Both the position numbers and the translations under genes were made by a program. A stretch of DNA of 33,216 nucleotides, from contig NZ_ALVZ01000159.1 of the NCBI RefSeq assembly GCF_000332055.1, forward strand, positions 1 to 33,216, written 5' to 3'. This document shows, piece after piece, positions 1 through 33,216 of this stretch. This stretch comes from Xenococcus sp. PCC 7305. GTDB lineage: Bacteria; Cyanobacteriota; Cyanobacteriia; Cyanobacteriales; Xenococcaceae. The notes below the pieces were generated by a model. The model saw nothing but the letters and a program-made list of their open reading frames with translations. It made no database searches and had not been told where the DNA came from. The stretch's first letter is position 1. Each line of letters starts with the position of its first letter.

Positions 1-79
1 TTTATTCGGGTTTACCAACTTAAATGAGGAATAACTCGTTGATTGGAAAAAATCTTGTTCAACAAATTTCGTTAAACTA

Positions 80-101
80 CCGACTATTTGTCGGAATTTT
101 T
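80..101 (+). terminator. Possible intrinsic terminator hairpin
   Basis: A 5-bp stem CCGAC/GTCGG with a TATTT loop is followed by AATTTTT on the plus strand. It would suit a plus-strand gene ending left of the window and converging on the thioredoxin gene. On the minus strand the T-run is poor. The stem is short, so confidence is low. Confidence 0.35.
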
Positions 102-116
102 CCCTAAATCCCGATA

Positions 117-132
117 TCCCCATCTCCCCATC
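117..132. repeat. Two copies of octamer TCCCCATC
   Basis: Two perfect tandem copies of TCCCCATC. The octamer matches the family seen as a longer array at 8643-8680 in front of sixA. This is typical cyanobacterial intergenic short tandem repeat material. Confidence 0.6.
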
Positions 133-183
133 TATCTTTTTTGAGAATGAAACAGCCCTACCCCTCGTTCCGGGGCGGGAGTG

Positions 184-534
184 TCAAGTAGTTGGGACAG
201 GATAACTTAAAGCATTCAGTTTGGCTTCTAGTTTTTCTTGAGAAACAAGACCAGGAATCCGTTCAATTATTTCCCCATTTTGGAAAATTAAAATTGTAGG
301 GATGGCTTCAATGCGATGTTGAGTAGCAATTATTTCGGTATCGTCAATATTTGCCTTACCGACCTTAATTATCCCTTCCCATTGTGCCGCAACTTTCTCT
401 ATTATGGGATTCATTACCCGACAGGGACCACACCAAGCAGCCCAAAACTCTACCAGAACTGGGATGTCACTATTAATTACTTCTGTTGCAAAATTATCTG
501 TGGTCAGGGTTATATATTTGGCCTGTTCAGTCAT
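184..534 (-). CDS. trxA: Thioredoxin
   Basis: Thioredoxin of 116 residues, a soluble disulfide reductase. The active site WCGPC is at residues 34-38 (C35, C38), and the cis-proline loop Ala-Ile-Pro-Thr has Pro79. The length is standard for a single thioredoxin fold, with no signal peptide, so it is cytoplasmic. The ATG at 534 has a good ribosome site (AGGAGA) about 7 bases upstream. It lies 41 bp downstream of the peroxiredoxin-like gene on the same strand, and the pair with the upstream TetR gene suggests an oxidative-stress operon in which thioredoxin could reduce the peroxiredoxin-like protein. The family assignment is certain; the paralogue type (m, x, y or other) cannot be decided here, so the symbol is generic. 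Confidence 0.93.
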   Translation of the reverse strand: MTEQAKYITLTTDNFATEVINSDIPVLVEFWAAWCGPCRVMNPIIEKVAAQWEGIIKVGKANIDDTEIIATQHRIEAIPTILIFQNGEIIERIPGLVSQEKLEAKLNALSYPVPTT

Positions 535-575
535 GATCTATTCTCCTAATGATATTTTTCTGTCAACTCTAAACG

Positions 576-1226
576 CTATCTAGCAATGTTTTTCAAGGCT
601 GTAATAATTTCTCTAGGATCAAGTCTTTGAGTATAGTCAACATTGACAAAGCTATGAATAATTTTGCCGTCGGAGGCGACGACATAAGTCGCTGGGATGG
701 GTAATTCAAAGGTATTATCTCCGTTATAAGCAGGAATATCAATACCAAATTGGTTGTAAATAGGTCTTAGTTCGTTTGCAAGAGTAAAAACTAAGCCAAA
801 TTGTTTAGCTACTTGATTTTTGCTGTCGCTGAGAACATCAAAGGTTAATTCGTTTTTTTCGCTGGTTGAAAGGGAATTATCTGGAGTTTCTGGCGAAATT
901 GCGATTAAATTTGCGCCCAAAGTTTTGATCTCTGGCAAAGATTGTTGCAAAGCCCGCAATTCCAGATTGCAATAGGGACACCAACCACCACGATAAAAAG
1001 AAATTACTACTGCGCCTTTGCCTAAAACTGTCTGCAATTCGAGAATATTTCCCACGGCATCGGGAAGAGAGAAGTTAGGAACTATGTCTCCCACTTTTAG
1101 ACTTTGTTCGCTGATCTTGGCATTCATTAAATCAGTTGTAGCTTGAGCCATTACCTCTTTAATTTCCTCGGGTTGATTAGCTTTAAATTGGGCGCGAAAA
1201 TTAGTTAATTCTTCGGTTAAATTCAT
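576..1226 (-). CDS. AhpC/TSA-family peroxiredoxin-like protein
   Basis: Protein of 216 residues with a thioredoxin fold of the AhpC/TSA type. The motif FYRGGWCPYC ends at residue 86, so the active-site region has two cysteines in a CxxC arrangement (C83, C86). That is typical of the peroxiredoxin-like group with a WCPYC motif rather than classical 2-Cys peroxiredoxins (VCPTE). Expected role: thiol-dependent peroxide or disulfide reduction in the cytoplasm. I chose the ATG at 1226 over the upstream in-frame start at 1268 because AAAGGAAA lies just ahead of it, and because the upstream extension would run through a probable operator (1242-1257). It sits between the TetR gene and thioredoxin on the same strand. 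The substrate is not determinable. Confidence 0.88.
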   Translation of the reverse strand: MNLTEELTNFRAQFKANQPEEIKEVMAQATTDLMNAKISEQSLKVGDIVPNFSLPDAVGNILELQTVLGKGAVVISFYRGGWCPYCNLELRALQQSLPEIKTLGANLIAISPETPDNSLSTSEKNELTFDVLSDSKNQVAKQFGLVFTLANELRPIYNQFGIDIPAYNGDNTFELPIPATYVVASDGKIIHSFVNVDYTQRLDPREIITALKNIAR

Positions 1227-1241
1227 GATGATTTCCTTTTT

Positions 1242-1257
1242 TTGAATGAGTGTTCCA
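1242..1257. promoter_or_regulatory. Candidate TetR operator, copy 2 (in front of peroxiredoxin-like gene)
   Basis: TTGAATGAGTGTTCCA lies in the 53-bp gap between the TetR stop and the peroxiredoxin-like start. It matches 14 of 16 positions of the near-palindrome at 1902-1917 upstream of the TetR gene. Two copies in these two places suggest the repressor controls both itself and the downstream redox genes. No promoter was recognised with confidence. Confidence 0.5.
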
Positions 1258-1279
1258 ATAAAGAGCAAAAAAAATATCC

Positions 1280-1861
1280 CTAGCCCAATACCGATAAAAT
1301 GACATTAACGATATTGTGTAAAGTATCGCGATCGCGGTTCACTTTCGCCACTACCCGTAAGCCTTGAAGACTACAGGTGAGATATTGGGCTAGACAAGCA
1401 ATATTGCGATCGCTTTTAATTTGCCCTTTCGCCTGAGCTTGAGTCAAAGCATGTTCAAAAGCCTGAGTTACACAATGGAAATTGCGATTAATTGTCTTTT
1501 GAGTTTCCCCATCATCAGGACAGAGTTCGATGGCGGTGTTAGTGATTAAACAACCATAGCAATTTTGTTTTTCTACTGATCTGGTTACCAAATCTTGAAA
1601 CAGATTAATGATGGTTTGTTTATCCGCATCAGGCATCTTGAGAGCAGCGATCGTGTTTTCCATTACGGTTTGTTCGTAGTGGGCGATCGCAGATTGAAAC
1701 AAAGAGCGTTTATCCCCAAAGGTGTCGTACAAACTTCCTCGGTTAATACCCATAGTTTCGACCAAAAGTTGCATTGATGTTCCTTCATAGCCATAACGCC
1801 AGAAGGTATTCATTGCCTTGGCTAGTACTTCCTCTTTGTCAAACTCTTTTTTTCTTGCCAT
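1280..1861 (-). CDS. TetR/AcrR-family transcriptional regulator
   Basis: A 193-residue one-domain regulator. The N-terminal helix-turn-helix spans about residues 27-50, with the typical GTSMQLLVETMGINRGSLYD pattern followed by the FGDKRSLF helix. The C-terminal ligand domain carries CYGCLITNTA (C101, C104), seen in TetR proteins with the 'GCL..N' helix; these cysteines could be redox-sensitive, which is inference only. I chose the ATG at 1861 because the fold starts there (MARKKEF); the open frame extends up to 1942 but would overlap the preceding gene's stop and include a probable operator. Downstream on the same strand lie a peroxiredoxin-like protein and thioredoxin, and operator-like boxes precede both this gene and the peroxiredoxin gene. 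It likely represses the redox genes until an electrophile or oxidant is sensed. Confidence 0.9.
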   Translation of the reverse strand: MARKKEFDKEEVLAKAMNTFWRYGYEGTSMQLLVETMGINRGSLYDTFGDKRSLFQSAIAHYEQTVMENTIAALKMPDADKQTIINLFQDLVTRSVEKQNCYGCLITNTAIELCPDDGETQKTINRNFHCVTQAFEHALTQAQAKGQIKSDRNIACLAQYLTCSLQGLRVVAKVNRDRDTLHNIVNVILSVLG

Positions 1862-1901
1862 CAACTTAGTTATTTGACTCTGAAAAGAGCATAACATATT
1901 T

Positions 1902-1917
1902 TTGAATGATTGTTCAA
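1902..1917. promoter_or_regulatory. Candidate TetR operator, copy 1 (autoregulatory)
   Basis: TTGAATGATTGTTCAA is a 16-bp imperfect palindrome (6 of 8 half-site positions pair), 40 bp upstream of the TetR start. TGAA-N-TTCA type dyads are common TetR operators. A 14/16 copy lies at 1242-1257. Confidence 0.5.
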
Positions 1918-1934
1918 GAATTATGATTTTATGA

Positions 1935-4727
1935 TTAATCAATCACTTTAGCCGATCGCTGCTTTTGAAAAATTAGTAAAAGCGCGATCGCAACTATGAA
2001 AAATAAAATCCATAAATCAGGTTCAGGAACACCAGAAACTGTTGGCACCTCAAAAGGATTAAAAGGCGTATTCAATTGTTCCGCTCCAGTTTCTACTTCC
2101 CGATCAAAGCGATCGCTCTTAGCCTCAGCTTGCTTGAGCAATTCTCTTTGTTGATCATTAACTAGAACAATCATCGATGAATAAGGGGTCACAATATCGT
2201 AATCTTGAGCAATTTGATGAATAGAATCTAACTTGGCTAAAGAAAGCTTATTTTTGTCCTGTTGACTTAAGCTGTAAACTAACTGACGTGCGGCTAAGGG
2301 TTTAAGTTTATTCTCAGTAAGAGCATTTGCAGAGTTTGATTTTTCAACCGACCAACTATAACCATCAACAACTGATGAACTGCTAGCTTCTTCTGTTGCT
2401 AAACGTTTGATAACAGTAGGAACATCATTCGCAACTCCGCCATGACTATTTTGTATTGTTTGTAAAATAGCATCATCATAGGCTCTCGGAAGTTTGCCTC
2501 CCAGATGAATCATCCAGAAAGGAGAGTTGATTGCCATCACATCTTGATTATCACTAGACAATTCGTAACTACCCTCGTCAGTTACCAGCAGAACAGCATC
2601 ATATTCATGACCATTGCGTAAATTTTGAAACTGCTGCAACATGTCTTGAGTTTGCATTGAGCCGAAAAATATAAGCGTATCAAGCTCTAAACTATCTATA
2701 GTTTCTAACTGTTGAGCTTTATTAGCTTCTGCATCAGTAAGATACAAATCAAGATAATTATTCGTTAAATTCGCTTGCCACCAATCAAAAGTTGCTTGAA
2801 CTTCTGTTCTGTGATTTCTCATGCTATAAGAAGTATCAAGAATCAGAGCATATTTGTGATTTTGCGGTAAAGAATAATCTTGCTTATTCAATGGTTGAGC
2901 TGTAACAGTATATCCATCTTCTAACTTAATCTGGTGAGATATTCTAGTGGCATTTTGATTGTCACCCCAAAAATCTTCTAACCAATAATTGGCAAAAGAC
3001 TTAACGCCCTTACCATTGCGAACTCGCTCAGTATTTTTTGTCCAAAAGATATTGCGTTTTTCTGCCAGCTTAGGCAGTGCCCAACCCTGTTCCTGTTCCA
3101 TGACCTGATAAGTCAACCATAAATGCATTTTGGGTTGACTCTGGCTATTGGCTATTTCCCTGACAGATAATTGGGGAGGTACAGGAAAAGCTCGGAGGCG
3201 ATATTGTCCTGGCCCCACTTGCTCTAACAGAGCAGGATCTATTGGCCGAGGTCGTTGTACCTGAGAATTATATACTTCCTGAGCCGCACCTCTGGGCGCA
3301 ACTTGAAAAGGAAAGCGCAAATCCAAATTATCAGATTCTCCCAACCATAATCCGGTAATTGCAGCAGTTTCTGGTAAGGAGAAATAGTAGAGGATCTCTT
3401 CAACATCATTAGTTTTGTTTTGATACACTTCATGGATTTCAACATTTGCCCAATCTCCATGAGGATCTATCGTGACTTCTTGTTTTTCTAACCAGACTTT
3501 TTTCTGATCGATATTTAATAATCCTGCTTTGGCCTGATCAACAATGGAGGTAGATTGAATAGCATGACGCACTGATTTACGTTCCGCTTTTTGAATCGGA
3601 GTATCAAAAAACTCAGCATAAAGTTGGGCTGATTTTGGGACATCGTTTCGAGAACCGACGTAGAGAAAAGGTGAGAGCAGTTGATTATATCTATACTGTA
3701 AAAATGAAGCAGTCGATTTGGGTAAACCCAAATTCTTATAGATGCTATAGATATGATTATTATCTTCAGTTGTACTGAGATAACGATAGGGATATAAATT
3801 GGCGTTGACTAATCCTGTTCGAATCAGATCTGAAGAAGCCAAAAGTTCTTGCCTGTTTTGGGGTGTTTGCTCTAATAATGTAAATGCTTTGACTTGGGGT
3901 TGTTGATTGAAAGAAAATAAGAGAATTAGCCAAAGACTAATAACAGTTACACTACTAAAAATGGTCTTGAATTTTCCATATTCTTGAGTAAAAGCCCGTA
4001 AAATTCTTTGTCCTGAATTAACATATAAACCAGTGATAGCAAAGGGAAAAGCCATGAAAAGAGTAGCTGTAAAACCGAATAATCCTAAGAAGAGAAGGCC
4101 CCAAAATGAATATATAAAGATATAACCACTACTATCAGTCAAAACTTCCCAAAATTCTGGTATCCATTGCCCAGAGAAAAACCAAACTAAAAAAGAACCC
4201 ATCCAGCTAATAACAACCGCAGCAGTGGGAATAGCATAAAATAAGAGAACCATTCCCAAATAAATACCCATCAATAGTAATAAAGTATGGGTAATCATTT
4301 GCACCCAGCTAGATACCTTCTGATTGTATTGATATCCTGCAAATAGCTCTACGGTAAAAGCAGAGATGCAAATAAATAAAGTTCCTAAAACTAAAGCACT
4401 TGCGAGAGTTAATTCGCGAATTAAAAATAAACGAACTAGACACGAGGTAAAAAATGGAGCCTCTACACCATAAAACAATCTCATCAATGTTTTTGGCTTT
4501 TTGATGAAATATTTTGCACCGATAAAAGTACAAACTGTAGGAACAGCAATTAGGGCAAATAAAGTAAGAGAAAAATCAACAGGAATATCTCCATTAAAGG
4601 TTGCTTCAATTAAAGGAATTCCTACGTAAGGTAAAATCCCTAAATAGACAACAGCAAGAAATAATAAATTCCAAATCCAAAAAATACTATGAAAAACCGT
4701 ATTAGTAAATAATCTTAATTTCTTCAT
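1935..4727 (-). CDS. Integral membrane VIT-VWA protein with PEP-CTERM sorting signal (TIGR02921-like)
   Basis: Protein of 930 residues. Residues about 10-275 hold several hydrophobic membrane segments. A VIT-like domain follows (about 410-540, containing VWLEKQEVTI), then a von Willebrand A domain (about 625-790) with a MIDAS motif DTSYS at 631-635. The C-terminus is a PEP-CTERM signal: VPEP at 900-903, a hydrophobic helix, then a basic QKQRS tail. PEP-CTERM proteins rarely have many membrane segments; this architecture matches my recollection of the TIGR02921 group, the apparent lone target of a cyanobacterial exosortase. The gene starts 7 bp after the stop of the exosortase gene, so the two are probably translationally coupled. 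Exosortase should cut at the PEP motif. The function is unknown; a metal-dependent adhesion or surface role is inferred from the VWA domain. Confidence 0.85.
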   Translation of the reverse strand: MKKLRLFTNTVFHSIFWIWNLLFLAVVYLGILPYVGIPLIEATFNGDIPVDFSLTLFALIAVPTVCTFIGAKYFIKKPKTLMRLFYGVEAPFFTSCLVRLFLIRELTLASALVLGTLFICISAFTVELFAGYQYNQKVSSWVQMITHTLLLLMGIYLGMVLLFYAIPTAAVVISWMGSFLVWFFSGQWIPEFWEVLTDSSGYIFIYSFWGLLFLGLFGFTATLFMAFPFAITGLYVNSGQRILRAFTQEYGKFKTIFSSVTVISLWLILLFSFNQQPQVKAFTLLEQTPQNRQELLASSDLIRTGLVNANLYPYRYLSTTEDNNHIYSIYKNLGLPKSTASFLQYRYNQLLSPFLYVGSRNDVPKSAQLYAEFFDTPIQKAERKSVRHAIQSTSIVDQAKAGLLNIDQKKVWLEKQEVTIDPHGDWANVEIHEVYQNKTNDVEEILYYFSLPETAAITGLWLGESDNLDLRFPFQVAPRGAAQEVYNSQVQRPRPIDPALLEQVGPGQYRLRAFPVPPQLSVREIANSQSQPKMHLWLTYQVMEQEQGWALPKLAEKRNIFWTKNTERVRNGKGVKSFANYWLEDFWGDNQNATRISHQIKLEDGYTVTAQPLNKQDYSLPQNHKYALILDTSYSMRNHRTEVQATFDWWQANLTNNYLDLYLTDAEANKAQQLETIDSLELDTLIFFGSMQTQDMLQQFQNLRNGHEYDAVLLVTDEGSYELSSDNQDVMAINSPFWMIHLGGKLPRAYDDAILQTIQNSHGGVANDVPTVIKRLATEEASSSSVVDGYSWSVEKSNSANALTENKLKPLAARQLVYSLSQQDKNKLSLAKLDSIHQIAQDYDIVTPYSSMIVLVNDQQRELLKQAEAKSDRFDREVETGAEQLNTPFNPFEVPTVSGVPEPDLWILFFIVAIALLLIFQKQRSAKVID

Positions 4728-4734
4728 TGGTAGC

Positions 4735-6207
4735 TCAATATTTAATATTTAGTGTTTTGTTGACGGTTTGATATATATTCCTAGCAAAATCTTGTATTTC
4801 TGCACTATTAGGGTTTTCTTTCTCATCAAAAAGGACAGAAATCAAGACCCAAGTTTTATTTTTATGGGTTATATGCTCCCAAATACGAGATATGAAATCA
4901 TCAGTAGTATCCTGGTCAGATTGAAACCAATAAGTTGCGGATAAGTTTCCATCTTGCAGGGATAGCCATCTAGCATGAATAGAATCACTAATGAGTTTTG
5001 ATTTCATGTTATCGACTTTAAAGCCATTGCCGAGGAAACATAATTCTGGCGGATGATGGGATTGCCAACTATTACTTGCGACCATCAACATCGAGCCCGA
5101 AAGTTGATCTGATTGAAAGCGTAATTTTTGGACTAAAGGATTAGCCGGATTATCAAAAAAGTTGGCTTCTGCTGGAGTTAACTGAAGATTTTCGGTAACT
5201 ATTGCTGGGGGTAAAGCGATCGCATCTAGAGAAATTGGACTAATTTGACTTGGTTTGATTTGTCCGATCAGTCCTAAAACAATAACAAGGGGTAATAACC
5301 AATTGAGATTCGATTTTTGTTTAAGATGGTTTGCTGGTTGAATAGCTGATTCTTTTTGAATATGTCGAGGAACTTTTTGCAAGAAAATCCAAGTTATAAC
5401 ACTTGCAAAAATAAAGCCAATAATACCCAAAGGTAAATGTAAGATGTGAGCTATTTGGGGTTGTTGCCAAACTTCGATAATGACGACTAAAGCAAGAACT
5501 CTAACAATATTTGCTATTACTAAAAACAAGAGATTTGCGATCGCGACTAGCAACCAACGCCAACCCAATTGACGACGTTCCAACCAAGTTGCACCTAATA
5601 AAAAGACTGTCCCTGTCCAAAGACTTTTCATGCCGCTACAGGGCAAATCTACTTGGGCAATCCCATTTTCCATGAGGATAATATCGTGGGAAGAAACTGC
5701 GCTGAGGTTGAAACTAGTTAGGGTATTCGCTACGGCATGGGCGGTGAGAACTCTGACGGGAAAGCCTAAGCCACTATTAAAAGCTGTAGAAAAAGGAATC
5801 ACACAAGCTGCGATCGCGGTAATGGTTAAGCCCTTGCGCCAAGTGGATTCGGCCATGAATAAGCCAAGTAAACCATAGCTACCTAAGATGAAACAGAAAA
5901 AGGTTAGTTGGGGAATATTAATCAGCCATTTCAGACAAATTGCGCCTATTTCTCCCCCAATCATTAAACAAAGAGGATATAGATTTAATCTCGGAGTGAT
6001 TGATTCAAGTTGGAAAAAACTATTACGACCTAATTGGACTAATAAAAATGTGACGACAATTCCTAAGACAATTAAATTTAAGGCTGAAATGTATTTCAAT
6101 GAACTCAAAAACCATTGAAATGTCCAAATATTGCCTAAAAACCAAGCAGCAATCAAGAAAATGGTGCGGATATGCCCTTGCTGTTTAACGATAGGTTGGC
6201 TAACCAT
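4735..6207 (-). CDS. xrtO: Exosortase with C-terminal EpsI-like domain (probably exosortase O)
   Basis: Multi-pass membrane cysteine protease/transpeptidase of 490 residues that processes PEP-CTERM proteins. The catalytic Cys is in DLPCSG (C190), the Arg in NIVRV (R236) and the His in HLPLG (H257), the expected exosortase triad on periplasmic ends of membrane helices. After a last membrane helix near residue 305 comes an EpsI-like domain with HHPPELCFLGNGF (384-396). Fusion of exosortase and EpsI is known in several subfamilies. The immediately following gene encodes a single PEP-CTERM membrane protein, which points to a dedicated one-target system of the XrtO type. The subfamily letter is from memory and less sure than the family. 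Start ATG at 6207; no strong ribosome site is visible. Confidence 0.87.
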   Translation of the reverse strand: MVSQPIVKQQGHIRTIFLIAAWFLGNIWTFQWFLSSLKYISALNLIVLGIVVTFLLVQLGRNSFFQLESITPRLNLYPLCLMIGGEIGAICLKWLINIPQLTFFCFILGSYGLLGLFMAESTWRKGLTITAIAACVIPFSTAFNSGLGFPVRVLTAHAVANTLTSFNLSAVSSHDIILMENGIAQVDLPCSGMKSLWTGTVFLLGATWLERRQLGWRWLLVAIANLLFLVIANIVRVLALVVIIEVWQQPQIAHILHLPLGIIGFIFASVITWIFLQKVPRHIQKESAIQPANHLKQKSNLNWLLPLVIVLGLIGQIKPSQISPISLDAIALPPAIVTENLQLTPAEANFFDNPANPLVQKLRFQSDQLSGSMLMVASNSWQSHHPPELCFLGNGFKVDNMKSKLISDSIHARWLSLQDGNLSATYWFQSDQDTTDDFISRIWEHITHKNKTWVLISVLFDEKENPNSAEIQDFARNIYQTVNKTLNIKY

Positions 6208-6372
6208 TGCTATTTATAAGTAATCAATAATTTAGTTTCTTGGGTAAGATACTAGAATCCATTGTAATAAACTCATAATTACAATGTGACAATTTATTTT
6301 TTGACTACTAATAAATATCACATTTCTTTACAGAATTATGTTTAATTAAATCTATCTCATAAGATCAAATTT

Positions 6373-6960
6373 TTACTTTTTAGCTTTTTTTAAAGCCCAA
6401 TTACGAGTCAAAATAGTTCGCGGATGGATCGTTTTCTGAGAATTGATTAAATATTTCAAAGAATAGTCGCTAGTTTGCCAGGTACATTTATATAAATTCT
6501 GAGTGGCAATCTTTCTTAGAGCTTGTAATTCTGGAGTATTACCACGACTGGGCTCGATCGCATCGGCAATGAAAACAATACAACTTAATTTACTCATTCG
6601 AGGAGTTCCTAGAGTGTGATTAGCGATCGCGTCGAGAATCTCAGGATCTGCGATCGCAAATTCTTTTTGTGCCACGATCGCGCTAACATCTGCATGGAGT
6701 AAATGAGGATTATGCTTACAAACCGAATCGATCTCAATCTTATTTTTTTTAGCCAGATGTAAAAGTTTTTTGGGCGGGAAAAATTTGGCTAAATCATGTA
6801 ATAATCCTGCCTTACCAGCTTTAATCGAATCTACTTGATAGATATCAGCTAAATCGATGCAAGTTTGCTCGACTCCCAAGATATGTTGTATCCGATGCTC
6901 AGAGACATTTTTTTGCAACCATTGGAGAACAAGAGCTCGCCAAGATTTATGATCATTCAT
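6373..6960 (-). CDS. yqeK: HD-domain symmetrical Ap4A hydrolase YqeK
   Basis: HD-superfamily phosphohydrolase of 195 residues. Putative metal ligands follow the YqeK order: H26 (RIQHILG), HD at 55-56 (LLHDLAKFF), H89 (LLHAD), H115 (ANHTLG) and D133 (IADAIEPSRG). YqeK enzymes cleave diadenosine tetraphosphate symmetrically to two ADP. The length is normal. In many bacteria the gene lies near nadD and rsfS; here the neighbours are unrelated, and it diverges from a lipoprotein gene. The ATG at 6960 begins the conserved fold, and no clear ribosome site is seen. YqeK is the best match because of the DAIEP motif. Confidence 0.88.
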   Translation of the reverse strand: MNDHKSWRALVLQWLQKNVSEHRIQHILGVEQTCIDLADIYQVDSIKAGKAGLLHDLAKFFPPKKLLHLAKKNKIEIDSVCKHNPHLLHADVSAIVAQKEFAIADPEILDAIANHTLGTPRMSKLSCIVFIADAIEPSRGNTPELQALRKIATQNLYKCTWQTSDYSLKYLINSQKTIHPRTILTRNWALKKAKK

Positions 6961-7124
6961 CTTCAGTGCTTCTAAGCAGGTGGTTGTTCTAACCCAAGTC
7001 TAACTTAAGCAAATCTGTCCTTTAATCGAAGAGTGATCCCGAGCCTGAAAATTTCTTGAAGTTTTAGCAAGATCCGTGAAAACACCTGTATAGATTAAAG
7101 TAGATAAACTTATCAGTAATCAAA

Positions 7125-7634
7125 ATGAAACAGATTAATTGGCGTAGGATATTGGGCTTTTCCCTCGCAGGAATTTTATTTCTTGTGACGGCTTGTAGCT
7201 CTGCACCACCTTCTCGCTTCGATCAAGCACAACAGGAAAGCACCTCCAAAGGTTCGAGCGCTGTTGTTAAAGAATCAGTATCTGGGGGCAGCTTTAACCG
7301 TTATTTCCCTAAATCAGGTAGTGGTTATAAAGTGACCTTTAGTCAAGAAAAGAAAGGTTTTGCTGAAGCAAAATTGAAAAAAGATGGTAAAGATGTTGCT
7401 GTAATGGCGATTTCTGATACTCTCAACAATCCTGCGGCGCAGAAAAAATTCCAAAATAGTAGTAGTAGTATCAAAGGTTATCCTGCTGCTAGTCAAGGAA
7501 AAACTGGGACTGCTGTTTTAGTTGGTGAGCGTTTTCAGGTTAAAGTTTTATCTCGCAATGATTCCTTTTCCGAAAGCGATCGCTCAACCTGGTTAAAAAA
7601 ATTCGATCTTAGTGGTTTGGCTCGTTTAAAGTAA
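7125..7634 (+). CDS. Cyanobacterial lipoprotein of unknown function
   Basis: A small secreted lipoprotein of 169 residues. The N-terminus has basic residues, a hydrophobic stretch (9-21) and a lipobox V-T-A-C with the lipidated Cys at position 24. The mature part starts with a Ser/Pro-rich linker, then a compact domain with SGSGYKVTFSQEKKGFAEAK and a Ser run (SSSS) near residues 112-115. It resembles conserved cyanobacterial hypothetical lipoproteins, but I cannot name a family. It is divergent from yqeK and 87 bp ahead of another conserved cyanobacterial gene on the same strand, with which it may be co-transcribed. Location: periplasmic face of the plasma or thylakoid membrane. Confidence 0.8.
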   Translation: MKQINWRRILGFSLAGILFLVTACSSAPPSRFDQAQQESTSKGSSAVVKESVSGGSFNRYFPKSGSGYKVTFSQEKKGFAEAKLKKDGKDVAVMAISDTLNNPAAQKKFQNSSSSIKGYPAASQGKTGTAVLVGERFQVKVLSRNDSFSESDRSTWLKKFDLSGLARLK

Positions 7635-7721
7635 ATCACAATCTCCCACGAATTTCATAAGTAGCTATTGGCTGAGAGCTAATAGCAAAGTGATTATAAA
7701 TACGGCAAAGAAGAAACAATT

Positions 7722-8612
7722 ATGGGCAAACCAATTCAAGAATTAGTTGATGATTTACCAAAGAGCAATATGACAACCCTCATGTTGCGATCGCTAGATT
7801 TTGTGGTCCCTGGACAATGGACAAATCTAGTGGGGTTTGAAAATACGATTCGCACAGTGACAGGAGAATCCGATGAAGAGATGATCCAGGCGATCGGTGA
7901 GCGAGCAATTTGGCTTTATAACGATAAATCTGAGGGTTATCAAAAAGCGATGTGGCTCTATGAAACAGTTGACAATGCTGATAGTGCCTTAGGAACAGCG
8001 GCTTTGGCGAACAAAGTGGGAAATAAAATTCCTTTGATTGGAGGACTATTAACTAAAGTTACTCCTAATCCTGATAAAGCTCAGTCCATAGATTTAGCTA
8101 TCAAGTTAGTGGTTGAATTAGTCGCCTTTTGCCAGATTAATGGTATTCCTGGAGATAGTATCGGGGATTTTGTTGGTGCATTGGGTGATTATGGTGGCGA
8201 ATCGCTGATGCGCATGGCAGCTTTAGTTTGTGTTGACGGTTTGATTCCTCTAGGTCCTGATTTTCTACAGAAAGTAGAGTCTACTATTAGCAATATGTCA
8301 TCTCGGGATTTAGATTCTAATCAAACTTTTTCTCAGGTGAAGGAGCTTATTCCTGGGGGCAATTCCAAGGGTCAACTCAGCTTTATTGGGGAGAGTTTTG
8401 GCTCTGTGCAAGGTTGGATGAGCAATTTTGTGAGCGATCGCGGTCTGACTCCAGAAACAATCATGGGTAATTTAAAGAACTTTATCGATGTTTCTGACGA
8501 TAAACTCGATTATGTAGCGGCATTTCTCGATATGACGACCAACTATTACGAACATACCGGCACCCAAACGATCGCAGCAAGATTAATCGAGCGAGCTGTA
8601 GCGGAAATATAA
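7722..8612 (+). CDS. Conserved cyanobacterial protein of unknown function
   Basis: A 296-residue protein that I do not recognise as a named family. It appears mostly helical, with no signal peptide and no convincing membrane helix, so probably cytoplasmic. The central part (about 100-165) is rich in Gly and small hydrophobic residues (NKIPLIGGLLTKVTPNPDKA, then GDSIGDFVGALGDYGGESLM), and the C-terminus returns to charged helices (DDKLDYVAAFLDMTTNYYEH). A purine-rich AAAGAAGAAAC precedes the ATG. Codon use and HIP1 sites match the flanking genes, so it is native rather than acquired. It lies between a lipoprotein and sixA, all on the plus strand. Confidence 0.75.
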   Translation: MGKPIQELVDDLPKSNMTTLMLRSLDFVVPGQWTNLVGFENTIRTVTGESDEEMIQAIGERAIWLYNDKSEGYQKAMWLYETVDNADSALGTAALANKVGNKIPLIGGLLTKVTPNPDKAQSIDLAIKLVVELVAFCQINGIPGDSIGDFVGALGDYGGESLMRMAALVCVDGLIPLGPDFLQKVESTISNMSSRDLDSNQTFSQVKELIPGGNSKGQLSFIGESFGSVQGWMSNFVSDRGLTPETIMGNLKNFIDVSDDKLDYVAAFLDMTTNYYEHTGTQTIAARLIERAVAEI

Positions 8613-8617
8613 TTCTT

Positions 8618-8638
8618 GAGGGCAGAGGGCAGAAGGTT
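8618..8638. repeat. Heptamer tandem repeat GARGGCA
   Basis: Units GAGGGCA, GAGGGCA, GAAGGTT follow directly after the upstream gene. This is the same family, in opposite orientation, as TGCCYTC at 12757-12791 and in the same orientation as 33020-33054. Confidence 0.65.
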
Positions 8639-8642
8639 TTCT

Positions 8643-8680
8643 TCCCTATCTCCCTATCTCCCCATCTCCCTATCTCCCTT
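8643..8680. repeat. Octamer tandem repeat TCCCTATC
   Basis: Four consecutive 8-bp units (TCCCTATC, TCCCTATC, TCCCCATC, TCCCTATC) plus a partial unit lie immediately before the sixA start, replacing any ribosome-binding site. The same unit occurs at 117-132. Confidence 0.75.
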
Positions 8681-8685
8681 GAAAC

Positions 8686-9186
8686 ATGAAACTTTACCTA
8701 ATTCGTCATGGAATCGCAGTTGAACGTGGCATTTATGCCAATGATGCCGATCGCCCTTTGACGGATAAAGGTCGGCAGAAAACCCAAAAAGTTGCACAGC
8801 GTCTTTATGATATTGGTCTAAGATGGGACTTGGTGTTAACTAGCCCGTTAGTCAGAGCTTATCAAACAGCCGACATTTTGCAGGATAGAGGTCTGACCCA
8901 GCAGGTAGAGAAATCCTCTCATCTCTCACCTGGGGGGGATTTTCAAGATTGGCTCAGTTGGTTATCTGGGTGGCGCGATCGCTATTCTGACAAAAATCTT
9001 GCTTTAGTGGGGCATCAACCTAATTTGGGCAACTGGACAGAGCTTTTGGTTTGGGGGGAGGTCACGGGAAACATCATAGTAAAAAAAGCTGGTATTATCG
9101 GTATTAAGCTACCGATTTCTGGGACGCCAATGGGCAATAGTGAATTGTTCTTGTTAACTCCCCCTAAATATTTTGGCAATTTATAG
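8686..9186 (+). CDS. sixA: Phosphohistidine phosphatase SixA
   Basis: Histidine phosphatase (branch 1) of 166 residues. The RHG motif is at residues 7-9 with catalytic His8, conserved Arg near TSPLVRA (about 57), and the second His in LVGHQPNLG (H110). The short length and the DRPLTDKGR motif are those of SixA, which removes phosphate from phosphohistidine in HPt or PTS proteins; in cyanobacteria the substrate is unclear. No ribosome site is visible because the region before the ATG is a tandem octamer repeat. It converges with the mechanosensitive channel gene 57 bp away. Confidence 0.87.
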   Translation: MKLYLIRHGIAVERGIYANDADRPLTDKGRQKTQKVAQRLYDIGLRWDLVLTSPLVRAYQTADILQDRGLTQQVEKSSHLSPGGDFQDWLSWLSGWRDRYSDKNLALVGHQPNLGNWTELLVWGEVTGNIIVKKAGIIGIKLPISGTPMGNSELFLLTPPKYFGNL

Positions 9187-9243
9187 ACATTTATTGATAT
9201 ATCCAGATTTTAGAGCTTAACCAATGAAGTACAAGTTTATTAG

Positions 9244-11046
9244 CTAGTTAAACTTCTGAAAATCGTAACCAGAAACGTTTTGAAATACTCGAAGTTCAAA
9301 CTCTGGAACAATAGACAAAATATGATCAAAAATGTCCGCCTGGATATTCTCATAATTTACCCATCGAGTATCTGAGGAAAAGACATAAATCTCTATAGGT
9401 AGACCATGTTCTGTCGATTGCAATTGCCTTACTAAAAAAGTAAGAGTATCACTAATTTGAGGATGAGCTTGTAAATAAGCCACAATATAAGCTCGAAATA
9501 TGCCAATATTAGTAATCCATTTATCTTTTTTCAAAACAGCATTATTTGTTATATCAGTTTTTATATTATATTCAGTTAGTTCTTGATATTTTTTTTCTAT
9601 ATAATCGGACACATAATTCATTTTAGAAAATCTATTGAGCATTTCCTGATCGCAAAACTTAATTGAATTAAGATCAATATAAACAGCTCTTTTTATCCTT
9701 CGACCTCCTGATTCGGGCATAGTCCTCCAATTTTTAAACGAATCAGAAACCAACGCATAAGTAGGAATTAAAGTAATAGTTTTGTCCCAATTCTGAACTT
9801 TAACAGTAATTAAAGAGACTTCAATTACCGAACCATCAGCACCGTATTTGGGCATTTCAATCCAATCTCCTAATGCCACCATATTATTTGTAGTAAGTTG
9901 AATCCCAGCAATAAATCCGAGAATAGAATCTTTAAAAACAAGCATGAGAATTGCACTACCAGCACCAACTCCTGCCATAATATTAGTTAAAGGTTGTTGC
10001 AATAAATCAGAAACTATAAATAATATACATAAAACAACCAGCAAGATATAAAAAACCTGCACCAAAATCCGGACAGGAACAGTTTTTATTCTTTCGGAGG
10101 CTTCGCTAAATTTAACAAATAAATCTAAAACTTTACTAGTAAGTAAGAATATAATAATAGTTAAAGAGATACTTATTGAATGTTGTAAGAGCAAAACTCC
10201 CCAACTTCTCGTATAGGGAAATAATTGTAAAATCCAACCAGTTCCAGGTAACCAAATTACGGCATGTCCAACCTGAATCAAATTCTTATTCCACAACATG
10301 GATTGTGATTCAGGTTTTCTAGGAGTCAAATATTTGCGAAGCCAAATCAACAATAAACTTGCGACAAACATAGCAATTACTATTCCTAAACCAATAAAAA
10401 ACTGACGGATTAAAAAAGTTTTTTGACGTTCCTGCCATGCCTTTGTTAAAACATCTTTAACTTTAATTGAGCGTATTTTGGCTAATTCTGGAATAGACAT
10501 TCCGTAAAGTTGGGCGTCTTGACTAGTAATAGTCATTAAAATCCATTCTTGGGTTTGATCAATTTTGGAAATTTTGATCACTTGTTCATTATTAAGGACT
10601 GCCGGATTAACTTGTAATAAACTTGGTTCAATATTTCTTTTAACTATTCCAGTTAAAGTATTCTCAATATTTCTAACTCTAATGTTAATTTTGATATTTT
10701 CATCATTACTAGCCTCATAAATTGCCAGACTAGAAGCAACTTGAAAAACAATTCGACCATCAATCTTGACTGCACTGTAAATAATATTTCCCAGACTACC
10801 TGAGGTTTCATCAAACAATCCAAGATTACTCAACTCTTTTTGCTTATTGATTAGAGATTCGGAGTTTTGAGTATCTATTATGTCTTCAATGTTAGAAGAC
10901 AAATCTTCACCAGAAGGCAATTCTTTTAATTGTTGTGCTGTAACATGGCTATTTATAAATAAAAGAAAGATTGTTACAAATAATAAAAGTAAATTTTTAA
11001 GAAATTTAGATATTTGCAATCTTAATTTTTTAGCTAAAACATGCAT
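9244..11046 (-). CDS. MscS-family mechanosensitive ion channel
   Basis: A 600-residue channel protein. An N-terminal signal sequence (hydrophobic 17-31, probable cleavage after VTA at 35-37) is followed by a periplasmic domain of about 170 residues. Membrane helices lie around 215-237, 285-310 and 325-347. The pore helix region is 352-385 (MAGVGAGSAILMLVFKDS), with glycine/alanine packing typical of MscS TM3. The cytoplasmic beta domain follows (GDWIEMPKYGADGSVIEVSL), then NWRTMPESGGRRIKR, a stretch reminiscent of the YbdG/MscM branch. It probably opens under membrane tension to release solutes in hypo-osmotic shock. Convergent with sixA; the upstream spacer has clustered ATCAAT dyads. Confidence 0.88.
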   Translation of the reverse strand: MHVLAKKLRLQISKFLKNLLLLFVTIFLLFINSHVTAQQLKELPSGEDLSSNIEDIIDTQNSESLINKQKELSNLGLFDETSGSLGNIIYSAVKIDGRIVFQVASSLAIYEASNDENIKINIRVRNIENTLTGIVKRNIEPSLLQVNPAVLNNEQVIKISKIDQTQEWILMTITSQDAQLYGMSIPELAKIRSIKVKDVLTKAWQERQKTFLIRQFFIGLGIVIAMFVASLLLIWLRKYLTPRKPESQSMLWNKNLIQVGHAVIWLPGTGWILQLFPYTRSWGVLLLQHSISISLTIIIFLLTSKVLDLFVKFSEASERIKTVPVRILVQVFYILLVVLCILFIVSDLLQQPLTNIMAGVGAGSAILMLVFKDSILGFIAGIQLTTNNMVALGDWIEMPKYGADGSVIEVSLITVKVQNWDKTITLIPTYALVSDSFKNWRTMPESGGRRIKRAVYIDLNSIKFCDQEMLNRFSKMNYVSDYIEKKYQELTEYNIKTDITNNAVLKKDKWITNIGIFRAYIVAYLQAHPQISDTLTFLVRQLQSTEHGLPIEIYVFSSDTRWVNYENIQADIFDHILSIVPEFELRVFQNVSGYDFQKFN

Positions 11047-11137
11047 TTTCTAGGTCTCATAAAAATATTACATTACAAGAATTTCTATCAGCTCACTTGG
11101 CTTTTTGTTGAACAGTTGAGTTGATTTTCTGCTGAAG

Positions 11138-11150
11138 ATCAATCATTGAT
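11138..11150. promoter_or_regulatory. Palindrome ATCAATCATTGAT with nearby partial copies
   Basis: A perfect 13-bp dyad (ATCAAT-C-ATTGAT) lies upstream of the mechanosensitive channel gene. Within the next 70 bp there are further TTGATCAAT, TTGATTGA and GATCAATG words. This could be a regulator-binding cluster, but AT-rich chance is possible. Confidence 0.3.
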
Positions 11151-11294
11151 TTTTGACTTACTTTGATCAATACACTCTTGGTTGATTGACCTATCAAGAG
11201 CTAATTATGATCAATGTGAATGCTGAGAACATCATTGCCAGCAACAGCGATCCGGTAAAACTTCCTGAATTATTTATTCCAATATTGGAATTCT

Positions 11295-12395
11295 CTATCC
11301 AATCGATAATTCTAAATATTTATTGTTAAATTTTGCCCCAGTCACTGAACGACCAGACCATTGAGGTGGCAAGATGATGTTGCGTCGTTGATCTCCTGCT
11401 TCAATGGTGATTTCCGGCCCGTATTGGGTTAGTTTAACTTGTTTTTTATCAAATCCAGGTAAAAAGACCTTGATTTTCTTCTCGGCAATCTCAATCGAAG
11501 TTGGCTGGGGAATAGAGCTTGTAGTCGTAAAACTTGGCAAGGCATCGATTAAAGTTTGCCAATCACCAGACTCTATTTTAGGCAAAGAGGTAATAGGTAA
11601 AGGCTGAAAATCATTACTTAAGGCATTATCATTACTATCTTGGTTGAGTAAAACTCCACCCACTGTTAAACCTATTTGTTGGGCGCTACCCCAAAGATAT
11701 TGGGCTTTGGCGATCGCAATTTCATCAGCAGTCGTAACCAGATAGGCAATCACTCGCTGGGGATCTTCTAGGGCCTCCTTGCCTTTTTCCAACATCTGAC
11801 TCGCATCTTTAGTCGATTCGGAAGTCAAATCATCAGCATTCCAAGATACATTGAGCACGGCACTGGTTACTGGTTGTACGAAAGGAGATAGAGTCTTAAC
11901 AATATCCGATTCTTGAAAAACGCCTTTAAAGCGACGAATATACCAACTCAAAATTTCTGGCATCCCAAACATTCTCAAAGTACTCAAATCCCCTGCCCCA
12001 TCGTAGACAATAGCATCATACTTATTACTGTTGTCATATTCTCTGAGGGCATTGAGTGCTAGGGCTTGATCCATTCCGGGAAGGATTCCCAGTTCTTGAC
12101 CGTAAACATTCTTGAGTATTGGCGATCGCAAATACTGCTGTTCTAATTTTTTAGCTTCTGCCCAACTTTGCTCCAACAAAACCGTCGAGTTCATTTGAAC
12201 CACAGACAAGTTGGCCGCAATTTCTTGAGGTTCGGCGGTAACGCTGATTCCCAATGTGAGAGCATAGGCAGGACTAGAATCCTGCCCGATCAAGAGAACT
12301 TTTTGCCCTCTAGAAGCAAGCTTTTTCGCAGCAGCGATCGCAATTGTTGTACGACCAGTACCGCCTTTACCCAAAAATGTGACGATCGAGGACAT
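11295..12395 (-). CDS. Get3d-like ArsA/GET3-family ATPase with C-terminal alpha-crystallin domain
   Basis: Deviant-Walker ATPase of 366 residues. The P-loop GKGGTGRTT (residues 9-17) has the signature Lys at 10, but Arg replaces the usual second Lys at 15. A conserved acidic region YDGAGDLSTLR lies near 134-144. After about residue 300 comes a small Hsp20/alpha-crystallin-like domain (KVFLPGFDKKQVKLTQYGPE). This ArsA-ATPase plus crystallin layout is that of Get3d, a clade described in cyanobacteria and plastids and distinct from arsenite pumps. A client protein is not established; tail-anchored or hydrophobic protein handling is suggested by homology. It lies 35 bp downstream of petP on the same strand, a probable two-gene operon. 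No arsenic genes are nearby. Confidence 0.85.
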   Translation of the reverse strand: MSSIVTFLGKGGTGRTTIAIAAAKKLASRGQKVLLIGQDSSPAYALTLGISVTAEPQEIAANLSVVQMNSTVLLEQSWAEAKKLEQQYLRSPILKNVYGQELGILPGMDQALALNALREYDNSNKYDAIVYDGAGDLSTLRMFGMPEILSWYIRRFKGVFQESDIVKTLSPFVQPVTSAVLNVSWNADDLTSESTKDASQMLEKGKEALEDPQRVIAYLVTTADEIAIAKAQYLWGSAQQIGLTVGGVLLNQDSNDNALSNDFQPLPITSLPKIESGDWQTLIDALPSFTTTSSIPQPTSIEIAEKKIKVFLPGFDKKQVKLTQYGPEITIEAGDQRRNIILPPQWSGRSVTGAKFNNKYLELSIG

Positions 12396-12430
12396 AGTAA
12401 TTTTCGCTAGGATTAAGTAGATAATCAGAG

Positions 12431-12625
12431 TTAGGCTACTGGTTTTACTTCATCTTCAAAAAACCAAGTAGCGGATTTATCATCAAACTGGATGATGACC
12501 CCGACGCCACTACCATCAGTCATTTTATATTCCTTGATGGTGCCAACCTTGCCTAATTTATCAGCAACATTGTTGGATACTCTGTCTCTAATGCGATAGA
12601 CCTTGACTTTTTGCCCGATTTCCAT
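12431..12625 (-). CDS. petP: Cytochrome b6f complex subunit PetP
   Basis: A 64-residue protein with an SH3-like fold, matching the small cyanobacterial/red-algal PetP family (formerly DUF2862). The N-terminus MEIGQKVKVYRIRDRV, the middle KLGKVGTIKEYKMTDGSGVG and the C-terminal DDKSATWFFEDEVKPV cover the full family length. PetP is a peripheral cytoplasmic-side subunit that influences stability of the cytochrome b6f complex and linear electron flow. The ATG at 12625 is preceded by a weak purine stretch. It is followed closely by a Get3d-like ATPase gene, which suggests co-expression. Confidence 0.88.
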   Translation of the reverse strand: MEIGQKVKVYRIRDRVSNNVADKLGKVGTIKEYKMTDGSGVGVIIQFDDKSATWFFEDEVKPVA

Positions 12626-12756
12626 TTTTTACTTCTTGTATTCTAAAAATTTAATTAAATTAGCCAACTCACAGTGTAAAGCAAAATACTACCCATTGTT
12701 AAGCGTCTTTCCCCTCACTCCAAATAGCCAAAGAACTTACAATCGAGGGGGAAGAG

Positions 12757-12791
12757 TGCCCTCTGCCTTCTGCCCTCTGCCTCCTGCCCTC
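12757..12791. repeat. Heptamer tandem repeat TGCCYTC (five units)
   Basis: Five 7-bp units (TGCCCTC, TGCCTTC, TGCCCTC, TGCCTCC, TGCCCTC) end 5 bp before the bicA stop codon. They are the reverse complement of the GARGGCA family at 8618 and 33020. Confidence 0.75.
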
Positions 12792-12795
12792 ATGC

Positions 12796-14526
12796 TCACT
12801 CATCTTCATAGGAAGGAAAAGATTCGGTGATCATCTCCTCTCCATCATTGTCTGAATCGCGTAGGGGATTTTTGCCCACCAGCTCATTGCTAATTACAGC
12901 ATAGGCTTTTTGTAATGCTTCAAGCCGATCCTCCAAAATATTTGCGGCTGGCAATAGCTGCAAAATCTTCATTTTCATAAGTCTATTTCTGACTGTTCCC
13001 TTCGCCCCAACGATAAAAACAACTCTGCGTTTTGCAATAGCTTCTTTGACCATATTTTCGATCGCCAAAGAAGCTGTGACTCCCATGAGAGGAACTTCTC
13101 GAAAATCCAAAATTAAGACATCATATTTGCCAATAATGCCCATGCGTTGGGAAAGACTTTTCGCCGCCCCAAAACTCATCGGGCCACCCAAACGGAGTAA
13201 CAGCATTTTTCCTTGAGCTCTTTTGAGAATATATCTTTCCTCGTTATTTAAGGTGATTCCCTCATCAGGAGTCGTAATAGCCTTAATAGAATTTTTTTGT
13301 AGATCAGAAAGGCTTTTAACTGTTAATAAATTAGCCACAAAGATCCCCACTCCCACAGCAGTAATTAAATCTACAAAAACTGTGAGAAACATTACCAAAT
13401 ACATTAAGCCAGCAGCTTTAATGGAAATTTGGTGAGCCCGTTTGAGAAAACTCCAATCAATAATATCTATTCCCACCTTAATCAGAATTCCTGCTAGTAC
13501 AGCATGGGGAATATTTTCGGTTAACACGCCAAATCGGACTACAATCAAAAACAAGATTAATGCATGAAACATCCCCGATATAGGGGTTTTCCCGCCCGAT
13601 TTGACATTAATTACCGTCCGCATAGTCGCCCCAGCCCCAGGCAAGCCACCAAATAAACCAGCAAACACATTGCCAATTCCTTGGCCGATTAATTCTTGGT
13701 CTGAGTCATGGTTCGTTCGGGTGATGCTATCGGCAACTAACGAAGTTAATAACGAGTCAATAGAGCCGAGGGTAGCCAACATTAATCCATAGCCGATAAT
13801 ATTTCTCAGTTCACTAAATTGCAACACCGGCCAATGAATCGAAGGTAAACCAGTGGGGATTTTCCCAATGATATTGATATCACTGTCAGGAAAAACAATC
13901 AGAGAAGTTAAAGTACCGATGAATAAAGCTAGTAAGGGGGAAGGAATAATGCGATTAAACTTAGTGGGTAGACCAAAAACAATGATCAGGGTCATGACGC
14001 CTAAAATCGTCGCAGCAGGATTAGCTTGACTAATGTCCAAAGGAATATTGCGCACCGCATCAACCACTTTGGCAGAAGGTTCTTGTCCGAGAAAAGGACC
14101 AATTTCTATCAAAATAATAATTACGCCAATACCCGACATGAATCCTGAAACAACGGTATAAGGGATCAGCGTGATATATTTGCCCAGTTGTAAAATGCCA
14201 AAGATAATTTGAAAGATCCCCCCCAGCATCACCACAGTAAAAGCTAAGGCAAAGCCCGCTTCTGCATTGTTCCCAGCAACATTAGTGAAAACTGAAGCCA
14301 TTACTACCGTCATTGGCCCCGTGGGGCCAGATATCTGCGAAGGAGTCCCTCCAAAAAGAGCTGCGAAAAATCCGACAAAGACTGCACCATAGAGTCCAGC
14401 GATCGCCCCTGCCCCCGATGAAACACCAAACGCAAGAGCCAGGGGCAAAGCCACAATAGCAGCGGTTAGACCACCAAAGATATCTCCCCGCATATTCTTA
14501 GAATGTAAACCATGAAACAATTGCAT
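12796..14526 (-). CDS. bicA: SulP-family bicarbonate transporter, BicA-like
   Basis: A 576-residue SulP anion transporter. The N-terminal 430 residues form the membrane domain, with NMRGDIFGGLTAAIVALPLA at 11-30 and SGPTGPMTVVMASVF at 66-80. The Na+/bicarbonate site region has D257 and T261 (SIDSLLTSLVAD) and GAGAT at 297-301, matching the placement in Synechococcus BicA as I recall it. The C-terminus is a STAS domain (about 430-545, GVTASLAIENMVKEA). BicA is a low-affinity, high-flux Na+-dependent bicarbonate importer of the CO2-concentrating mechanism in the plasma membrane. A sulfate SulP transporter is the alternative, but the sequence follows BicA through most of the length I can compare. 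No Shine-Dalgarno is obvious. Confidence 0.83.
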   Translation of the reverse strand: MQLFHGLHSKNMRGDIFGGLTAAIVALPLALAFGVSSGAGAIAGLYGAVFVGFFAALFGGTPSQISGPTGPMTVVMASVFTNVAGNNAEAGFALAFTVVMLGGIFQIIFGILQLGKYITLIPYTVVSGFMSGIGVIIILIEIGPFLGQEPSAKVVDAVRNIPLDISQANPAATILGVMTLIIVFGLPTKFNRIIPSPLLALFIGTLTSLIVFPDSDINIIGKIPTGLPSIHWPVLQFSELRNIIGYGLMLATLGSIDSLLTSLVADSITRTNHDSDQELIGQGIGNVFAGLFGGLPGAGATMRTVINVKSGGKTPISGMFHALILFLIVVRFGVLTENIPHAVLAGILIKVGIDIIDWSFLKRAHQISIKAAGLMYLVMFLTVFVDLITAVGVGIFVANLLTVKSLSDLQKNSIKAITTPDEGITLNNEERYILKRAQGKMLLLRLGGPMSFGAAKSLSQRMGIIGKYDVLILDFREVPLMGVTASLAIENMVKEAIAKRRVVFIVGAKGTVRNRLMKMKILQLLPAANILEDRLEALQKAYAVISNELVGKNPLRDSDNDGEEMITESFPSYEDE

Positions 14527-14788
14527 AATGTCCCGGTTATCGAGTATCGGTTATTAGTTGAGTAAGAATTCAGTATTCCCCAGTTATCACGGTTATTTGT
14601 TGCTAACTAGAAGAAATCATCATTAAGAAAACAAATTTAGGATTTAATGTTGAGAAAATCATACATTATGTGACATGACATCCAATGATAATTTATCTGA
14701 AATAAATAATTCATGCAGCAGCTTGTCTTTGAGGGCACAAGTATATAGAGAATAGTGGTGTGCGGAGATTTATTTGTAACATCTGACG

Positions 14789-15196
14789 CTAATAATAAAA
14801 ATCGAAAGCATTTTCTAGGTAATTCTCCAGCCTTAGACTGTTCCCTTGGGGATAATTGCCAAGGTCAGAATGATGCTTCTGACAATGAACTAGCGCCACA
14901 TCAAAACGACAACAAAAATCTGCTAGTTGAGGGTTTTTGCTAAGAAACAAGGCTGCGGTTTGCGAGATTTTTTTTTGTTTACCCGGTGAGATCGCCTCAA
15001 TCCCTTGACTATCCCAACTATTGTCGCTGCGAGTTTTGACCTCCACAAAAACTAAAGTTGGTTGGGATCTGTGACGAGCAATCAAATCTATCTCCCCCCA
15101 ACGGCAACGCCAACGATAGTGCAATACTCGATAGTTTTGTTCCGATAACCATTTGCCAACTAACTGTTCGCCAAGCTCTCCCAGGGAAATTGCCAT
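14789..15196 (-). CDS. yraN: YraN family protein (UPF0102), nuclease-like fold
   Basis: A 135-residue protein of the UPF0102/YraN family with a restriction-endonuclease-like fold. It shows the family order GELGEQLVGKWL (6-17), RWGEIDLIAR (32-41, E35 and D37) and VFVEVKTRS (49-57, E52 and K54), equivalent to a PD-(D/E)XK active site. Activity has not been firmly shown for the family. It is upstream of bicA on the same strand with a 260-bp spacer, so probably transcribed separately. Divergent from the pentapeptide-repeat gene. Confidence 0.87.
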   Translation of the reverse strand: MAISLGELGEQLVGKWLSEQNYRVLHYRWRCRWGEIDLIARHRSQPTLVFVEVKTRSDNSWDSQGIEAISPGKQKKISQTAALFLSKNPQLADFCCRFDVALVHCQKHHSDLGNYPQGNSLRLENYLENAFDFYY

Positions 15197-15505
15197 GAAT
15201 TTTTAGGTTTTAGGTTTAACATTTTTGTAGCATAACTCAAACCTTGTCTAATCCCCACGGGACTTAATGTTTCTCGTTTCGGGAATTAGGGAATTGGGGA
15301 AGTAGGGAATTAGGGAACGCGTATCGCAGCCCTAAGTCCCCATTTTTTCGGTCTCTAAATTCAATCTATGAACCAGAAGTATTACTACGGGACTTGTTCC
15401 ATCTTCGTGGGATAATATCCTCGGACAAGAAAAAACTATTCTCTAATACTTAATAGTCAAGACATTCGGGGCTTTTCTCTGATAAAACAATTGTCAGTAA
15501 TAACG
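15197..15505. other. Intergenic spacer between yraN and pentapeptide-repeat gene
   Basis: About 310 bp without a gene. It holds an 8-bp tandem repeat based on GGGAATTA at 15281-15318 and an 11-bp perfect dyad GGATAATATCC at 15410-15420 inside a longer imperfect inverted repeat (CTTGTTCC at about 15393 with GGACAAG at 15423). No RNA gene is recognised. The divergent promoters for the flanking genes should lie here, but I cannot assign boxes. Confidence 0.6.
15281..15318. repeat. Octamer tandem repeat GGGAATTA
   Basis: Units GGGAATTA, GGGAATTG, GGGAAGTA, GGGAATTA, GGGAAC form an imperfect 8-bp array in the spacer. Confidence 0.65.
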
Positions 15506-16024
15506 ATGAAACTTCTAAAAAACAGCTATATTATTTGCTTAAAGAAGGTAATTAGCGCCACTATAATTATTTTCTTGCTGAATCTACTGCTTATTGGTAG
15601 CTGGATTACTCCAGCCTGGGCAATAGATTATACGAAAGAAACCTTAAATGGTACAGACTTTTCTCATCAAAATTTGACTGATGCTACATTTGATCATACC
15701 AATCTCATTGGAAGTGATTTTAGCGATTCCAATCTTTTCGGCGTAAGATTTTTTGCGGCAAACCTACGAGAAGCAAATTTTGCCAACGCCAATCTGAAAT
15801 TTGCTGATTTAGAAGCTGCTCGCCTCAGCGATGCTAATTTAACAAATGCGGTTTTAGCAGGAGCCTATTTAACTAATGCCTTATTAGATGGGGTAATTAT
15901 TGAAGGTGCAGATTTTTCAGGTGCTTTATTAGATCGCAATGACGAGAAGATGTTATGCGATATTGCCACAGGAACTAATCCAACTACAGGTCGCAATACC
16001 AGAGATACCTTATTCTGCTTCTAA
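15506..16024 (+). CDS. Secreted pentapeptide-repeat protein (probably thylakoid-lumenal)
   Basis: A 172-residue protein. The signal peptide has a hydrophobic core at about 16-31 and cleavage after AWA (residue 39). Residues 46-145 contain A(D/N)LxX-type pentapeptide repeats (GTDFS, GSDFS, EANFA, NANLK, DANLT, GADFS), forming a right-handed quadrilateral beta-helix. The C-terminus has CDIATGTNPTTGRNTRDTLF with Cys at 151 and 171, a tail seen in cyanobacterial and plastid lumenal pentapeptide proteins and probably disulfide-bonded. I prefer the ATG at 15506; a TTG at 15491 is in frame, and neither has a clear ribosome site. The biochemical function of such lumenal proteins is unknown. It lies 26 bp ahead of era on the same strand. 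Confidence 0.85.
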   Translation: MKLLKNSYIICLKKVISATIIIFLLNLLLIGSWITPAWAIDYTKETLNGTDFSHQNLTDATFDHTNLIGSDFSDSNLFGVRFFAANLREANFANANLKFADLEAARLSDANLTNAVLAGAYLTNALLDGVIIEGADFSGALLDRNDEKMLCDIATGTNPTTGRNTRDTLFCF

Positions 16025-16050
16025 TGTTTTCTACTATTTCTTAACTAATA

Positions 16051-16980
16051 ATGAATGACCAACTAATAAGCATACCGATCGCCCCTGGAGATTTTAAATC
16101 TGGTTTTGTGGGAATTATTGGTAGACCTAATGTGGGAAAATCTACTTTGATGAATCATTTAGTTGGTCAAAAAGTTGCGATTACTTCTCCTGTATCCCAA
16201 ACCACTCGTAATCGCCTACAGGGTATCCTCACGACCCCCCAAGCTCAAATCATTTTTGTAGATACGCCGGGGATTCACAAACCCCATCATGAATTGGGTA
16301 AGGTTATTGTCAAAAATGCCCAGATGGCAATTAATGCTGTTGATTTGATTTTATTTGTGGTGGATAGTTCGGCGAAGGCAGGGAAGGGCGATCGCTTTAT
16401 TGTAGATTTACTGAAAAATACCAAAAACCCTGTAGTTTTAGGATTAAATAAAATAGATCTCCAACCAGAGCTTCATGACAGAATTGATCAAAGTTATCAG
16501 GATTTAGCAGTAGAAAACAATTGGTCGGTTAGTAAGTTTTCGGCAATTACAGGAGAAGGCACAACAGAGTTGCAAAGTTTATTGGTCGATAAGTTAGAAA
16601 CTGGACCTTATTATTATCCTCCTGAGTTAGTGACCGATCAGCCAGAAAGGTTTATTATGGCGGAGTTGATTCGCGAACAAATATTATTGCAAACTCGCCA
16701 GGAAATACCCCATTCTGTCGCGATCGCAATTGAAAAAGTTGAAGAGACGGAGAAAATTACCAAGATTTTTGCAGCGATTAATGTTGAGCGAAGTTCTCAG
16801 AAAGGAATTTTGATTGGCAAAAAAGGCAGTATGCTCAAACAAATCGGTTCTGAGGCAAGACAGCAAATCCAGAAGTTGATAGCTGGCAATGTCTATTTGG
16901 AATTATTTGTCAAAGTGGAGCCTCAATGGCGACAATCTCGACTCCGCCTGGCAGAGTTTGGCTATCAGGTTGAAGGGTAA
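16051..16980 (+). CDS. era: GTPase Era
   Basis: A 309-residue GTPase for 16S rRNA and small-subunit maturation. G1 is GRPNVGKS (24-31), G3 is DTPG (71-74) and G4 is NKID (133-136). The C-terminal KH RNA-binding domain contains GILIGKKGSMLKQIG (about 250-265). The length is standard for Era. A short extra N-terminus (about 15 residues) precedes the G domain. It acts in the cytoplasm at the membrane-proximal ribosome assembly stage. Downstream is a MoaD/ThiS-like gene after a heptamer repeat array. Confidence 0.95.
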   Translation: MNDQLISIPIAPGDFKSGFVGIIGRPNVGKSTLMNHLVGQKVAITSPVSQTTRNRLQGILTTPQAQIIFVDTPGIHKPHHELGKVIVKNAQMAINAVDLILFVVDSSAKAGKGDRFIVDLLKNTKNPVVLGLNKIDLQPELHDRIDQSYQDLAVENNWSVSKFSAITGEGTTELQSLLVDKLETGPYYYPPELVTDQPERFIMAELIREQILLQTRQEIPHSVAIAIEKVEETEKITKIFAAINVERSSQKGILIGKKGSMLKQIGSEARQQIQKLIAGNVYLELFVKVEPQWRQSRLRLAEFGYQVEG

Positions 16981-16988
16981 TGGAAAAT

Positions 16989-17016
16989 AAGTAATAAGTA
17001 ATAAGTAATGAGTAAT
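16989..17016. repeat. Heptamer tandem repeat AAGTAAT (four units)
   Basis: Four 7-bp units (AAGTAAT three times, then GAGTAAT) separate era from the MoaD-like gene. The last unit contains an ATG at 17015 that opens the downstream frame, which makes that ATG an unlikely real start. Confidence 0.75.
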
Positions 17017-17038
17017 GGAGCTTACTGGTAACTGGTCA

Positions 17039-17287
17039 ATGGTCAATGTAAAAGTAAAACTATTTGCTGCTTACCAAGAAGTCTGTGGAAAATCGGAGTT
17101 AACCTTAAGTTTTCCTGAAGCGACGACTGTCGGAGACGTTTTGAATTATTTGATTCAAGAGAGACCTGAGTTGGAAAAATGGCGCGAAGTCACCCGCTTT
17201 GGCATAAATTTGCAGTTTGTGAGTGCGGAAACGGTGATTCGTGATGGCGACGAAATTGTCTTAATTCCACCTGTTAGTGGGGGTTAA
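17039..17287 (+). CDS. MoaD/ThiS-family sulfur carrier protein
   Basis: An 82-residue beta-grasp protein ending in VSGG, the C-terminal Gly-Gly that becomes thiocarboxylated in sulfur carriers. VNVKVKLFAAYQEVCG at the start and DGDEIVLIPPVSGG at the end fit MoaD (small subunit of molybdopterin synthase). No other molybdopterin genes are in the window, so ThiS-like or other sulfur-carrier roles remain possible. I chose the ATG at 17039 because the fold begins there; an upstream ATG at 17015 lies in a tandem repeat and would add eight unconserved residues. Confidence 0.85.
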   Translation: MVNVKVKLFAAYQEVCGKSELTLSFPEATTVGDVLNYLIQERPELEKWREVTRFGINLQFVSAETVIRDGDEIVLIPPVSGG

Positions 17288-17400
17288 GCAATCGAACTAA
17301 TATCAAAATATAAGCTACCACAATATAGATTTAATAGATACATACCTAGATTATTATTATGCTATGCTGTTCCGAAAGTGAAGCAGAGAGGAGTTGAGCA

Positions 17401-18207
17401 TTGAATTTTAATCGTGATCCTTGGGAAATTCTCAAACAAACAAGCCGCACATTTTATATCCCGATTAATTCTCTCCCAAAAGAGTTGAGAAAGGCTGTGA
17501 CCTCTGCTTATCTCTGTATGAGAGCGATTGACGATATAGAAGATAGCGATCTTCTCGATAGTAAGACCAAAATTCAGCTTCTGCGCAGTATCAGTCTCAA
17601 TCTACAATCACAACATTATAGTAATGCTCAAGATCTCTTTAGCGAAGATTTAGCCTATTATAGTCACAATTTACCCGAAGTAAGTTTACGTATTAAAGAA
17701 TGGTCTTTGCTCGCTCCTCAAGCGATCGCACCGAGAATTTGGGATGCCACCGCTGCCATGGCAGACCGCATGGCTTATTGGGTAGAACAGGACTGGCAGA
17801 TTAATACAAGAGCTGATCTCGATCGCTACACTTTTAGCGTTGCCGGTTCAGTCGGCTTGCTCCTTTCTGATATTTGGGGTTGGTATGATGGCACCGTAAC
17901 TAATCGGGATCATGCCATCGGTTTTGGCCGTGGATTACAAGCGGTAAATATTATGCGCAATCGGCAAGAAGATTTGAGTCGAGGAGTGGACTTTTTCCCC
18001 CATGATTGGGATATGGCGATGATGCAGGAATACACGCGATCGCAATTACAATTGGCTAATCTTTATATTGAAGCTTTAAGTGAAAGTCCTGCCCTAGATT
18101 TTTGCCGCATTCCTTTGACCTTGGCTTATGCCACCTTAGAAGCGATGGCGGCGGGCAAAGAAAAGCTCAGTCGCAAAGATGTATTATCTCTAGTCGCCAA
18201 ACTGTAA
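17401..18207 (+). CDS. Squalene/phytoene synthase family protein with altered second Asp-rich motif
   Basis: A 268-residue head-to-head prenyl synthase fold. The first Asp-rich motif is intact (AIDDIED, D44 and D48). In the second, RNRQED at 186-191 has Asn187 where phytoene and squalene synthases usually have Asp (RDVxED), while D191 and the following RG remain. The first motif binds Mg2+-diphosphate, so partial or altered chemistry is possible. The start is TTG at 17401, supported by AGAGAGGAG 7 bases upstream. It is shorter than CrtB (about 300 residues). It is probably a cyanobacterial paralogue and not the main phytoene synthase; the product is unknown. The downstream gene is argJ. Confidence 0.8.
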   Translation: MNFNRDPWEILKQTSRTFYIPINSLPKELRKAVTSAYLCMRAIDDIEDSDLLDSKTKIQLLRSISLNLQSQHYSNAQDLFSEDLAYYSHNLPEVSLRIKEWSLLAPQAIAPRIWDATAAMADRMAYWVEQDWQINTRADLDRYTFSVAGSVGLLLSDIWGWYDGTVTNRDHAIGFGRGLQAVNIMRNRQEDLSRGVDFFPHDWDMAMMQEYTRSQLQLANLYIEALSESPALDFCRIPLTLAYATLEAMAAGKEKLSRKDVLSLVAKL

Positions 18208-18271
18208 ATTAAAATCATTTAAGCCAATTTTTCTGTAGAATTCTGAAAGGGAATAGTAGCAATAAAAAGTT

Positions 18272-19513
18272 ATGACAGATTGGCAATTAGTAGATGGGGG
18301 CATTACTGCTCCTAAAGGATATCAAGCAGCAGGAATTACTGCGGGATTAAAAGCTTCTGGCTCCAAGGATTTAACCTTAATTCTATCGGAAACAGATGCG
18401 ATCGCTGCGGGAGTATTCACTCTATCCCAAGTTCGTGCTGCTTGTGTAGACTACTGCCGCAAACAGCTACAAAAGAATGCTAGTGCCAGAGCTATTCTCT
18501 GTAACTCAGGACAAGCCAATGCCTGTACAGGAGAGTTAGGTTGGCAAGATGCCAAGGAATCTGCAGAATTATTGGCCAAACAGTTAAATATTTCGCCCCA
18601 GGCGATTCTCCTCGCTTCGACGGGGGTGATTGGGCAGCGCATCAAAATGGATGCTTTGCGTCAAGGCATTCCTAAATTAGTTGCTGCGGCGAGCGTTGAT
18701 GGTGGCAAGGATGCAGCCGAGGCGATCGTTACTACGGATTTAGTGACCAAAGAAATTGCTCTAGAAACTGATATTGAAGGTCGTCCTGTCAGAATTGGTG
18801 GCATTGCCAAAGGTTCAGGGATGATTCATCCTAATATGGCGACTATGCTGGCCTTTATTACCTGCGATGCTGCGGTGGCGACTAATTTATGGCAAGAAAT
18901 GCTGGCGCGAGCTGTCAATAAAAGTTTTAATCAAATTACGGTAGATGGAGACACCAGCACCAACGACTCGGTGATTGCGCTAACTAATGGACAATCTCGC
19001 ACTACGGCAATTCGAGAAATGGGCAAGAATGCCGAAAAACTAGAGGCAATGCTAACTGAAGTTTGTCAGTACTTAGCTAAAGCGATCGCCCGTGATGGGG
19101 AAGGAGCCACTTGTTTAATTGAAGTGCAAGTGTCGGGTGCGACGAATGAGCAGGCAGCCGCTCAAATTGCTAAAACAGTTGCCGGCTCTTCTTTGGTCAA
19201 ATCTGCTATTTTCGGGCGAGACCCCAATTGGGGCCGGATTGCTGGGGCAGCAGGGAGAGCTGGCGTAAAATTTCATCAAGATGAATTGAGTATTCAATTA
19301 GGTGGTATTTGCTTGATGGACAATGGTCAACCCCTAGAATTTGATCGCGATGCGGCGAGTAATTATCTCAAGCAAGCAGCCGCAGGAGAATACTTGAAAG
19401 GTGACACCGTTTTGATCTCTTTAATTGTTGGTAGTGGCTCTGGGCAAAGTACAGCTTGGGGTTGTGATCTGACCTATAAATATGTAGAGATTAATGCCGA
19501 ATACACAACTTAA
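18272..19513 (+). CDS. argJ: Bifunctional glutamate N-acetyltransferase / ornithine acetyltransferase
   Basis: ArgJ of 413 residues. It moves the acetyl group from N-acetylornithine to glutamate and can acetylate glutamate from acetyl-CoA, running the cyclic arginine pathway in the cytoplasm. The self-cleavage site is in HPNMATMLAF, with nucleophile Thr191 after MA; the precursor should split into alpha and beta chains there. GSGMIHPN before it and GDTSTNDS after it are conserved. Full length, no lesions. Whether it is strictly bifunctional cannot be read from sequence. Confidence 0.94.
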   Translation: MTDWQLVDGGITAPKGYQAAGITAGLKASGSKDLTLILSETDAIAAGVFTLSQVRAACVDYCRKQLQKNASARAILCNSGQANACTGELGWQDAKESAELLAKQLNISPQAILLASTGVIGQRIKMDALRQGIPKLVAAASVDGGKDAAEAIVTTDLVTKEIALETDIEGRPVRIGGIAKGSGMIHPNMATMLAFITCDAAVATNLWQEMLARAVNKSFNQITVDGDTSTNDSVIALTNGQSRTTAIREMGKNAEKLEAMLTEVCQYLAKAIARDGEGATCLIEVQVSGATNEQAAAQIAKTVAGSSLVKSAIFGRDPNWGRIAGAAGRAGVKFHQDELSIQLGGICLMDNGQPLEFDRDAASNYLKQAAAGEYLKGDTVLISLIVGSGSGQSTAWGCDLTYKYVEINAEYTT

Positions 19514-19561
19514 TCAGTTATCAATTATCAGTGAACAGTTATCAGTTATCAGTTGTCAGTT
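19513..19561. repeat. Heptamer tandem repeat ATCAGTT
   Basis: Six or so 7-bp units based on ATCAGTT (with ATCAATT and GTCAGTT variants) fill the gap between argJ and the convergent hybrid kinase gene. Confidence 0.75.
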
Positions 19562-19576
19562 AATTTTTGGCGATCG

Positions 19577-20737
19577 CTATGAGAAGGTGAAGGGAATGGT
19601 CACAGTCACAATTGATCCTAACCCGACTTCACTTTCGAGATTTATATAACCTCGATGGGTTTCGACGCAATTCTTGACAATGGCTAATCCCAAGCCAGTG
19701 CCAGGTATACGTTCAACATTATTGGCACGATGGAAAGGCTCAAAAAGGTGGGGAATATCTGCTTGAGGAATGCCAATTCCCCAATCTTGGATGCGAAAAA
19801 CGACTTGTTTGTCTTCCGCTATTAATTCGAATTTAATTTGACTATTATCTAGAGAATATTTAATGGCATTTGATAATAAATTGCTGAGAATATGTCTGAG
19901 TAAACTTTCATCCCAACTAGATTCAGGCAATGTGTTTTGACTAATAAAAATAATTTCTATCTGCTTTTTATCAGCAATTATTTGTAGTTCATCAACTATT
20001 TGACGGCATAAAGAAGTTAAATCCAGGTTTACCAAATTGCACTTTGAAGTTCCAGAATCTGCTCGGCCAACCAAGAGAACTTCATCCAAGAGCTGAGACA
20101 TATTTTTACTCGCTCCACGCAGCAAATCAAACAGATGAACTTTTTTTTCTTCAGTTAAGAGATGACTTTTTTTTTGCAGTAATTCGGCACAAGCAAGCAC
20201 AGTAGTCAAAGGATTGCGAAAATCATGGGAAAACATGGAAAACAATCCAGATTTTAAGCGATCTATTTCCCTAACCTTGATTAATTCATCAGTTTTGGTT
20301 TGTATTTGATTTACTAAGCTTTCATTAGCTTCTCGCAATATTTCTGAAGCCCGCTGACGTTCGATCGCGTATTTAATCGAACGCACTAAAACCTCAACAT
20401 TTATTTTGCGTTTAATTAGATAATCCTGGGCTCCTCGGCGTACGGCCTCAATAGCCAAATTATCGTCATTGGTATTAGTTAAAACGACAATTGGTAAATT
20501 AGGAGCCTGATCAACTATAGTTTCAACAGATGATAGCCCTTGACTATCAGGAAGGGTCAAATCCAATAAAATTACGTCAAAATAATCGCATTTTAGTTTT
20601 TCTAGGGCAGCTTGTAATCGATTGACATGAACCAGACTGAATGATTGTAAATTGAAACTCTTGAGAACTTCTTTTAAAAGTCTGGCTTCAGCAGGATCGT
20701 CTTCAATCAGCAAAATTTCAACTGAGTTTTTTGCCAT
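19577..20737 (-). CDS. Hybrid response regulator/histidine kinase (REC-HisKA-HATPase)
   Basis: A 386-residue protein. An N-terminal receiver domain (about 6-125) has phosphoacceptor Asp59 (VILLDLTLPD) and acidic pair E12, D13, D14. A coiled linker follows (130-160), then HisKA with phospho-His in FSMFSHDFRNPL (H171). The HATPase domain has DWGIGIPQ and GTGLGLAIVKN. There is no membrane segment, so it is cytoplasmic. A receiver placed ahead of a kinase means it can be phosphorylated by an upstream kinase and then signal on. It is the last gene of an apparent operon with phytochrome and an Rcp1-like regulator, 72 bp after the latter. The output partner is not in the window. Confidence 0.9.
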   Translation of the reverse strand: MAKNSVEILLIEDDPAEARLLKEVLKSFNLQSFSLVHVNRLQAALEKLKCDYFDVILLDLTLPDSQGLSSVETIVDQAPNLPIVVLTNTNDDNLAIEAVRRGAQDYLIKRKINVEVLVRSIKYAIERQRASEILREANESLVNQIQTKTDELIKVREIDRLKSGLFSMFSHDFRNPLTTVLACAELLQKKSHLLTEEKKVHLFDLLRGASKNMSQLLDEVLLVGRADSGTSKCNLVNLDLTSLCRQIVDELQIIADKKQIEIIFISQNTLPESSWDESLLRHILSNLLSNAIKYSLDNSQIKFELIAEDKQVVFRIQDWGIGIPQADIPHLFEPFHRANNVERIPGTGLGLAIVKNCVETHRGYINLESEVGLGSIVTVTIPFTFS

Positions 20738-20809
20738 AACCGTCTTTAATTTAATATCCTACTTACATTGGAGTTACCATATGAATAACCTTTTATATCT
20801 AAAAAATTG

Positions 20810-21256
20810 TTATTTAGAAGGCAAAGTAACCGTAGCCAACCAAAATTCTTCGATCCGCTTAACGATCGCAAACAGCTGGCTAAGATTACGAGATTTGGTG
20901 ATATAACAATTGGCATTGAGCTCGTAACTCTGATGAATATCATCTTCATTACTAGAAGTCGTGAGGATGATCACAGGAATGCGCTTGAGCTGAGGATCAG
21001 TTTTGATCTCTTCTAATACTTCTCGACCATCCTTTTTTGGGAGATTTAAATCTAAAATAACTAAATCTGGACGTAAAGCATCTGCATAAGACTCCTCTCG
21101 ACGCAGATAAAACATTGCATCTACGCCGTTTCTCACTGTCACTAACTTATAGAAAATAGAACTATTCTTTAACGCTTCTTCGATTAAACGAATATCAGCC
21201 TTATTGTCTTCTACTAAAAAGATGATCTTGGGCTGTTCATCAGTTTCTACGGTCAC
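20810..21256 (-). CDS. Rcp1-like response regulator of the phytochrome operon
   Basis: A single receiver domain of 148 residues with no output domain. The phosphoacceptor is Asp69 (LVILDLNLPKKDG), acidic residues are in FLVEDNKAD, the switch Thr is in VIILTTSS, and the conserved Lys is in YITKSRNL. It matches the Rcp1 class, which takes phosphate from the cyanobacterial phytochrome kinase. The start is GTG at 21256 with GGAGGG about 8 bases upstream, inside the end of the phytochrome gene; the two genes overlap by 17 bp, so translation is probably coupled. Confidence 0.9.
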   Translation of the reverse strand: MTVETDEQPKIIFLVEDNKADIRLIEEALKNSSIFYKLVTVRNGVDAMFYLRREESYADALRPDLVILDLNLPKKDGREVLEEIKTDPQLKRIPVIILTTSSNEDDIHQSYELNANCYITKSRNLSQLFAIVKRIEEFWLATVTLPSK

Positions 21257-23513
21257 GCTCGCGCCCTCCTACGGGTATCGTAAAGTAGAATGTTGAGCCT
21301 TTTCCTAGCTCCGACTCTACCCATATTCTGCCACGATGACATTCGATAATTTTTTTGCAAATGGCTAAACCCATCCCCGTGCCTGGATATTCGTCTCGCG
21401 TATGAAGACGTTGGAAAATTATAAAAATGCGCTCGCAGAATTGAGGATCTATACCGATCGCATTGTCCTTAACGGAAAATAGCCATTCATATTCCTGTCT
21501 TTCGGCTTTAATTTCGATCTCGGGAACTGCGGAGCTGCGGAATTTAATCGCATTGGAGAGTAGGTTCTGGAACAGTTGCATCAGCTGAGTTTGATCCGCC
21601 ATAATTGTTGGTAAATTATCTTGGATCGTAATTACCGCCTGGCTTTCGCTGATTCGCCTTTGTAAATTAGTCAGAGCTTGTTCCAGGGGAGTTCTAACCT
21701 CGGTCAATTCGAACTGACTAACTTGAGAATCTACTTTTGAGTAGGCCAACACATCATCAATCAAGGTCTGCATCAAGGTGACACCTTCGACAGCAAAACC
21801 GATGAAATCCTTGGCATCTTCATCCAAGCGCTCGCCATAGCGCATTTCCAGCAACTGTACATAATTAGAAACATGGTTCAAGGGCTCTTGGAGATCATGG
21901 GAAGCAACATAGGCAAATCTTTTCAATTCGGCATTGGAACGCTGAAGGTCATTAGTTAATAGCGCGAGTTCGTCTGCCTTGCGGAGTACTATATTGACGA
22001 TCGCTTTTCTTAACTCCTTAACTGCGTTTACTTCAACCTGTTTCCAAGGTAAAGATGTCAGCCGCACGGTTTCTTTCCACAACTCAAAGGACTTACGGGG
22101 TGACATTTTGAGATTACCCTGAGAATGATCTGCTTGATAGGCATTGTGAGGATCTCCCCCCCAATTGACAGTTTGAATCACCTCTGGTCGAAACCATAGG
22201 ACATAGTTTCTACGGGAAATCGCCATCGCAACTAAGCCACTAGCAGTATTTTTGTATTGATCGGCATCGGGATAAATTTTCGCCAGAGAATCAGTAGTAA
22301 AGACTTCTTCGTCAATATTTTGATACAGCCATTTAACCAAAAAATTCAGCTCTTCTTCGGCAGGAGTTTCCCCGAGCAATGTCCAATTGCCGTTATAACA
22401 GACTGCGGCACCTCTGGCACTAGTCAAGTTGAGAAGATTGGTGTCATGTTTAATCAACCCACTGACAAAATCGTCAGATTGAGACATATCATCGACTAGC
22501 TGGGAACCGAAATAGTTCAGTTTCATCCGATAATCATAATCTTCGGTTTCTTCTCGATTAGAAATTTCAGAAAAAATAACTCGACCTAAGAATTCGCAGG
22601 CTTTACGCAATTCGTAGGAAACATATTTTGGGGTTAAATGGTGACAGGCAATCAGTCCCCAGAGTTTACCATCTTCAATTAGGGAAATGGTTAGGGAAGC
22701 GCCAACTCCCATATTATGCAGATATTCTAAATGACAAGCAGAGGGGCTCCTGAGAATTGAATTGGTGAGATCTAGCGGGCGATCGCTTATGGGATTGTTG
22801 AGGGGATATAGTGCTACTGGTTCAGCCTTTGTATCGGGGATGATTCTGATCCAATTGGAACTAAATAATTTTCTAGCCTGTTTGGGAATATCTGAGGCGG
22901 GATAATGTAAGTCTAGATAGGATTCTAGGTGATCTAATTTTTCTTCGGCGATGACTGCTCCATGATTGTCTTCATCGAACTTGTATAGCATGACGCGATC
23001 AAATCCTGTGACTTTGCGTACCTCTTGGACAATTATTTGGCAGAAATCTCGTAATCTTGAGGTTTCCTGTAATTGATTGATAGACGCTCTAGCAAGATGA
23101 TAAAAGCTCAAAAAGGGAATATTTTCTTGAGAAGTAGCGGGTTCCAGCTCTAGAATCAGATTACCTTCAGTGTTGCGGTGAAATACGCCATCGAAAATAA
23201 CGTAATCATCACCATGCTTTCTTGCCCAAATCTTGGTGGGGTTGATGAAGTCTAGGTTATCTTGTTGCAATCCCATTTCGAGTTTTTCTATTTGAAAGGG
23301 ATCGAGGATATCCTCCAAGCTTTTTTCCAGCATTTCCTCTGGAGAAATTCCAAATACTGCATAGGAATTGGTGCTAACTTGCAGGATTTTTAGATCTGGC
23401 TCTTGGAGCACCAAAACTACTCCATAGGGTTGGATTTTACCTGAATTATGAATTGGTTTTCTTTCAAAAGCTAGTAAATCTGCATTATCTAATGCTGTGT
23501 TGATTGTGTTCAC
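21240..23513 (-). CDS. Cph1-type phytochrome histidine kinase
   Basis: A 757-residue red/far-red photoreceptor kinase with PAS (about 20-125), GAF (about 145-315), PHY (about 330-500), HisKA and HATPase domains. The bilin-binding Cys is in the GAF motif ACHLEYL (C260), the Cph1 position. No N-terminal Cys of the bacteriophytochrome type exists, so phycocyanobilin is expected. ASDIPKQAR (D208-I-P) and the PHY tongue motif PRKSF (472-476) are present. The phospho-His is H539 (ASHDLQEPL). The ATPase G1 box reads DNAIGI rather than the usual DNGIGI. The start is GTG with AAGGGGA upstream. It leads an operon with an Rcp1-like regulator and a REC-kinase. Confidence 0.93.
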   Translation of the reverse strand: MNTINTALDNADLLAFERKPIHNSGKIQPYGVVLVLQEPDLKILQVSTNSYAVFGISPEEMLEKSLEDILDPFQIEKLEMGLQQDNLDFINPTKIWARKHGDDYVIFDGVFHRNTEGNLILELEPATSQENIPFLSFYHLARASINQLQETSRLRDFCQIIVQEVRKVTGFDRVMLYKFDEDNHGAVIAEEKLDHLESYLDLHYPASDIPKQARKLFSSNWIRIIPDTKAEPVALYPLNNPISDRPLDLTNSILRSPSACHLEYLHNMGVGASLTISLIEDGKLWGLIACHHLTPKYVSYELRKACEFLGRVIFSEISNREETEDYDYRMKLNYFGSQLVDDMSQSDDFVSGLIKHDTNLLNLTSARGAAVCYNGNWTLLGETPAEEELNFLVKWLYQNIDEEVFTTDSLAKIYPDADQYKNTASGLVAMAISRRNYVLWFRPEVIQTVNWGGDPHNAYQADHSQGNLKMSPRKSFELWKETVRLTSLPWKQVEVNAVKELRKAIVNIVLRKADELALLTNDLQRSNAELKRFAYVASHDLQEPLNHVSNYVQLLEMRYGERLDEDAKDFIGFAVEGVTLMQTLIDDVLAYSKVDSQVSQFELTEVRTPLEQALTNLQRRISESQAVITIQDNLPTIMADQTQLMQLFQNLLSNAIKFRSSAVPEIEIKAERQEYEWLFSVKDNAIGIDPQFCERIFIIFQRLHTRDEYPGTGMGLAICKKIIECHRGRIWVESELGKGSTFYFTIPVGGRERDRRN

Positions 23514-23533
23514 AGTTTAATCCCCTTTTATAA

Positions 23534-23566
23534 AAGTAATTAAGTAATAGGTAAGTAAGTAATAGT
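23534..23566. repeat. Imperfect AAGTAAT tandem repeat
   Basis: AAGTAAT, TAAGTAAT, AGGTAAGT and AAGTAAT units lie just upstream of the phytochrome start. They are the same family as 16989-17016. Confidence 0.6.
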
Positions 23567-23843
23567 CTGGTCTTTATTTATTATTTTGTTTATTGTATGG
23601 ATGGACTTATTCAAAGAGTATTAATACTCATTTCCTTTTATTCTCTACGAAAAAAATAATTATTCAAATACCCAACTATTAGAAAGAATAACTGTTTGTA
23701 GCTTATCTATGGTTACTAGCAAAAATATATTATTTGATTCTTAATCAATGAACATATACTGTTTCTTTTGTTCATCTTTATTTACTTTTTGGGTTAAGAT
23801 TTTAGGATTTTATTTAAAGTATATTTTCGTCATCTGAATCCTT

Positions 23844-23921
23844 AGTGCTTGCTATCTTCAGTTAAGAATAAACCGCATCCTAAATCCCAGACTTACCTAA
23901 GAACACGCACGAAACATAAAA
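23844..23921 (+). promoter_or_regulatory. Shared upstream leader, copy A (STAND-WD40 gene)
   Basis: A 78-bp segment starting AGTGCTTGCTATCTT, ungapped-aligned to 29959-30036 with 12 mismatches (about 85% identity). It ends 64 bp before the STAND start codon. It probably holds the promoter or a regulator site, or marks an ancestral duplication. Confidence 0.6.
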
Positions 23922-23985
23922 AAATATTCATTTTACCTGAGTTGTCCTAAGATGTAATGAATAGCTCGCTTTAACTGCATTAGCG

Positions 23986-26196
23986 ATGTCAAAAAACCAA
24001 GATAAGGATTCTCCAGCAGAATCTAGAGAAAATAACATCACAAATATTAATCTCTATGGTGGTAATTACAACGAGAAGATAGAAGGAAATTACTATCAAA
24101 ATAGAGAAGTAATTTTGCAGCGCAATTTTGTTGCGCGATCGCCGTACAAAGGATTGAAAAGATTTAATGCCAAGGATAAGGAGCTATTTTTTGGGCGATC
24201 GCGACTGACAAGTAAGATCATTCAAGCAGTAAATCAGAGTAATTTGGTTTTGGTTTTAGGGGCGTCCGGAAGTGGCAAATCCTCTGTGGTCAGGGCTGGG
24301 GTAATTCCTCAGATGGAAGATTTATCGACATCTCAAACTTGTTTGTTTACTCCTAACCGAAATCCTTTTGTTTCTTTTCATCGCAGTTTGTTAGATCCCG
24401 AAGCAGATGTCTTTGACGAGTCGGAAGTGGAGTTTGTTCTAGAGGGTGGCAGTAATACTTTAGGCAAAACTTTTAAGCTTCTCAAAAGCAAAGATGCTCA
24501 ATGGTTGATTTTTATTGATCAGTTTGAGGAATTATTTACTAGTTGCTCGAACATCGAAACTAGACGCAATTTTATTCAAGGGATTGTGGAGCTGGTACAG
24601 GATAAGAAGCAATCGGTGAAGCTTGTTTTGGCAATGCGATCGGATTTTTTGGAAGAGTTGGGGGCTTATCCTAAATTTTCTGAAATTGCTGAGAAAAATA
24701 TTAGCTTGGTGGCGGATCTGCAAACTGAGGAGTTGCGACAAGCGATCGCGGAACCCGCAGCAAAACATGGTGTGGTTTTTGAATCGGGTTTAGTGGAGGA
24801 AATTATCAAAGATGTTCAGGGGCAAGCTGGTTCTTTGCCTTTGTTGCAATATACTCTGAATTTGCTTTGGCAAGAGAGCGATCTTAGCGAAAGAGTGTTA
24901 AAGAGCGAGACTTATCGTCAATTGGGTGGGGTGAGTGGTGCATTACAAAAACATGTCAATCAGATTTATCAGGAATTTTCTCCAGAGCAGCAGTTAGCGA
25001 CTAAACAAATTTTGCTGAGATTAGTTGATGTGGTTATTTCAGAGAAATCAGAAGATCTAAGAACGGCGGTTAGTCGCAGGGCATATAAGTCGGAGTTTAC
25101 GGATATTCAAGCGGAGACGGTTCAGCTTTTGGTGGATCAAAGTTTGTTGGTAAGTGATGAGCTGAGGCAGGAGAAACAGGCAACGGTGGAGATTGCCCAT
25201 GAAGCTTTATTGACTTCTTGGGCGGAACTTAAGGATTGGATTAGCGATGCGCGGAGTACGATTTCTTTGAATAATCGTTTGGCGGAGGATGCAGCTCGTT
25301 GGCAAGGTTTGAGGGGAGAAAATCAGGAACGGGCGAATGAGGAATTATGGACTGGTTCTAAATTAGAGAAGGCGATCGAGTTAAGGAAGGATGGGACTTT
25401 TGATATTGTGTTGGGTGGTTTGGGGGAATTAGTTAATGGTTTTATTGATGCGAGTGTTGAGTGGCGAGAGCAAAGAATTCAAAAAGAGTTAGAAGCAGCA
25501 AAAAAAATAGCAGTAGCTGATAGAAAAATAAGAATAGAAGCCCAAAAGAGAGCAAAAGAACAAAAAGAGGCTAATATAAAATTACGAATTTGGTCAATAG
25601 TGGCAGGATCTTTTGGCATAGCAGCAAGTTTTTTAGGAATTATTTCTTACTTCGTTAGCCAAGAATCACAATTGAAACAGCGAGCCGCCGAAATTAAAGT
25701 TCAGCTTTCTGTTAAGAATGGGATAGAGTATTTGTTGGAATCTATTGATTTAGTTGGTGATAATCAAAAATTCAATCAAAGATCTTTTAATACAATAAAT
25801 AAGCTATTACTTGAGGTTCAATCGGTTCTGTATCAAGCAGTAGAAGATAGTAGGGAAAAATCTGCATTTAACGATCACAACAATTCAGTTTGGTCTGTTG
25901 CCTTCAGTCCCGATGGTCAGCACATTGTTACTTGTAGCGCAGACAAAATGATCAAATTATGGTCATTAGAGGAGCAATCTCTAGTTCATAATTTTAATGG
26001 TCATAAAGATTATGCTTGTTATGTAGTAAGGTTTAGCGCTGATGGCAAGTATATTGTTAGTGCGGGAGGAGATAAAACGATCAAATTATGGTCAGTAGAG
26101 GAAAAATCTCTAGTTCATAATTTTAATGGTCATAAAGATAAGATAGTATCCGTGAATTTTAGCCCCGATGGTAAGTATCTAATTAGTGCCAGTTGA
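23986..26196 (+). pseudogene. nSTAND-type NTPase with WD40 repeats, N-terminal part (ends at in-frame TGA)
   Basis: First 736 residues of a STAND signalling ATPase. Residues 24-40 hold a GNYNEKIEGNYYQN motif shared with the TPR protein at 30142. RSPYKGLKRFNAKDKELFFG (51-70) is the typical nSTAND1 lead-in. Walker A is GASGSGKS (92-99), Walker B LIFIDQFEE (174-182), the sensor Arg is in LAMRSDF (R218), and the winged-helix GSLPLLQYTL is at 282-291. A coiled coil (495-530) leads into one membrane helix (about 534-557), then WD40 blades 1-3. The TGA at 26194-26196 falls in blade 3, and the same reading frame continues to 27894. A single substitution would restore about 1,300 residues. Such proteins are NLR-like sensors in conflict and regulation. 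No ribosome site is seen. Confidence 0.85.
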
Positions 26197-27609
26197 GACA
26201 AAACTGTTAAGTTATGGAATGTAAAGAATAAGTCTTTAATTAATACCTTTAATGGACATCAAGATAATGTCGTATCTGTAGATTTTAGCCCTGATAGCAA
26301 GTATTTCGTTAGCGGCAGTTTAGATGATACTATTAGGCTATGGTCAGTAGAAGAACAATCTATAGTGCATACCTTTAATGCACATCAAGATAATGTCGTA
26401 TCTGTAGATTTTAGCCCTGATGGTCAGTATCTAGTTAGTGGGAGTTTTGATAAAACAATAAAGTTATGGTCATTAGAGGACCAATCCTTACTTCATTCTT
26501 TTAACGCTCATCAATCTGAAGTTTTATCGGTAAAATTTAGTCCCAATGGTCAGTATATTGTTAGTGGCGGGGCAGATAAAACAGTAAAGTTATGGTCAGT
26601 GGAGAATCAATCCCTGCTTCATTCCTTCAATGCTCATCAATCTGAAATTATGTCATTAGACCTTAGCTTTGATGGAAAGTATCTTATTACTGGCAGCCGA
26701 GATAGTAATGTGAAGTTATGGTCAATAGAGAATCAGTCTCTGCTTCATTCCTTTAATGCTCATCAATCTGAAGTTTTATCGGTAAAATTTAGTCCTGATG
26801 GCAAATATTTTGTTAGTGGAGGTAGAAGTAAAAAGATTAAGTTATGGTCAGTGGAGAATCAATCTCTGCTTCATTCCTTTCTCGCTCATGACGATTCGGT
26901 CACATCTGTGGATTTTAGTCCCGATGGTAAATATATTGTTAGCGGTAGTAGAGATAAAAATATTAAGTTGTGGTCATTACAAGAGCAATATTTAATTCAG
27001 TCCTTTAACGCTCATCAAGATATTGTCTACTCTGTAGATTTTAGCTCTGATGGTAAGTATGTTGTTAGCGGTGGTGGAGACAATACAGTGAAGTTATGGT
27101 CAGTGGAGAATCAATCCCTGCTTCATTCTTTTAACAATGCTCATCAATCTGAAGTTATGTCCGTGAAATTTAGTCCCAATGGTCAATATATCGTTAGTGG
27201 AGGTAGAGGTAAAAATATTAATTTATGGTCAGTAGAGCATCAATCTCGACTTTATTCTATTAACAATGCTCATCAAGATTTTGTTTATTCTGTAGATTTT
27301 AGCCCCAATGGCCAGTATATTGTCAGCGGTGGTAAAGATAATGCAGTGAAGTTATGGTCAGTAAAGCATCAATCCCTTCTTCATTCCTTTATTGGTCATC
27401 AGTCTGCGATTCTATCAGTAAAATTTAGCCTTGACGGTCAGTATATTGTTAGTGGTGGTCTTGATAAAACGATCAAGTTATGGTCAGTAGAGGAGAAATC
27501 CCTTCTCCATTCCTTTGACACTCACCAAGATATAGTTTTATCTGCAGCATTCAGTCCTGATGGTCAGTATATTGTTAGTGGAAGCCATGATAAAACGGTG
27601 AAATTATGG
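25867..27609 (+). repeat. Fourteen tandem WD40 repeats, 126-bp period
   Basis: Fourteen 42-residue units with the pattern FNAHQ-x-x-V-x-SV-x-FSPDG-x-Y-x-VSG-x-x-DKT-x-KLWS, enough for two seven-bladed propellers. Several units are nearly identical at the DNA level: the segment starting TCAGTGGAGAATCAATC recurs near 26596, 26848 and 27100, 252 bp apart, meaning two-blade units have been copied. Variation concentrates at a few positions, as in fast-evolving recognition propellers. Confidence 0.9.
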
Positions 27610-27894
27610 CAAGGAACCAATTGGCAGGATTGGATAGAAATCGGATGTGAAAGAATAAGATTACATCCTGCTTTAGCCTCTGACGCAATAGAATCTGCAC
27701 CAGGAGCAGCAAACACTTGTCTCAAATATGGTCGCTGGTCAGACAGTGAAAAAGCACAATTTTTAGTCAAACAAGGATTAGCGATCGCCTCAGAATTAGG
27801 AGATGCCAAACTAGCAATCAAAAAATTCCGCCAAGCAGACAAATTAGATCCCAAAAATGTAGATTTAGCCGCCTTAGAAACCCAAATTAATTAA
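26197..27894 (+). pseudogene. STAND-WD40 gene, distal part (blades 3-14 and C-terminal tail)
   Basis: This continues the frame of the preceding entry after the TGA. It encodes the rest of blade 3, blades 4-14, then a tail beginning WQGTNWQDWIEIGCERIR. The tail runs through a short helical TPR-like stretch (KFRQADKLDPKNVDLAALE) to a stop at 27892-27894; similar tails cap many cyanobacterial WD40 proteins. A GTG at 26365 could in principle open a separate 509-residue protein, but it lies mid-blade with no ribosome site. It is best read as the back half of one interrupted gene. Readthrough would give the full-length sensor. Confidence 0.8.
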
Positions 27895-27912
27895 ATTTTT
27901 TCTTTGCTTCTT

Positions 27913-27936
27913 CCTTTGCGCCTTTGCGTCTTTGTC
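27913..27936. repeat. Octamer repeat CCTTTGCG
   Basis: CCTTTGCG, CCTTTGCG and TCTTTGTC follow the end of the WD40 gene. This is a common cyanobacterial intergenic word. Confidence 0.55.
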
Positions 27937-27993
27937 CCCATTCGAGGATAAACGCGAGATAAGAAATCATCTTAGCCGCGTTAAAAGCCGAAA

Positions 27994-29088
27994 TCAATCA
28001 GCAATAACCCTGCCATTGTGATCAAAAAGAAAAAACTGTTGCTCATCTAACTTGATCGTCAAGCGATCGCCTTTCTGACCTTGCCAATTAGCAGGAGCAA
28101 ATAAATTAATCGAAATATGAGAATCTGGAAATTTACCCCTAATTAAAATTTCCTTACCCAAAGGTTCAACTAAATCTATCTCTACAGCTAAAGTTACAAT
28201 GTCTTCAGTTATTTCTGTATTCGTAATAATCGTAATATTTTCAGGACGAATTCCTAACTCTAAACTTGCTCCTTGAGGTAGTTGCAACCTTCGTCTGACC
28301 GCATCGGAAATAGGTATAAATTGATGATTTATTATAAAATTTCCATCACGATAAATCACAGGAAAAATATTCATCGGTGGACTACCCAGAAAACTCGCCA
28401 CCATCCGATTGGCAGGATGAGCATAAATCTCCTGCGGCGTGGCAATTTGTTGAATCACCCCATCTTGCAACACCACAATGCGATCGGCTAAAGTCATAGC
28501 TTCCACTTGATCATGGGTCACATAAATCGTTGTAATCCGAAAGCGATCGTGGAGTTGCTTTAATTCGGCTCTGGTATCATCTCGCAATTGAGCATCCAAG
28601 TTAGACAGTGGTTCATCTAATAAAAAGACCTGGGGTTGCCGCGCGATTGCACGACCCAAGGCAACTCGTTGTTGTTGTCCCCCCGATAATTGTTTCGGCT
28701 TACGTTTTAGTAAATGCTCAATATTCAGCGAATGAGCGACCTCTTGAACTCTTCGGTTGATCTGAGTTGACTTTTCTCCCCGCATTTTGAGGCCAAAAGC
28801 TAAGTTTTCCGCCACACTCATATGAGGATAAAGGGCATAGTTTTGGAATACCATCGCAATGTCACGCTGACGAGCCGGGATATCATTAACTAGGCGATCG
28901 CCAATATATAATTCGCCGCTAGTAATCGATTCCAGTCCCGCGATCGCCCGTAAAATAGTTGATTTTCCGCAGCCCGAAGGCCCGACTAAAACTAAGAACT
29001 CATGATCCTCGACGGTAAAGGTAATATTTTCAATCGCAGTGACATTGTCAAATTTGCGGGTAATTCCTTGTAAACTAACTTTTGCCAT
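27994..29088 (-). CDS. ABC transporter ATPase, MsmX/UgpC/MalK type
   Basis: A 364-residue ATPase. Walker A is GPSGCGKS (36-43), the signature LSGGQQQR (134-141), Walker B FLLDEP (155-160) and the H-loop VTHDQ (H192). A C-terminal TOBE/MalK-like regulatory region (about 235-360) includes LELGIRPENITI. It matches sugar and glycerol-phosphate importer ATPases. No permease or binding protein is near, so it may serve several importers, as MsmX does. The gene is intact. A 197-bp copy of its 5' end, 96% identical, lies at 29747-29947. Substrate cannot be named from the ATPase alone. Confidence 0.88.
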   Translation of the reverse strand: MAKVSLQGITRKFDNVTAIENITFTVEDHEFLVLVGPSGCGKSTILRAIAGLESITSGELYIGDRLVNDIPARQRDIAMVFQNYALYPHMSVAENLAFGLKMRGEKSTQINRRVQEVAHSLNIEHLLKRKPKQLSGGQQQRVALGRAIARQPQVFLLDEPLSNLDAQLRDDTRAELKQLHDRFRITTIYVTHDQVEAMTLADRIVVLQDGVIQQIATPQEIYAHPANRMVASFLGSPPMNIFPVIYRDGNFIINHQFIPISDAVRRRLQLPQGASLELGIRPENITIITNTEITEDIVTLAVEIDLVEPLGKEILIRGKFPDSHISINLFAPANWQGQKGDRLTIKLDEQQFFLFDHNGRVIAD

Positions 29089-29090
29089 TT
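28894..29090. repeat. Direct repeat copy 1: 5' end of the ABC gene
   Basis: The first 65 codons or so of the intact ABC gene. Matched by 29747-29947 in the same orientation with 8 substitutions and one 4-bp insertion. The repeats bracket the DUF4926/DUF6883 pair. Confidence 0.9.
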
Positions 29091-29149
29091 ATTTATAAGA
29101 ACTTTTAGGCAACTATAATAATCTAAAAAGACTATTTTTAGGGAAAAAG

Positions 29150-29395
29150 CTAAGATGCTTGAAGCGCGACGGGAGTATAGAGTAAATGAATTAAATGTTT
29201 GACTGAGACAGTTTCCATTGCATAGGTTATTCCTTTTTCGTCAGCAAAATCGATTAAAAATGCTTTTCCATCGTAATCCATGATTACTGTTCCGACTTGT
29301 CCTTTTCTAAGTAATATTGGTTGCTTCGTTTCTTTATGAATTGCAGAAATATTTTGATCTATTGCAACTAAATCGTATTCTTTAATTTGATTCAT
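29150..29395 (-). CDS. DUF4926 domain protein
   Basis: An 81-residue protein matching the small DUF4926 family: IKEYDLVAIDQNI at the start, LLRKGQVGTVIMDYDGKAFL in the middle and DEKGITYAMETVSVKHL near the end. It is probably an SH3-like beta barrel, and its function is unknown. It follows the DUF6883 gene by 7 bp on the same strand. The two families are often neighbours in cyanobacteria in my recollection, which suggests a linked pair such as toxin and antidote, but this is inference. It is intact, while its partner is interrupted. Confidence 0.8.
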   Translation of the reverse strand: MNQIKEYDLVAIDQNISAIHKETKQPILLRKGQVGTVIMDYDGKAFLIDFADEKGITYAMETVSVKHLIHLLYTPVALQAS

Positions 29396-29402
29396 AATTG
29401 CC

Positions 29403-29738
29403 TCATTTGTTAACTGGATAAGCGTTTGTCAATCTGGGAAAAGTTTCATTTTGACGAATAATCCAAGAACTCAAAATTAGAGAACTTCCTGCTTCAGTAG
29501 ACAATAAAAATTTAATATCATAATGAACACCATAACGGTCTTGTTTATAGATTACTGCATCTTGCTCTTTAATTGCTTGTAACAAGGCTTATTCTAATAT
29601 CTCTTTATTTTCCGAAGTAATTCCCAGTCTTTTTTGAAAAAGCAATGCTTTATGTTTTCCTTGAATGTGTTGATTGTTTAGACAATAGCGTTCTAGCTTG
29701 TCGCCTAAAATAGCTTGATTATTATTTGGTAACTTCAT
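29403..29738 (-). pseudogene. DUF6883 domain protein interrupted by in-frame TAA
   Basis: Reading from the ATG at 29738 gives [20 protein letters not shown], continuing to ITSENKEILE. A TAA at codon 50 (29589-29591) follows, then the same frame resumes ALLQAIKEQDAVIYKQDRYG through SSWIIRQNETFPRL to the stop at 29403. Together these 111 codons match the DUF6883 layout (LN..HIQGKHKALLFQKRLGI in the first half, Y.V.F and AWIV-like strands in the second). A single base change (for example AAA or GAA to TAA) explains the stop. The gene starts only 9 bp from the edge of the duplicated ABC fragment. Function is unknown. Confidence 0.75.
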
Positions 29739-29746
29739 TGATTAAA

Positions 29747-29947
29747 GCGATCGCCAATATATAATTCGCCGCTAGTAATCGATTCCAGTCCCGCGATCGC
29801 CCGTAAAATAGTCGATTTCCCACAACCCGAAGGCCCAACCAAAACTAAAAACTCATGATCCTCGACGGGAAAGGTAATATTTTCAATCGCAGTGACATTG
29901 TCAAATTTGCGGGTAATTAATTCCTTGTAAACTAACTTTTGCCATTT
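29747..29947 (-). pseudogene. Truncated duplicate of the ABC ATPase 5' end
   Basis: A 201-bp copy of the first part of the ABC gene (28894-29090), including Walker A. It carries 8 substitutions, nearly all synonymous, and a 4-bp AATT duplication near codon 10 that breaks the frame from the native start. The copy stops abruptly after the codons for YIGDR. It cannot make a transporter ATPase. Synonymous-biased divergence suggests it came from a homologous allele under selection rather than from a very recent local copy. Confidence 0.88.
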
Positions 29948-29958
29948 ATGAGTTCTCA

Positions 29959-30036
29959 AGTGCTTGCTATCTTAAGTTAAATATAAACTGCATCCTAAAT
30001 CCTAAACTTACTGAATAACACGAACAAAATATAAAA
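29959..30036 (+). promoter_or_regulatory. Shared upstream leader, copy B (TPR gene)
   Basis: A 78-bp segment about 85% identical to 23844-23921. It begins 11 bp past the truncated ABC copy and ends 105 bp before the TPR start codon. Only this stretch and the first codons of the two genes are related. Confidence 0.6.
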
Positions 30037-30141
30037 GTCACCTATTTTACTTATGTTATTTTAGTCTGTTTTATATTTTTGATGTAGGAATTTTCTTATA
30101 ATAAGAAGTGCAAGAAAATCATTTATTAAATTGCTTTTATA

Positions 30142-31151
30142 ATGAACGATGAAAATAAATTAGATAAGCAAAATAAAAGTATTTCTATTAAACAGGGTAA
30201 TTACAATGAGAATATTGAAGGTGATTATACTCAAAACACTATAAACATTGGAGTCTCACCAGAGGTTTATGCAGAAGCTATAAAACAAGGTGAGGAGGCA
30301 AAAAGAAAGCTAAAAGAGCTTGAGCGGGATAGAAGTCTCAGTGCTACTGCCAAACGAATATTAGCGGAAGCAGAGGAAGCGGAAGAGAACGAAGATAATA
30401 AGCTCTATTTAGACAAAATTCAAGAGTATAGTCAAATAGTTAATGATGAACCTATTAAGAGAGCAGCAGAAGCCAAGGTTCTTGAAGGAAAAGTTTTATT
30501 TTCTCAACTTCAATTAGAAGAAGCTCAAAAAGCAGTAGAAAGAGCTGTAGAGCTTGATCCAAATAATCCTAAATATCTAAATACTCTTGGAGAATATTTG
30601 CAATGGAATGGAAAGCATCAGGAGATGGCAGAAATATCCCTAAAGGCTATTTATTTGATTAAAAAGCAAGAACCAATAGATGAAATTCTTCTAAGCGATG
30701 GTTTAGATAATCTTGGTACAGCATATCAATTTGGAGGTAAATATAATTTAGCAGTTGAACCTTTTCAACAAGCTTTAGAGATTAGAAAAAAGCTATTAGC
30801 AGAAGAACATCCTATAATGTAGCAAACAGTCTACATAATCTGGCATTCTTGTACCAGAGACAAGGAAAATATGCAGAAGCAGAACATCTCTATCTACAGG
30901 CTTTAGAGATAGGAAAAAAGCATTTAGGAGAGAAACATCCTGATGTAGCAAACAGTCTAAATGGTCTGGCAGGATTATACCAAAAGCAAAGAAAATATAC
31001 AGAAGCAGAACATCTCTATCTACAAGCTTTGGAGATTGTCGAAAAAGCATTAGGGAAAGATCATCCTAATACTCAAATAGTTAGAGAAAATTATAAACGG
31101 TTGAAAGAAAGATCAATTACTCGTGGACAGTTGATTCAAGTAATGATTTAG
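30142..31151 (+). pseudogene. TPR-repeat protein with shared N-terminal motif, frameshifted
   Basis: Residues 19-32 (GNYNENIEGDYTQN) match the N-terminus of the STAND-WD40 protein. A charged coiled coil follows (about 40-95), then TPR units from about 105 on. The first frame ends at a TAG at 30820-30822 (226 residues, ending EEHPIM). Compared with the next repeat (CATCCTGATGTAGCAAAC at 30935-30952), the sequence at 30814 has ATA in place of G, a net +2 insertion. The shifted frame continues ANSLHNLAFLYQRQGKYAEA with two more kinesin-light-chain-type TPRs to 31151; the restored protein would be about 335 residues. Such TPR proteins act as protein-binding partners. No ribosome site is seen. Confidence 0.8.
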
Positions 31152-31237
31152 ATTGTTCCTTGAGCCTTGTAATCTGCGCTTCGGGGTCGGAATTCAAATC
31201 TATATTTGGCATATTAACTTATAAAATTAATTTTGTT

Positions 31238-31265
31238 TGTCGCTAACACCGGTTTATTAGCGACA
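31238..31265. repeat. Perfect 9-bp inverted repeat TGTCGCTAA / TTAGCGACA
   Basis: A 9-bp stem with a 10-nt loop lies in the gap between the convergent TPR and RHH-like genes. There is no T-run after it on either strand, so it is a poor terminator. It is directly followed by GTTCGGTTA, a word also found in the MITE end at 32117-32125. It may be a protein-binding dyad or a transposon end. Confidence 0.6.
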
Positions 31266-31279
31266 GTTCGGTTAGTGAA

Positions 31280-32071
31280 TTAAACAGGCACTAAGAATTT
31301 AAACCAGATCAAAGTTAACCAATCTTGAAAGTCATATTCACGAACTATGGCTTCTAAATCAGCTTGCCATCTTGCCATCATTTTTTTTGTGACTGGCATA
31401 TTCTGATCTTCCTCAGATGATTCCTCGCTTAAGAATTCACTTGCAGTTTCTGATTCAATGATTTCGTCTTCATCAAGCCATTCTTCGATCAGCTGTTCAA
31501 CCGAAATTTCCAACTCCAGGGCTTTTTGTTTTAACCTTTGGTATAAATCTGAGTTGATGTTCATCCGTTTTTTCTTGGGTTCCTCGCCAAAAACCCTACC
31601 AATGGCATTGGCACTAATCAGATGCTTGGGCACTTCCTCAAGAACTTTACGCCAAGATTCAATTAAGTCTGTTTCCTGGGGAGCAGTTTTTAGTAGTTTG
31701 CTGGCTTGAGCTTCACAATTAGGAAGGGTTTCAAAGCCCGCTTCGGCAAGATAAATAACTGCTCTGGCTGCTCGAATGAGTTTGCTGATTTGCCATTTGG
31801 CTTTACCTATTGCTTTTTCGCAATATTCTTGCCAGCTCGAAAATTTACCTTTCCAAAGCTTGTAATAACGAACTTTTTCAGCTACTAGTCCGACACGCAC
31901 CCAATTAAGTAGATGTTCTTTGATTTCTCTAGTTGCCCATTCATAGGTTAGATATTTACCTTCATCAAAAAGCTCATATTCATATGTTAAGAGATCTTCT
32001 ACTGAGGGCGGTAAAGGATGATAGTAGGGGTCAGGAGGAGAACCGACTAGTGTTGAGTTGGAGTTTGTCAT
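31280..32071 (-). CDS. Putative DNA-binding protein with RHH-like motif, accessory type
   Basis: A 263-residue protein not assignable to a named family. A Pro-rich start is followed by a helical region, with SSWQEYCEKAIGKAKWQISK (78-97) resembling the helix-turn-helix of phage or plasmid regulators such as DUF3102-like proteins. Residues 167-202 (KKRMNINSDLYQRLKQKALE, then ISVEQLIEEWL) look like a ribbon-helix-helix unit. A strongly acidic segment (201-222) follows, then a Trp-rich C-terminus. Related sequences, as far as I recall, occur on cyanobacterial plasmids and islands. Replication, partition or regulatory roles are possible. It lies between a 9-bp dyad and a MITE-like element. Confidence 0.6.
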   Translation of the reverse strand: MTNSNSTLVGSPPDPYYHPLPPSVEDLLTYEYELFDEGKYLTYEWATREIKEHLLNWVRVGLVAEKVRYYKLWKGKFSSWQEYCEKAIGKAKWQISKLIRAARAVIYLAEAGFETLPNCEAQASKLLKTAPQETDLIESWRKVLEEVPKHLISANAIGRVFGEEPKKKRMNINSDLYQRLKQKALELEISVEQLIEEWLDEDEIIESETASEFLSEESSEEDQNMPVTKKMMARWQADLEAIVREYDFQDWLTLIWFKFLVPV

Positions 32072-32110
32072 AAAAAACTATTTTTTAGGATTCTTAGTTG
32101 GTTGGTAGTC

Positions 32111-32232
32111 AATACTGTTCGGTTAAGCCCCCCAGCCCCCAAATTTGGGGGAGCCAAACTTGTAAAAGTCCCCCAGGATTGGGGGATTTAGGGGGCGGAC
32201 AAAATAACTTGAGTGACTAACCAAACGGTATT
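32111..32232. mobile_element. MITE-like element with 15-bp terminal inverted repeats
   Basis: The left end AATACTGTTCGGTTA and right end TAACCAAACGGTATT pair at 13 of 15 positions. The 122-bp interior carries two C5/G5 hairpins (CCCCCAAATTTGGGGG near 32136, TCCCCCAGGATTGGGGGA near 32169), a motif widely dispersed in cyanobacterial genomes. It has no coding capacity, so any movement would need a transposase in trans. Confidence 0.65.
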
Positions 32233-32250
32233 AAGCTTGTAATTGTCAGA

Positions 32251-32520
32251 TTACTCATTGTTTTTTTCTGATTTTGATTTTGTTGCTGCGAAATCATCTG
32301 GAAGATCTCGAACTTTTTCAATTCTCAAAGTTGAACATAAAGCTTTAAGTTGGAGTAAAGTAGGACGTCCTATCGTTTCCCCAGATATCCAACGTTGATA
32401 GGTTTTCAAGGGAATATTACAAGCTTGTGCAAACTCTTTTTGATTCAAGTTTGTTCGTTCAGTTCTCAGAATTTCCAATATTGCATTGCTGTTTTTGACT
32501 TGTTTATAACTTTTTCCCAT
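32251..32520 (-). CDS. XRE-family helix-turn-helix regulator
   Basis: A small Cro/C1-type DNA-binding protein of 89 residues. The helix-turn-helix is NQKEFAQACNIPLKTYQRWI (26-45), followed by SGETIGRPTLLQLKALCSTL. A short polar C-terminal tail ends the protein. I chose the ATG at 32520; a TTG three codons upstream is in frame. A perfect dyad GTCAA-C-TTGAC lies 14 bp before the start and could be its own operator. Probably acts as a local repressor in this accessory stretch; no toxin partner is visible next to it. Confidence 0.75.
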   Translation of the reverse strand: MGKSYKQVKNSNAILEILRTERTNLNQKEFAQACNIPLKTYQRWISGETIGRPTLLQLKALCSTLRIEKVRDLPDDFAATKSKSEKNNE

Positions 32521-32534
32521 TTTACACAAAAAAT

Positions 32535-32545
32535 GTCAACTTGAC
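32535..32545. promoter_or_regulatory. Candidate XRE operator, dyad GTCAACTTGAC
   Basis: A perfect 11-bp dyad with 5-bp arms around one base, 14 bp upstream of the XRE start codon, a usual place for autoregulation. Also contains a TTGACA-like hexamer on the minus strand. Confidence 0.4.
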
Positions 32546-33019
32546 TTTTTTGAGGTAAAACGCCATAATCATTCTTAAGCAAAAAAAGAACGAAATGACG
32601 GTTGAACCACAAACATTGGTTATATTGTCGAACTATAAACCCAATACCACAAAGGCTTTTTTGCCCATCTACTATTGATGAGATTGAGATGTAGAGGATG
32701 CCAAAATGCTTAAAGGGCAAGGGATTCACTAATATAAAATTCAAATTAACCCTATGGAATAAATTTTATCAGTCTGCAAAATTACAACATCAAGAACACT
32801 AATATTTACCGCGATCGCAATTCACCTAATTAATCATTAAGTCTTAGGTGAATACAAAATAGTTTTGCCTTTCTTAAGATGAAATTTTTTAGTTTTTTCT
32901 GAGGGAATCGCTTGTCTAAAATTCAGTTTATTTAAAAATCATATTAGTCTATGAAACAAACAAAACAAATCTTTGCCGCTGAGCCAATCTCATCTTCTGA
33001 TACTAATGAAAATTAAAAC

Positions 33020-33054
33020 GAAGGCAGAAGAATGAAGGCAGAAGGCAGAAGGTA
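33020..33054. repeat. Heptamer tandem repeat GAAGGCA (five units)
   Basis: Units GAAGGCA, GAAGAAT, GAAGGCA, GAAGGCA, GAAGGTA abut the left arm of the double hairpin at 33058. Same family as 8618-8638 and, inverted, 12757-12791. Confidence 0.7.
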
Positions 33055-33057
33055 ACT

Positions 33058-33123
33058 GGCATAGTGGGAGAATTAGACTCATCACTATGCCCTGTTCCAC
33101 TTAAAGAAGTGGAGGAATTCAAC
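33058..33123 (+). mobile_element. Possible IS200/IS605 right end or orphan omega-RNA scaffold
   Basis: Two consecutive hairpins: GGCATAGTG/CACTATGCC (9-bp perfect stem, 16-nt loop), then TCCACTT/AAGTGGA (7-bp perfect stem, AAAG loop). GGAATTCAAC follows at once. Hairpins ending in a TTCAAC-like sequence are characteristic of IS200/IS605 right ends, where TnpB omega-RNA scaffolds stop and the guide begins. No tnpA or tnpB is in the window, so it would be a remnant or non-autonomous element. Confidence 0.4.
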
Positions 33124-33216
33124 CTAAAGGGATAAGTTAGAAGTAGTTTTATCCTTCTGCCCTCTCTCTTGGTGAGCGTCTCTTGGTAGACATTCCCTTG
33201 CTCGGTCGGCGTTCCC

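Follow-up and report, generated by a model that had tools for sequence, protein, structure and literature searches.

An in-frame stop codon in the WD40 sensor of a Xenococcus STAND gene, probably a recent nonsense allele in a small rearranged stretch

A STAND gene with an interior TGA

The stretch of DNA analysed, from here on referred to as the window, comprises 33,216 bp of Xenococcus sp. PCC 7305, whose draft genome contains 5.93 Mb in 234 contigs. Translation of 23986-27894 on the forward strand yields 1303 codons with an ATG start, a terminal TAA and a single interior stop, a TGA at 26194-26196 (codon 737), in agreement with an earlier sequence-only reading that had described this frame as open except for that one codon. 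The frame encodes, in this order, a short N-terminal tag of the GNYNExIxGxYxQ type (24037-24100, forward strand), an nSTAND1 NTPase domain (24142-25311, forward strand; PF20703, 372 bits, E=2.2e-110), a linker, 14 WD40 blades (25840-27609, forward strand) and a C-terminal tail. The blades are encoded by units of 126-129 bp that all lie in one frame at the DNA level. A search for an N-terminal effector or adaptor domain gave no Pfam match for residues 1-55.

The TGA is located in blade 3, at the residue before a conserved aspartate. The open reading frame that it terminates (23986-26196, forward strand) encodes 736 amino acids comprising the tag, the nSTAND1 NTPase, the linker, blades 1-2 and part of blade 3, so that only two full blades of the C-terminal array typical of nSTAND1-WD40 proteins precede the stop. 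The frame after the TGA (26197-27894, forward strand) contains the end of blade 3, blades 4-14, the C-terminal tail and the TAA. Its 565 codons match the WD40 family (PF00400) with E=7.5e-135 over 11 WD40 stretches, which is more than chance would give and therefore indicates one gene with an interior stop. The array contains no other stop or change of frame, and the earlier claim that no frameshift follows the TGA thus holds. The truncated product retains the NTPase and the first two blades in full, plus two of the four strands of a third, and contains no closed propeller. Before the lesion, the 14 blades probably formed two seven-bladed propellers.

The TGA occupies column 36 of a 43-column blade alignment, the second most variable column with an entropy of 2.62, next to column 18 (2.66) and column 20 (2.41); these values are based on 572 blades that fit a simple end pattern, including the 14 of the window. 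In the other 571 blades, 20 residue types are found in this column. The other 13 blades of the gene carry A, G, L, F, A, R, R, R, G, R, K, L and H, the same residues that the sequence-only reading had listed. Of their codons, 7/13 are one substitution away from TGA, compared with 152/1301 sense codons of the whole gene, making this column a likely target and the position of the TGA unsurprising. In a predicted structure of the WD40 part (pLDDT 84, pTM 0.73), used solely to find the local place of the residue, it falls in the loop that joins strands 117-122 and 126-132. The three columns with the highest entropy resemble the known top-face contact positions of WD40 domains.

At the DNA level, the blade copies are 63-85% alike, and the median identity between blades is 58.5% (91 pairs among 14 blades), or 62.5% for blades 4-14. 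Among PDB entries, the highly repetitive propeller 2ymu_A matches the WD40 model best, with 37% identity to the solved chain, and the whole model superposes poorly on it (TM-score 0.40, rmsd 30.8). 2ymu is presumably the WRAP propeller discussed below.

Paralogues, relatives and neighbouring genes

Stops are rare among the paralogues and relatives of this gene. In its own genome, one of the 149 WD40 matches listed (150 of 198 candidates scored) carries a stop, namely the TGA of blade 3, and none of the twelve nSTAND1 matches listed, six of them over the cut-off, does so. Relatives in other genomes were represented by the best 80 of 130 loci, in which 601 blades matched the profile. Of these loci, 53 contain a total of 56 WD40 arrays that have three blades or more, some being truncated at a contig or locus end, and none of the 56 contains an in-frame stop; the array table also included 7 rows belonging to the window and to the genome it comes from. 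Apparent frameshifts are present in three of the 80 loci, inside nSTAND1 in L050 and L072 and ahead of the WD40 part in L088, and broken members therefore do occur in this STAND family.

None of these relatives is an orthologue: the best one reaches 76% identity, in the nSTAND1 part only, and the others 29-64% in their best segment. The sole other genome obtained from the genus search, from here on the sister genome (G001), has one match at E <= 1e-60 (contig C189), which corresponds to the nSTAND1 part in another architecture and has no WD40 blades. It therefore supplies neither an orthologue of blade 3 nor a dN/dS value for the part past the stop. The relatives and paralogues with which a pseudogene would be compared have open arrays, with no full-length orthologue among them. 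A plasmid search returned 303 records, all under 60% identity. In the window's own genome, contig C38 (L124) ends within an nSTAND1-WD40 gene whose N-terminal part is a different one, and the start of a WD40 array lies at the end of contig C64 (L123); the two pieces may be one gene split by assembly.

Two genes downstream of the STAND gene also appear to be broken. A DUF6883 gene (29406-29738, reverse strand) contains an in-frame TAA at 29591-29589, and its two halves on either side of this codon both match PF21814. The copy in the sister genome is intact: the region gives a gap-free alignment of 593 bases with 85% identity and has a sense codon at the site of the TAA. The adjoining DUF4926 gene is open, and both genes of the pair are open in the sister genome. 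A TPR gene (30142-31151, forward strand) is apparently frameshifted near 30815-30823, with TPR repeats continuing to 31151 in another frame, as judged against the gene's own next repeat copy and not against an orthologue. Between these two genes lies a 203-bp copy of the 5' part of an ABC-transporter gene (29747-29949, reverse strand), 94% identical to 28894-29092 of the gene at 27994-29088, which marks a duplication or rearrangement. With two further broken-looking genes within 5 kb, lesions may cluster in this stretch, an impression formed from the genes named here.

The sister genome has the components of this region on separate contigs. C352 and C70 carry the phytochrome gene together with its upstream region up to window position 23825, C189 has the nSTAND1 part, C133 the ABC gene and C41 the DUF pair; one search used for these placements scored 40 of 190 candidates. 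Within the STAND gene itself, 24100-25547 shows 80% DNA identity to the sister genome, while 25572-25962 and 26734-27858 show 66-67% identity to two contigs of the window's own genome that carry an nSTAND1-WD40 paralogue. From these alignments, the STAND gene is a mosaic of sister-genome and paralogue-like parts, and the stretch is rearranged and variable.

Age and nature of the stop

In comparison with the sister genome, dN/dS is 0.18 for the nSTAND1 part (480 codons), whose synonymous divergence is 0.76, and 0.11 for DUF6883 (110 codons), and both genes were therefore under constraint during most of the divergence. A stop would arise from about 5.3% of random substitutions in the STAND frame. 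The lack of a second stop therefore limits the neutral substitutions accumulated since constraint ended to at most about 57, or 1.4% per site, a rough bound that ignores mutation bias and indels, and implies a young stop. If real, the lesion is young, and the earlier suggestion that it is recent is supported by a frame without a second stop or frameshift, by the dN/dS of 0.18 and by the lesions in two neighbouring genes.

We consider it probable that the stop is a recent and ordinary nonsense allele of the STAND sensor, either a null allele or a young pseudogene, in a small rearranged stretch. The product of the ancestral gene would have combined an nSTAND1 NTPase and a WD40 sensor of 14 blades, and a single nonsense mutation would recently have struck a highly variable surface codon of blade 3; a lone stop codon that leaves the frame intact suggests a substitution. 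Translation would halt after the second of the four strands of blade 3, and because no propeller can close from there, the sensor would be lost. The stop, its rarity, the intact frame downstream and the neighbouring lesions can be read directly from the DNA, and the proposed history additionally assumes a correct base call, a product that is non-functional as a sensor and relaxed selection on the stretch. A STAND protein lacking its sensor could be dead or stuck on. Counting against the nonsense-allele explanation are that the base and its fixation rest on the assembly of one strain, that the single match in the sister genome lacks WD40 blades, that a STAND protein deprived of its sensor may keep or gain activity, and that stops are rare in the family, being found in none of the 56 arrays, with apparent frameshifts in 3 of 80 loci.

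One alternative is a wrong base call or assembly error in the draft genome, the real gene being intact. A single-base lesion in an otherwise perfect frame would fit such an error, as would the repetitive nature of the gene and the other WD40 gene that seems to be split at the contig ends of C38 and C64. However, the blade copies, 63-85% alike, are too different for easy collapse, and a collapse of identical repeats was rejected on this basis. Two neighbouring genes are damaged too, so that three errors within 5 kb would be needed, rendering a sequencing error less likely; overall, we regard this explanation as unlikely.

The stop could also be a null allele that varies between strains, the sensor being off in this strain and on in others since an active sensor can cost more than it gains. 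This explanation overlaps with that of a recent nonsense allele and adds a population history to it. It is favored by the location of the stop in one of the three most variable blade columns, by the mosaic nature of the STAND gene and by a strain of Podospora in which het-d carries read-supported stops in a WD40 repeat (PMC12222747). However, the comparison is limited to one strain, and a long donor copy with more than 72% DNA identity was not found in the genome search; a strain-variable null is distinctly unlikely in our assessment. The search for DNA copies of 26000-26400 in the genome gave none above 72% identity over more than 110 bases, with short matches reaching up to 81% over 36 bases. 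The single RVT_1 match of the genome is a UG19-type reverse transcriptase and not one of a diversity-generating retroelement (DGR). Given these two results, there is no sign of a DGR or of a recent gene-conversion donor, and DGR variation was rejected as the source of the stop. The off-state of a rapidly varying sensor that the sequence-only reading had suggested is a conjecture at this stage. The UG19-type enzyme (L133, 289-2367, reverse strand) has 692 amino acids and belongs to the DRT defence group.

That read-through or recoding of the TGA yields some full-length protein is very improbable. The frame past the stop is intact, and at a position free to vary among 20 residue types in 571 other blades, many different inserted residues should be tolerated. 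However, no other blade among those listed bears a TGA, and a search of the genome for tRNA-Sec gave 8 matches, none over the gathering score, the best reaching 42.5 against 47 bits (150 of 307 candidates scored). TGA is also the stop codon in 5 of 22 further ORFs checked in the window and is therefore a normal stop here. As none of the tRNA candidates scored (150 of 307) exceeds the cut-off and the stop is conserved in none of the 56 arrays from 53 loci of relatives, which include no full-length orthologue, selenocysteine insertion and read-through were rejected.

Least probable, to the point of being nearly negligible, is a split protein whose halves both work and whose second half is started anew: the open frame of this half is long and covers 11 WD40 stretches, but the first in-frame ATG, GTG or TTG past the stop is a GTG at 26365, some 170 bases further along and within the array, the arrays of relatives are free of in-frame stops (0/56), and a split gene with restart was rejected as a nearby in-frame start is absent.

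Known disrupted propellers and a tagged neighbour

Propellers disrupted in this way have already been described, and the gene of the window is a further case. Pereira and Lupas (2022, PMC9218822), with reference to Dunin-Horkawicz 2014, note that frameshifts or in-frame stops disrupt the propellers of known relatives of a cyanobacterial STAND-WD40 protein. They interpret such disruption as rapid turnover of immune-type genes and place putative blade fragments, most of low confidence, near 21% of the mapped repetitive propellers. As in those disrupted propellers, blades 4-14 run on in frame beyond the stop; however, the median blade identity of 58.5% falls just under the 60% used there to define repetitive propellers. 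One example in the study, BBD61132.1, arose by deletion, in contrast to the lone stop of the window, which keeps the frame. WRAP, the array of Npun_R6612 from Nostoc punctiforme treated in the same text (PMC9218822), likewise consists of 14 C-terminal WD40 blades on a STAND protein, but its blades are almost identical whereas those of the window have diverged.

Further parallels are found in sensors from other systems. The HET-D/HET-E NLRs of Podospora (PMC12222747) are alike in combining an NTPase with a WD40 sensor, in the hypervariability of some repeat sites and in having known stop-carrying alleles, and a further Podospora gene, named an NWD pseudogene, lacks its stops in some strains. 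In contrast to the protein of the window, the HET-D/HET-E proteins belong to the NACHT type, are fungal and have repeats whose identity is unusually high. Rapidly varying nSTAND1 sensors are also described in PMC10907252; there, however, the varied domains are C-type-lectin folds diversified by DGRs, whereas neither a DGR-type reverse transcriptase nor a long template-like copy was found in the genome of the window.

The STAND gene and the apparently broken TPR gene share two short sequences. The first is the N-terminal tag, whose matches in the genome are weak (E 0.003 to 0.9). It is carried by the N-terminus of the TPR gene (30178-30240), where it is weak by E-value (0.039) and plain by eye. 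Further occurrences of the tag are internal to a C28 protein that by eye looks leucine-rich-repeat-like, C-terminal in a C162 protein and ahead of a C98 protein with TRADD-like_N and pentapeptide parts. The matches examined (L125, L126, L127 and L128) have E-values of 0.003 to 0.04, and one on C85 (E 0.9) is unconfirmed. The second is a 78-bp element upstream of the STAND gene (23844-23921, forward strand) that is 85% identical by self-blastn to 29959-30036 upstream of the TPR gene, and a genome search at E <= 0.001 gave no third copy.

The tag may act as a homotypic motif for amyloid-like signalling. PMC8086366 describes bacterial amyloid signalling motifs (BASS) common to NLR proteins and neighbouring Bell-domain proteins. 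A STAND homologue on a Nostoc plasmid (L134, 2998-7160) has an N-terminal motif that differs from the tag of the window, and its N-terminus and the next upstream gene have glycine/asparagine-rich motifs that are alike by eye. Both this case and the tag shared by the STAND and TPR genes recall BASS as described there, a resemblance of arrangement only.

In a narrower version of the strain-variable explanation, the stop would represent one of the alleles in an on/off polymorphism by which a costly STAND sensor is silenced; the sensor would be lost jointly with the nearby TPR gene sharing its tag and element, the two forming one signalling unit that is silenced or decaying as a whole. We consider this joint loss quite improbable. 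Taken alone, a nonsense mutation carries little weight in this gene family, whose fast turnover is already known. If true and strain-variable, however, a linked loss of both tagged genes, STAND and TPR, would represent a testable joint loss of sensor and partner in a cyanobacterial immune-type system.
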